Origin: Victivallis lenta
Lineage (GTDB): Bacteria > Verrucomicrobiota > Lentisphaeria > Victivallales > Victivallaceae
Reading direction: 5' to 3'
Assembly: GCF_009695545.1 (NCBI RefSeq)
Contig: NZ_VUNS01000014.1
Location: 1 to 64,000 of the forward strand
DNA: 64,000 bases
Below, in pieces: positions 1 through 64,000 of the stretch (position 1 is its first letter; each line of letters opens with the position of its first letter). Below the pieces are notes generated by a model. That model did no database searches and was not told the DNA's origin. It was given only the letters and a program-made list of their open reading frames with translations. The translations under genes were made by a program, and so were the position numbers.

Positions 1-40
1 GTAAATTTGACTATGGGAGAGTAGCACGGTGCCGGGAATT
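1..40 (+). rRNA. 5S ribosomal RNA, 3' end only
   Basis: The first 40 bases match the 3' end of a bacterial 5S rRNA: the loop-E/helix-IV segment ATGGGAGAGTAG followed by GGTGCCGGGA, which would close the terminal helix. An intrinsic terminator follows at once. The 5' part is outside the window, so pairing of the terminal helix cannot be checked. The call rests on this short conserved segment and its position. Confidence 0.7.
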
Positions 41-45
41 TTTTT

Positions 46-88
46 ACCCGCCTTGACGTTTCGCACACGTTAAGGCGGGTCTTTTTTT
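46..88 (+). terminator. Intrinsic terminator of the rRNA operon
   Basis: A 13-bp stem (46-58 with 68-80, one G-U pair) with a 9-base loop is followed by seven T residues at 82-88. It lies just after the 5S tail and should end the rRNA transcript. Confidence 0.85.
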
Positions 89-193
89 GGCGCGGAACAG
101 GACGCTCGTCCCACTGGCGCACCATGGCTTCGGAAAGGGAAGGCGCGCCCCCCCTTCCGGGGCGCCGTCTTTCTGCGCATTCGCGCAGCAGAC

Positions 194-242
194 CCGGCGG
201 GCTCACCAGCCGAATCTTCGAGTCGGTTTATGAGCCCGCCGG
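194..242. other. Long perfect stem-loop of unknown role
   Basis: Bases 194-205 (CCGGCGGGCTCA) are the exact reverse complement of 231-242, giving a 12-bp GC-rich stem. The enclosed 25 bases contain a smaller CCGA/TCGG hairpin. There is no T-run on either strand and no tRNA cloverleaf. It sits between the rRNA terminator and the 3' end of the leftward flavin reductase gene, so it may end or protect that transcript. A second GC-rich hairpin (CGCCCC/GGGGCG) lies near 145-170. Confidence 0.5.
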
Positions 243-283
243 TACGCACGCTGCCTTGACGCGCGGACAGGCGGACTTCGCTG

Positions 284-934
284 CTATTCGATGATGCGTT
301 CGAGTTTGATTGTGCCGATGCCGCCGCGATTGTCTTCTCCGGTTATCAGATCGATCGGGGCGTGGATGTTGAACATGAAGCCGTCCGGACCGTATTTGTC
401 ATCGAGTCCGTGTGCAAATTTCTCCTCCGCCGCGGCATGGAGAACACGGCCGATCACAAGTGCGGTCTTCCCTGCTCCGGACAGGTCGAGCACCTTCTCC
501 TTCCGGCACTCAAGCGTGAGAAATGCCTCCGCAATGCGCGGTGCGTTGACGGCGGCGGCCTTTTCTTCCGTGAAACCGCCGGTTCGGAATTCATCCGAAT
601 CGCATTCGTTGTGTCTGATGGTTCGTTCGAGCGCATCGTAATGGCGGGCCGCAAGGAAATTAACGCAGAACTCCCCCGAGCGCAGGATGTCGGCAAATGC
701 GTGTGTATGCTGGTATAATCCGGCCAGAATTGCGAAGAAACCGTCGCCGTCTCCCTGAAAGCTGCTCCAGGAGTGAAAGTTCACATTCGGCAGGCCGTTC
801 TCCTTGAAAGTGGTCACGGCAAACAGCACATGCGGAATGCCTGTCACATACTCGAAGTGGGAAAAGATTTCGTATTGGCCGGGCCAGTATTCGTTGAAAT
901 TTGCCGGGCGCTCTGTTCCGATTTCGATCTTCAT
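284..934 (-). CDS. Flavin reductase-like (FMN-binding split-barrel) protein
   Basis: This 216-residue protein has the look of the flavin reductase-like/FMN-binding split barrel family: an N-terminal strand region (HVLFAVTTFKENG, residues about 35-48), a central FCVNFLAARHYDALE segment (about 88-102) and a C-terminal IGRVLHA strand with a substrate loop. Members bind FMN and reduce flavins or serve as small flavoproteins. No signal peptide or membrane segment is seen, so it is probably cytoplasmic. The start is supported by a strong AGGAGG site about 5 bases upstream on the minus strand. It stands alone, 72 bases beyond the leftward phosphatase-like gene. The physiological substrate cannot be told. 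Confidence 0.75.
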   Translation of the reverse strand: MKIEIGTERPANFNEYWPGQYEIFSHFEYVTGIPHVLFAVTTFKENGLPNVNFHSWSSFQGDGDGFFAILAGLYQHTHAFADILRSGEFCVNFLAARHYDALERTIRHNECDSDEFRTGGFTEEKAAAVNAPRIAEAFLTLECRKEKVLDLSGAGKTALVIGRVLHAAAEEKFAHGLDDKYGPDGFMFNIHAPIDLITGEDNRGGIGTIKLERIIE

Positions 935-1006
935 AAGTTACCTCCTGCTGGTTGTGCCGGAGGTAAAATACTGGATGCTTCGGCGTTTGTCCAGCCTGCG
1001 CCGCGA

Positions 1007-1756
1007 TCATTGCGCGATTTTGAGATCGGCAACCAGCGGCAGATGGTCTGAGTAGAGGACAGGGATCACTTCGAAGTGTTCGACTTCGATTTGCGGGGAG
1101 ACCAGGATGTAGTCGAGCTGCTTCAGCGGCTTCCAGGCCGGATAGGTCGCCTGATGCGCGGTGTTGGCGTTGACGAGCCCCGTGTCGCGCATGAATTCCG
1201 CGAGCTCGGCGTTTTCGCCGCGGAAGGTGTTGAAGTCTCCGGCCAGCACGATCGGGCGTCCCTTCGGCAGCAGTTCGCGCAGATAGTCCAGCTGCCGCAC
1301 CCGGACCCGGCGCGACAGCCCGAGGTGGACCAGAAAGACCGTGATTCCGTCGCTCTCGCGTTCGAGAATCAGTTTCTTGGTTCCGCATGGAAAATAGTGT
1401 TTCTTCTCCTCCGAATCGCTTCGGGCCAGCAGGGCGTTGGTCTGGCTTTTGAGGTACGGCATCCGGCTCAGAAATGAAGTCGGGCCGTATTTCGAATCCG
1501 GTTTCGGCACGGTCAGGACCTCTTCGCTCAGCAATTGCGCCAGCTTTTCCGGATGACTGAGCCCGGAGGTCCGCCAGCTTCCGGAATCCGCTTCGACCAG
1601 CCCGATCACATCCGGCTGCAGATCGTAGACCAGCCCGACGATCTGGCTGAAGTGAAAGGCGCTGGTGCGCAGATAGCGGTGGACGGTTAGCAGCCGTTTG
1701 GCCTCTCCCCCCGGACAGCCGGTGCCGTAGGCGATGTTGTAGACGAGCAGCCGCAT
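1007..1756 (-). CDS. Endonuclease/exonuclease/phosphatase (EEP) family protein
   Basis: A 249-residue protein of the EEP fold (DNase I/sphingomyelinase/inositol-phosphate phosphatase superfamily). It starts RLLVYNIAYGTG (first strand with the metal-side Asn), has GLVEADSG (Glu metal ligand, about residue 54), LAGDFNTF (Asp-Asn of the GDFN motif, about 170) and ends with SDHLPLVADLKI (the catalytic SDH motif). No signal peptide is present. It lies 18 bases downstream of the methyltransferase/reductase gene on the same strand and is probably co-transcribed. The family acts on nucleic acids, lipids or phosphoinositides, and the sequence does not decide between them. Confidence 0.8.
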   Translation of the reverse strand: MRLLVYNIAYGTGCPGGEAKRLLTVHRYLRTSAFHFSQIVGLVYDLQPDVIGLVEADSGSWRTSGLSHPEKLAQLLSEEVLTVPKPDSKYGPTSFLSRMPYLKSQTNALLARSDSEEKKHYFPCGTKKLILERESDGITVFLVHLGLSRRVRVRQLDYLRELLPKGRPIVLAGDFNTFRGENAELAEFMRDTGLVNANTAHQATYPAWKPLKQLDYILVSPQIEVEHFEVIPVLYSDHLPLVADLKIAQ

Positions 1757-1774
1757 GATTTCGACCCGGCCTCC

Positions 1775-3607
1775 TTATTTGAGGACGCGCAGTGCGAGGT
1801 CGACGTTTCCGAACGGTGCGCTGACCTGAATTCCCTGCACACGATCGCGGATTGCGGCGATGCTTTCGCGCGCGATTTCAAGCCCCGCTTCGCGCTGCTC
1901 CTCCTTCGTGCCGGCGGCGGCCATGCGCTTCATGACCGCATCCGGGACCACGACGCCGGGGACTTCGGTCTTCATGAACTCCGCATTGCGGTAACTCACG
2001 AGCGGCCAGATTCCGGCGATGAGCGGTGTTTTCAAATGGGCGATCCGGTCGAGGAACGCAAAAAGCGTTTCTATCGCGAAAACCGGCTGGGTGATGATGA
2101 ATTCGGCTCCGGCTTCGACTTTTTCGCAGGTCCGGCGGTATTCGCGTTCAAGGTCGATTGCGCTCGGATCGGCGCCGACGCCGATGACTGCGCGGGTCGG
2201 TGCGCTGATCGATTTTCCGCCGAGGTCGATGCCGCGGTTCATGCGCGACTGGATCTTGACCAGCCCGATCGAATCGACGTCGAAAACGCCGGAACTGAAC
2301 GGATAGTCGCCGAGTTTCGGCGGGTCGCCCGTGATGAACAGAATGTTGTTGATCCCCATGCCGGCGCAGCCGAGCAGGTCGGCCTGAAGCCCGATCACGC
2401 TCTTGTCGCGGCAGCAGCAGTGCAGTACGGTTTCGATGCCGACCTGCTGCTGAATCGCGACGGCGGCGGCGAACGGACTGATGCGGGCGCTGGCGCGCGG
2501 ACCGTCCGGCAGATTGACCGCGTCGATTCCCGCCTCTTTGCATTTGCGGGCGCCGGCGACGGTGGAGGCAAGGTCGAAGCCGCGCGGCGGTGTGATTTCG
2601 ACCGACGTGACGAATTTTCCGGCGGCGAGCTTTGCACCGAGGCTGGATTTCTCCGCGAGCGGGACGGGTTCCTTGAGGTCGCATTCCACGATTTCGACCT
2701 TCGGCAGTTCCTGTTTTTCTGCCCGCATGAGCGGTTTGATCGTGCGGGCCAGTTCGCGGATATGGGCCGGAGTGATGCCGCAGCAGCCGCCGATGGCGGC
2801 CGCGCCGAGCATGGCGTAGCGCTTGGCGTAGGTGCTGAAATATTCGGCGCTGGTCATATAGATCATACGGCCGTCGACGCCGCGCGGCTGCCCCGCGTTC
2901 GGCTGGACGATGACCGGCAGTTTAGTCCGTTTGACGAGAATCTCGAGTTCCCCGAGCGTCGACTCGGGGCCTCCGCCGCAGTTCAGGCCGATCGCGGTCG
3001 GACGCTGCCCGGGGAAGGTGGAGATGAGACGGCCGAATTCGGAAATCCCGTCGCCGCTGTGATTTTCGGCGTGGCGGTCGACCGCGAAACTCAGGACGTA
3101 GACGAGCTCCGGAAACGCTTTTACGGCTTCGAGCGCGGCGGCGAGATCAATCGTCGTGCGCAGCGACTCGAAAATGATGAAGTCCACGACGGGGGCGAGC
3201 GCTTCGAGCTGTTCGACGAGAATCGAATCCCGGCTGCGGGTGTCGGCCGCCGACTCCGGCTCCCCGATCGGACCGACCGAACCGGCCACGAGCACACTGC
3301 CTTCGAGCCCGGCCTCCCGGACCGCCTGTCGGGCGAGTTCGGCTGAGGCGCGGTTGATCGTTGCGGTCTGGTCGGCCAGGCCGAATTTGCCGAGGCGGCG
3401 CGCATTCGCGTTGAAGGTGTTCGTGGTCAGCACCTCGGCCCCCGCGTCAAGGTACTGGCGGTGAATATCGAGAATCACATCCGGATTCGTGACCGAGAGC
3501 TGTTCGAACGAGGCGTTGACGAAAAAATTGCGGCGGTATATCTCGGTTCCGATCGCGCCGTCGAAAATCACCAGCGACTCCGCCAGCTTGCGTTGCAGAC
3601 AATTCAT
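1775..3607 (-). CDS. Bifunctional homocysteine S-methyltransferase / 5,10-methylenetetrahydrofolate reductase
   Basis: A fused one-carbon enzyme of 610 residues. The N-terminal half (to about residue 290) is a homocysteine S-methyltransferase barrel with FDGAIGTEIYRR and zinc-binding cysteines in GLNCGGGPE and GGCCG. The C-terminal half (about 310-610) is a methylenetetrahydrofolate reductase with VEITPPRG, FITGDPPK and a FIITQPVF/GIWPLVSYRN stretch. The known YitJ-type fusion makes methyl-THF and transfers methyl groups to homocysteine. The reading frame extends upstream to 3661, but the start at 3607 (MNCLQRKL) is preferred because the promoter found at 3650-3678 would place the transcript start inside the longer frame. 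No signal peptide or cobalamin-binding module is seen. Confidence 0.88.
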   Translation of the reverse strand: MNCLQRKLAESLVIFDGAIGTEIYRRNFFVNASFEQLSVTNPDVILDIHRQYLDAGAEVLTTNTFNANARRLGKFGLADQTATINRASAELARQAVREAGLEGSVLVAGSVGPIGEPESAADTRSRDSILVEQLEALAPVVDFIIFESLRTTIDLAAALEAVKAFPELVYVLSFAVDRHAENHSGDGISEFGRLISTFPGQRPTAIGLNCGGGPESTLGELEILVKRTKLPVIVQPNAGQPRGVDGRMIYMTSAEYFSTYAKRYAMLGAAAIGGCCGITPAHIRELARTIKPLMRAEKQELPKVEIVECDLKEPVPLAEKSSLGAKLAAGKFVTSVEITPPRGFDLASTVAGARKCKEAGIDAVNLPDGPRASARISPFAAAVAIQQQVGIETVLHCCCRDKSVIGLQADLLGCAGMGINNILFITGDPPKLGDYPFSSGVFDVDSIGLVKIQSRMNRGIDLGGKSISAPTRAVIGVGADPSAIDLEREYRRTCEKVEAGAEFIITQPVFAIETLFAFLDRIAHLKTPLIAGIWPLVSYRNAEFMKTEVPGVVVPDAVMKRMAAAGTKEEQREAGLEIARESIAAIRDRVQGIQVSAPFGNVDLALRVLK

Positions 3608-3649
3608 GGTATCGTTCCAATTGGGTTGCTTTTTAGTAATCAGGTATAT

Positions 3650-3678
3650 AAAATACAGCATCCGCTCCGGTTATTCAA
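3650..3678 (-). promoter_or_regulatory. Sigma-70 type promoter of the methyltransferase/reductase gene
   Basis: On the minus strand TTGAAT (3673-3678), a 17-base spacer and TATTTT (3650-3655) form a good -35/-10 pair. The predicted start near 3643 leaves a leader of about 36 bases, too short for a SAM riboswitch. Confidence 0.55.
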
Positions 3679-3708
3679 TGAAAAAGCCGCTTTTTTTACG
3701 GAAATGGC

Positions 3709-3737
3709 TTGACTTTGACAATGAAAATGGGTATAAT
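3709..3737 (+). promoter_or_regulatory. Sigma-70 type promoter of the IclR-led unit
   Basis: TTGACT (3709-3714), a 17-base spacer and a perfect TATAAT (3732-3737) lie 52 bases upstream of the IclR gene, back to back with the promoter of the leftward gene. Confidence 0.75.
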
Positions 3738-3740
3738 ATA

Positions 3741-3773
3741 TTCAAATCAGAAAATAATAAATTCATATTTGAA
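3741..3773. promoter_or_regulatory. Inverted repeat, candidate IclR operator
   Basis: TTCAAAT (3741-3747) and ATTTGAA (3767-3773) form a perfect 7-base inverted repeat directly downstream of the -10 box at 3732-3737, across the expected transcription start. This is where an autorepressor would sit. Binding by the adjacent IclR protein is inference. Confidence 0.45.
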
Positions 3774-3788
3774 CAACTTGGCTTCTGA

Positions 3789-4550
3789 ATGGCGGAAAAC
3801 ACAATACCTGCGGTGGAAAAGGCTGTGGCGGTCCTGACCCGGCTCGGGGAGTCGGAGGGGGGGCTGACTCAGGCGGAGCTGGCTGCAGCGCTCGACATTG
3901 CGCCGAGCAGCTGTTACCGGATTTTGCAGACTCTGCTCGAAGCGGACTGGGTCTGCAAGATCGGAGGAACACGGTACGACCTTTCTTTCGGAATACTCGG
4001 CGCGGTCCGGAAGCTGACCGACCGGAATGCGCGTTACGAGGCGATGCTGCCGGTTCTCGAAGAGCTGGCGGCGCAAACCGGGCTTTGCTGCAAGCTCTCC
4101 GTGCGGCGCGGAGAGTTCCAGCTGCCGATTCTGCGGGCCGAGTCGCCGCGCCCGATGGCGGTATCAGGACGGGTCGGCGTACGGTTTCCTGTGGCCGAAG
4201 GGTCGGTCGGCGCCGCGCTGCTGGCGGCGGCTCCTGCTGCCGAGGTCGAGCGCCTCGGGCAGAGCTGCGCGGAGTCAACCGGAGTGGCGGAAGCGCCGGA
4301 GCTGGTGCGGGACGGGATCGCGGCCATCCGCCGCCGGGGGTTCTGCTTCAACCGCGGCCGCAACCGCTGGCGGGTCGATGCGATGTCGTCCCCTGTGCTC
4401 GATGCGGAGGGGGGCGTCATTGCCGCCTTGACGCTGCTCGGCTGCGATGAGGATTTCCGCGACGACAAGCTGCCGGAACTTGCCGGAAAGCTGCTCGACG
4501 GGGTGAAGAAGTGCGAACGCATTTACAATAAGGAACAGGAGCTGCGGTAA
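3789..4550 (+). CDS. IclR family transcriptional regulator
   Basis: A 253-residue regulator with an N-terminal winged helix-turn-helix (residues about 8-65: VEKAVAVLTRL, GLTQAELAAALDIAPSSCYRILQTL) and a C-terminal IclR effector-binding domain (about 85-245) containing a GVRFPVAEGSVGAALLA-type segment. IclR proteins bind small metabolites such as sugar acids and control catabolic operons. The gene is the first of a rightward unit: its stop lies one base before the start of the enolase-superfamily gene. The inverted repeat at 3741-3773 suggests autoregulation. The likely effector is an intermediate of the sugar-acid genes that follow. Confidence 0.88.
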   Translation: MAENTIPAVEKAVAVLTRLGESEGGLTQAELAAALDIAPSSCYRILQTLLEADWVCKIGGTRYDLSFGILGAVRKLTDRNARYEAMLPVLEELAAQTGLCCKLSVRRGEFQLPILRAESPRPMAVSGRVGVRFPVAEGSVGAALLAAAPAAEVERLGQSCAESTGVAEAPELVRDGIAAIRRRGFCFNRGRNRWRVDAMSSPVLDAEGGVIAALTLLGCDEDFRDDKLPELAGKLLDGVKKCERIYNKEQELR

Positions 4551-4551
4551 T

Positions 4552-5877
4552 ATGGCAAAGATCGATCCATCCACCCTCAAAATCACCGATATGCGCTTTG
4601 CGGACATCGACGGGGCGCCGAAGCGCTGCACGCTGATCAAGCTTTATACGAACCAGGGGCTGATCGGCTACGGCGAAGTCCGCGATGCGTCGAGCCGCAC
4701 CTATGCGGCGATGTTGAAAAGCCGCATTCTCGGGGAAAATCCGTGCAATGTCGACAAAATCTTCCGCCGCATCAAGCAGTTCGGCGGCCACTCGCGGCAG
4801 GCCGGCGGCGTCTGCGGCATCGAAGTCGCGCTCTGGGACCTCGCCGGAAAAGCCTGGGGCGTCCCGGTCTGGCAGCTGCTCGGCGGGAAATTCCGCGACC
4901 GGGTCCGCATCTATTGCGATACCGATTCGGAGGGCGGCGGCCGCGACATGGGCAAGGCGCTGCGGGAGCGCATGGCGCAGGGATACACCTTTTTGAAAAT
5001 GGATCTCGGCATCGAGCTCCTGATGGGGAAGGAGGGGTGTCTCTCCGCGCCGCTCGGATTCCTTGAAAAGATGCGCGAATACAGGAAAACCGTCTTTACG
5101 ACGCCGCACGGCTCGATCGATCCGCGTGCGATGCGCGGAGAGGCGTACGACCTCTTCAATACCGCACACGGTTTTACCGGCATTCATCTGACCGAAAAGG
5201 GGTTGGACTGTCTCGAGCAGTATATGGCCGATGTCCGCGCCGAAGTCGGTTACGAGATCCCGATCGCGATCGACCACCTCGGCCACATTCCGCTTGAGGA
5301 CTGCATCAAGCTTGCGAAGCGGCTTGAGAAGTACAACCTCGCCTGGATGGAGGACCCGGTGCCCTGGCAGTTGACCGACCAGTACCGGCGGCTCGCCGAA
5401 GCGACGACGGTTCCGATCGGAACGGGTGAGGACATTTATCTGAAGGAAAACTTTCTGCCGCTCCTGAAATCGGGCGGTCTTGCGGTGGTTCACCCCGACG
5501 TGCTGACTGCCGGCGGCATCCTCGAGACGCACAAGATCGGCGACATGGCCGAAGATTACGGCGTCCAGATGTCGATCCACATGGCCGAGAGTCCCGTCGC
5601 CTGCATGGCGGCGGTTCACGTTGCGGCGGCGACGCGGAACTTCATGTCGCTTGAGGTTCATTCGGTCGATGTCCCGTGGTGGGAGGATCTGGCGGCCGGT
5701 CTGCCGAAGCCGCTGATCCGCAACGGATATATCGATGTGCCGGATGCGCCGGGGCTCGGCATCGAGGCGTTGAACGAGGAGCTGATCCGGAAAAAGCTCC
5801 ATGCGGATTTTCCGGAGGCCTGGGCGCCAACGGATGAGTGGGATAAAGAGTGGGCCAACGACCGGCAGTGGAGCTGA
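4552..5877 (+). CDS. Mandelate racemase/muconate lactonizing enzyme family dehydratase (enolase superfamily)
   Basis: A 441-residue enolase-superfamily protein with the N-terminal capping domain (residues about 8-125, including GIEVALWDLAGKAWGVPVWQLLGGK) and a barrel with KMDLG, IAIDHLGH (Asp metal ligand), WMEDPVP (Glu ligand) and IGTGEDIY (Glu ligand). The late histidine region MSIHMAESPVACMAA fits acid-sugar dehydratases of the galactonate/mannonate type. Reaction class: metal-assisted dehydration of an aldonic or uronic acid to a 2-keto-3-deoxy acid. The exact substrate is not fixed by sequence. A GGAG site precedes the start, and translation is nearly coupled to IclR. The UxuA-type dehydratase two genes on supports a sugar-acid pathway. 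Confidence 0.82.
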   Translation: MAKIDPSTLKITDMRFADIDGAPKRCTLIKLYTNQGLIGYGEVRDASSRTYAAMLKSRILGENPCNVDKIFRRIKQFGGHSRQAGGVCGIEVALWDLAGKAWGVPVWQLLGGKFRDRVRIYCDTDSEGGGRDMGKALRERMAQGYTFLKMDLGIELLMGKEGCLSAPLGFLEKMREYRKTVFTTPHGSIDPRAMRGEAYDLFNTAHGFTGIHLTEKGLDCLEQYMADVRAEVGYEIPIAIDHLGHIPLEDCIKLAKRLEKYNLAWMEDPVPWQLTDQYRRLAEATTVPIGTGEDIYLKENFLPLLKSGGLAVVHPDVLTAGGILETHKIGDMAEDYGVQMSIHMAESPVACMAAVHVAAATRNFMSLEVHSVDVPWWEDLAAGLPKPLIRNGYIDVPDAPGLGIEALNEELIRKKLHADFPEAWAPTDEWDKEWANDRQWS

Positions 5878-5890
5878 AAGGAGCATCGTC

Positions 5891-6883
5891 ATGTTTGTCA
5901 AGGGAATCAGTTTCGGGTTTATGGCCCGCAACGGCTATTACCGCAGCCCGGAAGGACGGCGGGAGATCGAAAATATCTGCGCGCTCGGCGTGAACTGGGT
6001 CGCCCTGATCGCGACCGTCATGCAGGACACCTGGTATTCGACGAAGATGTACCACGACTTCGCGTTCTCTCCCTCCGACGAGGAGCTCGCCGAGACCGTG
6101 AAAACCTTCAAGGCACATGGCATCAAGGTGATGCTGAAGCCGATGATCGAGTGCCACGACAGCATCTGGCGCGGAAACATCAGTTTCCCCGAAAAGCAGA
6201 TGATGATTCAGGGCATCGAAACCGACTACTGGGGCGAATGGTTCCGCAACTATTCGGACTGCATGGCGCACTACGCCCGCTTTGCCGAAGATCACGGCAT
6301 CGAGCTCTTCTGCGCCGGATGCGAGCTTATGGGCTGCGAGCCGCGCGAGGAACACTGGCCCGGCGTCATCGAGCGGATCCGTTCGATCTATCACGGCCCG
6401 GTGACTTACAATGCGAACCAGTATTTCCCCGGCAGCCCGTTCGTGCGCAAGTGGTTCAGCCTGCTCGATCTGCTCGGCGTGAGCTTCTACACCGGCACGC
6501 CGCGGCCGAATCCGACGCCGGACGAGATTGCCGCCGACCTCCGGCCGAACGTCGACGCACTCGCGGAAGTGGCCCGGGAGACCGGTGTGCCGCTCTTCTT
6601 CGCCGAATGCGGAGCGCGCTCGGTCGAAAAGGGGACCGAGCAGCCGTGGATGTACTCGAATTCCGGCGCTTACGACGGGATGGCCCAGGCGAACTATCTC
6701 GAGGGCGTGGTCAAAGCTTTTACGCCGCGCCCCTGGTGGCACGGACTCATGTGGTGGAAGTGGGACGAGCAGCAGAAGCGCCCACACTACGTGCAGCCGG
6801 GCGGCGACACCGGTTTCACGATCCACGGCAAGCCTGCCGCCGAAGTCATGCGCCGCTGGTGCGCGGAGGGAGGCGACCGGTGA
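5891..6883 (+). CDS. GH113-like TIM-barrel protein (putative glycoside hydrolase)
   Basis: A 330-residue barrel protein resembling glycoside hydrolase family 113 and related uncharacterised glycosidases: KGISFGFMARNGYY at the start, GIKVMLKPMIECHD followed by WRGNISFP in the middle (about residues 80-105), and FFAECGARS (about 237-245), where the Glu would be the nucleophile. Known GH113 enzymes are beta-mannanases. There is no signal peptide, so it should act on imported oligosaccharides. The start at 5891 is chosen for its AAGGAG site just upstream and for homology starting there; the frame is open further left. It overlaps the next gene by four bases (GTGA). Confidence 0.65.
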   Translation: MFVKGISFGFMARNGYYRSPEGRREIENICALGVNWVALIATVMQDTWYSTKMYHDFAFSPSDEELAETVKTFKAHGIKVMLKPMIECHDSIWRGNISFPEKQMMIQGIETDYWGEWFRNYSDCMAHYARFAEDHGIELFCAGCELMGCEPREEHWPGVIERIRSIYHGPVTYNANQYFPGSPFVRKWFSLLDLLGVSFYTGTPRPNPTPDEIAADLRPNVDALAEVARETGVPLFFAECGARSVEKGTEQPWMYSNSGAYDGMAQANYLEGVVKAFTPRPWWHGLMWWKWDEQQKRPHYVQPGGDTGFTIHGKPAAEVMRRWCAEGGDR

Positions 6884-7839
6884 AGCTCGGGATGATGCTG
6901 CCGGTCAAACCGGATATCAAATGGACGCTCGCCCGTCAGATCGGCATCGAATATGCGGTCACCAAAGCCGCGCCGGAACTCTCCGGGCAGCTGCCGCCGT
7001 GGGATTTCGACTCCCTGCGGCAGACCGTCCGGCGTTTCGAAGAGCATGGTTTCCGGCTCTATGCGCTCGAGGGTGACGAGTTCGATATGGGCCGGATCAA
7101 GCTCGGACTGCCCGGGCGCGACGAGGATATCGAGCATTATCGCATGATGTTGAAGAATATGGGGCGTCTCGGGCTCCGGCTGCTGTGCTACAATTTCATG
7201 GCCGGAGTCGGCTGGTTCCGCACCCGTTTCGACCGTCCGGAGCGGGGAGGGGCGCTGACCAGCGAGTTCAACCGGGCCGACCTGCCGCCGGAACCGGAAG
7301 CGGTCATCACGCAGGAAGAGCTCTGGCGGAACTATGAATATTTCATCCGCGCCGTCGTTCCGGCCGCCGAGGAAGCGGGCGTGCTGCTCGGGCTGCATCC
7401 GGACGATCCGCCGATTCCGCAACTGCGCGGATACGGCCGCATTTTCATCTCGGCCGACGCTTACCGCCGCGCTCTGTCGATCGTCGACAGCCCGAATCAC
7501 GGCGTGACCTTCTGCCAGGCGACATTCCGCGCGATGGGGGAGGACGTCTTTGCGCTTGCCGCCGAATTCTGCCGGAAAAAGAAGCTCTTCTTCTTCCATT
7601 TCCGTGACATCGAGGGGAATGCGGAGTGCTTCCGCGAAACCTTCCACGATAACGGGCCGACCGATATGGCATCTCTTCTGAAACTGCTGAAGGACAACGG
7701 ATTTGATGGACTTCTCCGCCCGGATCACACGCCGACCCTCGCGGGCGAGAGCAACGACAATCCCGGTTACGAAATGCAGGGCAATTTGTTTGCCGCCGGT
7801 TATATCCGCGGCATTCTCGACGCATTGAACCTCTCATAA
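6880..7839 (+). CDS. uxuA: Mannonate dehydratase (UxuA family)
   Basis: A 319-residue TIM-barrel protein of the xylose-isomerase-like fold with the mannonate dehydratase hallmarks LGLHPDDPP followed by LRGYGRIF (about residues 168-187) and FHFRDIEGN (about 242-250), where UxuA has its metal-binding His/Asp cluster. It converts D-mannonate to 2-keto-3-deoxygluconate in hexuronate breakdown. The start is a GTG that overlaps the TGA stop of the preceding gene (GTGA), with AGGGAGG at 6866-6873 as ribosome site, a sign of translational coupling. It is somewhat shorter than enterobacterial UxuA. Together with the upstream enolase-superfamily dehydratase it points to sugar-acid catabolism. Confidence 0.82.
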   Translation: MKLGMMLPVKPDIKWTLARQIGIEYAVTKAAPELSGQLPPWDFDSLRQTVRRFEEHGFRLYALEGDEFDMGRIKLGLPGRDEDIEHYRMMLKNMGRLGLRLLCYNFMAGVGWFRTRFDRPERGGALTSEFNRADLPPEPEAVITQEELWRNYEYFIRAVVPAAEEAGVLLGLHPDDPPIPQLRGYGRIFISADAYRRALSIVDSPNHGVTFCQATFRAMGEDVFALAAEFCRKKKLFFFHFRDIEGNAECFRETFHDNGPTDMASLLKLLKDNGFDGLLRPDHTPTLAGESNDNPGYEMQGNLFAAGYIRGILDALNLS

Positions 7840-7843
7840 CGAT

Positions 7844-8190
7844 AAGGAGATGGTATGTCAATACCATACGAAATATTAACACTGCCTTTCTCGGAGGTGT
7901 GAGTACGGCGGAGCCGCACGGAATACCGGAGACGAGCACGACACTGCGTGTCGGGCATGGTCTTTTGAGACGAGCACGACACTGCGTGTCGGGCATGGTC
8001 TTTTGAGACGAGCACGACACTGCGTGTCGGGCATGGTCTTTTGAGACGAGCACGACACTGCGTGTCGGGCATGGTCTCTTCAGAGAGCGGGGCCCTCGAA
8101 AAGTATCATCCGTCGCGCAAGCGCTGTGGATGACAAGCCCGACTTGTCCTCCGCAGCCTCGGCGAAGGAGGAAGGGTGGCAACTTTTTGG
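7844..8190 (+). repeat. Interspersed modular repeat, copy A (carries a 38-bp tandem array)
   Basis: This shares its order of blocks with 8191-8340 and 14321-14470: a 7-bp palindrome ATGGTAT-GTCA-ATACCAT (7850-7867; also in copy C), an AATATTAACA block, TGCCTTTCTCG, a GTACGGC/GCCGCAC hairpin, a GAGAGCGGGGCCC block, GAAAAGTATCATCCG, and a closing GAAGGGTGGCAACTTTTTGG. Copy A is longer than copy C because four 38-bp tandem units (7929-8080) and another hairpin segment (ACAAG/CTTGT, about 8128-8145) are inserted. It begins five bases after the uxuA stop. Confidence 0.85.
7929..8080 (+). repeat. Tandem repeat, four 38-bp units, each with a hairpin
   Basis: Four consecutive 38-bp units at 7929-7966, 7967-8004, 8005-8042 and 8043-8080. 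The first three are identical and the fourth differs only at its end (CTCTT for CTTTT). Each unit contains the inverted repeat CGACAC-TGC-GTGTCG. There are no spacers, so it is not a CRISPR array. Confidence 0.95.
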
Positions 8191-8340
8191 AAAAATATCA
8201 ACAATGCCTTTCTCGAAGGTGTGAGTACGGCGGGGCCGCACGGAACACCGGAGAGCGGGGCCCCCGAAAAGTACCCGAAGCTTTTGGGCTGTAAGCCCAA
8301 AAGACCCGAGGCCCGTGGCCGAAGGGTGGCAACTTTTTGG
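8191..8340 (+). repeat. Interspersed modular repeat, copy B
   Basis: It starts directly at the end of copy A with AAAAATATCAACAATGCC, lacks the first palindrome, and keeps the TGCCTTTCTCG, GTACGGC/GCCGCAC, GAGAGCGGGGCCC and closing GGGTGGCAACTTTTTGG blocks. In place of the tandem array it carries a perfect 10-bp hairpin, CTTTTGGGCT-GTA-AGCCCAAAAG (8281-8303). It ends seven bases before the TAGGAGG ribosome site of the xylanase gene. Confidence 0.85.
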
Positions 8341-8361
8341 GGAACAATAGGAGGATACAGG

Positions 8362-9852
8362 ATGACGGAATACAAGGCTCCGCAGCTTTCGCAGGCGGAA
8401 ATCGACGAGGCGTTCTCCGACGCCTACCGGGCGTTGTGGAACGACGACGAGCAGCGGCGGATCGACGCCGACATCGAAAAGCATCGCAAGGCCGACGGGC
8501 TGTTTCAGTTGCCCGCTTCCGCCGCCGGACGCGAAGTCAGGGTCGAGCAGTTGTCGCACGATTTCGTTTTCGGCGCACACATTTTCAACTTCGACCAGCT
8601 CGGCTCCGACGAGCGCAACGCGCGCTATAAAGAGCTTTACGGCACGCTCTTCAACTCCGCGACGATCGCGTTCTACTGGAAGCAGCTTGAACTGGAGGAG
8701 GGGCGTCCGCGCTTCCGCGCGGAATACCGCGATACGGCGGAGTTCTGGAATCGCTGCGGCGACCCGCAGCGCCAGCCGCACTGGCGCCGCCCCGCGGTCG
8801 ATCCGGTCGTGGAGTTCTGCCTGTCGAAGGGAATCCGGCTGCACGGGCACACGCTCGTGTGGGGCAGCAACCGCTGGCAGATTCCGGACTGGCTCATCAA
8901 CAAAATCCCGTTCGATTACCTGAAAAAAGCGAACCTCGAGCACAATCCGAAGGATAATACGCTGCTCAGCGAAGCGACCGGGTGCGCATTCGAAGGGATG
9001 AGCGCGAAGGAGATGGAGAAGGCGCTTCCCGAATACACGACGCTCATCAACACGCTGACGGCGAAACGCATCATCGAAATCGCGATGCGGTACGGCGATA
9101 AAATCGACAGCTGGGACGTCGTCAATGAGAGCGCCGGGGACTTCGGCAGAGGCGGCATGGTTCCCGGCTCGAAGCTCTGCAAAAGCTGGTACGGCCCGAT
9201 GCCGGGCGACTACACCTTCCGCGGCTTCAAGATCGCCGAAGGGGTCTTCCCGCCGGAGGCGAAGCTCAACATCAACGATTACAACCTCGGCGAGGATTAT
9301 GTGCGGCAGGTGCGCAGCTTGCGTGCCCGCGGCTGTAAAATCGATATCATGGGGGCTCAGATGCACCTGTTCGATCCGCAGATCTGCCGGGATATCGCCG
9401 ACGGGAAAAGCCTGGTGCAGTCGCCGCGCGAGGTCCGCGAGACGATCGGGCGCATCGGCCGGGCCGGGCTGCCGATTCATCTTTCGGAGATCACGATCAC
9501 TTCCCCCGGCGGCGACCGGCGCGGCCAGGTCGTGCAGGCGGAGATCGCCCGCAACCTCTACCGGCTCTGGTTCAGCCTCGAGCCGATGATGGGAATCACG
9601 TGGTGGAATGTCGTGGACGGCTGCGGCGCGCCGGGCGAACCGGCGGTTTCCGGCCTCTTCACGCGCGACATGGAGCCGAAGCTTTCGTATTTCGCGCTCG
9701 ACGGCCTCATCAACCGGGAATGGCGCACGAACACGGTCTGCACGGCCGATGCAGATGCGCTTGCGGCCTTCCGGGGATTCCGGGGCCGTTACCGCCTGAG
9801 CTGGGCCGGTGCGGACGGCTGTGAGGAGTCGCTGATCTGCCATCTCAAATGA
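8362..9852 (+). CDS. Glycoside hydrolase family 10 protein (endo-1,4-beta-xylanase type)
   Basis: A 496-residue GH10 enzyme: an N-terminal strand-rich region (about 1-80), then the barrel with HTLVWGSNRWQIPDW (about residues 155-169), WDVVNESAGDF (acid/base Glu, about 250-260), GAQMHLFDP (about 330) and PIHLSEITIT (nucleophile Glu, about 373-382), ending with a GITWWNVVDGCG segment. GH10 enzymes cut beta-1,4-xylan and xylo-oligosaccharides with retention. No signal peptide is visible, so it probably trims imported oligomers. The reading frame continues upstream into the repeat, but TAGGAGG at 8348-8354 fixes the ATG at 8362. The repeats separate it from the rest of the IclR-led unit, so it may have its own transcript. 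Confidence 0.85.
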   Translation: MTEYKAPQLSQAEIDEAFSDAYRALWNDDEQRRIDADIEKHRKADGLFQLPASAAGREVRVEQLSHDFVFGAHIFNFDQLGSDERNARYKELYGTLFNSATIAFYWKQLELEEGRPRFRAEYRDTAEFWNRCGDPQRQPHWRRPAVDPVVEFCLSKGIRLHGHTLVWGSNRWQIPDWLINKIPFDYLKKANLEHNPKDNTLLSEATGCAFEGMSAKEMEKALPEYTTLINTLTAKRIIEIAMRYGDKIDSWDVVNESAGDFGRGGMVPGSKLCKSWYGPMPGDYTFRGFKIAEGVFPPEAKLNINDYNLGEDYVRQVRSLRARGCKIDIMGAQMHLFDPQICRDIADGKSLVQSPREVRETIGRIGRAGLPIHLSEITITSPGGDRRGQVVQAEIARNLYRLWFSLEPMMGITWWNVVDGCGAPGEPAVSGLFTRDMEPKLSYFALDGLINREWRTNTVCTADADALAAFRGFRGRYRLSWAGADGCEESLICHLK

Positions 9853-9893
9853 GGACTGTCTTCAACGGATTCCATAACCATAACGAAGGAGAA

Positions 9894-10655
9894 ATGAAAA
9901 TGCCGTCACTGCAGGACATGAGACAGAAAGCGAAAGAGGCCGGGCTGATGAAGCTCGACCGGCTGATCGCGACCCGCCAGCACATCCCGGCCAATGAATT
10001 CCCGGTGCCGCTTACGGAACTCTGCGAGCGTTACGAAAAGCTTTATACCGGCTGCATCAACGACGTCATGCGCGAACTGTGCCTGCTGAATCAGAATCTG
10101 CCGTCGGAGATCATGCCGCTGCGCGACGAGATGACCGTCTGCGGCGAGGCGTTCACCGTGAAGAGCGCCCCGAACGTGATGATCGAGGGCGAGATGACCT
10201 TCCGCGCCCAGATGCTCGACGAAATGAAGCCGGGCGGTCTGGTCGTCTGGGACACTTCCGAGGACACCGAGGCTTCGCTGTGGGGAGGCGTGATGACCGC
10301 TACCGCCATTTCGAAAGGCATCCGCGGCGCGGTCATCTCCGGCGGAATCCGCGACACGAAGCAGATTCTCGAGCAGAAGTTTCCGATTTTTTACAAGTAC
10401 CGCACCAGCAACGGTTCGCTCGGACGCTGCATGATCACGCACTATCAGGTTCCGGTGCGGATCGGCAAGGTGACCGTCCGTCCCGGCGACATCATCTTCG
10501 GCGACATCGACGGCGTCTTGTGCATCCCGCGCGAAATCGCCTATGACGTGCTGCTGCGCGCTGAAGGGATCGAACGCAACGAAATCGATATTTTCTCCTG
10601 GGTCCATCAGGGGGATTCCATCGCCGAGATCATTGAAAAGGGCGGCTACTTCTGA
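9894..10655 (+). CDS. RraA family protein (4-hydroxy-4-methyl-2-oxoglutarate aldolase-like)
   Basis: A 253-residue member of the RraA/HMG-aldolase family. It has the substrate- and metal-site segment GAVISGGIRDTKQI (about residues 155-168; the Arg-Asp pair is characteristic) and VRPGDIIFGDIDGVLCIP (about 197-214). Members are metal-dependent class II aldolases or oxaloacetate decarboxylases acting on short keto acids; RraA itself inhibits RNase E. In this catabolic setting an aldolase/decarboxylase role is likelier. GAAGGAGAA precedes the ATG at 9894. It follows the GH10 gene by 41 bases and is followed after 13 bases by the SDR gene, consistent with one operon. Confidence 0.82.
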   Translation: MKMPSLQDMRQKAKEAGLMKLDRLIATRQHIPANEFPVPLTELCERYEKLYTGCINDVMRELCLLNQNLPSEIMPLRDEMTVCGEAFTVKSAPNVMIEGEMTFRAQMLDEMKPGGLVVWDTSEDTEASLWGGVMTATAISKGIRGAVISGGIRDTKQILEQKFPIFYKYRTSNGSLGRCMITHYQVPVRIGKVTVRPGDIIFGDIDGVLCIPREIAYDVLLRAEGIERNEIDIFSWVHQGDSIAEIIEKGGYF

Positions 10656-10668
10656 GGCGGGCAACGGC

Positions 10669-11427
10669 ATGAACAACTTTATCTCATCGATGTTCGACCT
10701 CTCCGGCCGGACCGCGCTGGTGACCGGTTCGAGCCGCGGCATCGGCCGTGCGATTGCGGAAACGTTTTCGCGGGCCGGCGCGAGGGTGCTGGTGCACGGC
10801 TGCCGGGAGAGCGATGTGCTGCGCGAGGCCGCCTGCGCATGCGGCGGCATTCCGGTCACCGGCGACCTGACGGACTCGGCCGGCGTCGAAGCCCTGATCG
10901 AACAGGTCCGCAACGCCGTTCCGGCGCTCGACATCCTCGTGCTGAATGCTTCCGTGCAGCGCTATGTGACGCTCGACGAATTCGACGAAGCCGAGTTTCT
11001 GCGCGAGTTTCAGGCCAATGTCGGCGCCGCTTTCCGGCTCGTCCAGGCTTTCGCGCCCGCGATGTGCGAACGGAAGCACGGGCGGATCATCATCGTCGGC
11101 AGCGTGAATCAGTTCCGTCCGTCGCCGCGGCTGACCGTCTATTCGGCGACCAAGGCCGCGCTGGTCAGCCTGACCGTCAACGCCGCAAAAAGCTATGCGC
11201 CGCACGGGGTAACGGTGAACAACCTCGTGCCGGGAGTCATCCTGACCGACCGCAACGCGGAGGCGCTGAAGAGCGACTCCTACCGCGGCATGATCCTCGG
11301 GCAGATTCCGGCCGGCGTGTTCGGGGAGCCCGGCGACTGCGCCGGAGCCGCGCTTCTGCTGGCGTCGGAGGCCGGGCGCTACATCACCGGCATCGAGCTG
11401 CCTGTGACCGGAGGCATGCATTTGTAG
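10669..11427 (+). CDS. SDR family NAD(P)-dependent oxidoreductase
   Basis: A 252-residue classical short-chain dehydrogenase: TGSSRGIG cofactor motif (about residues 16-23), LVLNAS (the NNAG-like strand), catalytic Ser in IVGSVNQF, and YSATKAAL with the Tyr-x-x-x-Lys pair (about 156-160). The C-terminus ends with the usual GIELPVTGGMHL. Such enzymes interconvert hydroxyl and keto groups; beside the sugar-acid dehydratases it could be a keto-sugar-acid reductase, but the substrate is unknown. The frame is open upstream, but homology starts at the ATG at 10669, 13 bases after the RraA gene. Confidence 0.88.
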   Translation: MNNFISSMFDLSGRTALVTGSSRGIGRAIAETFSRAGARVLVHGCRESDVLREAACACGGIPVTGDLTDSAGVEALIEQVRNAVPALDILVLNASVQRYVTLDEFDEAEFLREFQANVGAAFRLVQAFAPAMCERKHGRIIIVGSVNQFRPSPRLTVYSATKAALVSLTVNAAKSYAPHGVTVNNLVPGVILTDRNAEALKSDSYRGMILGQIPAGVFGEPGDCAGAALLLASEAGRYITGIELPVTGGMHL

Positions 11428-11494
11428 GCATGCCCGATTTCGGCGGAAAAACTGAAATCTGTCCGGTCGGCGGGCAGATTTTGCGGTTTCGGGT

Positions 11495-11522
11495 TTGATT
11501 CCTGACGGTTTCGTGCTACATT
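11495..11522 (+). promoter_or_regulatory. Candidate sigma-70 promoter of the 2-hydroxyacid dehydrogenase gene
   Basis: TTGATT (11495-11500), a 16-base spacer and TACATT (11517-11522). It lies 44 bases upstream of the coding start and just before the palindrome at 11525-11536. Confidence 0.45.
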
Positions 11523-11524
11523 GT

Positions 11525-11536
11525 ATACCATGGTAT
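11525..11536. promoter_or_regulatory. Perfect 12-bp palindrome, candidate operator
   Basis: ATACCATGGTAT is perfectly self-complementary and lies where transcription from the 11495-11522 promoter would begin. The half-site ATACCAT also appears in the ATGGTAT/ATACCAT hairpin of repeat copies A and C. The regulator is unknown. Confidence 0.4.
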
Positions 11537-11565
11537 TCAACTACATGTAATGTTCAGGAATCAAC

Positions 11566-12534
11566 ATGAAACCGCATGCCGTATTTTTTTGCCGGAACGA
11601 AGAAAGTGTCAAGTATGTCTATACGCCGGAACAAATTGCGGAGATCGGCCGTCTGACCGATCTCCGTCCCGGCGTCTTCCATGAAGAGGCGCTGGAGAAA
11701 GGGGAGCTCGGGGATGTCGAGCTCTTTTTCTCGACCTGGGGAATGCCCGCCCTCACGCCGGAGCAGCTGGCCCGTCTGCCGAAGCTGAAGGCCGTTTTTT
11801 ATGCGGCCGGGGCGACCGACGGTTTCGCCCGTCCGCTTTTCGCACGCAACATCAAGGTATTGAGCGCCTGGCAGGCCAACGCGATTCCGGTCGCGGAGTT
11901 CTGCACGGCGCAGATCATGCTCGGACTCAAGGGATATTTCCGCAACACGCGCAGCATCAAATGCCGGGACGACTGGGCGAAGGCGCATGCGATGGCCGGC
12001 CCCGGCTGTTACGGGGAGACCGTCGCGCTGATCGGCGCCGGGGCGATCGCCACGCTGACGAAGAAGATGCTCGAACAGAACAACGTCAACGTCATCATCA
12101 TCCCGTCCCGCGCCGAGCGGCGCACCGTTTCGCTCGAGGAGGCGTTTTCGAAGGCGTTCGTAGTCAGCAACCACCTGCCGAACCGCAGCGACAACATCGG
12201 CGTCCTGAACGGAAAGCTTTTTGCGTCGATGCGCGAGGGGGCCGTTTTCATCAATACCGGGCGCGGCGCGCAGGTCAACGAAGCGGAGCTGATCGAGGTG
12301 CTTGAGAAGCGGCCGGACCTGACGGCGCTGCTTGACGTCATGCACCCGGAACCCCCCGAGGACGGCTCGAAGCTTTATACGCTGCCGAACGTCAGGCTCT
12401 CGACCCATATCGCCGGTTCGATCAATGACGAGGTTCACCGCATGGCCGACTATATGATCGAAGAGCTCAGGCGCTATCTGGCCGGTGAACCGCTGGTTTA
12501 CGAAGTCAGCGAGTCGATGCTGCTGACGAGCTAG
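11566..12534 (+). CDS. D-isomer specific 2-hydroxyacid dehydrogenase family protein
   Basis: A 322-residue NAD-dependent 2-hydroxyacid dehydrogenase. The N-terminal catalytic lobe has LPKLKAVFYAAGATDGF, the Rossmann part starts with VALIGAGAIATLTKKML (GxGxxA-type), and the later segments NHLPNRSDNIGVLN, FINTGRGAQVNEAELIEVL and the C-terminal HIAGSINDE carry the Arg/Glu/His catalytic positions. These enzymes reduce keto acids or oxidise D-2-hydroxy acids. It may be transcribed from its own promoter. The secreted peptidase gene starts 38 bases after it on the same strand. The substrate is not evident. Confidence 0.85.
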   Translation: MKPHAVFFCRNEESVKYVYTPEQIAEIGRLTDLRPGVFHEEALEKGELGDVELFFSTWGMPALTPEQLARLPKLKAVFYAAGATDGFARPLFARNIKVLSAWQANAIPVAEFCTAQIMLGLKGYFRNTRSIKCRDDWAKAHAMAGPGCYGETVALIGAGAIATLTKKMLEQNNVNVIIIPSRAERRTVSLEEAFSKAFVVSNHLPNRSDNIGVLNGKLFASMREGAVFINTGRGAQVNEAELIEVLEKRPDLTALLDVMHPEPPEDGSKLYTLPNVRLSTHIAGSINDEVHRMADYMIEELRRYLAGEPLVYEVSESMLLTS

Positions 12535-12572
12535 AAGAGATTGCAAGGTTCCGGGAGGGAAGGAATCCGGTC

Positions 12573-13892
12573 ATGAAGAAATTTCTGGTTTTTCTGTTTG
12601 CCGTTTTTGCGATGCTGGCCGCATATGCGGCCGAGCTGGACGGGCTGATCGATGCGCGCGCCGAGCTCTGGAAGATGTCCGGCCAGACCGTGATGAAGAA
12701 TTATCCGGATTTGTTCGTCTGGATGGATCAGGGCAGGACGCGTCTGCGTTATAACGTGAGGGAAAATCGGGCGCCGCTGACGCTGTTCGGGCGACGTGTG
12801 CTGGAAGTCATTATCGACGTGAAGGATGAGAAGATCTGCGAACTGAACGTCTCCGTCTACAATCGGGGAGATGCCGGGGAGATTCCGAAGAAAACGTTCG
12901 ATGCGCTGCTGGACGCTGCCGAAAATCGGCTGGCCGGTCTCGCCGGCCGGGAAAATGTTCCTCAGACGCAGAACGTTTCGGTCGAAGGCTCGCGGATTCG
13001 TTCCAAGGTGTGGCGCACGGATGCGTATGATGTGGTCATGCGCTGGAGTTATACCCGGAGCGTACCGGAGTTTCTGGCCATCGACTTCTTTCCGGCCGGC
13101 GGCGCGCCGAAATCGCTCCGTGAGGGGCTGAAGACCACGGTCGCAACTTCGGAGCTCGACAAGAGACTGATCAACGATGAGGACGGTTCGCGCTACATGA
13201 CCGTTCCGATGGTGGACCAGGGGGCGAAGGGGTATTGCGTCGCGGCGACGGTCGAACGGATTCTGCGCTATTACGGTTCGAACATCGACCAGCACATGAT
13301 CGCCAAGCTGGCCGAATCCGACGCGCAGCGCGGCACGAACATCAACAAGATCGTCGAGGTGCTCGAGGGCAACCAGGTCAAGCTCGGAATCCGTTACAGG
13401 AAACTCTATCAGTACAGCGATCTCGACACCTACAGCGATTTCAAGGGCATGATCAACAGCTACAATACGATCGCCCGCCGGATGAAGCTTAAGAAGATCG
13501 ATTTCAACGACTATGTCTATATCGTCGACCGGACGAAATACCTGTCTTACGGCGCTTTGATGAAGTCGCTCGATTTCAAGGTGTTCCGGGAGCTCCGCAA
13601 AAAAGACAAAGGCGACAACAGGGATTTCCTCGAGGCGGTGAAGGAGAACATCGACGAGGGGATTCCGCTCTGCTGGTCGACCTTCATCTTTCCGGGCGTC
13701 GGCGGCAGCGGCGGTTCGGAGTTCGGCATGCATATGCGGATCATCACCGGCTACAACACGAAAACCGGGGAGATCATCTACTCCGACAGCTGGGGCGCCG
13801 AGCATGAGAAGAAGGTCATGAAGCCCGAAGACGCCTGGGGCATCACAGTCAACCTGATCGCACTTGAGCCGCGCCGCCGGAACGCGAAATAG
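12573..13892 (+). CDS. Secreted C39-like cysteine peptidase domain protein
   Basis: A 439-residue protein with a clear Sec signal peptide (residues 1-20, cleavage after AYA). Residues about 25-190 are a strand-rich N-terminal domain that I do not recognise. From about 205 there is a papain-like C39-type peptidase domain: VPMVDQGAKGYCVAATVERILRY (Gln and nucleophile Cys), FGMHMRIITGYN (catalytic His) and IIYSDSWGAEHEK (Asp). Substrate-binding detail cannot be read. A function in processing or degrading exported proteins is possible. The next gene, 12 bases on, encodes another small secreted protein, so the two may work together. Confidence 0.75.
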   Translation: MKKFLVFLFAVFAMLAAYAAELDGLIDARAELWKMSGQTVMKNYPDLFVWMDQGRTRLRYNVRENRAPLTLFGRRVLEVIIDVKDEKICELNVSVYNRGDAGEIPKKTFDALLDAAENRLAGLAGRENVPQTQNVSVEGSRIRSKVWRTDAYDVVMRWSYTRSVPEFLAIDFFPAGGAPKSLREGLKTTVATSELDKRLINDEDGSRYMTVPMVDQGAKGYCVAATVERILRYYGSNIDQHMIAKLAESDAQRGTNINKIVEVLEGNQVKLGIRYRKLYQYSDLDTYSDFKGMINSYNTIARRMKLKKIDFNDYVYIVDRTKYLSYGALMKSLDFKVFRELRKKDKGDNRDFLEAVKENIDEGIPLCWSTFIFPGVGGSGGSEFGMHMRIITGYNTKTGEIIYSDSWGAEHEKKVMKPEDAWGITVNLIALEPRRRNAK

Positions 13893-13904
13893 AGGGGGAA
13901 TTCC

Positions 13905-14288
13905 ATGAAGCGCGTCTTCCTGCTGTTGCTTCTGGCATTGGGTTTTTCCGCGGCGGGGGCGGAACCGCTCGAACGCAATGGCCGCTGGCCGAGCCCGACG
14001 CTGATGAAACGTCACGGCGCGCAGGAGGACCCTTTCGTTTATCTTCAAAAAATCGGAGTCAGAAAGCGTCCGGCCAAACTGGTCTATGCCGGAAGCATGC
14101 TGCATTATTGGGACACTGCGGAAAATGTCGATAAGATTCAGAAAAAGATCGAAGATCGGCTGAGATCCCTTTCCAAATCTTTGGCTGACAGTGATTTCTC
14201 CGGTTTCAAGAAGGAACTGGAGGCCGGATCGCCGTCGACGGGCCTTTATTACGGTCCCGGGCGGCGCGGCCGGAACGGGCGGAGCTGA
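13905..14288 (+). CDS. Small secreted protein of unknown function
   Basis: A 127-residue protein with a signal peptide (KRVFLLLLLALGFSAAGA, cleavage near residue 20). The mature part has no recognised domain. It contains a basic stretch around residues 46-55 and a Lys/Ser-rich helical segment at about 70-105 (ENVDKIQKKIEDRL), and ends in a Gly/Arg-rich tail. AGAGGGGG precedes the ATG. It follows the C39-like peptidase gene by 12 bases, so it may be a partner, inhibitor or substrate of that enzyme, but this is context only. Confidence 0.6.
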   Translation: MKRVFLLLLLALGFSAAGAEPLERNGRWPSPTLMKRHGAQEDPFVYLQKIGVRKRPAKLVYAGSMLHYWDTAENVDKIQKKIEDRLRSLSKSLADSDFSGFKKELEAGSPSTGLYYGPGRRGRNGRS

Positions 14289-14320
14289 GACGATGGAGGC
14301 CCGCGGCCGGGGGCCGGTAA

Positions 14321-14470
14321 AAGGAGATGGTATGTCAATACCATCGAAATATTAACAATGCCTTTCTCGAAGGCGTGAGTACGGCGGAGCCGCACGGAGC
14401 ACCGTAGAGCGGGGCCCCCGAAAAGTATCATCCGCAGCCTCGGCGAAGGAGGAAGGGTGGCAGCTTTTCG
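14321..14470 (+). repeat. Interspersed modular repeat, copy C
   Basis: This copy has the same block order as copy A without the tandem array: AAGGAGATGGTATG start, ATGGTAT-GTCA-ATACCAT hairpin (14327-14344), TGCCTTTCTCGAAGG, GTACGGC/GCCGCAC, AGAGCGGGGCCCCC, GAAAAGTATCATCCGCAGCC, GGCGAAGGAGGAAGGGTGGCA. It ends just before the ribosome site of the phosphatase gene, the same placement that copy B has relative to the xylanase gene. Confidence 0.85.
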
Positions 14471-14488
14471 GGGAACATGGGAGAATCT

Positions 14489-15274
14489 ATGCTTGATTTT
14501 ATCAAGGCGGTTGCGCGTGAGGCGGGCCGCACGGCGATGCAGTACTTCGACGGCGTCCGTCCGAACGACGTTCACGCCAAGGCGTCGCCGAAGGATATGG
14601 TTTCGGCGGCGGATGTCGCGGTCGAAGAACTGATCGTCAGCCGTATCCGGGAACGGTTTCCGGGGCACGGCGTTTTCGGCGAGGAGTCCGGCCGAAGCGG
14701 AATGCATGCGGAACACACCTGGGTGATCGACCCGATCGACGGTACGCAGTCCTTCATCAAACATCATCCGTATTTCTCGATTTCGATCGCGTATTGCGAA
14801 GGCGGCCGCACGACGGCGGGCGTGGTTTACGCTCCGGCGCTCGGGTTGTTGTTTGCGGCGGAGCGCGGCGGCGGAGCGCGGCTGAATGACGAGCCGATCC
14901 ATACCGCACGCTGTTCGGCGCTCGATGAGGCGGCCTGCGTGACCGGCTTCGGCTGCGTCCGGCTCGGACGCAGGGTGAACAACATCGAATATTTCGCCCG
15001 GATCGTTCCGCATCTGCGCGACATCAAGCGCTGCGGTTCGGCCGCGCTCGATCTGGCCATGACCGGCGCGGGCGTCTATGACGCCTATTGGGAAATGGCG
15101 CTTCAGCCCTACGATGTGGCGGCGGGCGCGCTGATCGCCGAAGAAGCGGGCGCGCTGGTCCGCGACCTGCACGGCGGTTTCCGCTACCCGGAGGAGGGAG
15201 TGATCGCGGCCAATCCGGCGCTGCTGGCGAAACTCCTGCCGTTTTTTCACGACCTGCCGGAGAACCCATGCTGA
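14489..15274 (+). CDS. Inositol monophosphatase family protein
   Basis: A 261-residue enzyme of the inositol monophosphatase family, Mg-dependent sugar/nucleotide phosphomonoesterases. Metal-site motifs are present: VFGEESG (Glu, about residue 65), WVIDPIDGTQSFI (Asp-x-x-Asp-Gly-Thr, about 79-91) and WEMALQPYDVAAGALI (last Asp, about 208). The start at 14489 has GGGAG just upstream; an ATG four codons earlier has no proper ribosome site. Its stop overlaps the start of the DUF790 gene (ATGCTGA), so the two are translationally coupled. The substrate could be inositol phosphate, a nucleotide such as PAP, or fructose-1,6-bisphosphate. Confidence 0.85.
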   Translation: MLDFIKAVAREAGRTAMQYFDGVRPNDVHAKASPKDMVSAADVAVEELIVSRIRERFPGHGVFGEESGRSGMHAEHTWVIDPIDGTQSFIKHHPYFSISIAYCEGGRTTAGVVYAPALGLLFAAERGGGARLNDEPIHTARCSALDEAACVTGFGCVRLGRRVNNIEYFARIVPHLRDIKRCGSAALDLAMTGAGVYDAYWEMALQPYDVAAGALIAEEAGALVRDLHGGFRYPEEGVIAANPALLAKLLPFFHDLPENPC

Positions 15275-16539
15275 CGCGCGAGCTTCTGCGGTTTCAGCGG
15301 CGGAGCGGTTTCCGCCCCGCCTTCGTCGATCCGGCCGAGCCGAAGCTCGTCGAGTTCGCCTCCGAGCTTCTGGCCGCCTACGAGGGCGCGGTCGGGTCGC
15401 GGATGCGCCGGGCCGAGCAGGAAGAGCTGGTCGATGTTCTGCTGAAGGGCGCGCGCGACCCGAAACTGGCAGCCGGACTCAACAAGCTGATTCTCGACCG
15501 CTGTTCGTTCGACCCTGTGCGTTCCGTCGATTATCCGGCTGAGCGCCGGAGACTGTTCGAAGCGGCCGCCGCGGCGCTTCCGGGCGCCGGCGGCAGCATC
15601 GAAGCCTACCGCGAAGCGCTGCTGGCCCGGGAAGGGGCCGGAGAGTTCATGGCCTCCGACATCTACGGGGATTTGCCGGACAACGAGCGGCTGACCGGCT
15701 GGCGGCCGCTCTATCCGGCCGAACTTCTGCACCGCTACAATATCGCCCTGGTGCAGGGGCTGCTTGTCTATGCGGACGATCTCGAGGTGACGGCGGCGGA
15801 TTCGAATCCGGCCGAACTGCGGCGGCTCTTCAAATATCTGCGCTTTTTCCGGCTGCTGGCCGAGATCCGCCGTCTGAAGCCGAAAGGGAAGGGGAAGGTT
15901 GCGGTCGGCATGAAGATATCGGGGCCGTTTTCGATCTTTGCGAACACCCGCAAATATGCGCTTCAGCTCGCCGCGTTTTTTCCGGCCCTGGTCAATCTGG
16001 AGAGCTGGAGCCTTTCGGCGGAGATCAGGCTCGACGGGCGCGCCGGGGCGCTGAAGCTCGACCAGGGCTGCGGCCTCGTTTCGCACTACCGGAACTTCTC
16101 AAGCTATGTGCCGGAGGAGATCCGGATGTTTCACAAGCTCTTCAGAGAGCAGGTGTCCGACTGGAAGATCGTCGGCGAATCGCCGTTCCTCGACGGCGGC
16201 GGGCAGGAGATCGTCTTTCCGGATCTGTCGTTCCGGCGCGAGGCCGACGGGCGCACGATTCACCTGGAGCTGTTCCACCGCTGGCACCGCGGCCAGCTCG
16301 ACCGGCGGCTTGCGCTTCTGGAGCAGAAGCCCGACATGCAGCTGCTGGTCGGCGTCGACCGCGCTCTGGCCGACGATGCGGCGTGGAAGGTTCTGGAAAC
16401 GGACCATCCGGCACTGGCCGGACGGCTGTTCCGCTTCCGGGACTTTCCCGGCGTCGACCGGGTCCGGCGCGTGCTCGACGCGTTTGCAGAAACCAATTCC
16501 GGGGAGAAAAAGAGATGCAGAAAAAGTATGCGAACCTGA
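15268..16539 (+). CDS. DUF790 family protein (Bax1-like nuclease)
   Basis: A 423-residue protein recognised as DUF790 by its start MLTRELLRFQRRSG and overall layout. DUF790 includes archaeal Bax1, the structure-specific nuclease that pairs with the XPB helicase. The C-terminal third has a PD-(D/E)xK-like pattern: FPDLSFRR (Asp, about residue 320), then IHLELFHRWHRGQL (Glu, about 335), followed by VGVDRAL, in line with nuclease domains of the family. No signal peptide is found. It overlaps the upstream phosphatase by 7 bases and the downstream phosphodiesterase by 25, so it is tightly embedded in a three-gene operon. No XPB-type helicase is in the window. A DNA-repair nuclease role is inference from the family. 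Confidence 0.72.
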   Translation: MLTRELLRFQRRSGFRPAFVDPAEPKLVEFASELLAAYEGAVGSRMRRAEQEELVDVLLKGARDPKLAAGLNKLILDRCSFDPVRSVDYPAERRRLFEAAAAALPGAGGSIEAYREALLAREGAGEFMASDIYGDLPDNERLTGWRPLYPAELLHRYNIALVQGLLVYADDLEVTAADSNPAELRRLFKYLRFFRLLAEIRRLKPKGKGKVAVGMKISGPFSIFANTRKYALQLAAFFPALVNLESWSLSAEIRLDGRAGALKLDQGCGLVSHYRNFSSYVPEEIRMFHKLFREQVSDWKIVGESPFLDGGGQEIVFPDLSFRREADGRTIHLELFHRWHRGQLDRRLALLEQKPDMQLLVGVDRALADDAAWKVLETDHPALAGRLFRFRDFPGVDRVRRVLDAFAETNSGEKKRCRKSMRT

Positions 16540-17297
16540 CGGAACTCCACAAGGATCGGGATCATGTGATCCTGACCGCGCACCGCGGCGCTTCGGCCGA
16601 TTGCCCGGATAACACGCTGCCGGCCTTCGAACGGGCGGTTGCGGCCGGGTGCGACCTCATCGAATTCGACCTGCGCGCGAGCAGCGAGGGGATTCCGATC
16701 GTTCTGCACGATGCGACGCTCGACCGCACTACGAACGGGAAGGGCGAACCAGAGAAGCTGACGCTGGCCGAAATCAAGCGCCTCAATGCTTCTTATGCGG
16801 TCGGGGCGGAGCGCTTCGACGAGCCGCGGATGGAAGGCGTAACCGTTCCGACTTTCGAGGAGGTGCTGGCGGCATTTTCACGCCGGACGCTGATGAATAT
16901 CCAGATCTATGCGAAATCCGACGATGTCCTGCGCGAGATCTGCCGGCTCTATCGCGCTTACGGGATGTACGACCGCGGCTATCTGTCAATCAACAACCGC
17001 GAGCAGTTCGACCGGGTGCGCGAACTCGATGCCGGAATCGAAATCTGTTTCCTGCCGGGCTGGGAGAACCGTTCGACCCCCGAGGCGCTGCGGCTCTGCC
17101 GCGAACTCGGCTGCCGCTTCGTGCAGCCGGTCAGGGAGACGGTGACCGCCGGAACGGTCGCGCTCTGCCGCGAGCTCGGACTGCGTGAGAACCTGTTTTT
17201 CTGCGACGATCCGGCCGAAGCGGTCCGGCTCGCCCGGGAAGGCGTGCGCGGATTTCTGACCAACCGGATCACGGCGATGGCGCCGATTCGATATTAA
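16515..17297 (+). CDS. Glycerophosphodiester phosphodiesterase family protein
   Basis: A 260-residue GDPD-family protein: TAHRGASADCPDNTLPAFE (His-Arg and the Glu/Asn neighbourhood, about residues 20-38), GCDLIEFDLRAS (Glu and Asp metal ligands) and IPIVLHDATLDRTTNGKG (catalytic His, about 63). The C-terminal half completes the barrel and ends with GVRGFLTNRI. Such enzymes hydrolyse glycerophosphodiesters to glycerol-3-phosphate and an alcohol. There is no signal peptide, so it is cytoplasmic. GGAGAAAAAGAG precedes the ATG at 16515, which lies inside the end of the DUF790 gene. Confidence 0.86.
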   Translation: MQKKYANLTELHKDRDHVILTAHRGASADCPDNTLPAFERAVAAGCDLIEFDLRASSEGIPIVLHDATLDRTTNGKGEPEKLTLAEIKRLNASYAVGAERFDEPRMEGVTVPTFEEVLAAFSRRTLMNIQIYAKSDDVLREICRLYRAYGMYDRGYLSINNREQFDRVRELDAGIEICFLPGWENRSTPEALRLCRELGCRFVQPVRETVTAGTVALCRELGLRENLFFCDDPAEAVRLAREGVRGFLTNRITAMAPIRY

Positions 17298-17312
17298 ATG
17301 ATCGAAGTGAGC

Positions 17313-17341
17313 TTGCAAAAGGTGCAATTCCGTGATATTTT
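17313..17341 (+). promoter_or_regulatory. Sigma-70 type promoter of serC
   Basis: TTGCAA (17313-17318), a 17-base spacer and TATTTT (17336-17341) lie 42 bases upstream of serC in an otherwise empty gap. Confidence 0.55.
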
Positions 17342-17383
17342 AATAAGAACACGCTCTAAACAATTTCAGGAGGGTTCATCAAC

Positions 17384-18466
17384 ATGAAGATCTATAACTT
17401 TGCGGCCGGTCCGGCGATGCTGCCGAAGGCGGTCATGGAAAAGGCCCAGGCCGAATTCACCAACTATCAGAACAGCGGCAGCGGACTTATGGAACTCTCC
17501 CACCGCGGCAAGCTTTTCGAGCCGGTTCTGGCCCGTGCCGAGGCGAATGTCCGCGAACTTCTGAACGTCTCCGACGATTATGCTGTGCTGTTCATTCAGG
17601 GCGGCGCGAGCATGCAGTTCGCGATGCTGGCGATGAACTTCCTGAACGGCGGCGTCGCCGATTACGTCGACACCGGCGTCTGGAGCTCGAAGGCGCTGAA
17701 GGAAGCGAAGATGTTCGGTTCGGTCAACGTCGTCGCGTCGAGCAAGGAGACGAAGTACGATCATATTCCGGCCGAGTCCGAGTGGAAGCGCACGGCCGAC
17801 GCGGCTTATCTGCACATCACGAGCAACAATACGATCGCCGGCACCCGCTTCACGAAGCTGCCGAAGCCGACGCCGGGTGTGCCGATGCTTTCGGACATGT
17901 CGAGCGACATCATGTCCCGTCCGTTCGATATCAATGACTTCGGCATGGTTTACGCCGGCGCCCAGAAGAACCTCGGGCCCTCCGGCATGGCGCTGGTGAT
18001 TCTCCGCAAGGATCTTGCGGCCCGCACCGACGACAGCAAGGTTCCGACCATGCTGCGTTACAGCACCTACATCGAGAACGATTCGATGTTCAATACGCCG
18101 CCGACCTTCGCAATCTACATGCTCGCGCTGGTGACTGACTGGGTCAGGGAGCAGGGCGGCCTCGCGGCGATGGAGAAGATCAACGAGGAGAAGGCGGCCT
18201 ATCTGTACGATTTCCTCGACAACTCCTCCTTCTACAAGAGCCCGGTGGCGAAGGCGGATCGTTCGATCATGAACGTCGTTTTCCGCACGCCGAGCGAAGA
18301 GCTCGACGCCGCTTTCGTGAAGGAAGCGAAGGAGAACGGTCTGACCGAGCTGAAAGGCCACCGTCTCGTCGGCGGCTGCCGCGCGAGCATCTACAATGCG
18401 ATGCCGATCGAAGGCGTCAAGGCGCTGGTCGAATTCATGAAGAAGTTCGAGCTGGCCAACAAGTAA
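17384..18466 (+). CDS. serC: Phosphoserine aminotransferase
   Basis: A 360-residue PLP enzyme of serine (and pyridoxine) biosynthesis that converts 3-phosphohydroxypyruvate and glutamate to phosphoserine. Diagnostic features: NFAAGPAMLP at the start, LMELSHRGKLF, FIQGGASMQFAMLAMN (phosphate-binding), DMSSDIMSRPFD and the PLP lysine in YAGAQKNLGPSG (about residue 195). Length matches the family. AGGAGG upstream supports the start. It stands alone between its own promoter and a strong terminator. Confidence 0.96.
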   Translation: MKIYNFAAGPAMLPKAVMEKAQAEFTNYQNSGSGLMELSHRGKLFEPVLARAEANVRELLNVSDDYAVLFIQGGASMQFAMLAMNFLNGGVADYVDTGVWSSKALKEAKMFGSVNVVASSKETKYDHIPAESEWKRTADAAYLHITSNNTIAGTRFTKLPKPTPGVPMLSDMSSDIMSRPFDINDFGMVYAGAQKNLGPSGMALVILRKDLAARTDDSKVPTMLRYSTYIENDSMFNTPPTFAIYMLALVTDWVREQGGLAAMEKINEEKAAYLYDFLDNSSFYKSPVAKADRSIMNVVFRTPSEELDAAFVKEAKENGLTELKGHRLVGGCRASIYNAMPIEGVKALVEFMKKFELANK

Positions 18467-18481
18467 TCTTCGGCATGGCTG

Positions 18482-18516
18482 CAAAAGCCCGGCTGTTTCA
18501 GGCAGCCGGGCTTTTG
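18482..18516 (+). terminator. Intrinsic terminator after serC
   Basis: A 14-bp perfect stem CAAAAGCCCGGCTG / CAGCCGGGCTTTTG with a 7-base loop lies 15 bases after the stop. The 3' arm supplies the T-rich end; on the minus strand it would serve the convergent nitroreductase gene as well. Confidence 0.85.
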
Positions 18517-18572
18517 TGTGTCGCCTTGCGGGATTGCCCCGGCGGACGGGGCAAGTGTGAAAGACGTTGCGA

Positions 18573-19193
18573 TCACCAGGTTTCGGCATGAAGCCGGGCA
18601 GAGAATGGAATATCCTGCTGTTGAATGATTCTGGCGTCCGGGGCCGAGTACCCTGCGGCAAGGTAGCACGGCATCCGGTAGCCCTCCGGCGCATGGATCG
18701 TTTTCAAGACGTAAGCCTCCTCATTCATGATCGGAATGCGCAATGCACAGCTCAGGCCTTCGGCGGTCGCGGCCAGCAGGATATTCTGAATCAGGCACCA
18801 GATCGATGCGAATGAATTCAGGGAACTGATGTCTCGCGGCGCCATCAGATCGGTTCCGCCCCGAAAGAGCGGCAGAATCAGGCACCGGCTTTGCGAAAGC
18901 ATCTTCACCTGCTTCGGAAGTGCATCGTAATACATGGACTTCTGGCATTCCGTCGCCGTCTCCCAGTGATTGATGATGTCTGTCTGGACTTCCGCGCCGC
19001 TGTTGACGTGTTTCAGCACTTCGGCGATGCGCTTCGGGTCGCGGAGGACAACGAAGTGCCAGTCGCGCGCATGATCATGCGATGGAGCTTTCACTCCGGC
19101 TTCCAGAATGCGGTTCAGTACATCATCCGGTACGCGTTTGGTCGAGAAGTCGCGAACGGTACGGCGTTTCTGAATGGCTTCATAGAGTTCCAC
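18573..19193 (-). CDS. Nitroreductase family protein
   Basis: A 206-residue FMN-dependent nitroreductase-fold protein: YEAIQKRRTVRDF (FMN phosphate-binding Arg-Arg/Ser pattern), a VKAPSHDHARDWHFVVL segment that contacts FMN, and the later NILLAATAEGLSCALR helix. Members reduce nitro groups, flavins or quinones with NAD(P)H. The start is a GTG with AAAGGA about ten bases upstream. A candidate promoter lies at 19304-19332, leaving a leader of about 110 bases. No partner genes are adjacent, and the physiological substrate is unknown. Confidence 0.85.
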   Translation of the reverse strand: MELYEAIQKRRTVRDFSTKRVPDDVLNRILEAGVKAPSHDHARDWHFVVLRDPKRIAEVLKHVNSGAEVQTDIINHWETATECQKSMYYDALPKQVKMLSQSRCLILPLFRGGTDLMAPRDISSLNSFASIWCLIQNILLAATAEGLSCALRIPIMNEEAYVLKTIHAPEGYRMPCYLAAGYSAPDARIIQQQDIPFSARLHAETW

Positions 19194-19303
19194 GGTGAAA
19201 TCCTTTCCTGGTTTATGATTGTGTCCGGTTCAGCTTGTTTCCGCAACTCTCCGGTACGCGGTGCTGCTGATATCTGTTTCGATATGGTTTGTTTCTGTAT
19301 AAT

Positions 19304-19332
19304 AAATTACTATATAGAAGTATATTTGTCAA
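19304..19332 (-). promoter_or_regulatory. Candidate promoter of the nitroreductase gene
   Basis: On the minus strand a perfect TTGACA (19327-19332), a 17-base spacer and a weaker TAATTT (19304-19309). It lies in the AT-rich part of the 287-base gap 19194-19480, which otherwise holds nothing recognisable. Confidence 0.45.
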
Positions 19333-19480
19333 GTGTTTTCGGAAAGATTTGTTGAAACAGCCGCGATCGGAACGGCCGGTTGAAAAAATCCTGCCGCAAT
19401 GCTAAATTACCTTCGGGCCGAAACTTGCGGCGGTGCGGGGAAAGTGCCTCCTGGGCAACATTCAGAGGAGCTGTGCAAAT

Positions 19481-19882
19481 ATGAAACTGGGAGCGATCGT
19501 GATGGACTGCGGGAATGCCGAGGCGCTGGCCGATTTTTATGCGGAATTTCTCGGATGGGATAAGAGTGTTCAGGAGACCGCCGAAGACCGCTGGGTGATC
19601 GTCAATGATCCGGCCATGAAGAATACGCCGCTGGTGTTTCAGGAGGTTTCCGGATATCAATCTCCGGTATGGCCGGCGGAGACCGGACGACAGCAGCAGA
19701 TGACCCATCTGGATTTTTATGTGGGCTCGCCGGAGGAATTGGAGGAAAAAAGCCGTCTCGCCGAGCGTTGCGGTGCGAAGTTGGCTCCGGTGCAATTTTC
19801 CGGGGACTGGCGGGTGTTCCTCGATCCGGCCGGTCATCCATTCTGCCTGATTCCGATTCCGGCGGAAATGATGAAACTGTGA
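19481..19882 (+). CDS. VOC family protein (glyoxalase/bleomycin-resistance fold)
   Basis: A 133-residue single-copy vicinal oxygen chelate protein: GAIVMDCGNAEALADFYAEFLGW at the start of repeat one (no usual metal His in this strand), then MTHLDFYVGSPEELEE (His, second module) and DPAGHPFCLIP at the end. Family roles range from glyoxalase to antibiotic binding and dioxygenase; nothing here decides. The start at 19481 is chosen because GAGGAG lies 14 bases upstream and homology begins at this Met, although the frame is open 16 codons further. It stands alone. Confidence 0.8.
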   Translation: MKLGAIVMDCGNAEALADFYAEFLGWDKSVQETAEDRWVIVNDPAMKNTPLVFQEVSGYQSPVWPAETGRQQQMTHLDFYVGSPEELEEKSRLAERCGAKLAPVQFSGDWRVFLDPAGHPFCLIPIPAEMMKL

Positions 19883-20232
19883 TTGGGCGAAGGGCTCGCT
19901 TCGCATTGCGGTACCGTTCCTTCCGGAAAGCGTATCATTGCTTCTGATTGTTTTTCCGTTCCGGTCTGTCGGTATTCTTCGCATTTCTTCTGCATTTCCT
20001 TCTCTGTGTCTATCGTGTGAAATGCTTTTCAGGCATGTCATGTTATTGAAAATAAGTATTTGCTATTTTCGTATCCTGTTGTAAATTGAATCTCAGGGAA
20101 AGCGAAAGGAGGTGGTACGCTTGAAAGGAGTTCCGGCAGAGGAGCTTCCGCATCACCTCCGAAGCTTTTGGACGACGGGTCCTGAATACCGGGGCCGAAG
20201 AAACGGCAAGTTTGGAACATAGGAATCTGGAT
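19883..20232. other. 350-base gap with an unassigned inverted repeat
   Basis: No gene is seen here. GGAGGTG (20108-20114) and CACCTCC (20154-20160) form a 7-base inverted repeat spaced 39 bases apart, upstream of the alpha/beta hydrolase gene. It could fold in the leader RNA and hide a Shine-Dalgarno-like AAGGAGG, but the real ribosome site of the gene lies further down. TTGAAA at 20046 and AT-rich sequence to 20090 may contain the promoter, but no convincing -10 box was found. Confidence 0.3.
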
Positions 20233-21330
20233 ATGCAAAAGAAAACGATTGCTCTTCTGGCCGGCATGCTGCTGTCTGCCGCTGTTCTTCACGCAGAAAA
20301 TCAAAGGACGAAAATCATGAACAATGCCATTACTCCCCGAAAACTCGAACTCACGCAGGAGTGGGACAAAACCTTTCCGAAAAGCGATCGGGTGAACCAT
20401 CGCAAGGTCACGTTCGTCAACCGTTACGGCATCACGCTGGCGGCGGATCTGTATGAGCCGAAAAACGCGGACGGCAAATTCGCCGCCGTCGCCGTGAGCG
20501 GTCCGTTCGGAGCGGTCAAGGAACAGTGCAGCGGACTCTATGCCCAGACTCTGGCGGAACGCGGTTTCCTTACGATCGCCTTCGATCCGTCGTTCACGGG
20601 CGAGAGCGGCGGCATCCCGCGCCGGATGGCTTCGCCGGATATCAATACCGAGGATTTTCAGGCTGCGGTTGATTTTCTCTCCACCCGGCCGAACGTCGAT
20701 CCCGAACGGATCGGCATTCTCGGCATCTGCGGCTGGGGCGGTCTCGCGTTGAATGCGGCGGCGCTGGATACACGGATCAAGGCCGTGGTCGCCTCCACGA
20801 TGTACGACATGAGCCGTGTGAGCGCAAACGGGTATTTCGACGCCGCCGATAACGAAAAATCCCGCCATGAAATGCGGCGGAAACTGAATGCGCAGCGCAC
20901 AAAGGAATATGCGCAGGGATTTTACGAACAGGGCGGCGGAGTGGTCGAACCGCTCCCCGCGGATGCGCCGGAATTCGTGAAGGATTATTACGACTATTAC
21001 AAGACGCCGCGCGGTTACCACGAGCGGTCGGGAAATTCCAATGACGGCTGGACGGTGACGGGCACGATGTCGTTCCTGAATCAGCCGATTCTCGCGTACT
21101 CCAGGGAGATCCGGGCGGCGGTGCTGCTGATTCACGGCGAGAAGGCGCATTCGCGCTATTTCAGCGAGGACGCCTACCGGGACATGTCCTCCTACACGGA
21201 CTATCGCGACAACAAGGAGCTGCTGATCGTCCCCGGAGCGTCCCATACCGATCTTTATGACGGCGGCGGCAGAAACGCGATTCCGTTCGACAGGCTCGAA
21301 CGGTTTTTCGGCGAGCACCTGAAAAAGTAA
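20233..21330 (+). CDS. Secreted alpha/beta hydrolase (dienelactone hydrolase-like)
   Basis: A 365-residue protein with a signal peptide (residues 1-22, KKTIALLAGMLLSAAVLHA) and an alpha/beta hydrolase domain: YGITLAADLYEP strand pair, FDPSFTGESGG, the nucleophile elbow GILGICGWGG (about residues 168-177) in which the nucleophile position is Cys rather than Ser, as in dienelactone hydrolases, then LLIHGEKAHS and the catalytic-His segment PGASHTDLYD near the end. A secreted esterase or hydrolase is likely. The start at 20233 is chosen because it begins the signal peptide and has TAGGAA upstream. It is convergent with the sigma-54 activator gene. Confidence 0.78.
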   Translation: MQKKTIALLAGMLLSAAVLHAENQRTKIMNNAITPRKLELTQEWDKTFPKSDRVNHRKVTFVNRYGITLAADLYEPKNADGKFAAVAVSGPFGAVKEQCSGLYAQTLAERGFLTIAFDPSFTGESGGIPRRMASPDINTEDFQAAVDFLSTRPNVDPERIGILGICGWGGLALNAAALDTRIKAVVASTMYDMSRVSANGYFDAADNEKSRHEMRRKLNAQRTKEYAQGFYEQGGGVVEPLPADAPEFVKDYYDYYKTPRGYHERSGNSNDGWTVTGTMSFLNQPILAYSREIRAAVLLIHGEKAHSRYFSEDAYRDMSSYTDYRDNKELLIVPGASHTDLYDGGGRNAIPFDRLERFFGEHLKK

Positions 21331-21361
21331 ACCGGCCTGAGAGCTTATTCAGGGATAGGCT

Positions 21362-22879
21362 CTAAGACCGGGGAGTTTCCCCGGCCAGGTAACGCGCGAC
21401 GGTGCGGCGGTCGAGCCCGAGCTGCCCGGCGGCTTTGAGACGGCTGCCGGAGCGGCGGACCGCGACTTTCACATAGAGGCGCATGAGCTCCTCGGCCGTC
21501 AGGCCGCAGCGTCCGAGAGCGTTTTCCAGCTCGGTGCCGCCGCTCTGCTGTGCATCTCCCGGCGTGTAGCAGCCCCGGATTACGAGATTGCGGACGCACT
21601 GCTCGAGTTCGCGTACATTGCCGGGCCACGGGTAAGCGCTGCCGAGATTGCGGACGATCCACTCCATCGCTTCAGGCACGAAGCGTTTCGCTTCCTCCTC
21701 GCCGAGCAGCCGTGCCGCGGTGATGTCGACGAATTTTTCGAGTTCGCCCGGTTCCCCGCCGGTCAGGTCGCGCAACGGAACCGTGCGGATCACGTCGCTG
21801 CACAGCCGGTAATAAAGGTCGTGACGGAACACGCCCTCGCGGCACGCCCCGGCGAGGTCGCGGTTGGTCGCGGCGATGATTTTGCCGGCGAATTCGCGCT
21901 CGGCATTGTCTCCGAGCCGCTGGAAACGGCGGGTCTGGAGCACGCGCAGCAGCTTGACCTGCACTTCGGCGTTGATTTCGCCGATTTCATCGAGCAGGAC
22001 CGCGTCGGAGGGATCGCACGCTTCGAGGTAGCCGATCCGGTCCGCCAGCGCTCCGGTGTAGGCTCCTTTGCGATGGCCGAAGAGTTCCGACTCCAGCATG
22101 GTCTGCGGCAGGGCGGAAAGGTGGACCGGCCGGAAGCAGTCCGGGTAGGCGGTACGGAATTTCCGGCTTTTCGCATCGAACGGAATATACTGCGAAAGCG
22201 CGATCGCCCGGGCGACCAGCTCCTTGCCGGTGCCGGATTCGCCGGTGATCAGCGTGTTGATCTCCTGCATGCGGTCGTAGAGCGCGCGGTGGTAGCGGTA
22301 GATATCCACTGTGAAGAGCGACTGCCAGATTCCGGCGCGCAGCTTGCCGGCTTCGAGCGTGCCGCCGATGATGAAATCGAAGATGTGGTGGAAGGCGCGG
22401 TGGATCTGGAAGTAGATCGCAAATGTCCGCTCCGGGTCGTAGCTGCACCGGAGTCTCCGGCCGGGCCGGGAGAGGAAATGGTCGAAGTCGGCAGCGAACT
22501 TTTCGTAGCAGTCGAAACGGGTCTCCTCCGGATTCCGCAGCATCTGCCCGGTCATCTCCGCGCGGTATTTTTCGAACAGGTGGTAGATGACCACCGGTTC
22601 GGCGATGTCCCGGGCGCGGGCGTCGAGTTCGACACCGGGCGCATCGGCGCGCCGGCGCAGCTCAAGCGCCCAGTGTTCGACGAGCCGGCCGAGCTCGGCG
22701 ACGTCTTCGCGGGTGCCGCGCAATCCGTCGTGCATGTTCCAGACCCGGCGTTCCGGGGCAGGGGGACGGCCGAGGATGATCTCCTCGAGCTCGAGTCGTT
22801 CCGGGGTGAACGGATTCGTATAATTGAGCTTCCCGATCGCCCGCAGCAGCGGCGCTTCGGCTTCGGTGTACAGTTTCAT
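21362..22879 (-). CDS. Sigma-54 dependent transcriptional activator (AAA+ enhancer-binding protein)
   Basis: A 505-residue bacterial enhancer-binding protein. The first 200 residues form an unrecognised N-terminal sensory region with no receiver, GAF or PAS signature. The AAA+ domain follows: Walker A GESGTGKE (about residue 217), the sigma-54 contact loop GAYTGA (usually GAFTGA; Tyr is tolerated in the family), Walker B VLLDEIGEI, and YPWPGNVRELEQ near 425. A C-terminal Fis-type helix-turn-helix (AAGQLGLDRRTVARYL) ends the protein. GAGAGGA upstream supports the start at 22879. It is divergent from the VIT-vWA gene, whose promoter is a perfect sigma-54 site, and two direct repeats lie between them. 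It is therefore very probably the dedicated activator of that operon, and perhaps autoregulated. Confidence 0.9.
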   Translation of the reverse strand: MKLYTEAEAPLLRAIGKLNYTNPFTPERLELEEIILGRPPAPERRVWNMHDGLRGTREDVAELGRLVEHWALELRRRADAPGVELDARARDIAEPVVIYHLFEKYRAEMTGQMLRNPEETRFDCYEKFAADFDHFLSRPGRRLRCSYDPERTFAIYFQIHRAFHHIFDFIIGGTLEAGKLRAGIWQSLFTVDIYRYHRALYDRMQEINTLITGESGTGKELVARAIALSQYIPFDAKSRKFRTAYPDCFRPVHLSALPQTMLESELFGHRKGAYTGALADRIGYLEACDPSDAVLLDEIGEINAEVQVKLLRVLQTRRFQRLGDNAEREFAGKIIAATNRDLAGACREGVFRHDLYYRLCSDVIRTVPLRDLTGGEPGELEKFVDITAARLLGEEEAKRFVPEAMEWIVRNLGSAYPWPGNVRELEQCVRNLVIRGCYTPGDAQQSGGTELENALGRCGLTAEELMRLYVKVAVRRSGSRLKAAGQLGLDRRTVARYLAGETPRS

Positions 22880-22913
22880 ATTCCTCTCCGTGTTTCCGGA
22901 ATACGATAGCATC

Positions 22914-22948
22914 TGTACATGAAATGTCAAGCGTTGTGCATAAAATGT
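22914..22948. promoter_or_regulatory. Two direct repeats 21 bp apart, candidate enhancer sites
   Basis: TGTACATGAAATGT (22914-22927) and TGTGCATAAAATGT (22935-22948) match at 12 of 14 positions and start 21 bp apart, two helical turns. Each contains a small ACAT/ATGT-like dyad. They lie about 85-115 bp upstream of the -24/-12 promoter, a usual distance for sites of a sigma-54 activator, and 35-69 bp upstream of the activator's own start codon. Confidence 0.65.
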
Positions 22949-23030
22949 TTTTCTCCGGATCGATGGCAGGAGAGACGATTCTTTGCCGATTCTTTTGGAT
23001 TCCAGATGGTTATGTGCTTGTCACCATATT

Positions 23031-23046
23031 TGGCACGCCGTTTGCT
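23031..23046 (+). promoter_or_regulatory. Sigma-54 (-24/-12) promoter of the VIT-vWA/rhomboid operon
   Basis: TGGCAC (23031-23036), five bases and TTGCT (23042-23046) match the TGGCAC-N5-TTGCW consensus exactly, with correct GG/GC spacing. The expected start near 23058 is 33 bases before the coding start. Confidence 0.88.
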
Positions 23047-23090
23047 GTTCTGTTGACAAGTTCCCGAAAAACAACAGAAAGGGTTGAACG

Positions 23091-25118
23091 ATGAAACAGA
23101 AATGCAGATGCTTCGGAATGCTCTCGGCGCTGGTCATGACCTGCTCGTCCGCAATGGCGGCAGGAACGCTGACTCCGGCCGGGTCGGGACAGAAGCCCGC
23201 CGAGATCCTGAGCCACGACGTCCGGGTCGTGATCAACAACGGTTTTGCGATGACCGAGGTGACCCAGCGTTTCCGGAATCCGAACGCGGAGACGGTAGAG
23301 GCGGTTTACGCGTTCCCGGTGCCGAGCTCCGCCAGCCTCTCCGAGGTTTCCGTGCAGATCGGCGAGCGCACCATCAATGGTGAAGTTCTGGCGAAGGAGG
23401 AGGCGAAGCAAGTCTACGACGAAGAGAAGGAGAGGGGAAACAGCGCGGCGCTGGCCGGGAAGCAGGCGTTTTACGACTTCCGCTTTTCGGTTGCGAACCT
23501 GAAGCCGCAGGAAGAGGCGCTGGTCCGCTTCGTCTACTATCAGCCGCTTGCGGCCGATACCGGCGTGGTCCGCTATGTCTATCCGCTCGAGGAGGGGAAC
23601 ACGCGGGATGCGGCGGCGGCTGATTTCTGGAGCGGCAGCAGCCGGGTCGAAACGAAGGCCACGCTCCGGATGACCGTCAAATCGGCCTGGCCGCTGACTT
23701 CGGTACGGACGCCGAACCTGCGCCCGCTCTCCGAGAAACTCGCGCTTGCGGACGGCGCCGCCGAGCTCGAATATGAACTCGGCAGCGAACTCGGCCGGGA
23801 CTTCGTTTTTTATTATCAGCTCGCCGAGCTGCCGGGGCGGCTTGAAGTCGTGCCGTACCGCGCTGCCGGAAAACCCGGCACTTTCATGATGGTCCTGACT
23901 CCCGGAACCGACCTGCGGCGGCTCGATTGCGGCGCCGACTACATTTTCGTGCTCGACGTGTCGGGCAGCATGCACGGCGACAAGCTCCGGACGCTCTGCG
24001 ACGGCGTGGCGCAGAGCATCGGCTCGATGCGCGGGAACGACCGGTTCCGCATCGTGACCTTCAACCAGCAGTCGCGGGAAGTGACCCGCGGCTGGGTCGC
24101 CGCTTCGCCGGACGGCATCCGGGAGTGGACGCGCCGCGTCTCCGAGCTCAAGGCGAACGGTTCGACCAATCTCGAGGCCGGTATCCGCACCGCCCTCGGC
24201 GGCATCGACGCGGACCGCGTGACCAGCCTCATACTCGTGACCGACGCAGTGACCAATACCGGCGAAGTCCGGCCGGAAGAATTCGCGAAGCTGATGCGGC
24301 AAAAGGACATCCGCGTCTTCGGGTTCCTGATGGGCAACAGCGCGAACTGGCCGCTGATGCGGACCATCTGCGATGCCTCCGGCGGTTTCTATGCGGGCGT
24401 GTCGAACTCCGACGACATCATCGGGCAGATTGCGCTGGCGAAGGAGAAGGTCATCTACGAGGCGCTGCACGATGTGAAGCTTTCGCTTTCCGGCGTCAAG
24501 ACCTTCGACGTGAACCATGCCGGGGCGAAAAAGCTCTATCGCGGCCGGCAGCTTGTGGCGTTCGGGCGCTATGCGGCGGGCGGCGAGGCGGAGTTCACCA
24601 TGACCGCGAAGATTTCGGGCCGCGAGGAGACCTACCGCTGCCGGGTCCGGCTGCCGGACGTTGATGAGGACAATCCCGAGCTTGAACGGCTCTGGGCGCT
24701 CGATCGCATCGAACTCTTCGAGGATCTGAAGAATTCCGGCGTGCTTCCGGCCGACGAGGCGAAGCCGGTCATCCGCCAGCTCGGGATCGATTATCAGCTG
24801 GTGACCGGCGAAACCTCGATGGCGGTCCTCTCCGACGAGGCGTTCCGGGCGTACGGCATCGAGCGCCGCAACGCCGTGCGCACTGCCGCCGAACACCGGG
24901 CGCAGAGCCGCCGCTCTCAGGAGCCGGTGAAGAATTACCGCGTCGATATTCCGGCCGCGGGGAACCCGCCGCTCGACTGCCGGTCGAACGGCGGGGAAAA
25001 CAACCTCTTCAAGCTCTCCGCGCCGAGACTCGGCGGCGGGGCGATCGCGCCGGTTCCTGCCCTGTTCGTCATCGTGCTCGGGGTTGCCGGCTGTATCGCT
25101 CTTTGCAGCAGGCGGTAA
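23091..25118 (+). CDS. VIT and von Willebrand A domain surface protein with a GlyGly-CTERM-like tail
   Basis: A 675-residue exported protein. Order of parts: signal peptide (1-23, cleavage after AMA), VIT domain (about 35-165, with FRNPNAETVEAVYAFPVP and RTINGEVLAKEEAKQVYDEE), vWA domain (about 283-460) with an intact MIDAS start DVSGS at 289-293 and later LVTDAVTNTGEV, a C-terminal strand-rich region, and a tail made of Gly648-650, a hydrophobic helix and terminal Ser-Arg-Arg. Such Gly-TM-Arg tails are sorting signals cut by rhombosortases. The next gene encodes a rhomboid. VIT-vWA proteins paired with a dedicated sorting enzyme are known (marine proteobacterial sortase targets). The ligand bound by the vWA domain is unknown. 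Confidence 0.87.
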   Translation: MKQKCRCFGMLSALVMTCSSAMAAGTLTPAGSGQKPAEILSHDVRVVINNGFAMTEVTQRFRNPNAETVEAVYAFPVPSSASLSEVSVQIGERTINGEVLAKEEAKQVYDEEKERGNSAALAGKQAFYDFRFSVANLKPQEEALVRFVYYQPLAADTGVVRYVYPLEEGNTRDAAAADFWSGSSRVETKATLRMTVKSAWPLTSVRTPNLRPLSEKLALADGAAELEYELGSELGRDFVFYYQLAELPGRLEVVPYRAAGKPGTFMMVLTPGTDLRRLDCGADYIFVLDVSGSMHGDKLRTLCDGVAQSIGSMRGNDRFRIVTFNQQSREVTRGWVAASPDGIREWTRRVSELKANGSTNLEAGIRTALGGIDADRVTSLILVTDAVTNTGEVRPEEFAKLMRQKDIRVFGFLMGNSANWPLMRTICDASGGFYAGVSNSDDIIGQIALAKEKVIYEALHDVKLSLSGVKTFDVNHAGAKKLYRGRQLVAFGRYAAGGEAEFTMTAKISGREETYRCRVRLPDVDEDNPELERLWALDRIELFEDLKNSGVLPADEAKPVIRQLGIDYQLVTGETSMAVLSDEAFRAYGIERRNAVRTAAEHRAQSRRSQEPVKNYRVDIPAAGNPPLDCRSNGGENNLFKLSAPRLGGGAIAPVPALFVIVLGVAGCIALCSRR

Positions 25119-25145
25119 GCGGGTGGAAGGAAACGGAGGATTCTT

Positions 25146-26171
25146 ATGAAAAAGTCGATTGTCGAGCTCTTCACTTACGCCGCTGCGGCTTCGTTTTTCG
25201 CCTTGCCGCCTTACGGACTGGCGGCACACTGGTACGGGGTCGTACTGCTGGCGGTCTCCGTGCTCCCCGCGGTCGGCATGTCGCTGCTGCTGACGAAGTT
25301 CTGCCGCTCCGGAATCCCGGCGGCAGTGCGTTTTGCCCCGGTCGCGGCCGGCTGGTTCGCGCTCGCTTTCGCAAACCGGCATCTGGCCGGCAGCGGAACC
25401 GCCTCCGGAGCGTTCGGGCTGACGGTTGCGCCGCTTGCCGTGGCGGTCACCGTCATGCCGGCGGCCTGCTATGCGCTCTACTGGCTGGAACGGAACGAGG
25501 CGCTGGCGAACCGGATCGTCAATGCGGCGCGCCTGCCGCTCGCGGCGGTTGCGCTGATGGCGCTCGTCATGGCGTTTCCGTCGATCGGCACGGCCATGAT
25601 GTTCCGTCCGGGGGCCGCGCTGTTCCCCGGGGGATGGCGGATGCTCGGCTGTCACTTCGTTCACTTCGGCTGGGACCATTTCGCCTGGGACGGCGCGGTG
25701 GTGCTGGCGGTCGGGACGATGCTCGCCGTCCGGCGCGGCGAACTTTTCTTCTGCCGGCTTTTTCTCGCTTCGCTGCTCTGGTGCGGCGCCGGAGTCGCCG
25801 TCTTCGGGCGCGGCTACGACCTCTATTGCGGCTCCTCCGGAATCGGCTGCGCGCTGGCGGCCGCACTCGCGGCTGACTTCATCCGCTCCGGCGGAGGAAC
25901 GCTGCGTCGGGCATCGGCCGCTGTCCTGGCCGGAATCGCCGGGAAGGCGGTTTTCGAGCTGGCGTCCGGCGAGACGCTGTTTGTTCCGGGGACGGAATTC
26001 GAGCCGGCCGCCGCCGCTCACCTGGCCGGTATGCTCGCCGGAGTCTGGCATGCGCTGCCGCGCCGCAAACTGCGGATCGTCCGCAGATATCTGGCCGCGC
26101 GCCTCCGGGGCTTGAAAAAGGGGGATTCCGGTGATATACTTCATGAATTGAACAAGATATGGAGTTTGTGA
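25146..26171 (+). CDS. Rhomboid family intramembrane serine protease (rhombosortase-like)
   Basis: A 341-residue polytopic membrane protein with about eight hydrophobic segments. Rhomboid signatures are in the second half: HFVHFGWDHF (His170, His173, His178) in the second core helix, the nucleophile motif GSSG (Ser231) and HLAGMLAG with the catalytic His292. The usual Asn of the HxxxxHxxxN pattern is Asp182, and the N-terminal 145 residues add extra helices. It follows the VIT-vWA gene by 27 bases with a GGAGG site. Its probable substrate is that protein's GlyGly-like tail. Plain housekeeping rhomboid function is the alternative. Confidence 0.78.
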   Translation: MKKSIVELFTYAAAASFFALPPYGLAAHWYGVVLLAVSVLPAVGMSLLLTKFCRSGIPAAVRFAPVAAGWFALAFANRHLAGSGTASGAFGLTVAPLAVAVTVMPAACYALYWLERNEALANRIVNAARLPLAAVALMALVMAFPSIGTAMMFRPGAALFPGGWRMLGCHFVHFGWDHFAWDGAVVLAVGTMLAVRRGELFFCRLFLASLLWCGAGVAVFGRGYDLYCGSSGIGCALAAALAADFIRSGGGTLRRASAAVLAGIAGKAVFELASGETLFVPGTEFEPAAAAHLAGMLAGVWHALPRRKLRIVRRYLAARLRGLKKGDSGDILHELNKIWSL

Positions 26172-26173
26172 TC

Positions 26174-26884
26174 ATGCTGAAACGTTCCGAAATCAACCGA
26201 AGCATCGAAATCGCCCGCCGGGTATTCGCCGCCAACGGGCTGCACTTGCCGGAGTTCGCCTTCCGCAGCGTGGCGGAGTGGGACCGCGCCGGGCACGAGT
26301 GCGACGAGATCCGCGACTGCATGCTGGGGTGGGATGTGACCGACTTCGGCTCCGGCGATTTCCGGAAGACCGGCCGCACGCTTTTCACGCTGCGGAACGG
26401 CCGCCGCAACGATCCGCGTTACCCGAAAAGCTATGCCGAGAAGTTCATTCTCGACCCCGATTTTCAGTGCGCGCCGGCCCACTTCCACCGCAGCAAGCGC
26501 GAGGATATCATCAATCGCGGGAAAGGGTTCATCGTCCTTGAGCTGACCGCCTCCGATCCGGACGGCAATCCGGCGGGCGGCAGCCTGACGGTCGCAGTGG
26601 ACGGTATTTCGCGCACGATCCCGTCCGGTTCGCGCGTCCGGCTCAAGCCCGGCGAGAGCATCTGCCTCGTGCCCGGCACGATCCACCAGTTCTGGGGGGA
26701 GGGGCCGGACGGAATCCTGATCGACGGTGAGCGCTACGGCGTCTCCGGCGAGGTCTCCAGCGTCTGCGACGATATTTCGGACAATGTCTTCATCCACGGC
26801 GGCAACCGCTTCCCCGGCATCGACGAGGACGAAGAGAAAATCTGCTATCTCTGCAACGAATATCCGGCCGCCTCCGCGGATTGA
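26174..26884 (+). CDS. D-lyxose ketol-isomerase (D-lyxose/D-mannose isomerase family)
   Basis: A 236-residue cupin sugar isomerase. Metal-binding positions are visible in CAPAHFHRSKREDIINRGKG (His-x-His and Glu, about residues 98-117) and in PGTIHQFWGEG (last His, about 169). The family interconverts D-lyxose and D-xylulose and, more slowly, D-mannose and D-fructose. The start at 26174 is preferred over an in-frame Met five codons upstream because TATGGAG lies in front of it. It begins two bases after the rhomboid stop, so it would share the sigma-54 transcript unless an internal promoter exists. Its functional tie to the sorting genes is not obvious. Confidence 0.85.
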   Translation: MLKRSEINRSIEIARRVFAANGLHLPEFAFRSVAEWDRAGHECDEIRDCMLGWDVTDFGSGDFRKTGRTLFTLRNGRRNDPRYPKSYAEKFILDPDFQCAPAHFHRSKREDIINRGKGFIVLELTASDPDGNPAGGSLTVAVDGISRTIPSGSRVRLKPGESICLVPGTIHQFWGEGPDGILIDGERYGVSGEVSSVCDDISDNVFIHGGNRFPGIDEDEEKICYLCNEYPAASAD

Positions 26885-26912
26885 AATATCCCGGAAAAGT
26901 CCGGCCGGGCAA

Positions 26913-26940
26913 TTGAAAACTCCGGAATTCATGATATATT
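26913..26940 (+). promoter_or_regulatory. Candidate sigma-70 promoter of pflB
   Basis: TTGAAA (26913-26918), a 16-base spacer and TATATT (26935-26940), 48 bases before the pflB start. It overlaps the end of the preceding operon. Confidence 0.45.
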
Positions 26941-26945
26941 AAATC

Positions 26946-26968
26946 CGATAACCATTATCGTTTTTTTT
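26946..26968 (+). terminator. Short hairpin with T-run between the lyxose isomerase and pflB genes
   Basis: CGATAA-CCA-TTATCG (26946-26960) is followed by eight T residues (26961-26968). It probably ends the transcript of the upstream VIT-vWA/rhomboid/isomerase operon. Because it lies at the predicted start of pflB transcription, it is unlikely to attenuate pflB. Confidence 0.5.
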
Positions 26969-26987
26969 GAGAGAGGCGGATTTCTTC

Positions 26988-29207
26988 ATGGATTTCAAGA
27001 ACGGCGCATGGACTGCCGAAGTCAATGTCAGAGATTTTATTCAGAACAACTACACTCCGTACGACGGCGACCGGGATTTCCTTGCGCCGCCGACGGAGCG
27101 GACGCTCGAACTGTGGCGTATTCTGTCGGAGCGCATGAAGCTGGAACGCGAGCGCAACGGCGTTTACGACATCGACGAGAAGACCATTTCGACCATCACC
27201 TCGCACGAGGCCGGCTACATCGACCGGGAGCTTGAGACGATCGTCGGGCTTCAGACCGATGCTCCGCTGAAGCGGGCGATCATGCCGTTCGGCGGCTTCC
27301 GGCTCATCCACACCGAGCTCGAAGCTTACGGGCGGAAGATGGATCCGGCCGTCGAACATGTTTTCGAATACCGCAAGACCCACAACGACGGCGTGTTCGA
27401 CGTCTACACCGACGAGATGAAGAAGGTGCGCCACGCCGGCGTCATCACCGGGCTGCCGGACAACTACGGGCGCGGCCGGATCATCGGCGACTACCGCCGC
27501 GTGCCGCTCTACGGCGTCGATTTCCTGATCGAAGCGAAGAAGCAGGCGAAGCGCGAGGCGGTCGCCGACGTGATGGATTCGGATATGATCCGCAAGCGCG
27601 AGGAGATCGCCGAGCAGATCAAGGCGCTCGGCGAGCTCAAGGCGATGGCCGCCAAATACGGCTTCGATATCTCGCGCCCGGCGCAGGATACGAAAGAGGC
27701 GATCCAGTGGCTCTACTTCGGCTATCTGGCCGCGGTCAAGGAGCAGAACGGCGCGGCGATGTCGATCGGCCGCATCTCGACTTTTCTCGACTGTTACGCC
27801 GAGCGCGACCTGGCGGGCGGGAAATATACGGAAGAGGAGATTCAGGAGTTCGTCGACCACTTCATCATGAAGCTGCGGATCGTCCGTTTCCTGCGGACTC
27901 CGGCTTATGACGAGCTGTTCAGCGGCGACCCGACCTGGGTGACCGAGTCGGTCGGCGGCATGTCGCTCGACGGGCGGCACATGGTCACGAAGATGAGCTA
28001 CCGCTTCCTGCACACGCTCGTGAACCTCGGTCCCGCGCCGGAACCGAACCTGACCGTGCTGTGGAGCGTGAAACTGCCGGAGAATTTCAAGAAGTTCTGC
28101 GCCGACATTTCGATCGGGACTTCGTCGATCCAGTACGAGAACGACGACCTGATGCGGGTCAAGTTCGGCGACGACTACGGCATCGCCTGCTGCGTCTCGG
28201 CCATGCGGATCGGCAAGCAGATGCAGTTCTTCGGCGCGCGCTGCAACCTTGCGAAGGCGCTGCTTTACGCGATCAACGGCGGCCGTGACGTGAAGTGTAA
28301 CAACGAGCAGATCGGCCCGGCGATTCCGTTCCTCGGCGGCGGCGAGTATATCGACTACGACGAGGTCATGCGGAATTTCGAGGAGATCACCGACTGGCTT
28401 GCAAAGCTCTATATCGATACGCTGAACATCATCCACTACATGCACGACAAGTACTGCTATGAGCGGATTGAAATGGCGCTGCACGACGAAGATATCGTCC
28501 GTACGATGGCCGGCGGCATCGCCGGGCTCTCGGTGCTGGCGGACAGCTTTTCGGCGATCCGGTACGCGAAGGTCAGGCCGGTGCTGAACGATGCCGGCCT
28601 GGTCTGCGACTTCATCACCGAGGGGGATTTCCCGAAGTTCGGCAACGACGACGAGCGGGTCGACCGGATCGCGGTGGATATCGTCAAGTCGTTCGAACAG
28701 AAGCTGGCGCGGCACAAGGCGTACCGCAATGCGAAGCCGACCATGTCGATCCTGACCATCACCAGCAACGTCATGTACGGCAAGAAGACCGCTTCGACGC
28801 CGGACGGGCGCAAAGCCGGCGAGCCGTTCGCGCCGGGCGCGAATCCGATGCACGGCCGCGACGTGAACGGCGCGGTCGCCTCCCTGAAGTCGGTCGCCAA
28901 GCTGCCGTACGACTATGCGGAGGACGGAATCAGCTACACTTTCTCGATCGTGCCGGATTCGCTCGGCCGGACGCCGGAGGAGAAGCGGTCGAACCTGATC
29001 TCTCTGCTCGACGGCTACTTCTCGGAGCATGGCCATCACCTGAACGTGAACGTGCTGCAGCGCGAGATGCTGCTTGATGCGATGGAGCACCCCGAAAAGT
29101 ATCCGCAGCTTACGATCCGGGTTTCCGGCTACGCCGTGAACTTCATCCGCCTGACCCGCGAGCAGCAGCTCGACGTGGTCAACCGGACGTTCCACAGCCG
29201 GTTCTGA
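26988..29207 (+). CDS. pflB: Pyruvate formate-lyase (formate C-acetyltransferase)
   Basis: A 739-residue glycyl radical enzyme that cleaves pyruvate with CoA to formate and acetyl-CoA in anaerobic fermentation. It has the PflB start ([18 protein letters not shown]), [10 protein letters not shown], the adjacent catalytic cysteines in GIACCVSAM (about residues 403-411) and the C-terminal radical loop RVSGYAVNF (about 708-716). Length and order match true PflB rather than diol dehydratase-type relatives. The start at 26988 follows AGAGAGGCGG; an in-frame Met seven codons earlier lies within the hairpin/T-run. The activase gene follows three bases after the stop. It supports an anaerobic lifestyle. 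Confidence 0.95.
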
Positions 29208-29210
29208 GCG

Positions 29211-29945
29211 ATGGCGGAGGTCTCCGGCAGGATTCACTCGGTGGAGAGTTTCGGGACGCTGGACGGCCCCGGCGTCCGCTACGTCGTTTTCCTGCAGGGG
29301 TGTCCGCTGCGCTGCCTCTACTGCCACAACCCGGATACCTGGGCGACCGGCGGCGGAACGGAGACGACGGTGCCGGAGCTGATGCGCCGGATCGAATCGT
29401 GCCGGAATTTCATCCGTTCGGGGGGCGTGACGCTTTCGGGCGGCGAACCTCTGATGCAGCCGGATTTTTCCCGCGCGCTTCTGGAGAGCTGCCGCGAGGC
29501 GGGGTTCCACACGGCGCTCGATACGGCGGGCTCCTTTCCGCTTGCCCGCTCCCGCGCGGTGATCGATGCGGCGGATCTGGTGCTGCTCGACATCAAGGCG
29601 CTCGACCCGGAGCTCTGCGTGAGGCTGACCGGCAGAGACGGCGGCAATACGCTTGCGACGCTGGATTGGTGCGAGGAGAGCGGCAAGCCGGTCTGGATTC
29701 GGCATGTGCTGGTGCCGGGCCTGACGCTGGACCGTGCGAGACTCGAAGCGCTCGCCGCTTATCTGGAGCCGTACCGCTGCATCGGGAAGGTGGAGCTTCT
29801 GCCGTTTCACAAGATGGCGGATTTCAAGTGGAAGGCGCTCGGCCTGGAAAACCGCCTGGCCGACACGCCGGAGCCGGAGGCGGCGGCGCTGCGGGAAGCC
29901 GAATCCCTGTTTTCCGGCAGAAGCCGGGACTGCCGACAGCCGTAA
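29211..29945 (+). CDS. pflA: Pyruvate formate-lyase activating enzyme (radical SAM)
   Basis: A 244-residue radical SAM enzyme that installs the glycyl radical on PflB. It has GRIHSVESFGTLDGPGVRYVVFLQGCP-type start with the cluster motif CPLRCLYC (Cys-x3-Cys-x2-Cys, about residues 31-38), SGGVTLSGGEPLMQ (SAM-binding GGE), and a C-terminal part including VPGLT and LLPFHKMADFKW. There are no extra ferredoxin cysteines, as expected for PflA rather than other GRE activases. It begins three bases after pflB. Confidence 0.94.
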   Translation: MAEVSGRIHSVESFGTLDGPGVRYVVFLQGCPLRCLYCHNPDTWATGGGTETTVPELMRRIESCRNFIRSGGVTLSGGEPLMQPDFSRALLESCREAGFHTALDTAGSFPLARSRAVIDAADLVLLDIKALDPELCVRLTGRDGGNTLATLDWCEESGKPVWIRHVLVPGLTLDRARLEALAAYLEPYRCIGKVELLPFHKMADFKWKALGLENRLADTPEPEAAALREAESLFSGRSRDCRQP

Positions 29946-30004
29946 GCGGTGCCCCATTGCTGTTCCGGCAACCGCCGGTTGACCGGTCATAACGGATCAC
30001 TCGC

Positions 30005-31501
30005 TCAGGCCGTCACACTTCGGAAGGAATCCGCCGTTTCCGCTCCGCCTCGTGCCGGTACGGTACGGAAGATCCGGGAGGAGTGCGGGACGAGATGGAC
30101 CTCGCCGCAGAGCTCCCGGATTTCGCCGTTGCGGAGGTCGCGGCCGTACCGGCAGTCGTCGAGACGGCAGGTGCGGTGCTCGCAGCTCCGGTTGAAAACG
30201 CCGACCGCTTCCGAACCGTCCGCCAGCGGCTTGCGGTAGACGAGAATGCCGTTGCCCCGGTTTTCGACGGAGGGCGGAGCCGCCAGCGGGTCCTGATTGA
30301 TTGCGATCAGGCCGTCGTTGGTCAGCAGCCGGAAAGTCGCTTCGTCCATTCCGGCGATGTCGCAGCTCAGCAGCAGCGGCGCGGAGAGGAGACACCAGAG
30401 AGCGAATTGCGTGCTCTGCTCCTCGCGGGTCAGCCGGGAAGGCGTATAGGACGGATTCGGGCTGTTCGGAATCCCGATCGATCCGATCTGCAGCATGTCG
30501 GGGTCCGGGAAACGGCCGGGACCCGTCGCCCGGCGCCATGCGGCGGGGTGGTCGAAACCGATGGCGGCAACGCTCTCCCACTCGTCCCGGATGTCGCCCG
30601 TGACGCGGCAGAGCTGGGCGCAGCCGAGCAGCTCCGCCGCGTCGGCCGCCGGAGCGTTGTTCGAGAGACTCAGCACGATGTCCCGTCCGCAGCGGCGCAG
30701 CTCATCGGCCATGCGGCGCGCGGTCGGGAGGTCGTTCGGGTGCCAGTCGACCTTCACGAAGTCGACCCCCCATTCGGCCCACTGGCGCACATCGTCGCCG
30801 AACCGCCATTCCGGGCCGGGCCGGTCGGCGCCGAGGCTGTGGAGTCCCGGGTAGCGGCCGAATACCTGATTCGGCTGAAGCCGTTCCGGCTCCGGCAGGA
30901 ACAGCCGTTCTTCGCGTCCCCGGTCGGTGCTGCCGCCGCGGAATCCGGCATAGGTGCCGATCCACGGCGTCGAATAGAGGCCGAACCGCAGCCCGAGGCT
31001 GTGGATGTAGTCGGCCAGCGCTTTCATGTCGGGGAAGCGTTCGTTTCCCTGGAGCGCGCCGTATTTTCCGCCGCGCACGCCCTGCCAGCAGTCGTCGATG
31101 TTCACGAAATTCCAGCCGTGGGCGGCGAGTCCGCGTTCGACGAGTGCGCGTGCCGTTTTCCGGATTCCTGCATCGCTGACGCCCTCCGAGAAGCAGTACC
31201 AGCTGTTCCACCCCATCGGCGGGGTCAGCTGGATTCCTTCCCCGGCGATCAGCCTGATCGTGCAGCGGGAACGCCCGGCGGGATTTTCGGCCTCGAATTC
31301 GACCGGATAAATTCCGGGGCGCCCGATCCGGCCGGAGAGTACGCCGGCCGCGGCGTCGAACCCGGTTCCCGGCGGCGGATTCGTGCAGTCCAAACTCAGT
31401 CGTTCCCCTTCGACGGGGAGGGCCAGAAAGAAATCGCTGCCGGGCCGTACGCCGAAAACGGCCGGAGCATGAAAGCGGGGCGGATGAAACATTCTGCTCA
31501 T
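30005..31501 (-). CDS. Glycoside hydrolase family 27 protein (alpha-galactosidase type)
   Basis: A 498-residue protein. Residues about 1-90 look like a small Ig-type domain (GVLSGRIGRPGIYPVEFEAEN), followed by a GH27 barrel: TPPMGWNSWYCFSEG, VNIDDCWQG, GLRFGLYSTP, VDFVKVDWHPND (nucleophile Asp, about residue 253) and a GRFPDPDMLQIG segment with the acid/base Asp (about 330), then a beta-sandwich C-terminus. GH27 removes terminal alpha-galactose (or alpha-N-acetylgalactosamine). No signal peptide is seen, unlike the upstream partner, which ends four bases before this start. It is the last gene of the leftward pseudopilin-glycosidase unit. Confidence 0.83.
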   Translation of the reverse strand: MSRMFHPPRFHAPAVFGVRPGSDFFLALPVEGERLSLDCTNPPPGTGFDAAAGVLSGRIGRPGIYPVEFEAENPAGRSRCTIRLIAGEGIQLTPPMGWNSWYCFSEGVSDAGIRKTARALVERGLAAHGWNFVNIDDCWQGVRGGKYGALQGNERFPDMKALADYIHSLGLRFGLYSTPWIGTYAGFRGGSTDRGREERLFLPEPERLQPNQVFGRYPGLHSLGADRPGPEWRFGDDVRQWAEWGVDFVKVDWHPNDLPTARRMADELRRCGRDIVLSLSNNAPAADAAELLGCAQLCRVTGDIRDEWESVAAIGFDHPAAWRRATGPGRFPDPDMLQIGSIGIPNSPNPSYTPSRLTREEQSTQFALWCLLSAPLLLSCDIAGMDEATFRLLTNDGLIAINQDPLAAPPSVENRGNGILVYRKPLADGSEAVGVFNRSCEHRTCRLDDCRYGRDLRNGEIRELCGEVHLVPHSSRIFRTVPARGGAETADSFRSVTA

Positions 31502-31505
31502 ACTG

Positions 31506-34500
31506 TCACTTTGCCATCAGGGTGACCTGCGGGCTGTTCTTCCGTTCGCCGCCGATTCCGGTTTTGGCGAAATGGTACATCCAGCCCTTGCGGGTCGGTT
31601 CCCCGTCGTTATCGTTGATGCAGAAGGAGAAGGAAAAATTCATTCCGGCCCGGAACACTTCGCCCGGTTCCGGGAAAATTTCGAGATCGTAAACGGTCCG
31701 GGCACCGTTTCTGGCGATATCCAGCTTCATCTGCTTTCGGCCGGTCTCCCCGTCATGGCAGTAGAGAATACTCTTTCCGCCGATCAGCGCGAGGTCGTAA
31801 AGCCGGCCGTCGAACCAGAACTGAACGGAGTCTCCGCTCCAGGCGAATGCGGGCTCGCTGTTGCTGACATGCCGGTCGTCGGCGACGTCCCAGCGCATTT
31901 GGATCGCTTCCGGCGACCAGCCCCAGGAGAAGCGGCAGCTCAGGTCATCCGGACCCAGCCAGGTTTCCAGAATGTTATGATCCGGCACGTAATTTCCGCG
32001 TTCCTTCAGCTCGGCTTCCAGCGGCAGTCCCTCCCGGGCGCTGCCGGGGGCGATTTCCGGAATCCCGATCCAGTTCAAACGGTATTCGGTATGCGACGAT
32101 GCTCCGAGTGCGGAAACGGCGACATCGATGAAATAGAATTGGTTTTTCCGAACTTTCACTTTATCGTTGAACAGAACCGTGAAACTTTCCGTGCTTTCCG
32201 GGGCGAGCGTGACGTTTCGCCGGCTGTCGCTGTTCCAGCTTGCCGGAAGCCGGAGCACTGTTTCTGTTGCCAGCGGAACCTTCAGCAGGTTCCGCAAATC
32301 GACGCGGATTCCCGGCCGACCGCCCTGAAAGAATGCCCGGACCGAACTTGCGACCGGGGACCTGACTGTTCCGGAGCAGCTTTGGAATGCAACCGTTTTT
32401 CCCTCCGCCTCCAGCACCGCATCGCAGCGGAACGGCGTCTCTGAAGAGAGCAGGTCCGGCCGGAGTTCCAATTCCAGTTGCCGCCGCTCCTTCGGGCGCA
32501 ATATAAGCTCCTGCCGCGCCTCCGGGATTTCCCACTGGCGCGAACCCGTAAGCTTCAGCACCGCACGCAGTTCCCGCCTTCCCGGGTTGCAGACCGTCAG
32601 GGCAATCCGGTTCGATGTACCCGCAACCGGAGAAACTTCCCCGGCGAACTCCAGCATGGCGGGGAGAAGTTCGAATTTCTTCGGGAGCGTCAAGTAGGAG
32701 ACGCCGCCGGAGGGAACGCCGACACACCCGTCAACCGGAGTCAGGACGGTCTCCCGGCCGAATCCGTCCGTATGGGTCAGCTGTTTCGAGTCCGTCCGGA
32801 AAGTGACGCCTTTTTCACTCCGGTAGATCACCCGGTTCGGGGCGATCCGGTACATTTCGCCGGGTTCGAACGGCAGCGCCCTGACCGGTTCGTTCCCATC
32901 CAGCAGCCTCGAAAGCGTGAGGAACATCGGCATGACGGGATTCGGCTGAAACGCGGAAGTCATCATGCCGGTCTCCGCGAATTGCGGAACTTTGGACTGA
33001 AATTCGAAATAGAAGCTCTTTTCCACTCCGGCGGCAAAATCCCGGACGGTCTGCAGAATCCGTTCGTCGGCGCTTCCCCAGCCGGATTCCGTATTCCAGA
33101 GCGGCTTGCTTCCGAGTCCCGCCTCTTCCAGAATCCGGCGGTGAAGCGGTGCGCTCTTCCCTTGTCCGTAGTGGAAGCTGTAAATATCGAACCAGCTGCC
33201 GACGCCGTATCTCATCAACTCTTCTGAGAAGGGGCGCCAGAGCTTCTCTTCTCCGGTCAACCCGGCATGGGAAATTTTTGCCTGCGGCGCATAGCGGCGG
33301 ATCACCTTGGCGGTGCGCTCCATGTGCGCCGCATAAGCCTGGGCGCCGCCTGACCAGTGGTAAGGAGTATCCGGCTCGTTCCAGATTTCATAGACCGCAA
33401 TCTGTCTGCCGTGACGTTCGATCAGCTGCCGGTAAAAGCGTTCCCATTCGGCCGGTTCCGGGTTGCCCCCGTATTGATGATAAGGCTGTCGGGCAGCCCA
33501 TTTGGGAATGTATTGCGTGGTGACGAGCAGCGACATTCCGTTTTGTTCCGCAGCGCGGAACGAACGGTCGGTTCCCTCCCATTTGAACTCTCCCTGCTTC
33601 GGTTCGATCCACGACCAGCCCGCATCGGTTCTCAGCCAGCGGATTCCCATTTTGCGCAGCGTGGAGTAGGCCCGCTCCGGATTGTCGTTCCAGAATCCCA
33701 TCCCGAGACGGGCCTGTTCCGGCGGAGGCTGCGGAACCGGGACGAAATGTCCGCCGGCCGCTTCCGATTCGAAGAGGATTCCACCATCGCGGAGCAGCCG
33801 GTAGCGGATTCGGTAAAAGCCCTTTACTTCTCCGGGCAGCGGTATGGAGCGCTCGAACGCGGTGTCGCAGTCGACCTGCCGGAGCAGCCGGGCAAGCAGG
33901 TTGCCGTCAGGATCGAGGAACGCGATCTCCTCCCCGCAGGTTCCGAATTTCCTGCTTCCGGGCTGGAAGCGGAATCGGAGCAGCTGTCTCTCGCTGGCCC
34001 AGGAAAGTGTGCCGGAACCGGAGCCGGAGATTGTCAGCACCGGTTTGCGGTTCGTTCCAGCCTCCGGTTTGCGGAAAGGCGGCGGTACGTTCCGGGTTGC
34101 CACTTCCGCACCGTCGACGCTGAGTCCGGCCAGAAACAACTCTCCCTGCGGACGGGTCCGGTTGACGGGATCGAGCCAGAAGGCAACCAGCCTGACCGGG
34201 AATTCCAGAGAAGGGTTCTCTTTTGAGTTGCCGCCCCAGATATCGCAGCGATCGACGGCGGGAGAGAAGCCGTACTCCTTCCAGCCGTTGTGCCGCAGCG
34301 ACCGGAAGTCATTCTCCGTATAGCAGAAGAGTGCGGTTTTCCCTCCGGCGTCGCGGCACATGAAATAAAAACGGTGGGCGGAGGCGGTGTCGTAAATCCA
34401 GAGCGACAGGCGCGAATCCCTGTTCAGCACGATCGGCTCTTTCGGCTTGATGATCAGGCTGAGGTCGCGTCCTTCCCGGATTTTGAAATCATAAAGGAGA

Positions 34501-34667
34501 CGCAGGGAGTTTCTGCCGTGCGCGGCGGCATTTTCAAGCCGGGAGTAGTCGCTCGATTTTCCCTCAAGCGTCCACTGTGAGGCATCCTCGCAGAGATTGG
34601 CCGCCGCAAGGCGGCAGCCGAAGCAGATTAACGTAAACAGAAAGATTGGATATTTCGTGATTTTCAT
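31506..34667 (-). CDS. Large secreted glycoside hydrolase with a CBM9-like C-terminal domain
   Basis: A 1053-residue exported protein. After a signal peptide (1-23) comes a strand-rich domain resembling a carbohydrate-binding fold (about 25-170), a linker domain, then a clan GH-A barrel (about 330-650) with RLGMGFWNDNPERAY, WLRTDAGWSWIEP, YEIWNEPDTPYHW (acid/base Glu) and SKPLWNTESGWG (nucleophile Glu), closest in look to GH39/GH5-type families. Residues about 880-1050 resemble CBM9/DOMON-like sugar-binding domains (DLSCRFSWGWSPEAIQMRWDVAD). The start is set at the signal peptide Met; the frame is open 19 codons further. It lies between the pseudopilin and the GH27 gene. The exact family and substrate are uncertain. 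Confidence 0.78.
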   Translation of the reverse strand: MKITKYPIFLFTLICFGCRLAAANLCEDASQWTLEGKSSDYSRLENAAAHGRNSLRLLYDFKIREGRDLSLIIKPKEPIVLNRDSRLSLWIYDTASAHRFYFMCRDAGGKTALFCYTENDFRSLRHNGWKEYGFSPAVDRCDIWGGNSKENPSLEFPVRLVAFWLDPVNRTRPQGELFLAGLSVDGAEVATRNVPPPFRKPEAGTNRKPVLTISGSGSGTLSWASERQLLRFRFQPGSRKFGTCGEEIAFLDPDGNLLARLLRQVDCDTAFERSIPLPGEVKGFYRIRYRLLRDGGILFESEAAGGHFVPVPQPPPEQARLGMGFWNDNPERAYSTLRKMGIRWLRTDAGWSWIEPKQGEFKWEGTDRSFRAAEQNGMSLLVTTQYIPKWAARQPYHQYGGNPEPAEWERFYRQLIERHGRQIAVYEIWNEPDTPYHWSGGAQAYAAHMERTAKVIRRYAPQAKISHAGLTGEEKLWRPFSEELMRYGVGSWFDIYSFHYGQGKSAPLHRRILEEAGLGSKPLWNTESGWGSADERILQTVRDFAAGVEKSFYFEFQSKVPQFAETGMMTSAFQPNPVMPMFLTLSRLLDGNEPVRALPFEPGEMYRIAPNRVIYRSEKGVTFRTDSKQLTHTDGFGRETVLTPVDGCVGVPSGGVSYLTLPKKFELLPAMLEFAGEVSPVAGTSNRIALTVCNPGRRELRAVLKLTGSRQWEIPEARQELILRPKERRQLELELRPDLLSSETPFRCDAVLEAEGKTVAFQSCSGTVRSPVASSVRAFFQGGRPGIRVDLRNLLKVPLATETVLRLPASWNSDSRRNVTLAPESTESFTVLFNDKVKVRKNQFYFIDVAVSALGASSHTEYRLNWIGIPEIAPGSAREGLPLEAELKERGNYVPDHNILETWLGPDDLSCRFSWGWSPEAIQMRWDVADDRHVSNSEPAFAWSGDSVQFWFDGRLYDLALIGGKSILYCHDGETGRKQMKLDIARNGARTVYDLEIFPEPGEVFRAGMNFSFSFCINDNDGEPTRKGWMYHFAKTGIGGERKNSPQVTLMAK

Positions 34668-34705
34668 TATGTTCGTTGCCTTTTTCGGTGTTTCGTTCCG
34701 GCCGG

Positions 34706-35470
34706 TCAGAGAATCCACGGCCACGGAATGACGACGCCGGAATTCGTGACCGCTCCATCGGAGATCAGGACATCAAACTTCCATTCGTTAATCAGTTTCG
34801 TTGCATTCACCTCTTCCGCGTGTCCGTCGGCGAAGGCGAGCCGTCCGGAACCGTGGCTGATGGAGAGGCCGCCGTCTTCGATCGCTTTGCGCGGATGATA
34901 CGTCCAGATGCCCTGTGCCGGCAGGTCCGCAGTGTCGCCGGCTCGCCGGGTCTCGCCGAAGAGGTGGATCCGGGCCGGACGCTTCATTCGTTGAAAGACG
35001 ACTACCGCCTGTCCGCCGGTTCCTTTCTGGTAAAAGTTCCCCAGTGTTGGAACAGCTGAATTGATGTTGTTCTGATAATACCACGCCGAATCCACGACGT
35101 TCATCATGCCGTACGAGGAGAACCAGTGCCAGGCTTCCTCCGGCTTCAACAGCGGAGCGTCGGAGCAGAACAGAACCGATTGCGACAGGTATTTCCCCCG
35201 GGTCAGGTTATAGACCCAGAATTCGCTGTCCCACAGGTACATCAGCATTCCCTTGTTGTCGTTGGAATACAGGATGCCGGAAAGCATGACCTGCCGCAGA
35301 TTGGAGCTGCAGCGGCTCGCTTTTCCTCTGTCCCGGGCCCGTGAGAGCGCCGGCAGCAGCATCGAGGCGAGGATTGCGATGATCGCAATCACCACGAGCA
35401 ATTCAATGAGCGTGAAACGGAAGCGGCTGCGGAGCGGACGGTGACGATGGGAACGGATTGAGGAAAACAT
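34706..35470 (-). CDS. Prepilin-type N-terminal cleavage/methylation domain protein (pseudopilin, H-X9-DG type)
   Basis: A 254-residue type II secretion/type IV pilus-like pseudopilin. The short basic leader is followed by [24 protein letters not shown] (cleavage before Phe20, Glu at +5), a helix with [19 protein letters not shown], and a large C-terminal domain that ends with the [15 protein letters not shown] motif typical of the many H-X9-DG pseudopilins of Lentisphaerota and Planctomycetota (here eight residues between His and Asp). It is the first gene of the leftward unit with two glycosidases and is divergent from an AraC-type regulator. A role in surface display or glycan handling is inference. 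Confidence 0.88.
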
Positions 35471-35597
35471 GGTCGGTTACTCCCTTGCTGTTGTCGATTT
35501 GTTTGTTCCTGTCTGGCTATATTATACTTGATTTTTATGTTTTCAGGAATATATTGATATGGTAATATCATATATAATTTCTGAACAGGAAGTCCCG
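35471..35597. promoter_or_regulatory. Divergent control region of the pseudopilin and AraC/XylR genes
   Basis: An AT-rich gap with TATAAT on the minus strand (about 35520-35525) facing the pseudopilin gene, TATAAT on the plus strand (about 35573-35578) facing the regulator, and a GATAT-GGTA-ATATC inverted repeat (35554-35567) between them. No clean -35 boxes are found, as expected for activator-dependent promoters. Confidence 0.4.
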
Positions 35598-36752
35598 GTG
35601 AAAAATATTCTCTGTGCGTTTGCGGAGCCGGAACCCGGCATTCTGGAAGAGCTTTTCGTCTACGGCCGGGAGCATGGCTGGCAGCTTGAACTGTGCGGCA
35701 GGCGGCTGCCGCCGGGCTGGACCGGGGATGGCGTATTGACCGATTATCTGAGCAGCGGAGAGCTGCGCGGAATCCGGAATTTCGACCGGACGCCGGTCGT
35801 CTCCCGCGAGCTGCATCCGGAGAATAATGTCAGGACGGTCGCCGGGGATACCGGAGCGATCGCCTCCATGATCGCGGAATATTTTATCGGCAAAGGATTT
35901 ACCCGGTTTGCTGCGGTCGATGCGCGGGAATGGCCGGGCGGCAGCAGCGGATTCCTGCCGGATCCGGTCAAAGCGCTCGGCATTGTCCTCGCCGGGCATG
36001 GCCTGTCGTTCGATGTCTGCTACTGGAAGCCGGATCTCGAGTCGGATGAACTGGCCGATTACGGCATGGTGATGCGGAAACTGCGCGCATTTTTCCGGCG
36101 GCTGCCGAAGCCGATCGCGCTTCTGGTTCCGAACAGCCGTTATCTCGCCGTCACCTACCGCGTGCTCGCTTCGCTGCGCATCAAGGTGCCGGAAGAGGTG
36201 GCGATTCTCTGCAATACGGATAACTCCTTCATCACGGAGAATGCGTCGGTTCCCACCACACGGATCAACGGAGAACTGCATGAAGTCGGCCGGAAAATGG
36301 CCGAGCTGCTCGACCGGATGCTGCGCGGGGAGGCCGTGCCGCCGGAACCGGTATACGTTGCTCCGGCCGCAATCGTGCCGCGGCGCAGCACCGACGTACT
36401 GGCGGTCCCGGATGTGAAACTGGCGACCGCCGTGAGCTTCCTGCTGAGCAGCTACATGAATTTCATCAGCGTTGCGGACGCCGCCCGCGCCGCCGGGATT
36501 TCCGGCAGCATGCTGAACCGGAAATTCCGGCAGCATCTCGGCAGGCCGCCGCTGCGTTTCCTGCTGGAACTCAGGATGAACCGCATCCGCGACCTGCTTG
36601 ACGGAACGGATCTTCCGCTTCCGGAGATCGCCATGCAGACCGGATACGGTTCTGGCATGGCGTTGTCGCTCGCTTTCAAGCGCGAAACCGGCATGACCCC
36701 CGGCGCCTACCGCCTTTCCCGCCGCATGAACCGGCCCGATGCCGGAACATAG
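35598..36752 (+). CDS. AraC family regulator with XylR/LacI-type sugar-sensing domain
   Basis: A protein of 384 residues from the GTG at 35598, which has an AGGAA site; the ATG at 35559 would add 13 residues. Residues about 1-270 form a LacI/periplasmic-binding-like sensor as in XylR (HPENNVRTVAGDTGAIASMIAEYFIGKGF, LLVPNSRYLAVTYRVLASLRIKVPEEVAILCN, PTTRINGE). The last 100 residues are an AraC-type double helix-turn-helix with SVADAARAAGISGSMLNRKFRQ and GYGSGMALSLAFKRETGMTPGAYR. Such proteins activate sugar genes when ligand binds. Its divergent position makes the pseudopilin/GH operon the likely target. Confidence 0.87.
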   Translation: MKNILCAFAEPEPGILEELFVYGREHGWQLELCGRRLPPGWTGDGVLTDYLSSGELRGIRNFDRTPVVSRELHPENNVRTVAGDTGAIASMIAEYFIGKGFTRFAAVDAREWPGGSSGFLPDPVKALGIVLAGHGLSFDVCYWKPDLESDELADYGMVMRKLRAFFRRLPKPIALLVPNSRYLAVTYRVLASLRIKVPEEVAILCNTDNSFITENASVPTTRINGELHEVGRKMAELLDRMLRGEAVPPEPVYVAPAAIVPRRSTDVLAVPDVKLATAVSFLLSSYMNFISVADAARAAGISGSMLNRKFRQHLGRPPLRFLLELRMNRIRDLLDGTDLPLPEIAMQTGYGSGMALSLAFKRETGMTPGAYRLSRRMNRPDAGT

Positions 36753-36792
36753 TTCCCGCACTGACGCTCCGCCGGGCGGCAGTGAGAACGCT

Positions 36793-37803
36793 TCACTCCC
36801 CCGGATAAAGCTCGGGGGCGATGTAAATCCGGCGGCTTGCACTGCCCGGACAGGTGATCCGCCGCAAGCACTCCTCCGCCGCCGCGACTCCGGCCAGCCG
36901 CAGGTTGATCGCCAGGGTCGGCAAATTCCGGTGCGGACGGTCGACGAACAGCGGATGCCCGTCGAAACAGAGCACCGGATAATCCCTCCCGAGCTCTCGG
37001 CCGGTTTCGGCGTGATAAGCTTCGGCCGCGGCGAGGGCGGCGGCGCCGCAGGTGAAGTAGATTCCGCGCTCCGGACGGTATTCGCCGGGCGTGTCGTCCG
37101 GCGGAAAAAGAAGGGTCCCGACGCTTTGCCACGCGTCACGGAACAGCTGCTCTCGCAGCCTGTGGGCCGGCCGGGCATGTCCAGCGACCGCGACTTCGCG
37201 GACTCCTCTTTCCCGGAAGAAGCCGACGGCCAGCTCCGTCGCCCGGAACGGGTCGAGCTCGATCAGCGAGAAAAGTCCGCCGCAGGAGTCGTGCATCGAA
37301 AGTCCGACTGCCGCGCAGACCGGGCGCGGTGACGACAGAATCCCGTCGTAACCGCCGAGCAGGATGACGCCGTCGAAGCCGCCCGACAGCGCTTCGAGCC
37401 GCGCATCGCTCATCTCTTCGAAGCGCATCGGAATCGTCGTCAGTTCGATGCCGAGCTCGTCCGCCGCATCGAGAATGCCGTTGACCGCGATTCCTGTGCA
37501 GGTGTTCATGGCGTTGACGCCGAAAGTGGCGGCGACGGCGGCGATCCGGAAGCGCCGGTCGGCCGGGCTGCGTTTCTCGGCCACAAAGGTGCCGGAACCA
37601 TGCAGGAAAGTCAGCATTCCCTTGTCGGCCAGCGCCTTGACGCTGCGGCGCGCCGTGCTCACCGAGACGCCGTAACGTTCGGAAAGTTTCCGCAGCGACG
37701 GAATTTTCCGTCCCGGACCGTAAGTGCCGCAGGCGATCTTCGAGGCGAGATCGCGGATTACCGGTGCCGCTTTTTCTTTTCTGCCGGGCGGTTGTTCCGT
37801 CAT
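36793..37803 (-). CDS. GntR family regulator with LacI-type ligand-binding domain
   Basis: A 336-residue regulator: an N-terminal GntR winged helix (about residues 14-75: IRDLASKIACGTYGPGRKIPSLRKLSERYGVS, then STARRSVKALADKGMLTFLHGSGTFV) and a LacI/GalR-like sugar-binding domain (about 85-330) with FDGVILLGGYDG and LFSLIELDPFRATELAVGFF. It is an AraR-like architecture that usually responds to a sugar. It lies 13 bases after hrpA on the same strand, at the end of the hisB-MFS-hrpA unit. Its targets are unknown; the neighbouring transporter is one possibility. Confidence 0.86.
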   Translation of the reverse strand: MTEQPPGRKEKAAPVIRDLASKIACGTYGPGRKIPSLRKLSERYGVSVSTARRSVKALADKGMLTFLHGSGTFVAEKRSPADRRFRIAAVAATFGVNAMNTCTGIAVNGILDAADELGIELTTIPMRFEEMSDARLEALSGGFDGVILLGGYDGILSSPRPVCAAVGLSMHDSCGGLFSLIELDPFRATELAVGFFRERGVREVAVAGHARPAHRLREQLFRDAWQSVGTLLFPPDDTPGEYRPERGIYFTCGAAALAAAEAYHAETGRELGRDYPVLCFDGHPLFVDRPHRNLPTLAINLRLAGVAAAEECLRRITCPGSASRRIYIAPELYPGE

Positions 37804-37816
37804 CGTGAGGCCTCCC

Positions 37817-40800
37817 TCAGAAGCGCAGCTCCTGCCACGCCGGTTCGAGTTTTTTCAGCGGGCCGCGCACGGCCGGAGTCACTTCCGGCGCGAAAACCGC
37901 GAGACGGCACTCCTCGGTCAGCAGCCAGAATGCTTCAAGTTCGGGCTTTTCCGTGATTTCGCTCACGCTCTCCGCCGCGATGTAGAAGCGGTCGAGGTAT
38001 GCTTCGATCGTTTCGAGTTTCGCCTCGTCCCGGGCCGGACCGGAGGAGATCCGTTCCGCCCGCAGCTTTGCGCCGCGCAGGTAGCGGCTGTAGGAATCGA
38101 ACACGGCCGGACTCCGGAGAAAATGGCTGCGGAACAGGAATCCAAGCTGCCGTTTCAAGTCGGCGCAGCTGATTCCGGCGCGCGGCTTGACCTTGTTCAT
38201 CAGCTCTTTGACTTGCCGGTAGGCCGGGTAGAGCGCTTCGAGCTGCTTCTGCAGCTTGTCGAGTTCCTCGCCCGCATATTGCCGGGCGTGCTCGGCCGCG
38301 ATGCCGAAGGCGAGCTCGTCGCGGATGTTCCACGGTTCGTCGTTGAAGGCGGCGAGCACCGCCCGGTCGAGCAGGTCGTCGGCATAGTCACGGTAATTCA
38401 GAAACCACGACAGCTCGACCTCGCGTGAAACCCGGATGGTCCGCTTCAGGAATTTCAGCTGGCCGGCCTGTTCGAATTTGAAGAGCCGCAGCAGCCCGCG
38501 GGCATGGTGGAGCCGCGCTTCGGATTCCTTCAGATAGAGTGCCTGACCGACTTTGTCCCCTTCGTCGCAGAGCGCCGGGAACGCGGTTTTTCCGCTTGCG
38601 TTCGGAAGGGCGACTTCGGGCGGCATGCGTTCGATGCCGGGCCAGGTCGTTCCGCCGGAGACCGTGAACTGCTTTGCTCCGGCGACGGCACGGCTCAGCC
38701 GCGAACCCTGCCGGAAGCTCTCCGGAATCTCGCTGTGCAGCCTGACCGTCCTGCCGCCGGCGTCGACTTCGGCGAGCTTCATCTTCAGGTGACCGGGCAG
38801 CCGGGAGTCGTCGAAGTCGCCGGGGGCGACGTTTTCGCCGGTCGTTTCGCACAGGAATTCGGCCAGCGCGTCGGTGAGCGGCTGTTCGCGGAAGATCCTT
38901 CCCGTCTCGAGCGCTTCGCGGAAGCGTTCGACCGTCTCCGCGACCGGGCTCGCCTTCTGGCGGACGGCCTTCGGCAGCGAACGGATCAGCAGTTCGACCT
39001 TGTCGCCGAGCCAGCCCGGAACGAGGTAGTCGAGCGCCCAGCCCGGCAGCAGGTTCATGCGGTCGGAGGGGACGATCAATGTCATGCCGTCATCCGGCTC
39101 GCCGGGGTCGAACTTGTAGTCGAGCCTGAACTTCTGCCCGGAGAAAGTCAGGCTGTCCGGGTAGTCGCCGGCGTTCCACTTCACGAACTGCTCCTGCATC
39201 GCATCGGCGCGCGGAATCGAATAATCCTGCGGATCGCGTTTTACCGCCTCTTTCAGGCTCCGCGTCGAATTGATGTCGGCCGGGAGCAGCAGCAGATAGT
39301 GCTCCGCCACCGCGCCGGGATCGAGCACCGTCCCGGGACGGCGCAGCTTCTCCTCCAGCTTCGCAAGAGAGCGGAGCACCTCGACATGTTTTTCAACCCA
39401 GGTTCCGGGGAGGTTCAGTTCGCCGGTCGCCAGCGCTTCGCGGATGAAGATTTCGCGCGCCTCGACCGGATGGCTCTTCGCATAGTGAACGCGCCGCCCG
39501 TTGTGGATCAGCAGCCCGCCGAACGTCAGCCGTTCGCGGGCGTAGACGAAACCCGATTCCGGGTCCCACTTCGGCAGGTCGTAGATTTTCGAGCAGAGAT
39601 GCGGCGCGGCGATTTCGAGGTATTCCGGCTTGATCTCGGCGTTCTGCCGCGCGAAGAGGCGGCTGGTTTCGACCAGCGCGAACGACAGCAGCCAGGCCGG
39701 AACCGGCTTCTTCTTCGCCAGCCCGGACCCCGGGAAGATCAGGAATTTCTTCCCGCCGGTGCCGAGAAAGTACTGCTCCTCCGGCACATAGTGCGCGATA
39801 TGGCGCGGAATTCCGGCCAGAATCGACTGATGAAGCTGATCATAGGGCGTGTTTTCGATGACCTTCGGAACTGCGGCATTGCTCCACTTGAGTTCCGCCG
39901 CATTGCCGGCGAGGTCTTCGACGAGGTTACGCCATTCAAGCATCCGGTTGAAATGATAGAAGTTCTTTTTGCAGAACTGCCGGAGCAGGCGGTTGCTGGT
40001 GCATTCGGCGGCGGCCGCGTTCCAGAGATTCAGGATCGACAGGAAATCCGACTTCGGGTCGCGGAATCTCCGGTGCGCTTCGTCGGCCGCCTGCTGCTTT
40101 TCGAGCGGCCGCTCCTGCGGGTCCTGAATCGACAGATAAGCCGTGATGACCAGGAGCTCGGGCAGCACGCGCCGCGTTTCCGCGAACGACAGCATCCGGC
40201 CGAGGTGCGGGTCGATCGGCAGCGCGGCGAGTTTCCACCCCTCCCGCGTCAGGTGTCCGGCCGGGTCGAGGGCGCGCAGGTCCTCGAGCGTCCGCAGCCC
40301 CTCGCGCACGGCGGCCGGGGGAGGCGGGTTGATGAACGGAAAACGGTCGATGCGCGGCAGCCGCAGAGACGCCATCTGCAGAATCACTCCGGCAAGTCCG
40401 GTCCGCTTGATCTCCGGGTCGGTGTAGGCGCTCGCCCGCGCGAGGTCGTCCTCGCTGTAAAGGTGGACACAGACGCCGTCGGCGATTCGTCCGCAGCGGC
40501 CGCGCCGCTGGCGCGCGCTGGCCTGGCTGATCGTTTCGATCTGAAGCTCTTCGATCTGGCTGCGCGGATTGAACCGCTTGATCCGCGCCAGCCCCGAATC
40601 GATCACAAAGCGGATGCGCGGAATCGTCACGCTGGTCTCGGCCACGTTCGTGGCGAGAATGATGCGCCGCTCGCGTCCGGGGCTGAACACCTTCTGCTGG
40701 TCGGCGGCCGAAAGCCGTCCGTAGAGCGGCAGCACTTCGGTGTTGCGGTAGCCGCGGCCGGTCAGCAGATCGGTCGCGTCGCGGATTTCGCGTTCGCCCG

Positions 40801-41521
40801 GCAGGAATACGAGGATGTCGCCGCGCGGATCGAGCTCGGTCACGAACTCCGCCGCGCGGCCGATCGCGCTCGAAAGGTCCTCGTCGGCTTCGGGCGGCAT
40901 ATAGACGTCCTCGACCGGGTAGGTGCGCCCTTCGATCGACAGCACCGGGGCGTGGAAGAATTCCGCGAAGCTCTCCATGTCGAGCGTCGCCGACGAGATG
41001 GCCACCTTCAGGTCAGGCCGGTGCGGCAGCAGGTTTTTCAGGTAGCCGAGGATGAAGTCGATGTTCAGCGACCGTTCGTGCGCCTCGTCGATGATCAGCG
41101 CCTCGTACCGGCGCAGGCTCCGGTCGTTGCGGGTCTCGGCCAGCAGGATGCCGTCGGTCATGAACTTCAGCACGGTCGAACTTTTCGTGCGGTCGTCGAA
41201 ACGGACCTGATAGCCGACTTCGTTCCCCAGGTCGCAGCCGAGCTCCTGTGCCGCGCGCCTCGCCATGGCAGATGCCGCGAGCCGGCGCGGCTGGGTGCAG
41301 CCGATGCGCCCGGTCCGGCCGTACCCGAGCGCGAGCGCGATCTTCGGCAGCTGGGTGGTTTTGCCGCTGCCGGTATCGCCGGCGACGATGATGACCTGAT
41401 TGTTCCGCCACGCCTCTTTGATCTCATCGATGTGGCGGGTGATCGGCAGCTCTTCCGGGAACGCGATCCGGAGCTTTTCGCAGCTCGAGACGAGTTCGGG
41501 GCGCGGTACGGGGTTCTTCAT
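37817..41521 (-). CDS. hrpA: ATP-dependent RNA helicase HrpA
   Basis: A 1234-residue DEAH-box helicase. Conserved motifs: Walker A GDTGSGKTTQ (about residue 40), TQPRRLAASAMA (Ia), IIDEAHERSLNIDF (DEAH, about 132), ISSATLD (III), LVFLPGEREI (IV region), TNVAETSVTIP (V) and QRRGRCGR (VI), followed by the helicase-associated region and a long C-terminal domain of the HrpA type. HrpA unwinds RNA and in E. coli acts in mRNA processing and stalled-ribosome rescue. The start at 41521 overlaps the MFS stop by four bases (ATGA). The longer open frame upstream is the MFS gene read out of frame. Confidence 0.93.
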   Translation of the reverse strand: MKNPVPRPELVSSCEKLRIAFPEELPITRHIDEIKEAWRNNQVIIVAGDTGSGKTTQLPKIALALGYGRTGRIGCTQPRRLAASAMARRAAQELGCDLGNEVGYQVRFDDRTKSSTVLKFMTDGILLAETRNDRSLRRYEALIIDEAHERSLNIDFILGYLKNLLPHRPDLKVAISSATLDMESFAEFFHAPVLSIEGRTYPVEDVYMPPEADEDLSSAIGRAAEFVTELDPRGDILVFLPGEREIRDATDLLTGRGYRNTEVLPLYGRLSAADQQKVFSPGRERRIILATNVAETSVTIPRIRFVIDSGLARIKRFNPRSQIEELQIETISQASARQRRGRCGRIADGVCVHLYSEDDLARASAYTDPEIKRTGLAGVILQMASLRLPRIDRFPFINPPPPAAVREGLRTLEDLRALDPAGHLTREGWKLAALPIDPHLGRMLSFAETRRVLPELLVITAYLSIQDPQERPLEKQQAADEAHRRFRDPKSDFLSILNLWNAAAAECTSNRLLRQFCKKNFYHFNRMLEWRNLVEDLAGNAAELKWSNAAVPKVIENTPYDQLHQSILAGIPRHIAHYVPEEQYFLGTGGKKFLIFPGSGLAKKKPVPAWLLSFALVETSRLFARQNAEIKPEYLEIAAPHLCSKIYDLPKWDPESGFVYARERLTFGGLLIHNGRRVHYAKSHPVEAREIFIREALATGELNLPGTWVEKHVEVLRSLAKLEEKLRRPGTVLDPGAVAEHYLLLLPADINSTRSLKEAVKRDPQDYSIPRADAMQEQFVKWNAGDYPDSLTFSGQKFRLDYKFDPGEPDDGMTLIVPSDRMNLLPGWALDYLVPGWLGDKVELLIRSLPKAVRQKASPVAETVERFREALETGRIFREQPLTDALAEFLCETTGENVAPGDFDDSRLPGHLKMKLAEVDAGGRTVRLHSEIPESFRQGSRLSRAVAGAKQFTVSGGTTWPGIERMPPEVALPNASGKTAFPALCDEGDKVGQALYLKESEARLHHARGLLRLFKFEQAGQLKFLKRTIRVSREVELSWFLNYRDYADDLLDRAVLAAFNDEPWNIRDELAFGIAAEHARQYAGEELDKLQKQLEALYPAYRQVKELMNKVKPRAGISCADLKRQLGFLFRSHFLRSPAVFDSYSRYLRGAKLRAERISSGPARDEAKLETIEAYLDRFYIAAESVSEITEKPELEAFWLLTEECRLAVFAPEVTPAVRGPLKKLEPAWQELRF

Positions 41522-42732
41522 GCCGACGGGAGCCTCTTCGAACGGTGCAGCCACGCGTCGAGCAGAAGCAGGAGCCCGAGCCCGCCGTAGCAGAACGGAA
41601 CGAGATAGAACGAGTCGCGCAGCCCCCAGCTGTCCCCGACAACGCCCATCATGCATGCAAAGAATCCGCATCCCGGCACGCCGGCGCAGGAGAGCAGAAT
41701 GTAGATCATCGTCGAATCCGAGTCCTTCAGCCGGTCGACGCAGTAGCTCTGGATGCTCGGCCAGAACGGCCCGGTCACGATCCCGAGGAAGAAGAGCAGC
41801 ACGAAGAGAATCCAGACGCTCGACAGGAACGGCGGAAAGAGCCCGAGCACGGTGCCGATCACCGAGCAGAGCAGGATCAGTTGAAGCAGCCGGCTCTGCC
41901 GCACGAGCATGCCGGAACCCATGCGCCCGACGATCATGCCGCCCGCGAAGAACGCCGTGCCGAGCCCGCCCATCCACGCATCGGCGCCGTAGTCGAGCTG
42001 AATGAAGCTCGCCACCCAGAAGGTCAGGCAGAATTCGCCGCCGCCCGCCAGGAACATCGCCGCGAAGAAGAGCCAGAAGCGCTTGAGCCCCATTACATCG
42101 ACCGCATGGCCGAAGACGGTTCCGAACGAAAGCTTCTGATGCCGCTCCGCACCGTACTTTTTCGACGGCAGCAGGTACATGAATGCCGGAACCAGCGCAA
42201 ACAGCGAGCAGCCGGTGAGAATCCAGCGCCAGCTGACGCCGGCCGACAGCAGCGCCCCGGCGGCGAGCACGGTTCCTACCACGCCGACCGACCAGAAGGA
42301 GTGGGTGAAGTTGATGTAGCGCCCGGGCTCGTCCTGGTGCAGGTCCTGGATGACCGGCGTGGCGAGCCCTTCGACCACGCCTTCGCCGAGCCCGGCGACG
42401 GCGATGGCGGCGAAGAGCGGCAGATAGCCGGGCGACCAGGCCGCGCAGAGAATGCCGATGCTCATGAAGAGCATGGCCGCCCCGAGCGAGCGAAGCTTGC
42501 CGAAGCGGCCTGCCGCGAACCCGCAGAACAGCATCGCGACGACCATCGGAATGCTGCGGCCGAGCTGCAGCGCGCCGCCCGCTCCTTTTCCGCCTTCGGC
42601 CAGCGGAAAATTCAGATCCTGCGCGAGAGAGACGAGCACGACCGGAACCGCGACGGAACAGGCCGCATAGGAGCCGAAGCAGAAAAAGTTCGCGAAATCA
42701 TAACGGCCGAAAACCATTTTATGTGCGTGCAT
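41518..42732 (-). CDS. Major facilitator superfamily transporter
   Basis: A 404-residue membrane protein with twelve predicted hydrophobic helices. The MFS loop 2-3 pattern is present (GFAAGRFGKLRSLGA, about residues 72-86) with a matching half after helix 6 (VGRMGSGMLVRQSRLL). The first helix region has FGRYDFANFFCFG. Substrate is not evident; sugar-type MFS carriers (FucP-like) are possible because of the conserved acidic residues in early helices. AGAGG precedes the ATG. It is 14 bases downstream of hisB and overlaps hrpA, so it is co-transcribed with both. Confidence 0.85.
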   Translation of the reverse strand: MHAHKMVFGRYDFANFFCFGSYAACSVAVPVVLVSLAQDLNFPLAEGGKGAGGALQLGRSIPMVVAMLFCGFAAGRFGKLRSLGAAMLFMSIGILCAAWSPGYLPLFAAIAVAGLGEGVVEGLATPVIQDLHQDEPGRYINFTHSFWSVGVVGTVLAAGALLSAGVSWRWILTGCSLFALVPAFMYLLPSKKYGAERHQKLSFGTVFGHAVDVMGLKRFWLFFAAMFLAGGGEFCLTFWVASFIQLDYGADAWMGGLGTAFFAGGMIVGRMGSGMLVRQSRLLQLILLCSVIGTVLGLFPPFLSSVWILFVLLFFLGIVTGPFWPSIQSYCVDRLKDSDSTMIYILLSCAGVPGCGFFACMMGVVGDSWGLRDSFYLVPFCYGGLGLLLLLDAWLHRSKRLPSA

Positions 42733-42746
42733 CGGGAACCTCTTTT

Positions 42747-43331
42747 TCAGAGCGAGCCTTTGGTGGAGAGGACGCCTTTGACCCGCGGATCATGCGTGAC
42801 CGCCTGATCGAGCGCCTTGGCGAACGCCTTGAAAACCGCCTCCGCGACGTGGTGGACCTCTTCGCCGGCCATTTTCCTGACGTGCAGGTTCATGCCGGCC
42901 CTGTTCACGAGCGCCTGGAAGAATTCGCAGAAGAGCCGGGTGTCGAGGTCGCGGATCATCGGGGCCGGGAAATCGACGTTCCAGACCAGGCAGGGGCGGC
43001 CGGAGAGATCCAGCGCGACGAGCGCGAGCGTCTCATCCATCGGCAGGATGCAGCTGCCGTAGCGGCGGATTCCGGCCTTGTCCCCGAGCGCCTGCGCGAG
43101 AACGTCGCCGAGGACGAGCCCGAGATCCTCCATCGTATGATGATAATCGACCTCGATATCGCCTTTCGCTCTGACCGTCAGATCGAAGAAGCCATGTTTT
43201 GCGAAGAGTTCGAGCATGTGGTTCATGAACGGTATGCCGGTGTCGATCGAGCTTCTGCCTTCGCCGTCGAGGTCGAGGGCGATGAAGATATCGGTTTCCC
43301 GGGTCTTGCGGGCGACTTCGCTTTTTCGCAT
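42747..43331 (-). CDS. hisB: Imidazoleglycerol-phosphate dehydratase
   Basis: A 194-residue single-domain HisB of histidine biosynthesis, which dehydrates imidazole glycerol phosphate to imidazole acetol phosphate. The two manganese-binding repeats are clear: [18 protein letters not shown] and [14 protein letters not shown] in the first half, and [15 protein letters not shown] and [19 protein letters not shown] in the second. Length matches the monofunctional enzyme without a phosphatase domain. It leads an unusual unit with an MFS transporter, hrpA and a GntR regulator; no other his genes are in the window. Confidence 0.96.
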
Positions 43332-43371
43332 GATGAATCCTTAAACGTGCATTTTGATTGTAAATGCCTAT

Positions 43372-43400
43372 AATATAATGCGGAAAGCGGAGCAATGCAA
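43372..43400 (-). promoter_or_regulatory. Sigma-70 type promoter of the hisB unit
   Basis: On the minus strand TTGCAT (43395-43400), a 17-base spacer and TATATT (43372-43377), 41 bases before the hisB start. Confidence 0.6.
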
Positions 43401-43874
43401 TACGTCCCGCACCCTTATTTCACGGAAACCGGCGCCTGTTTTCTCCATGTGGACGCGGGGCTGGGCCGACGCACTACATCAGCCCCGGTCCCGTATGGCG
43501 CGCGACACCATGCAGACTGTCTTGGTGTTATTTGATAAATAATGTGGTTTTTTTGTATATATTGTATAGACAAATATAGTCGATATTATTTTGTACTGCT
43601 CGACGTATTTATACTTTGAGAATAGGATTGTTTTTTGTTTTTTTTCTTGTAAAAAATACTTTATCCATGGATTCGCTATTGACATTTATAATTGAAATGA
43701 ATATAGTATATATAGACAAAATAAACTTATTCAGATATACAAAAGGATTCGACATCAGCTGTATGGGGGAGCCGGGAGCTGAGATTTATCGGGACGGAGT
43801 GCCGGGCGTATTCGCATCACCGTATCATTGCGGTTATGTTTTTTAACGGAAATGTGCATTTTTATGGAGGTGGT
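43401..43874. other. AT-rich gap upstream of the GH36 gene
   Basis: About 470 bases without a supported gene. From 43510 to 43760 it is much richer in A+T than its neighbours. It holds the strong promoter at 43679-43707 and two copies of TATAGACAAA (43565-43574 and 43711-43720), the second at the expected transcription start. These could be operator sites. Confidence 0.5.
43679..43707 (+). promoter_or_regulatory. Near-consensus sigma-70 promoter of the GH36 gene
   Basis: A perfect TTGACA (43679-43684), 17-base spacer and TATAGT (43702-43707). The transcript would have a leader of about 160 bases before the ATG at 43875. Confidence 0.75.
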
Positions 43875-46460
43875 ATGTCGTTTTGCCGGAGTTTGGGGAT
43901 TGTGATCGGTGCGGCGGTGCTCTGCTGCGGTTTTCAGCTCAGCTGCCCCGCGGCCGAGTGGAAGCTCAATACTGTTTTACCCGCTGATATTCTGCAGGGG
44001 TGGGGGGCGGCCGAGGTGAATCGCTCGGTAGCGGGTAATCCGCTGCGGGTTGGCGGTACGGCGTTCGCGGAGGGGATCGGTACTCACGCGAACGGGGAGA
44101 TCCGGCTGTTACTCGACGGCACCGCAAAGCGGATCATCGGCGCGGTCGGAGTGGACGACGGTTGCGGCGGCGGCGGTTCCGTCCGCTTTCTGCTGCTCAA
44201 CGGGGATTCCGGCAAAACGTTGTGGGATTCCGGTGTACGGCGTTTCGGCGACCCGGCCCGGTGGTTCGAGGTTCGGCTCGATGGTGTGCGGAAGCTGCTG
44301 CTCCAGTGCCACGACGGCGGGGACGGCATCAACTTCGACCATGCCGACTGGCTTGATGTGAAAATCGAATATGCCGGCGAAGCCCCGGCGGTGCAGGGCA
44401 GCCCGATGTCGGTGATCACAGCCAATGCCCGCTGGGATTTTTTCGGCATGAAAGGGGAGCGTCTGCTTCAATCCGGCCTGCAGCCGAAGTCCGGCGCGCC
44501 GCAGCCGAAGGTGGACGCAGTGCGGCCGTATCCGCTCGCTTTCCGGAATTTTACCCTTCCGCCAACGTTGCGGGTCGTGCAGTCCGACGGCTCGCACAAT
44601 CTTGATTTGCGGCTGGCCGGCTTCTCCGTGCAAAAGAAGGACGGCGGCGGCGTGGTCCGCAATATCTATCAGTTGACCGATCCGATTTATCCGGTCGAGG
44701 CGCAGTTGACCGTCACCGGTTATGTCGGCTGCGATGTGTTCACTTCGCAGCTGTCGGTGAAGAACTGTGGCGAAAAGCCGGTCGAACTGCTGGTCCGCGA
44801 CGCGGCATTTGCGGCGCTTCCGGCGGGGACGCCCTTTGCGACGACCTTCTCCGGCGGCTGGGAGGAGGAACTCAAGCATTGCCGCGAATTCGAGCTGCCG
44901 CCCGGCACGTTTTCGAATGAAAACAGCGGAATCGCCCACACCGCCGTTCCGAAATTTCCCGGCGTATATCTGAGTGTCGGCGGCCCGGCTCAGGAGGAGT
45001 CAGGGACGGTGTTCGCCGCGATGGTCGGCTGGAGCGGCAGCTGGCATTACCGGTTGCACCGTACGGAGGACGACCGCAATTTCTTCTTCGGCGGCGCCTA
45101 TCCGGACCCGGTTCGGCTTGCGGCCGGGGCGGTTTACGACTCCCCCGAAATCGTGATGACCGTCACGGACGGCGGTAAGGGGCAGGCCGCCCGCAATCTG
45201 CACCGCTGGGCGCACCGGTACGGCATTGCGAACGGGAAGCGGGAACGCCCGGTGGTCCTGAACAGCTGGGAGGGCGTCTACTTCACTTTCGATGAAAGCA
45301 AGCTGATCAGCATGATGGACGGCGCGGCCGCACTCGGCGCGGAGATGTTCGTGCTCGACGACGGCTGGTTCGGGAATAAGTATCCGCGCAACGATGACCG
45401 GGCCGGACTTGGCGACTGGCAGTGCAATGAAAAGAAGCTTCCCGGCGGCATCGAAAAACTGATCGCCGAGGCCGGAAAGCGCGGTCTGGCTTTCGGCATC
45501 TGGGTCGAGCCGGAAATGGTCAACCCCGTCAGTGAGCTTTTCGAGCGGCATCCCGACTGGGTGATGGCTGCTCCGAACCGGGAGCTGATTTTGCAACGCA
45601 ACCAGTATGTTCTCGACTTGAGCCGCCCGGAGGTGGAGGAGTTCGTATACAACACGGTCGCCGGGCTGTTGAAAAAACATTCCGGCATCCGTTACGTGAA
45701 GTGGGATCACAATGCGTTCGGCCGCAATGCCGGATCTGCGGCATTGGCTGGTGACCAGGGCGCGCTTTCCGACCGGTACAACGCAGCTTATTACCGGATT
45801 CTCGCCCGGCTGCGCCGGGAATTTCCGGCTGTGATGTTCCAGCTTTGCGCTTCCGGCGGAGGTCGGGTGGATTACGGTGCGATGCGGTATCATGAGGAGT
45901 TCTGGCCCAGCGACAAGACCAACGGCATCGCCCGGATTCCGATACAGTGGGGATACAGTCATTTTTTTCCGGCCAACGCCATGGCGTCGCACATCGGGCG
46001 TCACGGGGAGGGAGACTTCAAGCTGCGGGTCGACATCGCGATGACCGGCAGACTCGGCGTGGAGTTGTCGCCTGACGCGGTTTCGGCCGCCGACCGCGAG
46101 GTGATCAAGCGCGGTATCGCCGCTTACAAGGAGCTGCGGCCGATCCTGCATTGTAGCGAGCTGTATCGCGGGCGCTCCCCGCATGAGTCGCGGACGACCG
46201 AACTCACCTTCGTTTTGCCGGATAAGCGCAACGCGGTGTTCTTCGGTTTCCGTCGTGAAGGGAAAGCGGCGAAGGAACTTCTGAAGCTTTCCGGGCTCGA
46301 TCCGGCGTTGCGTTACCGGGTCGAGGAGAGGAATCCTGATGATACACCCCGGCTGCAGCCGGCGGTCCGCACTGGAGCGGAGCTGATGGAACGGGGGCTT
46401 GAAATCGACTTCCCGCCCCGGCCGTCGAGTGTTGTTGCAAAGCTCACGGCCGAAGAGTGA
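43875..46460 (+). CDS. Secreted GH36 alpha-galactosidase with N-terminal NPCBM domain
   Basis: An 861-residue exported enzyme. Parts in order: signal peptide (1-27, cleavage after CPAA-type site), an NPCBM sugar-binding domain (about 30-165; GTHANGEIRLLLDGTAKRIIGAVGVDDG), a beta-supersandwich, and the GH36 barrel with WEGVYF, MFVLDDGWFG, IWVEPEMVNP, YVKWDHNAFG (nucleophile Asp, about residue 615), LCASGGGRVDYG and EFWPSDKTN (acid/base Asp, about 680). It removes alpha-galactosyl residues from outside the cytoplasm or in the periplasm. GGAGGT upstream fixes the start. It is followed after 150 bases by the sensor kinase gene, which may relate to its control. Confidence 0.9.
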   Translation: MSFCRSLGIVIGAAVLCCGFQLSCPAAEWKLNTVLPADILQGWGAAEVNRSVAGNPLRVGGTAFAEGIGTHANGEIRLLLDGTAKRIIGAVGVDDGCGGGGSVRFLLLNGDSGKTLWDSGVRRFGDPARWFEVRLDGVRKLLLQCHDGGDGINFDHADWLDVKIEYAGEAPAVQGSPMSVITANARWDFFGMKGERLLQSGLQPKSGAPQPKVDAVRPYPLAFRNFTLPPTLRVVQSDGSHNLDLRLAGFSVQKKDGGGVVRNIYQLTDPIYPVEAQLTVTGYVGCDVFTSQLSVKNCGEKPVELLVRDAAFAALPAGTPFATTFSGGWEEELKHCREFELPPGTFSNENSGIAHTAVPKFPGVYLSVGGPAQEESGTVFAAMVGWSGSWHYRLHRTEDDRNFFFGGAYPDPVRLAAGAVYDSPEIVMTVTDGGKGQAARNLHRWAHRYGIANGKRERPVVLNSWEGVYFTFDESKLISMMDGAAALGAEMFVLDDGWFGNKYPRNDDRAGLGDWQCNEKKLPGGIEKLIAEAGKRGLAFGIWVEPEMVNPVSELFERHPDWVMAAPNRELILQRNQYVLDLSRPEVEEFVYNTVAGLLKKHSGIRYVKWDHNAFGRNAGSAALAGDQGALSDRYNAAYYRILARLRREFPAVMFQLCASGGGRVDYGAMRYHEEFWPSDKTNGIARIPIQWGYSHFFPANAMASHIGRHGEGDFKLRVDIAMTGRLGVELSPDAVSAADREVIKRGIAAYKELRPILHCSELYRGRSPHESRTTELTFVLPDKRNAVFFGFRREGKAAKELLKLSGLDPALRYRVEERNPDDTPRLQPAVRTGAELMERGLEIDFPPRPSSVVAKLTAEE

Positions 46461-46610
46461 GCTGTTGCCGGCGGTATTGGGCTGTTCTTCCGGATTCAAA
46501 TCGGTTTGTCCGAGTACGGTGCGGCAGCTCTCGCAGGAGAAGCCGCCGCCGATATGGTGCTTTTTTCGTTTTTTCCGTGCCGTCTCCTTTTCGGATTCGG
46601 AAGGTGTGCC

Positions 46611-49427
46611 GTGAAAACGATTGCGGGAGAACTTCAAAAGGTACGCACTGAAGCGCAGGAGTATGCGGAAAAACTGAAGCGTTCGACCCGGATGTGGGAC
46701 CTGGTCATCAACGCGCTGCCGGTTCACATCTTTGCCAAGGACCCGGCCGATGATTACCGGTTTGTCTTTTCGAACAGAGGAATGCAGGACTTCACCCGCC
46801 TGGGCGATGAGGAGATCCGCGGAAAAAACGATTTCGATATCTACCCGGAGGAGATTGCGGCGGTCATGCGCGGGGATGATGAAAAGAACATGCTGGATTT
46901 GGAGCATGGCACCGAAAACGTCCTTCCTCTGCCGGACGCGGAAGGAAAGGTTCATTCCATGCGCGTGATCACCTGGCCGTTCGTGGAGGCCGACGGATCC
47001 TGCCTCCTGATCGGGGCGGCGTTTGACGTCACCGAACTGGAGCAGGCCAGGCACAGCGCGGAGGAAAGCGCCGAGTGGTTCCGGCTGACCTTGAACAGCA
47101 TCGGCGACGGCGTCATCACGACCGACCGGGCAGGCAGAGTCACGATGATGAATCCGGTGGCGGAACGGATGCTGGGCGTTACCGGCAAAGAGGCGATGGG
47201 GCTGCCGCACGATCAGATTTTCCGGATTTACAATTATGACAACGACCAGCCGAGCCCCTCGCCGGTGATGCGGACGCTGCGGACCGGCGTGATTGTCGAA
47301 CTCGCCAATCATACCGATCTGATTGCCCGCGACGGAACCCGGTATCACATTGCCGACAGCGCCGCGCCGATCTTCGGGCCGGACGGCAAAATACTCGGCG
47401 CGATTCTGGTGTTCCGCGATGTGACCGAGGAGTACGCGCAGCGCAACCGCCTGCGTTATGCCCATGCCCAGCTGGAAGCCGGGACGAAGATTTCCAGATC
47501 CGCGACTTTCGTGTTCAATCCCGCCACCGGGGAAATTGCCGGTTCGAGCATGCTGTCGGAACTGCTTCCCGTGACCGATGGCCGCATCGGCGCGATCGAC
47601 GGCTGGGTTTACGGGGAAGACCGCCCCGCGATGCTGGCGAAGTGGGAAAGGCTCGCCCGGGGGGAAATCTCTTCTGAGACCTTCGATTACCGCACAAAAG
47701 ACGAGCACGGGTTTCATTACTTCCGCTTGAATTCCTCCGTCGACCGGAGCGATCCGAAGCAGGTGATGTTCACCGGCGTGGTTCAGGACGTCACCGACAT
47801 CCGCCGGGTGTTCGACCGGCTTCAGGAACAGCGGAATCTGTGGGAAAAAGTGATCAACTCCATTCCGCTGTGCTTTTTCGCCAAGGATGCCGACGACGAC
47901 TTCCGGTATGTGCTCTGCAACCGGACATTCGCCGCTTTTGTCGGGCGGACGCCGGAAGAGGTCGTCGGCAGGAGTGACGCCGAATTGTTCTGCCGGCCGG
48001 AAGACGCTGAAATGTTCCGCTCCCGGGACGAAAGGATCATGAAAGAGCCTGAGGGGGAAGGATTTGAGGAAGCCGTTATGGATTTCCGGGAAAATCTCCA
48101 TTATCTGCAGACGGTCAAGAAACCGTTTGCCGGCGCGGACGGGCGCCGCCTCCTGCTGGGCGCGTCTTCGGATATTACCGACCTGAGACAGCTGCTCTCC
48201 TGCGAGAAACTCAACAGTGAAGTGCTGTCCGCCATGGCGGCGAACGACGACCCGGATGCGATGTTCGAAAACATGGCCGGGATTCTGATGAAACGCATGG
48301 AGTGCGACCGGATCATGCTCGCCTGCTGCGACCGGAAGGGACTGCTCCGTCTCCGGAACGAATGGCTCTCGCCCGGAACGGTCTCCATCCGGGAAACCGG
48401 GCTCGAAAAACACTATGAGCTCTGGGACCGGAATATTCAGGCCTTCCACGAAAACCGGATTCTGAAAACCTCCGACGTCACGCAGGCGGAGTTCTGTCCC
48501 GGCCTGAATCGGGACGACAAGTACCGGACCATATCGCTGATCGTGGTGCCGGTATTCGTCGATGAACAGCTGTGGGGCGCGCTGTTCGTCTCTTATTCGC
48601 GCGTCCGGCGGGAGTTCAATGACGTCGACGAGCGGATCATGCGCGGCTGCGCCAGCGTCATATCGGCGGCGCTGGTTGCGGAACGTCAGCGGCATGCGAT
48701 CCGGCAGGCCAACCATGAACGGCAGCTGGTGCTTGACAATATTCATATCCCGATCTGGCTCCACGACAATCGCGGGGAGCTGATCCGCGCCAATACCGCG
48801 GTCGGCGATCTTTTCGGCATTCCCGCGGCGGAATTGACCACGGAAAAGAACCGTGAACTGCTGGCTCCGGCGTTTCCGCCCGGCACGGTGCAGCCCATCG
48901 AGGAATCCCTGAAGACCGGCCGGGCGGTTCACCGGGAAATGCGGCTGCCGGGGCGCGACTACATCATCTCCGCCGAGCCGGTGTTCGATTCGTTCGGACA
49001 CCTGACCTATATCGTCAAATCCGCCATCGACATGACGGAATTCAATGAGCTGCTCTCCAGCCGGACGGCTTTGAACACCTGTCTGGAAACCCTGATCGGA
49101 GAACCCGAACTGGAAAAGGCGCTCGAGAAGGTGCTGCAGACGCTCTGCGCACACCTCGGAGCCTCCCGTGCCTGTATTTTCCGGTTCGATGAGGACGCGC
49201 ATACCATGTCCGCCAGGTGGAATATGTTGAGAACAGGGGGGATACGATCTTCGGAGGCGCCGGCGGACAGCCCTGTTCCGCGTTTCCGGACTGGCCGGAC
49301 CGCTTCAGGACGGAACAGACGATTGTCATCGATGACGCTTCCCGGGCGGAGGCGGAGGAGTGCGGCTGGCTGCGGGACCGGAAAATCGGCCTGGCGGACA
49401 TGGGTTCGATTTGCGCGGCCCGCCTGA
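46611..49427 (+). CDS. Hybrid sensor histidine kinase, N-terminal part before a frameshift (PAS/GAF modules)
   Basis: The first 875 or so residues of a multi-sensor kinase, in the order PAS (about 24-145), PAS (146-285), PAS (286-405), PAS (406-530), GAF (531-700), PAS (700-820) and the start of a second GAF. After about position 49235 the frame no longer encodes family sequence; the true continuation is in another frame from 49217 (kinase part). A single added base near GTGG 49217-49220 or in the six-G run 49236-49241 would join them. No membrane helix is seen, so it is a cytoplasmic sensor. The GTG start at 46611 has GGAAGG six bases upstream. If the frameshift is real, this fragment lacks its kinase. 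Confidence 0.75.
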   Translation: MKTIAGELQKVRTEAQEYAEKLKRSTRMWDLVINALPVHIFAKDPADDYRFVFSNRGMQDFTRLGDEEIRGKNDFDIYPEEIAAVMRGDDEKNMLDLEHGTENVLPLPDAEGKVHSMRVITWPFVEADGSCLLIGAAFDVTELEQARHSAEESAEWFRLTLNSIGDGVITTDRAGRVTMMNPVAERMLGVTGKEAMGLPHDQIFRIYNYDNDQPSPSPVMRTLRTGVIVELANHTDLIARDGTRYHIADSAAPIFGPDGKILGAILVFRDVTEEYAQRNRLRYAHAQLEAGTKISRSATFVFNPATGEIAGSSMLSELLPVTDGRIGAIDGWVYGEDRPAMLAKWERLARGEISSETFDYRTKDEHGFHYFRLNSSVDRSDPKQVMFTGVVQDVTDIRRVFDRLQEQRNLWEKVINSIPLCFFAKDADDDFRYVLCNRTFAAFVGRTPEEVVGRSDAELFCRPEDAEMFRSRDERIMKEPEGEGFEEAVMDFRENLHYLQTVKKPFAGADGRRLLLGASSDITDLRQLLSCEKLNSEVLSAMAANDDPDAMFENMAGILMKRMECDRIMLACCDRKGLLRLRNEWLSPGTVSIRETGLEKHYELWDRNIQAFHENRILKTSDVTQAEFCPGLNRDDKYRTISLIVVPVFVDEQLWGALFVSYSRVRREFNDVDERIMRGCASVISAALVAERQRHAIRQANHERQLVLDNIHIPIWLHDNRGELIRANTAVGDLFGIPAAELTTEKNRELLAPAFPPGTVQPIEESLKTGRAVHREMRLPGRDYIISAEPVFDSFGHLTYIVKSAIDMTEFNELLSSRTALNTCLETLIGEPELEKALEKVLQTLCAHLGASRACIFRFDEDAHTMSARWNMLRTGGIRSSEAPADSPVPRFRTGRTASGRNRRLSSMTLPGRRRRSAAGCGTGKSAWRTWVRFARPA

Positions 49428-50734
49428 TCGTCCATAAGCATATCTGGGGCTGCCTCGGATTGATCTATGAACGCCGGCCCCGCCTGCCGGAGGAGGAAGC
49501 CCTTCAGCTCCTGCAGTCGTCCGCCCATTTTATCGAGATCATGCTGCAGCGCCGGCAGTCGCAGGATCAGCTGGTGGACGCCATGCGGAAGGCGCAGGCG
49601 GCCGATAAGGCCAAGAGTTTTTTCATCGCCGGCGTCAGCCATGAAATCCGCACGCCGCTGAATGCGGTCATCGGCTTTTCCGACCTGCTGCGGGACGGCG
49701 GCATACCGGAAGCCGAAGCCCGGGAGTATCTCGATTCGATTTCCTATTCCGGCAATGCGCTGCTGCAGCTGATCAACGATGTGCTGGACCTCTCCAAGCT
49801 GGAGGCGGATCAGATGAAGATCGAACCGGCTCCCATCGATTTCCGGGAGCTCGGCGAAGAGGTCATGAAGGTATTCCAATATCGCGCCGGAGAGCAGCAG
49901 ATCGAGCTTCGCGTCGAGATGCCGCCCCTGCCGGAAATGGAACTGGACAAGCTGCGGGTGCGGCAGGTTCTGTTCAACCTGATCGGAAATGCGGTGAAGT
50001 TCACCTGCGAAGGCTCGGTGACCCTGAAGGCGGAGTATCAGCCGGATCATGACGGAACCTGCGAGTTTACCTTTCTGGTAATCGACACGGGGCCCGGCAT
50101 TGCGCCGGAAGATCAGGCCAGGCTGATGGAACCGTTCGTTCAGCTTTCCCGCATCCGGGGGGCTGCCGCCGGCAACAGCGGAACCGGCCTGGGGCTGACC
50201 ATCTCCAGGCGGCTGATCGAAAAAATGGGTGGCACGCTCTGGCTGAAGAGCGAACCGGGCAGGGGGAGCGTTTTCGGGGCGACGCTGCGCCATATCCGCA
50301 TATCGAAGGAGAGGAAGCCGGCTGAGCCGTCGGAAGACAAGGCTCCTGCCTGCGGCCGGGCTTCCGCGCTTTCCATTCTGATCGTCGACGACGTGGCGAT
50401 GAATCTGAAGGTTATGAAGGCGCTCTGCCGCAAGGCGGGAATCGAAAAAATCGAAACCGCCCTGTCCGGAAAAGAAGCCCTGGCCCTGCTTGAAGCGCAC
50501 TCTTTCGATCTGGTGCTCACGGATATGTGGATGCCGGAAATGAACGGTGCGGCTCTGGCCGGAAAGATCCGTGCCGACAGGCGTTTTCAGGAGATGCCGA
50601 TTCTGGCCGTTACGGCGGACGTGGAGGCCAGGGACAATTTCCCCCTTGAATTCTTCAATGGAGTCCTTTTGAAGCCCGTAACCCTCGAAAAGATCCGTAA
50701 AATGCTGGGGAGTGTTCAGGGGATGGGGGGGTAG
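49217..50734 (+). CDS. Hybrid sensor histidine kinase, C-terminal part after the frameshift (GAF end, kinase, receiver)
   Basis: A 505-residue open frame that continues the preceding gene. Residues 1-110 are the rest of a GAF domain (FPDWPDRFRTEQTIVIDDASRAE, LGLIYERRPR), then HisKA with the phospho-acceptor in GVSHEIRTPLNAVIGFSDLL (about 142), HATPase with NLIGNAVKFT, DTGPGIAPE and GTGLGLTISRRL, and a receiver domain starting ILIVDDVAMNLKVM with phospho-acceptor Asp in LVLTDMWMPEMNG (about residue 435). The GTG at 49217 lacks a ribosome site, so independent translation is doubtful. Either a sequencing error or a broken gene. Confidence 0.78.
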   Translation: MEYVENRGDTIFGGAGGQPCSAFPDWPDRFRTEQTIVIDDASRAEAEECGWLRDRKIGLADMGSICAARLIVHKHIWGCLGLIYERRPRLPEEEALQLLQSSAHFIEIMLQRRQSQDQLVDAMRKAQAADKAKSFFIAGVSHEIRTPLNAVIGFSDLLRDGGIPEAEAREYLDSISYSGNALLQLINDVLDLSKLEADQMKIEPAPIDFRELGEEVMKVFQYRAGEQQIELRVEMPPLPEMELDKLRVRQVLFNLIGNAVKFTCEGSVTLKAEYQPDHDGTCEFTFLVIDTGPGIAPEDQARLMEPFVQLSRIRGAAAGNSGTGLGLTISRRLIEKMGGTLWLKSEPGRGSVFGATLRHIRISKERKPAEPSEDKAPACGRASALSILIVDDVAMNLKVMKALCRKAGIEKIETALSGKEALALLEAHSFDLVLTDMWMPEMNGAALAGKIRADRRFQEMPILAVTADVEARDNFPLEFFNGVLLKPVTLEKIRKMLGSVQGMGG

Positions 50735-50834
50735 GCATTTGATCGCCGTGCGAACGGCGGGGGAGGGGAGGAGGCCGGCCGGGGCGTCTGCCCGGCGCAG
50801 GACGAATACCGGCGGTATTTTCGCTTTCGGCAGG

Positions 50835-50863
50835 TTGAAAAACAGGCGAACCGGTGGTATTTT
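50835..50863 (+). promoter_or_regulatory. Candidate promoter of the 50898 gene
   Basis: TTGAAA (50835-50840), a 17-base spacer and TATTTT (50858-50863), 35 bases before the coding start. Confidence 0.55.
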
Positions 50864-50897
50864 TCCGTTTTACAACGAAAAATGTGAGTGACGATTT

Positions 50898-51596
50898 ATG
50901 GAAATACGGAGACGTTCCGGCGGCAGGCTGTCGCCGGAAGAGGCGGAACGGCTGGAGATTTGCGAAACCGCCATCGATTCGGGGTTGAAAACCTTCTGGG
51001 AGGTCGGCATCGCGCTTGCCGAAGTCCGGGATAAACGGCTGTGGTACGGTTCGTACGCAAGCTTTACCGAATATCTGGACAAAAGGTGGCACCTGCGCCG
51101 TTCGTACGCGGGCAGCCTGATACTGGCCGCGGACATCCGCATGGAACTGGCCGACCGGGTCGAGGAGCGCAGGGAGAAGCTGCGTGCCGCCCGTTCTGTC
51201 GAAGCCTCCGTGACGGCCGGAGAGGACGACCCTCCGCCGTTTGACCTGCCGGATTCGGTTGAGAGCGCCTGCGCGCTCGGCAAACTGAATACCGACGACA
51301 GGGTTCGGGTGCTGGAAGAGCTGAAATCCCGGGAGCTGCCCGCCAGCAAAGCCAACATCCGGCAGGTCGCGGACCAGATTCTGCCCTCGCCGCCGAAGGT
51401 CCGGAAGCTCTCCTACGGCATGATCCGCAGCGGCATCGATGCGATCGTGCGGCAGGCGGAATTCTTCGACGCGCTCAGCCCGGACCGGATCGGAGAGTTG
51501 TTCCAGTCGCCCGGCCAGCGGGAGCTGGCCGTTGAAGCATTGAAAAAAATGGCCGATATTCTGGAAAAGCATCCCGCTTGCGGAGAGGGCGCATAG
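50898..51596 (+). CDS. Uncharacterised protein with a KorB/DUF3102-like helical region
   Basis: A 232-residue soluble protein that I cannot assign. Residues about 18-85 (ETAIDSGLKTFWEVGIALAEVRDKRLWYGSYASFTEYLDKRWHL) resemble the helical segment found in several plasmid- and phage-linked DNA-binding proteins (DUF3102-type), in which a short sequence like RRSYAGSLILAA forms a helix-turn-helix. The middle is charged and Pro-rich; the C-terminal 60 residues are helical. It has its own promoter and terminator, so it is a single-gene unit. It could be a DNA-binding protein from a mobile element. No partner genes are nearby. Confidence 0.6.
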   Translation: MEIRRRSGGRLSPEEAERLEICETAIDSGLKTFWEVGIALAEVRDKRLWYGSYASFTEYLDKRWHLRRSYAGSLILAADIRMELADRVEERREKLRAARSVEASVTAGEDDPPPFDLPDSVESACALGKLNTDDRVRVLEELKSRELPASKANIRQVADQILPSPPKVRKLSYGMIRSGIDAIVRQAEFFDALSPDRIGELFQSPGQRELAVEALKKMADILEKHPACGEGA

Positions 51597-51649
51597 GCGG
51601 AAAGTCTCTGACGGAAGTGACGGAGACGGCCGGTCGCGGCATGGCGCGG

Positions 51650-51677
51650 CTCCCCCGGCGGTTCCGCGCCGGGGGAG
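51650..51677. terminator. Strong bidirectional hairpin between convergent genes
   Basis: An 11-bp perfect stem CTCCCCCGGCG (51650-51660) / CGCCGGGGGAG (51667-51677) with a 6-base loop, followed by TTT on the plus strand. It separates the 50898 gene from the convergent GH5 gene. Confidence 0.6.
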
Positions 51678-51696
51678 TTTCGTGCTGGACAGGAGA

Positions 51697-53202
51697 TTAT
51701 TTTACGATGATGTTCCGCTTGAAGTATTTGCGCAATACTTTCTGCCGTGGAGTCGTTTTTGCCGGCCTCATATTGCCGATCCGGTCGCCCTCCATTTCGA
51801 CATTCCAGACCGGGGATTCGCGAAAGGAGTGGTAAGTCCAGTCCCAGCCCAGCTCTTCGAATGTTTCGATGCAGTCCTCGAGATACTTTTCCGCGCCCGG
51901 TGCCCAGGCGATGGCCGAGAATTCCCCGACATAGATTTTACAGTCGTGCCGCTTCTGGAAATCGATCACCGGTTCCAGTTCCCTGCGAATCCGTGCCCTG
52001 TTCCACTGTGCGTCCTCGATTATTCCCGGGTAGGCTGCAGCAGTCCCGGAGCCGGAAAGCCGCTGGTGGGTGTAGCTGAGCGGCATGTACATATGCACCT
52101 TGTAGATGATGTTGTGCATCCGGAGCGGGGAAAGGTAAGCGAAGGTCTCCGGCCGGTCGGAACGGTTTGACTCCACCATGATCGGCGTATCGGGATCGAT
52201 TTCCCGGATCGCTTCAGCCGCCCGCCGCTGCAGATTCCAATAATCATAATCCGGCAGTGCCGGCAGCGACTGCACCGGTTCATTGATCAGGTTGTAGGCG
52301 TAGAGCTGGCTGTGCCCCTTGAATCGCGTGGAAATCCGTTTCCATACCTCGATGAAATGGTCGCCGTACTTTTTTTCGTTGAACATGCGCATATTGTCGG
52401 GGGTATTGCGGCCGCCCGGAGGACAATGAAGGTCGATCACAAACCGGATGCCGAACTCTCTGCCCCAATCCATCGCCTGTTCGAGGTTGTCTAGCTTGCC
52501 GGCCAGCCATCCGTCCCACTCTTCAAGGTCGAGTTCCGTGCCGACGGCACCCCAGTTGCGGCTCATCTGGGCCCGGACCAGATTGACGTTCCACTCATGC
52601 AGCGTTTTCAAATCCTCATAGGTGATTTTGTGCGGCGACATGACGCCGCGCAGGCGCGGGAGGGAAGCGATTTTTTCCGGATACTTCACTTTCCACTCCC
52701 GGTTGATCCGGTCGTCCGGTGAAAAAAGCGTACCGATCCGCAGGGAGGCAAGGTCGAATTCCACCTTGCCGTAACTGTGTTGAAGCCCCATCGACAAGGT
52801 TCCGGCCGTCACCGTCTCCGGGAATTTCACCGTAAATCCGGTCCAACGCCAGCCGTCGCTGTCTCCGTACATGCCGTTTCCGCCCGGCCAATAGGTTGTT
52901 CCGTTCGGAACAGCCTGGTATCTGAGCATGAATTTGATTCCGTTCCAGGGCTCCGGCGGTTTCGAGACACCGGTCCAGCGGCATTTGACCGCAAAGCTGA
53001 CCTCCTTGCCCCGGAACGGAGCCAGATCCAGCTCCCGTTCCAGCCAATTCTGCTCCATCTCTGCCCCGCTGGGGACTTCAACGGCAGCGAGATCGCCTTT
53101 CAGCCGGCAAAACTCTCCTTTCCGGAGCCAGCCGTCATCGGCCGGTACTGCATGAAGAAGCGCGCAGAAGAGGAGAAGAAAGGTGAAAAACAGTTTTCGC
53201 AT
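51697..53202 (-). CDS. Secreted glycoside hydrolase family 5 protein (cellulase type)
   Basis: A 501-residue exported enzyme: signal peptide (1-19, LLLFCALLHA), an N-terminal beta-sandwich (about 25-165), then a GH5 barrel with HEWNVNLVRAQM, FVIDLHCPPGG, AYNLINEPVQS (acid/base Glu, about residue 312) and KIYVGEFSAIAW (nucleophile Glu, about 425), and a final WTYHSFRE segment. GH5 enzymes act on beta-glucans, mannans or xylans. AGGAA precedes the ATG. It lies 17 bases after the pseudopilin gene on the same strand and is under the LacI-type operator at 54087, so it is probably repressed without its sugar. Confidence 0.87.
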   Translation of the reverse strand: MRKLFFTFLLLFCALLHAVPADDGWLRKGEFCRLKGDLAAVEVPSGAEMEQNWLERELDLAPFRGKEVSFAVKCRWTGVSKPPEPWNGIKFMLRYQAVPNGTTYWPGGNGMYGDSDGWRWTGFTVKFPETVTAGTLSMGLQHSYGKVEFDLASLRIGTLFSPDDRINREWKVKYPEKIASLPRLRGVMSPHKITYEDLKTLHEWNVNLVRAQMSRNWGAVGTELDLEEWDGWLAGKLDNLEQAMDWGREFGIRFVIDLHCPPGGRNTPDNMRMFNEKKYGDHFIEVWKRISTRFKGHSQLYAYNLINEPVQSLPALPDYDYWNLQRRAAEAIREIDPDTPIMVESNRSDRPETFAYLSPLRMHNIIYKVHMYMPLSYTHQRLSGSGTAAAYPGIIEDAQWNRARIRRELEPVIDFQKRHDCKIYVGEFSAIAWAPGAEKYLEDCIETFEELGWDWTYHSFRESPVWNVEMEGDRIGNMRPAKTTPRQKVLRKYFKRNIIVK

Positions 53203-53219
53203 ATTGAAGAGTTCCTGTA

Positions 53220-54053
53220 TTACATGACCGGATTCAAGCTGCCCCAGAATCGGGTGATCTGAATATCTCCGCCTCCCGGAATCGCGGCGCCCCGCATGAA
53301 AACGACATGACCGTCGGCGAATCCCACGTTGGCGCCGCTGCCGTGGCGGAAGACGTCTGAAGGCAGGGGAAAATCGTTATTCCCCTTCCGGCCGACGAAT
53401 TCTCCCCGCATTTCGATCATCGGGCTTTCATTGATCGCGTTTTCACCCCGATTCATATCCGCCACTGCGAAAAGTTGACTGGGTGTCTGGATTTTCGATA
53501 CGTTTTTCCGCTGAGAATAACCGATTCGCTTGACGGGGTCATAGGTTGCGTTGATTCCGTAATGCTGCCCGCCTCCGGCCCCGGACTCCCCGTGTTTCAG
53601 GCTGGGCGCAGCCGGGCAGGCGAATGGTGCATAAGGCTTCCCCGGTACATTTTTCGCCGACTGCCAGGCTCCCCACGGTTCGGCGGTCGTACCGGAACCG
53701 CCGGCATAGAGCAGATCCTGCCAGAAGATCTTGCCGCCGGCATGGGCGGGCGGTATCGCGCCGTTGTGACTGTCGGTGTACATCGTCATGGAGAGCATGA
53801 TCTGTTTGATATTGTTGCCGCAACTGCTTGTACGGGCCTTTTCCCGCGCCTGATTGAGCGCGGGCAGCAGCATTCCGGCCAGGATCGCGATGATCGCAAT
53901 CACTACCAGCAATTCAATCAATGTGAAACAGCGGACTGCCGCCGATGTGCAGTTCACCCGGTTTCTTCCGGCCGGGCGCGGCATGGCGCGGTTCCCGGAC
54001 AAACCGGAATCGACGGCGGCCTGATCGGCGTAGGGGCATTGCTTTTTTCTCAT
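53220..54053 (-). CDS. Prepilin-type N-terminal cleavage/methylation domain protein (pseudopilin, H-X9-DG type)
   Basis: A 277-residue pseudopilin with a longer basic leader (about 43 residues), then [25 protein letters not shown] with cleavage before Phe and Glu at +5, a helix with [21 protein letters not shown], and a C-terminal domain ending in [14 protein letters not shown], an exact His-X9-Asp-Gly motif. It has a strong AGGAGG site. It heads a two-gene operon with the secreted GH5 enzyme, directly downstream of the LacI-type operator and a second palindrome. Function at the cell surface in glycan use is inference from repeated pairing with glycosidases. Confidence 0.88.
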
Positions 54054-54086
54054 GATAATCCTCCTTTTGACATTTCGGGAAATTGG

Positions 54087-54100
54087 TTAACTAGTTTAGA
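54087..54100. promoter_or_regulatory. LacI-type operator upstream of the pseudopilin-GH5 operon
   Basis: TTAACTAGTTTAGA, whose reverse complement matches 13 of 14 bases of the site at 55163-55176 before the adjacent lacI gene. The core AACTAGTT is self-complementary. It lies 34 bases before the pseudopilin start. Confidence 0.7.
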
Positions 54101-54115
54101 TTGTCGGGTCGACAA
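54101..54115. promoter_or_regulatory. Second palindrome beside the LacI-type operator
   Basis: TTGTCG-GGT-CGACAA is a perfect 6-base inverted repeat abutting the 54087-54100 operator on its upstream side. It may be a second regulator site; no other copy was noticed in the window. Confidence 0.45.
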
Positions 54116-54139
54116 ATGAAAATCTCTTTGTTGCCGTAT

Positions 54140-55150
54140 TCATGCCGGTGTGGATTGAGCGGGAACGGTTTTCCCCTGCAGTTCAAGAGAAGCGGGGGGC
54201 TGTTTTTTCTTCAGCCATTCGAGGAGCAGCCGGACCGAAGTCCGCCCCTGATCGGCCGGCAGGTATTCGAACGAGGTAATGGGCGGAGTGAAGTCCGCTG
54301 CCGTGGCAGAGCCGTTGATGCCTGCAACCGCAAAATCATCCGGTATGCGGAATCCGTTTCGCAACAACATTTTCGATGCACAGACCGCCAGATAGTCGCT
54401 GACACAGACCAGTGCGGAACCGGGTCGCAGTTTGCCGGTGTCGAGCAGTTTCTGAGTGATTTCCGCAGCGTGGGTTCCCCCGTAGGTGGTGCGGTAGACT
54501 CGATCTTCCGGGAATTGGAGTCCGGCCTCGGCCATTGCTGTGCGCATTCCGCGTTCGCGCTCTTCGCCGGGGAATCCGCTCCTGTTGACGAGGAAGAAGT
54601 GGAACTCCCTGAAACCATGACGGATAAGGTTTTCGGTTATCGTATGACCCGCGGTGAAGTTGTTGGCGTTGACCACCGGAATTCCCAGCCGGGGGGAGAC
54701 TCCTATGCCGATGACCGGCCAATTTTCGGAGATGATGCGTTCCAGGCTGGCGGCAGGCAGCTCCAGGCCGTAATAAATGACGCCGTCCACCTCGTGGGTG
54801 AGCAGCCAGTCGAAGATGATTGACTCCGACTGGTCCGGCCGGAAAACTTTGATGGTGGTCCGGAATCCCGCCTGATCCGCGTCATCGACGAGCCCGCCGA
54901 GAAGCTGGGCCGTCGCGCCGTCTTCAACCCGCTCGAGCAGGATTCCGATGTTCTTCGCCAGGCGGCTGTTGAGCCGCTGCGCGTGAATGTTCGGGCGGTA
55001 ATCGACCTTCCGGCAGAATTTCAGGATTCGTTTCTCCTGCTCTTCGCTGATGCCCACCTGGCGCGCCTTGCCGGAGAGCGTCAGCGACACTGTCGTTTTG
55101 CTGACCCCGAGTTCCTGTGAAATTTTTGCCAGAGAATAGTGCGGATGCAT
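54140..55150 (-). CDS. LacI family transcriptional regulator
   Basis: A 336-residue LacI/GalR regulator: N-terminal helix-turn-helix (SLAKISQELGVSKTTVSLTLSGKARQVGIS, residues about 5-35), hinge and a periplasmic-binding-like core (about 60-320) with NIGILLERVEDG, DGVIYYGLELP, GIPVVNANNFTAGHTITENLIRHG and a final VAGINGSATAADFTPPITSFEY. AAGGAAAA precedes the ATG. Near-identical operator sites sit at its own promoter and upstream of the adjacent pseudopilin-GH5 operon, so it should repress both and respond to a sugar released by the GH5 enzyme. Confidence 0.92.
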   Translation of the reverse strand: MHPHYSLAKISQELGVSKTTVSLTLSGKARQVGISEEQEKRILKFCRKVDYRPNIHAQRLNSRLAKNIGILLERVEDGATAQLLGGLVDDADQAGFRTTIKVFRPDQSESIIFDWLLTHEVDGVIYYGLELPAASLERIISENWPVIGIGVSPRLGIPVVNANNFTAGHTITENLIRHGFREFHFFLVNRSGFPGEERERGMRTAMAEAGLQFPEDRVYRTTYGGTHAAEITQKLLDTGKLRPGSALVCVSDYLAVCASKMLLRNGFRIPDDFAVAGINGSATAADFTPPITSFEYLPADQGRTSVRLLLEWLKKKQPPASLELQGKTVPAQSTPA

Positions 55151-55162
55151 TGGTTTTCCTTA

Positions 55163-55176
55163 TCTAAACTAGTTAT
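55163..55176. promoter_or_regulatory. LacI autoregulatory operator
   Basis: TCTAAACTAGTTAT overlaps the predicted start of lacI transcription, immediately downstream of its -10 box. It is the inverted counterpart of the site at 54087-54100. Confidence 0.7.
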
Positions 55177-55205
55177 ATTATACCATATCCGACCGTCAAT
55201 GTCAA
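55177..55205 (-). promoter_or_regulatory. Full-consensus sigma-70 promoter of the lacI gene
   Basis: On the minus strand TTGACA (55200-55205), a 17-base spacer and TATAAT (55177-55182), both perfect. Such a strong promoter with an operator at +1 suits tight autorepression. Confidence 0.85.
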
Positions 55206-55462
55206 GAGGGCAGACAAGGGAAAAACGTTTTTTGTTTTCTGGGCCGGCTTGAATGTCCGGACAGATTTCATGGCCGGCCGATACGCCGGGGATATGCCGA
55301 CCGGGAGCACAAGGGGGATTCCGGTTCGGAACATCCGCTGCGAATCGGCGGCTGCGGCTGTCGATGCGGGGCGGATGAGCGGCCGGCGCGAGTCCGGCGA
55401 GGCTTTCACGGGAGTCGGTGATTGTGGGGACATGCGGCGGGCCGCCCGGAGTTGCGGTCGAT

Positions 55463-56221
55463 TCAGCAGAGCCGGGCCGGAACGTATCCGGGCGGCTCTG
55501 CGTCCGTGATCAGGCTGGAGAGCGCCGACAGCGGCCCGATGTCGAAGAGGCCGGATTTGCCGAACTTGTCCGCCGTCAGCAGCAGGTAGGAGTCGTCCGC
55601 GATTTCGAGCACGCGGCGCAGAAAGTACGAGTGGTTTTCATGGCGTGAGAAGAAGCCGGCCGGCGCCGCGCCGAGCGCCGACAGGAACGCTTTGCCTATC
55701 TTCAGCCGGTCGAGGTCCGCGAGCGTCGCCGCCCCGAGAAACGCATTCAGCTGCACGTCGTAGTTGCCGCCGAGCGCGACGAGGAAGTAGCCGGTCGGGA
55801 ACAGCGGGAACTCCCGGATCACCAGCAGCGAGTTCGTGATGACGGTCAGGTTCGAAAAGCTCGCCGCCTGCAGCTCCTTCGCCAGATAATAGACCGTGGT
55901 CGAGGAGTCGAGAAAGATGATGTCCCCGTCCTCGATGCGCCCGACCGCTTTTTTTGCCACGGCGATTTTCGCCTCCCGGTTCCGGTCGATCCGGTCCTGA
56001 TAGCGCGAATAGACTGCGTGTTCGGCGTTCTGCGCCTCCGCTTCCGGGAGCGCGGTCACGCCGCCGCGCACACGCCGAAGCTTGCCCTCGCCGACCAGCG
56101 ATGCGATGTCGCGGTGGATCGTCGCGTGCGAGACCTTGAACGCCTCTTTCAGCTCCGCGATGGTACAGCTGCCGCGCTCTCTGATATAATTTGAGAGCTG
56201 TATGGAACGTAGATTCGTCAT
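55463..56221 (-). CDS. DeoR family transcriptional regulator
   Basis: A 252-residue DeoR/GlpR-type regulator. The N-terminal helix-turn-helix spans residues about 3-60 (SNYIRERGSCTIAELKEAFKVSHATIHRDIASL, then GKLRRVRGGV). The sensor domain (about 75-235) has the family signature DGDIIFLDSSTTVYYLAKEL and LTVITNSLLV, and ends with LLTADKFGKSGLFDIGPLSALSSLITD. DeoR proteins bind phosphorylated sugars and repress sugar operons. It is divergent from the kinase operon, with a phased half-site array between them. The start at 56221 is chosen by homology; the frame is open 18 codons further. Confidence 0.9.
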   Translation of the reverse strand: MTNLRSIQLSNYIRERGSCTIAELKEAFKVSHATIHRDIASLVGEGKLRRVRGGVTALPEAEAQNAEHAVYSRYQDRIDRNREAKIAVAKKAVGRIEDGDIIFLDSSTTVYYLAKELQAASFSNLTVITNSLLVIREFPLFPTGYFLVALGGNYDVQLNAFLGAATLADLDRLKIGKAFLSALGAAPAGFFSRHENHSYFLRRVLEIADDSYLLLTADKFGKSGLFDIGPLSALSSLITDAEPPGYVPARLC

Positions 56222-56269
56222 GATGCGGTTACTATACCGCTGCCTTTCTGAAAAAGCAAATGATATTTG

Positions 56270-56318
56270 TATCAAATCGTATCATATTGTTTCAAAAATA
56301 TATCAATATTTATCATTT
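56270..56318. promoter_or_regulatory. Five helically phased half-sites, candidate DeoR operator
   Basis: TATCAAAT-like octamers start at 56270, 56280, 56290 (TTTCAAAA), 56301 and 56311, with spacings of 10, 10, 11 and 10 bp. All lie on one face of the helix directly upstream of the -35 box at 56325. Tandem repeats spaced by one turn are typical for DeoR-family regulators such as AgaR. Confidence 0.65.
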
Positions 56319-56324
56319 CAACTC

Positions 56325-56353
56325 TTGACAAAGGAGACGCGGCTGGCTATATT
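56325..56353 (+). promoter_or_regulatory. Sigma-70 promoter of the sugar kinase operon
   Basis: A perfect TTGACA (56325-56330), 17-base spacer and TATATT (56348-56353), 41 bases before the first gene. Confidence 0.8.
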
Positions 56354-56393
56354 GAACATTGAAATTCCAGTAAACACGGGAGGATGAACCGCC

Positions 56394-57296
56394 ATGAACA
56401 CCCCTGAATTTGTCGCGCTGGGCTATTGCAGCAACGACCATCTGTGCCGGATTCCGGAGATTCCGGGCGACGGCAAAATCGAGATGACCGAATACCGGAT
56501 TCAGGGCGGAGGTCCGGCCGGGGATGCCGCGGTCGGCGCGGCGCGGCTCGGGCTCTCCGCCGCCTTCGTCACGAGCGTCGGCGACGATATGGACGGACGG
56601 CTGATTCTCGCGGATTTCGCGGCAGAAAAGGTAGACACCTCCGCCATCCGGGTCCGCAGGGGCGGCCGCAGCCCGGTCGCCTGCTGCTGGATCACGCCGG
56701 ACGGCAGACGCAGCGTCGCCTGGACCAAAAACAACCTTGAGCTCCTGAAAAGCGATGAGATTCCGCTTGAGATGATCCGCCGTGCGAAAATACTGCACCT
56801 CGATGGACACCACCCGGACGCGGCCGTCGAGGCGGCGCGCGCGGCGAAAGCGGCGGGCGTGCTCGTGAATCTCGACGCCGGGACCTTCACGCCGCGCATC
56901 GGCGAGCTGCTGGAGCTGGCCGACATCCTGATCGCCTCCGAATTCTTTGCGCGCAAATGGAGCGGCGAAAGCGAACTGGAAAAAGCGCTCGCCGGACTGA
57001 AAACGCTCGGGGCGAGGGTGACCGGCGTGACGGCCGGCAGCGCGGGTTCGATGCTGATCGCGGAGGACGGAACGATCCTCCGCTGTCCCGCCTTCCGCGA
57101 TTTGCCGGTGGTCGATTCGACCGGGGCGGGGGATGCATACCACTGCGGCTTCGGGGTCCGGTATCTCGAAACCGGCGACCTGCGCGAATGCATGCGTTTC
57201 GCGTCGGCGTTCGCCGGGCTGAAATGCGGAAAGCTCGGTGCGCGGGCCGGACTCCCGACCCGCAAAGAGGTTGATGAGTTTCTCAGGAATCATTGA
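56394..57296 (+). CDS. PfkB family carbohydrate kinase
   Basis: A 300-residue ribokinase/PfkB-fold kinase: start VALGYCSNDHLCRIP, the sugar-binding GGGPAGDAAVGAARLG (about residues 38-53), GDDMDGRLI, and the C-terminal signature DSTGAGDAYHCGF (catalytic Asp in GAGD, about 246-249). It phosphorylates a sugar or sugar acid with ATP; in the inositol pathway IolC is of this type (2-deoxy-5-keto-gluconate kinase). Here an IolB-like gene and a class II aldolase are in the same operon, which suits such a role, but IolC is usually longer. It is the first gene after the DeoR-controlled promoter. Confidence 0.87.
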   Translation: MNTPEFVALGYCSNDHLCRIPEIPGDGKIEMTEYRIQGGGPAGDAAVGAARLGLSAAFVTSVGDDMDGRLILADFAAEKVDTSAIRVRRGGRSPVACCWITPDGRRSVAWTKNNLELLKSDEIPLEMIRRAKILHLDGHHPDAAVEAARAAKAAGVLVNLDAGTFTPRIGELLELADILIASEFFARKWSGESELEKALAGLKTLGARVTGVTAGSAGSMLIAEDGTILRCPAFRDLPVVDSTGAGDAYHCGFGVRYLETGDLRECMRFASAFAGLKCGKLGARAGLPTRKEVDEFLRNH

Positions 57297-57323
57297 GTTT
57301 CGGAAAAGGCAGGAAAACAGAAA

Positions 57324-58697
57324 ATGGCAAAACAGTTCAAGATCGGCTATCTCCCCCTGACCAAGGCAAACTGGACCAACGAAACGCTCGAGGCGGCCCG
57401 CCGGGAGGCGAGGGCGTATCTGCAGAGTCTCCCCGGCGTCGAAGTCGTCGGCGGGGACCGCATGATTGACTTTGAGGAAAAAGCGGTCCGGGAGCTCGGC
57501 TTTTTCGAGCAGGAGCGGCCCGACCTCATCGTGGCGCACTTCATGACCTTTTCGCTCGGCGTGATCGTGCCGATGTTCGCGCAGCGGCTGAAGGTTCCGG
57601 TCGTCCTCTGGTCGATGAAGGAGCCGGACCCGAAGGGCGGCCGGTTGCAGAACAACTCATTTTGCGCGGCGAATATGAATTCCCACTTTCTGTACCGCAT
57701 GCATGTGCCTTATTTTCACGTTCATGCGGAGGTCGGCTCCGAACCCGCGAAGCAGGGACTCGAAAAGGCGATCCGCGTGACGAAGACCGTCAATACGCTC
57801 GGCCGGATGCGCATCGGCGTGATCGGCGGGCGCGTCCCCGGCTTCTTCACTTCGAGCTGCGACGAGATGCTGCTGCGCACGAAGATCGGCCCGGAGGTCA
57901 AGTTCATCACCGAACACGAGGTCATCGAAACCGCGCGCAAGCTGAAGCCGGAGGAGCTCGACTCCGCCATGAAAACCATCCTTTCGGATGCGACGGTCCA
58001 TCCGACCGACGGCCCGAGCGACGAACAGCTCCGCAAATCCGCCGCGCTCTTCGCCGCCGTCGGCAAGATGAAGGAGAAGTTCCTCGTCGACACCTTCGCG
58101 ATGCGCTGCTGGCCGGAGTTCATCGCAGACGACCTCTACGGCATCGCGGTCTGCTCCACGATCGGCCACCTGACCAATCACGGCTTTCTGACCGCCTGCG
58201 AGGGCGACGCCTACGGCGCGGTCATGATGCGCATGGCGCAGGAACTGACCGGGGATCTGCCGTTCTTCTGCGACATGATCGTCATGGAGGGGGATTATGG
58301 CGTCGCCTGGCATTGCGGCGCGGCCCCGGGCAGACTCTGCCGGCCCGGCTGCCGGCCGCAGCTCTGCCGCAGCGCGACCGTCGAGGGCGGCGGCGTAAAA
58401 GGCGTCACCGGCGAATTTCCGCTGAAGCCGGGGCGCGTCACGCTGGCGCGCCTCGGGGAGAAGCGCGACGGCGACGGTTTCCGCATGCTGATCGCCACGG
58501 GCGACGCGCTTGATACGGAACTCTTCGTCCGCGGCAACCCGGTCAGAATCCGGTTCGATGCAGGGTGCGACAAACTCCGCGAAGTCGTCATCGGCCAGGG
58601 GTGGGAGCACCATTACGCGCTGAGTTACGGTGACATCGTTCCGGAACTGCTCGACATCTGCCGCATCCTCGATATCGAACCTGCGGTCGTTCAATAA
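57324..58697 (+). CDS. L-fucose/L-arabinose isomerase family-like protein
   Basis: A 457-residue cytoplasmic protein with the fold order of the fucose/arabinose isomerase family: N-terminal FKIGYLPLTKANWTNETLEAAR, a PDLIVAHFMTFSLGVIVPMFAQRLKVPVVLWS segment, MRIGVIGGRVPGFF, then WPEFIADDLYGIAVCSTIGHLTNHGFLTACEGDAYGAV, where the metal-binding Glu (CEGD) lies, and a C-terminal part with EGDYGVAWHCGAAP. These enzymes convert aldoses to ketoses. It differs from classic FucI and AraA, so the substrate is open. In the operon it could feed a ketose to the FGGY kinase. AGGAAAA precedes the ATG. Confidence 0.72.
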   Translation: MAKQFKIGYLPLTKANWTNETLEAARREARAYLQSLPGVEVVGGDRMIDFEEKAVRELGFFEQERPDLIVAHFMTFSLGVIVPMFAQRLKVPVVLWSMKEPDPKGGRLQNNSFCAANMNSHFLYRMHVPYFHVHAEVGSEPAKQGLEKAIRVTKTVNTLGRMRIGVIGGRVPGFFTSSCDEMLLRTKIGPEVKFITEHEVIETARKLKPEELDSAMKTILSDATVHPTDGPSDEQLRKSAALFAAVGKMKEKFLVDTFAMRCWPEFIADDLYGIAVCSTIGHLTNHGFLTACEGDAYGAVMMRMAQELTGDLPFFCDMIVMEGDYGVAWHCGAAPGRLCRPGCRPQLCRSATVEGGGVKGVTGEFPLKPGRVTLARLGEKRDGDGFRMLIATGDALDTELFVRGNPVRIRFDAGCDKLREVVIGQGWEHHYALSYGDIVPELLDICRILDIEPAVVQ

Positions 58698-58715
58698 GCG
58701 GAAAGGGAAACAGCC

Positions 58716-59516
58716 ATGAACAGCGAAAAACTTCTGATCCATCTCGAGCTGAAGCAGGGATACAACAAGGTGTTCGACCGCGGCGAACACAATATGGCGC
58801 TGACCGCGTTCGGCGTGATTCAGCTTGCGGCGGGGAGCTCTTACCGGGCTTCGACCGGGGAGTGCGAGGTTGCGCTCGTGCTGCTCGGCGGCAGGTGCGC
58901 GGTCCGCGGCGAAGCGTTCGACTTCGCGGAGGTCGGAGCCCGCAGGAACGTTTTCGACGGCAGGCCGCACACGGTCTACCTGCCGCGCCGCACCGCATAT
59001 GAGATCGCGGCGGTCACCGATGCGGATATCGCGTATAACGCCTCGCCGGCGACGCGCGATACGGCGAAACCGTGTGTGATCACGCCGGAGATGACCCGCG
59101 AACTCACGCTCGGGCGCGACAATTTCACGCGCAAGGCCACGATCATGATCGACGAGACCTTCGACTCCGAACACTTCTACATCGGCGAGGGGATGATTCC
59201 CTCCGGCAACTGGTCCGGCTACCCGCCGCACCGCCATGACGTCGACAATCCGCCGGAGGAGATCGATATGGAGGAGACCTACTTCTACCGCTTCAATCCC
59301 CCGCAGGGGTTCGGCATTCAGAAGGTCTATACGTCCGACGGCCGCATCGACGAAACTTACACCGTCAGAAACAACGACACCGTTGCGATCGCGGAAGGCT
59401 ATCATCCGCTCTGCGGCGCTCCCGGCTACGAGATGTACTACCTCTGGACGATGGCCGGGAGGGTCAACCGCGGACTGATCTCCGCGAAGGACCCGCAGCA
59501 CGGCTGGGTGAAGTAA
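58716..59516 (+). CDS. IolB-like 5-deoxy-glucuronate isomerase family protein
   Basis: A 266-residue bicupin of the KduI/IolB family, length as in IolB. The C-terminal cupin shows the metal site in YPPHRHDVDNPPEE (His-x-His-Asp, about residues 170-183), METYFYRFNPPQGFGIQKVY and EGYHPLCGAPGYEMYYLW (last His). IolB converts 5-deoxy-D-glucuronate to 2-deoxy-5-keto-D-gluconate in myo-inositol breakdown. With the PfkB kinase and class II aldolase it could form the lower inositol route, but IolG, IolE and IolD are not in the window. It ends one base before the FGGY kinase start. Confidence 0.8.
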   Translation: MNSEKLLIHLELKQGYNKVFDRGEHNMALTAFGVIQLAAGSSYRASTGECEVALVLLGGRCAVRGEAFDFAEVGARRNVFDGRPHTVYLPRRTAYEIAAVTDADIAYNASPATRDTAKPCVITPEMTRELTLGRDNFTRKATIMIDETFDSEHFYIGEGMIPSGNWSGYPPHRHDVDNPPEEIDMEETYFYRFNPPQGFGIQKVYTSDGRIDETYTVRNNDTVAIAEGYHPLCGAPGYEMYYLWTMAGRVNRGLISAKDPQHGWVK

Positions 59517-59517
59517 G

Positions 59518-61050
59518 ATGGCGCGGACGGATGCCGTGCTGCTCGGAATCGACTTCGGTTCCGGCGGCTGCAAGGTCACCGCGATCGACGGTTCCGGGCG
59601 GCTGCTCGGCGAGGCGTCGCGGGAGTACCCGACTTACTACGAACGCCCCGGCTGGTCCGAGCAGGAGCCGGCCGACTGGTACCGTGCGATGTGCGGAGCG
59701 CTCGCGCAGGTGCGCGCTTCCGGCGTCGATTTCACGCAGCTCTGCGCGGTGGCGTTCGACGGCTCGACCCACAATGCTGTGCTGCTCGACGGCGCGATGC
59801 GCCCGATTCGCCGCACGATCATGTGGACCGACCAGCGCAGCGTCGAAGAGTGCGCGTCCCTGAAAGAGAAACATGGGGAGCGCATTTTCGAAATCGCGTA
59901 CCAGATGCCGACGCCTACCTGGACGCTGCCGCAGCTGCTCTGGCTGAAGCGGCATGAGCCGGAGGTTGCGGCAAAGACGAAGCATATCCTTTTCGTGAAG
60001 GATTTCGTCCGCTTCCTCGTCTCCGGCGTCGCGGCGACCGACCGCATCGAGGCGCAGGGGACGCTTTTCTACGACATGAAAGCGCGCGCCTGGTCGCGGG
60101 AGCTCTTCGCGCTGACCGGCTTCGATTTCGCGGCGCTGCCGGAGCTCGTCGAGCCGACCTCGCGACTGGGAAGCGTGACGCCGCAGGCCGCGGCGGACAC
60201 CGGGATTCCGGCCGGGACGCCGGTGATCTGCGGCACGTCGGACTCCGCCGTCGAAGATTACGGCGCGGGGGCCGTCGAGCCGGGCGACTGCATCGTGAAG
60301 CTCGCAACCGCCGGAAACGTGAATGTCATGACCGCTTCCGCCTGTCCGTATCCGTCCACGCTGACCTACGGGCATGTGATTCCGGGCATGTGGTACACGG
60401 TTTCCGCGACGAATGCGGCGGCGCTCTGCCAGCGCTGGTTCCGAGACCTTTTCGGAGATGCGGAGAAGGCCGAAGCCGGTGTGAGCGCCGGCAGGGTGTT
60501 TGACCTGATGGACCGTCGCGCGGCGGTCTCACCGGCCGGGGCGAACGGCGTGATGTTCCACCCGTATCTGCAGGGAGAGCGTTCGCCGTACTGGGACGCG
60601 AAGCTGCGCGGCAGCTTCACGGGGCTTTCGATCGCGTCGACGCGCGGCGACTTCATACGCGCGCTGCTTGAAGGGGTCGCGTTCTCGCTGCTCGACTGTT
60701 ACGGGCTCATCGAGGAGATGGGACTGCCGGTGAAGCGGATTTTCCTGATCGGCGGCGGGGCGCGCAGCGCGCTCTGGAGCGGCATCGTCTGCGATGTGTT
60801 CAACCTGCCGGTCGCGGTTCCGTCCCCGGGCGATGCATCGTTCGGCGCGGCGCTGCTGGCCGGAACCGGAATCGGGCTTTTCCCCGACAGCCGCGACGCC
60901 GTGAAACGCTGTCTCCGGATCGACCGCGAGCTCAGACCCGATCCGGAGCGCGCCGCGCAATATGCGGAGCTCTTCCGAACCTACCGGGAGATTCACGACG
61001 CGCTCGCCCCGGTTTACCGGAAGCGCGGAACGGCTTCACGCGCCCGATAG
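59518..61050 (+). CDS. FGGY family carbohydrate kinase (xylulokinase-like)
   Basis: A 510-residue sugar kinase with both FGGY halves: LLGIDFGSGGCKVTAIDG (phosphate 1), ERPGWSEQEPADWYRAM, CAVAFDGSTHNAVLLD, IMWTDQRS with the substrate-side Asp (about residue 103), VICGTSDSAVEDYGAGAV, and GGGARSALWSGIVCDVFNLPV plus GDASFGAALLAG near the C-terminus (the family signature). Such kinases phosphorylate xylulose, ribulose, glycerol or related polyols. Context suggests a ketose made by the isomerase-like protein two genes upstream. The start is one base after the IolB-like gene stop. Confidence 0.88.
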   Translation: MARTDAVLLGIDFGSGGCKVTAIDGSGRLLGEASREYPTYYERPGWSEQEPADWYRAMCGALAQVRASGVDFTQLCAVAFDGSTHNAVLLDGAMRPIRRTIMWTDQRSVEECASLKEKHGERIFEIAYQMPTPTWTLPQLLWLKRHEPEVAAKTKHILFVKDFVRFLVSGVAATDRIEAQGTLFYDMKARAWSRELFALTGFDFAALPELVEPTSRLGSVTPQAAADTGIPAGTPVICGTSDSAVEDYGAGAVEPGDCIVKLATAGNVNVMTASACPYPSTLTYGHVIPGMWYTVSATNAAALCQRWFRDLFGDAEKAEAGVSAGRVFDLMDRRAAVSPAGANGVMFHPYLQGERSPYWDAKLRGSFTGLSIASTRGDFIRALLEGVAFSLLDCYGLIEEMGLPVKRIFLIGGGARSALWSGIVCDVFNLPVAVPSPGDASFGAALLAGTGIGLFPDSRDAVKRCLRIDRELRPDPERAAQYAELFRTYREIHDALAPVYRKRGTASRAR

Positions 61051-61083
61051 ATGTCAATCAACCAAACCGTCAGGAGTTTTGGA

Positions 61084-62529
61084 ATGCAACTTGCCAGAGA
61101 CAACTACATGTACCAGATGGTCCGCTGCGAACTCATGGACGCGGTCGGAGCGGAATTCGTGAATTCCGGGGCGGCGGACGCCCTCGGACACTCGATCGAC
61201 TACTACTGGATTCCGGAGATGTGGCACGACCGCGGGCGCGAGCCGCAGAGGCCCGACTTCGTGGTTCATCCCGGTTCGGCCGGAGAGGTCGCCAAGGTCA
61301 TGAAGATCGCGAACCAGTATGGAATCCCGGTCACCCCGTGGGGCGGCGGTTCCGGCTCCCAGGGCGGCGCGCTGCCGGTCTACGGCGGCATCGTCCTCGA
61401 CATGAAACGCATGAACAGGGTCGTCGAAATCGATACGCGCACACTCTCCGTCACCTGCGAAACCGGCATCAATGCGCAGCATCTCGAATGGGCGGTTGAA
61501 AAGGCCGGCTACTCGACGATGCATTTCCCCGCCTCCATCGCCTGCGCGACCATCGGCGGATTCCTCGCGCACCGCGGCACGGGTGTGCTCTCGACCAAGT
61601 ACGGCAAGATCGAAGACATGGTCATGTCGCTCGAGGTCGTGACGCCGACCGGGGAGATCATCAATACGCTGCCGGTTCCGCGTCATGCGTCCGGCCCGGA
61701 TCTCATGATGCTGTTCCTCGGCAGCGAGGGCACGCTCGGCGTGATGACGAAAGTCACTCTGAAAATCCACCCGATTCCGGAGGCGCGGAAATTTCACGCG
61801 TTCCTCTTCCCCGACATGCATTCGGCGATGACCGCCGGAGCGGGGCTTATGCACAGCCGGCTTCAGCCCTGCGCGATCCGTCTCTACGACGGCCCCGAGA
61901 CCGCCCGCCTCATCAGGCGTGTGCTCGGCATCGACCGCGAGGGGGCGTACCTCGTCTTCGGCTTCGACGGCCCGGAGAAGATCGTGGATCTCCAGATGGA
62001 GCGCGCCTGCGAAATCTGCCGCGCGGCCGGGCCGAAGGAGGACCTCGGTTCCGAGTCGGGCGAAGCATGGTGGAAAAACCGCTACAAATTTTTCTATCCT
62101 CCCTACATGTTCCATATGCCGCAGGCGTTCGGCACGCTCGACACGGTTGCCACCTTCAGCAGGATCGAGAATGTCTACTGGGCGATGAAAGAGACGGTCG
62201 AGGAGAATTTTCCGGAGGCGACGTTCATCGGGCACTTCTCGCACTGGTACGACTGGGGCTGCATGCTCTATGCGCGCTTCATCTTCGAACAGGCGCCGGA
62301 GGACCCGGCCGAGGCGGCCGCACTCTATAACCGGGTATGGGATCTTGCGATCCGCGCGGCGATCCGCGAAGGCGGCGTGATCAACGAGCACCACGGCGTC
62401 GGCCTGAAGCTCGGACGGCTGATGAAAGAGCTCTACGGTCCCGCGATGCATGTGCTCGAGGACATCAAGAAACAGCTTGACCCCAACAATATCATGAACC
62501 CCGGCAAGATGGGTTTCAGAGGAGTTTAA
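61084..62529 (+). CDS. FAD-binding oxidase, glycolate oxidase GlcD type
   Basis: A 481-residue flavoprotein: FAD-binding PCMH domain (about residues 45-225) with VTPWGGGSGSQGGALPVYGGIVLDMKRMNRV and TIGGFLAHRGTGVLSTKYGKIEDMV, then the FAD-oxidase C-terminal domain (about 230-480) ending with LDPNNIMNPGKMGF. Members oxidise D-2-hydroxy acids such as glycolate or D-lactate. The start at 61084 has CAGGAG seven bases upstream; the ATG at 61051, just after the preceding stop, does not. An Fe-S partner gene follows after four bases. In this operon it may oxidise glycolate or a related product of the aldolase step. Confidence 0.86.
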   Translation: MQLARDNYMYQMVRCELMDAVGAEFVNSGAADALGHSIDYYWIPEMWHDRGREPQRPDFVVHPGSAGEVAKVMKIANQYGIPVTPWGGGSGSQGGALPVYGGIVLDMKRMNRVVEIDTRTLSVTCETGINAQHLEWAVEKAGYSTMHFPASIACATIGGFLAHRGTGVLSTKYGKIEDMVMSLEVVTPTGEIINTLPVPRHASGPDLMMLFLGSEGTLGVMTKVTLKIHPIPEARKFHAFLFPDMHSAMTAGAGLMHSRLQPCAIRLYDGPETARLIRRVLGIDREGAYLVFGFDGPEKIVDLQMERACEICRAAGPKEDLGSESGEAWWKNRYKFFYPPYMFHMPQAFGTLDTVATFSRIENVYWAMKETVEENFPEATFIGHFSHWYDWGCMLYARFIFEQAPEDPAEAAALYNRVWDLAIRAAIREGGVINEHHGVGLKLGRLMKELYGPAMHVLEDIKKQLDPNNIMNPGKMGFRGV

Positions 62530-62533
62530 CATT

Positions 62534-63574
62534 ATGAATATCGATTCGTTTGCCGAAGTCATTTCCGCCTGCCGGTTCTGCTTCATGTGCCGTCATCTGT
62601 CGGCGGTCGGGCAGGCCGGCTGCCGCGAAGCGGATACGCCGCGCGGCCGGGCGCTGATCGCGGACACGGTCCGCATGCATCCGGAAAAAATTTCTGACGC
62701 CGATTTCGTCGATGCCGTCTACCGCTCCGACCTCTCCGGCGCGAACCGCTTTCACTGCGACGGCTGCCATGACGGCAGAGGGTACGACGAAATCGGCCTT
62801 CAGCTGGCGCTCCGGCGCGACATCGTCGAAGCCGGAGCCGAGCCGGAGCGTGTGAAAAAGCTGGCCGATGAGCTCGAGGCGACTGCCGAATGGAAAACCG
62901 AAGGCTCCGGCGACGTGCTCTATTTCGTCGACCGTTATACGAAAGAGATTCCGGCTGTCGCGCAGAGTTTTGCAAAGCTCGCGGCAAGGGGACGCATCGC
63001 GTACCGCACGGTCACCGGCGGCTGCATCGGCAAGGCGCTCGGCGTGCTCGGCTATGCGGCGCGCTCGAAGGCGGTTGCGGAAAAGTTCGCGGCATTCGTG
63101 AACGGGCTCGGCGCAAAGGCGCTTGTGGTTTCGAATCCGGCTGCGTATGATGCACTGGTCAACGATTACGGAAAGTACGGCATCGGCCTGAAGGTGAAGG
63201 TCATGCACAGCTCCGAATTCATCGCGGGGCTGAAGCTGGATTTCAGGCAATGCGGCGAGGCGGTCTGCTGTCTGGAGAGCGACTACCTGAAGAACTATGT
63301 GAAAAACTACCCGTATCCGGCCGAACTTCTGAAGCAGCTCGGCGTCGTCTGCAAGCCGTTCGGGACGAACGATGAAGAATCTTATACGGCGGGGGAGGGC
63401 GCGGTCGTGCTGCCGCTGTTGAATCCGCAGCTTGCGAAACTGCTGGCCGGTCAGGTCGCGGCCCGCGCCGGGGAGGAGTTGTCGGTCACGGCGTCGCCGT
63501 ACACGCGGCGCGTCCTTGCCGGGGCGGGGCTGAACGTGCTGACGCTCGAAGAACTTGCGGCGAAGTCGCTGTAA
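62534..63574 (+). CDS. Iron-sulfur oxidoreductase subunit, GlcF-like
   Basis: A 346-residue (Fe-S) protein that matches the partner subunit of GlcD-type oxidases. The N-terminus has a cysteine cluster CRFCFMCRHLSAVGQAGC (residues about 13-30), a second weaker pair HCDGC (about 75-79), and the C-terminal part has GGCIGK, a SSEF(I)AGL segment and CCLESDY, as in CCG-domain proteins. Compared with GlcF the second ferredoxin motif is reduced, so electron transfer may use one cluster. GAGGAG precedes the ATG. It follows the oxidase gene by four bases and is separated from the aldolase gene by 57 bases with a GC-rich hairpin (about 63582-63595). Confidence 0.75.
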   Translation: MNIDSFAEVISACRFCFMCRHLSAVGQAGCREADTPRGRALIADTVRMHPEKISDADFVDAVYRSDLSGANRFHCDGCHDGRGYDEIGLQLALRRDIVEAGAEPERVKKLADELEATAEWKTEGSGDVLYFVDRYTKEIPAVAQSFAKLAARGRIAYRTVTGGCIGKALGVLGYAARSKAVAEKFAAFVNGLGAKALVVSNPAAYDALVNDYGKYGIGLKVKVMHSSEFIAGLKLDFRQCGEAVCCLESDYLKNYVKNYPYPAELLKQLGVVCKPFGTNDEESYTAGEGAVVLPLLNPQLAKLLAGQVAARAGEELSVTASPYTRRVLAGAGLNVLTLEELAAKSL

Positions 63575-63631
63575 CGGGAAGCGGGGGCGGATTCGCCGCC
63601 CCTGTCTGATACTTGAAAGGAGCCCATATCG

Positions 63632-64000
63632 ATGTCGCTTGTCACCATGCGGGAGCTGCTGCCCGCCGCCAGAAAGCAGAGGCGCGCCGTCGGCGCATTC
63701 AACGTGGCGAACTACGAGACCGCTGCCGCTGTCGTCCGGGCTGCGGAGAAGGAGAGGTCGCCGGTCATCATCCAGCTCTACATGCGGCTCTTCAATTCCG
63801 ACAAGGCGTATGACCTGGCAGGAATGCTGATCCGCATGGCCGGACGGTCGAGCCAGCCCGTCGCGCTGCACCTCGATCACGGCGACTCCGTCACGCAGGT
63901 CGAAAATGCGCTGAAATGGGGATACACCTCCGTCATGTTCGACGGTTCGCGGCTGCCGTATGACGAAAACGTCCGGCTGACCCGCCATTGCGCGGAACTC
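63632..64000 (+). CDS. Class II fructose-bisphosphate/ketose-bisphosphate aldolase family protein, 5' part
   Basis: The first 123 codons of a class II (zinc) aldolase, cut by the right window edge. It has LLPAARKQRRAVGAFNVANYETAAAVVRAAEKERSPVIIQ, the typical start, and VALHLDHGDSVTQVENALKWGYTSVMFDGSRLPYDENV, with the zinc-binding His and catalytic Asp in HLDHGD. The family splits ketose phosphates into DHAP and an aldehyde (FbaA, GatY, KbaY) or 2-deoxy-5-keto-gluconate-6-phosphate (IolJ). AAAGGAGC precedes the ATG. It ends the visible part of the DeoR-controlled operon. Confidence 0.88.
   Translation, partial: MSLVTMRELLPAARKQRRAVGAFNVANYETAAAVVRAAEKERSPVIIQLYMRLFNSDKAYDLAGMLIRMAGRSSQPVALHLDHGDSVTQVENALKWGYTSVMFDGSRLPYDENVRLTRHCAEL

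Follow-up and report, generated by a model that had tools for sequence, protein, structure and literature searches.

A predicted, evolutionarily conserved sigma-54 switch with paired palindromic operators ahead of a VIT-VWA protein and a rhombosortase-like protease in Victivallis lenta

An intergenic region of Victivallis lenta, positions 22914-23046 of the 64,000-nucleotide stretch of contig NZ_VUNS01000014.1 that we analysed (the window), had been described in an initial annotation as a complete sigma-54 control region made up of two 14-mer direct repeats and a -24/-12 promoter. The question raised by this locus is whether these elements form a genuine switch and, if so, which protein acts on it and which genes it serves. 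The 14-mers, TGTACATGAAATGT at 22914-22927 and TGTGCATAAAATGT at 22935-22948, were exact to the base with a start-to-start distance of 21 bp, and the exact -24/-12 element TGGCACGCCGTTTGCT (TGGCAC/TTGCT) was present on the plus strand at 23031-23046, with a predicted transcription start near 23056-23058. The repeats lie 35-69 bp ahead of the neighbouring minus-strand gene (21362-22879, 505 aa), given its ATG at 22879. The product of this gene really is a sigma-54 AAA+ activator (Pfam Sigma54_activat), and the 5.5-Mb host genome encodes a full RpoN, which would presumably transcribe the operon. On the other side of the region, the promoter faces genes for a VIT-VWA protein (23091-25118, plus strand, 675 aa) and a rhombosortase-like rhomboid protease (25146-26171, plus strand, 341 aa), and a D-lyxose isomerase gene follows them. 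Past all three of these genes, at 26967-29945, stand genes for a pyruvate formate-lyase (TIGR01255) and an activase (TIGR02493); a pyruvate formate-lyase gene is likewise next in the sister species G002. The description of the repeats had to be amended in one respect: both are there, but they are not merely direct, as each lies within an imperfect 17-bp palindrome, TGTACATnnAATGTACA in its general form, as distant homologues revealed. Operator 1, TGTACATGAAATGTCAA (22914-22930), includes the first 14-mer and operator 2, TGTGCATAAAATGTTTT (22935-22951), 21 bp from operator 1, includes the second. Relative to TGGCACGCCGTTTGCT, the palindromes start at -117 and -96 bp.

We asked how far such an arrangement could be due to chance, that is, to an AT-rich intergenic repeat combined with a fortuitous -24/-12 match. 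The strict -24/-12 pattern occurred once in the window (0.02 expected) and nine times in the genome, compared with five times for a reversed control. The loose pattern was no commoner than its reversed control (78 versus 76), which is what a fortuitous match would predict; the genome-wide scan was therefore dropped as evidence by itself. Since the loose pattern showed no excess, a lone match is weak evidence and the case must rest on the repeats and their conservation. The repeats were rare: allowing at most one mismatch, TGTNCATNAAATGT occurred twice in the 64-kb window, both times in this region, and none of 100 shuffles gave two occurrences; exact copies of the 14-mer numbered three in the whole genome, two of them at this locus. 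For phylogenetic footprinting we used the 10 of 61 genomes with a full-length activator, namely that of the window and nine relatives. One of these (G031) has the activator gene behind a same-direction MFS-type transporter gene and no divergent neighbour. In all nine loci with a divergent gene (window included) the element YGGCAY-N5-NTGCT was kept at a similar distance, and operator pairs 21-23 bp apart were readable in at least eight of the nine, with G060 showing a tandem array in 11-bp steps. When the window was compared with two sister Victivallis species, the intergenic DNA had drifted and the islands of identity were the two operators and the -24/-12 promoter. Conservation upstream of orthologous activators had been named beforehand as a test of the proposal, and operators and promoter were indeed kept, even with a different downstream gene. 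In a wider set of 80 upstream regions, strict sigma-54 sites faced the divergent gene in 32, compared with none on the other strand and a mean of 0.6 in shuffles. The predicted structure of the leader RNA was no stronger than that of shuffles (z -1.0). Conservation, spacing and the rarity of the repeats make a chance origin scarcely credible, footprinting having already refuted it. As judged from these comparisons, the region 22914-23046 is a real, evolutionarily conserved sigma-54 switch.

The protein encoded next to the operators has the features of a sigma-54-dependent enhancer-binding protein (bEBP), the class to which its motifs assign it. Its AAA+ domain (Sigma54_activat, E 3.7e-44) contains the Walker A motif GESGTGKE, the sequence LLDEIGE and a GAYTGA loop, which reads GAFTGA in several orthologues (alignment of 10), and its profile aligns to NtrC, ZraR and PspF structures. 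The C-terminus had no helix-turn-helix match in Pfam; its profile aligns to ZraR (1ojl) through position 497, and a candidate Fis-like helix-turn-helix stands at the motif LGLDRRTV, in which LDRRT is invariant among orthologues. The protein is regarded as a one-component regulator because no receiver domain was found. The N-terminal domain (about residues 1-205) had no match in Pfam, NCBIfam or PDB sequences. It was modelled as all helical (pLDDT 84, pTM 0.83), and fold searches with this model returned hits that were not interpretable (best Foldseek E 2.1; best VIA Z 4.4, to 14-3-3 and helical repeats), a result that does not show the fold to be new. The activator would act in the manner of PspF but is not a PspF (phageshock_pspF model, 139.6 bits versus a cut-off of 443.55), and it carries the N-domain that PspF lacks. 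The PrsR model TIGR02915 reached 159 bits versus a cut-off of 502.6 and covered the AAA+ and C-terminal parts only.

The operators were followed beyond the Lentisphaerota with a matrix built from only six sites of three Victivallis species. This matrix was applied to 59 loci from outside the Lentisphaerota that had been fetched by the activator N-domain alone; 45/59 exceeded the 95% shuffle threshold and 27/59 the 99% threshold, compared with 1/59 for a control piece 270-400 nt away, although the 59 loci are not all independent because they are related to one another. The spacings between sites clustered at 11, 21 and 22 bp, corresponding to one and two helical turns. Across several phyla the operator motif accompanies the activator gene irrespective of the gene on the other side, and the activator family with this one operator was found in Lentisphaerota, Planctomycetota, Acidobacteriota, Myxococcota, Methylomirabilota and others.

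The extent of the regulon was determined by genome pattern searches and inspection of the fetched regions. Only two of the 78 loose sigma-54 sites in the genome were accompanied by an operator pair. The first was the promoter described here (pair score 35.6, start -117, spacing 21) and the second was located at G000:C10:26749 (pair score 19.5, start -116, spacing 21), while the next best site scored 8.7. The single operators of the second target scored 11.3 and 8.2, lower than the 20.7 and 14.9 obtained here. Other exact or near 14-mer sites (on C32, C17, C42 and others) were rejected as targets, being lone sites with no partner or sigma-54 element nearby. The initial annotation had proposed a genome-wide scan to see whether the regulon is confined to this operon; the scan yielded two paired promoters. 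The second target encodes a protein of 302 aa (PF13444, 107 bits) whose best families are the OlsB ornithine-lipid N-acyltransferases; we call it OlsB-like because OlsB was the best of all families yet scored below its cut-off (NCBIfam OlsB, 145.9 versus 320 bits). The OlsB-like gene is unlinked to the window locus and has no activator gene at its site. Between it and a prepilin-like gene of the same genome we noticed a short tandem repeat (L178:5997-6627; peptide unit like RPCPTLCVGLVSKDHARHCVSGSSQKTMPDT in one frame). Orthologues of the OlsB-like gene in the sister species G003 and in V. vadensis (G007) were also preceded by operator(s) and promoter, and the combination was absent before 23 of 23 homologues from relatives lacking the activator, so that the trans site was restricted to activator-bearing genomes (3/7 versus 0/23, p 0.009). 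This restriction also bears on the idea that the repeats are the site of an unrelated transcription factor and that the activator binds elsewhere. Palindromes of the TGTACA type suit many factors, but the tracking of the activator gene by the motif over several phyla, regardless of the other neighbour, and the confinement of the trans site to genomes that carry the activator leave this idea very improbable. Probably, the neighbouring regulator binds both sites and switches on the surface protein, its presumed trimming protease and, elsewhere in the genome, the membrane-lipid enzyme.

It had also been proposed that the same sites may autoregulate the activator gene. Operator 1 sits mostly within the 16-bp spacer of a candidate sigma-70 promoter facing that gene (22903-22930, minus strand; -35 TTGACA at 22930-22925, -10 TATCGT at 22908-22903). 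The -10 hexamer of the window is mediocre, and the overlap of operator and sigma-70 promoter is missing in some relatives; in three sister Victivallis genomes the same place holds the better matched TTGACA-16/17-TATAGT or TATATT. The half-palindrome that holds this -35 hexamer, at the end of operator 1, is often TGTACA in distant phyla and is TTGACA in Victivallis, as if this half-site had been tuned as a -35 element. Because operator 1 overlaps the likely sigma-70 promoter, the autoregulation proposal gains support, and the anatomy suggests that the activator likely represses its own gene via operator 1. The overlap would equally suit operators that mainly repress the activator gene, with the sigma-54 promoter driven by another activator or from solution, as would the position of the operator 0-30 bp from the activator start codon in many distant loci and the missing strict sigma-54 match in 48 of the 80 upstream regions. 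It would then be difficult to explain why the same pair recurs 116 bp ahead of the OlsB-like promoter, an unlinked site with no activator gene to repress, why the tandem sites have the separation of about two helical turns that is typical of enhancers and why the sigma-54 element holds its position in 9/9 near loci. We therefore consider a mainly repressive role unlikely and prefer activation from the paired operators, with autorepression as a likely further effect.

The two products of the operon have the appearance of a dedicated sorting pair. The VIT-VWA protein (Pfam VIT, E 5.7e-30; VWA_3, E 1.8e-14) has a signal peptide-like start and ends in a sorting-type tail (residues 645-675), consisting of PRLGGGA, a hydrophobic stretch and basic residues, that is conserved in homologues. 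In a model search of the genome this tail gave no match to GlyGly-CTERM (TIGR03501), and TIGR03788 scored 203.1 bits over residues 186-596, far below its cut-off of 551.65. The product of 25146-26171 (Pfam Rhomboid, E 5.9e-12) carries the catalytic-type motifs CGSSG and AAHLAG; with the domain, the GxSG serine and the histidine, it is a predicted rhomboid protease. We term it rhombosortase-like because it was the best match of the genome to the rhombosortase model TIGR03902 and still scored below the cut-off (66.1-67.9 versus 84 bits). The rhomboid would process the tail of the VIT-VWA protein. The protease of the window is a fusion, whose N-terminal membrane part (about residues 2-124) exists alone in sister species (L089:6986-7393; L090; L091:7324-7713). 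No other divergent gene product accompanies this part in G003 and G002, where rhomboid domain and VIT-VWA are absent; in V. vadensis, which likewise lacks both, it comes after a tiny protein. In V. vadensis (L091, reverse strand) and Lentisphaerae WC36 (L096), the sigma-54 promoter is directly followed by genes for tiny proteins (about 65-91 aa) that begin like a signal peptide and carry a membrane helix at the C-terminus; these could be vestiges of the VIT-VWA protein or minimal versions of it.

A VIT-VWA neighbour was ruled out as the fixed output of the switch, as it is missing in the sister species G002, G003 and G007; the output is not fixed because the neighbouring operon in sister Victivallis is not VIT-VWA. 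Besides the window, 21 of the 80 fetched loci had VIT-VWA as the divergent gene, and a rhomboid almost always accompanied it; these loci spanned Lentisphaerota, Planctomycetota, Hydrogenedentota and Myxococcota. All of these VIT-VWA proteins have a C-terminal glycine-rich motif (often GGGAIDP) followed by a hydrophobic stretch and basic residues. Other loci had as their divergent gene an acyl-ACP-phospholipid O-acyltransferase of the LplT-Aas type (Acidobacteriota and others), PspA/IM30 (L121, Myxococcota), a DUF2157 membrane protein or a GNAT/aminotransferase protein (Planctomycetota). In three Victivallaceae/Victivallales (L111, L112, L114; also L095) the operator and sigma-54 promoter preceded genes for a ferredoxin and a 2-oxoacid:ferredoxin oxidoreductase-like protein, an output unlike the envelope theme. 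A different protein, of 306 aa, is encoded at a Nitrospinota locus (L136:3-1423), adjoining a rhomboid gene and the same activator family; its C-terminus consists of GGGS followed by hydrophobic and then basic residues, and the locus may hold a further dedicated sorting pair. When 81 activators were placed on a tree, at least nine changes of the VIT-VWA output were counted; the regulator and its operator persist while the output is swapped. A good many outputs are tied to the envelope or to envelope lipids, and this suggests, without showing, a shared envelope-related signal.

The reading that we favour, with a probability of roughly 85%, is that an activator acting at paired operators drives both the sigma-54 operon and the OlsB-like promoter, with an N-domain that probably senses the envelope and with likely negative autoregulation. 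The one-component activator (21362-22879) would occupy both palindromes (22914-22951) and, by looping out some 100 bp of DNA, contact sigma-54 RNA polymerase at 23031-23046, leading to expression of the dedicated pair of VIT-VWA protein and rhombosortase-like processing protease. It would also drive the identically laid-out promoter of the OlsB-like N-acyltransferase gene. The cytoplasmic all-helical N-domain probably responds to a state of the envelope or of envelope lipids by gating the ATPase, and binding at operator 1 would cover the activator's own sigma-70 promoter.

The layout matches a known one-component sigma-54 activator type, with PspF-like anatomy. In the PspF/pspA system of Escherichia coli, too, activator gene and sigma-54 operon diverge, and a pair of upstream sites lies in between. 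The psp upstream sites also overlap the sigma-70 promoter of the PspF gene, giving negative autoregulation. PspF differs in having no N-terminal regulatory domain and in being held by PspA, whereas the activator described here carries an N-domain of 205 aa, with VIT-VWA/rhombosortase and the OlsB-like gene as outputs. The inhibition of PspF by PspA is cited in PMC4641369. The same paper describes, in Desulfovibrio vulgaris, six one-component enhancer-binding proteins whose genes diverge from sigma-54 promoters; the anatomy is the same as here, the regulators and operons are other ones, and the passages considered name neither VIT-VWA nor rhombosortase. Dedicated GlyGly-CTERM/rhombosortase pairs, with one tagged target beside its rhombosortase and VIT-VWA types among the tagged families, have been reported (PMC3237569). 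The same pairing is seen here, but both protein models score below their curated cut-offs. These pairs and the tailed VIT-VWA proteins were described without transcriptional control (PMC3237569), and no sigma-54 control of a rhombosortase/target pair was found in the searched literature. The marine proteobacterial sortase target TIGR03788, too, is of the VIT-VWA type and has its own sorting enzyme, but that system uses LPXTG and a sortase in place of a GGGA tail and a rhomboid. PrsR, the PEP-CTERM-box response regulator, is likewise a sigma-54 activator tied to protein sorting, with a receiver domain that was not found here.

The activator family and its operator appear undescribed in the searched literature, and what is new is a cross-phylum family with an all-helical N-domain, its operator and exchangeable, mostly envelope-related outputs. 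A broader and tentative proposal, to which we would give somewhat poorer than even odds, is that these proteins form a hitherto undescribed family, spread across phyla, of cytosolic sensors for envelope or lipid stress, in which a new helical sensor domain joined to a sigma-54 ATPase acts at the one conserved operator TGTACATnnAATGTACA on membrane-repair outputs swapped between lineages (VIT-VWA/rhombosortase, OlsB-like, LplT-Aas-type, PspA). If true, the response would resemble Psp but lack gating by PspA. The searched literature offered no transcriptional control for dedicated pairs of a surface protein and its sorting enzyme; for one such pair, a predicted regulator, operator and two-promoter regulon can now be tested, and a common envelope-related signal could be sought in the culturable Victivallis vadensis DSM 14823.
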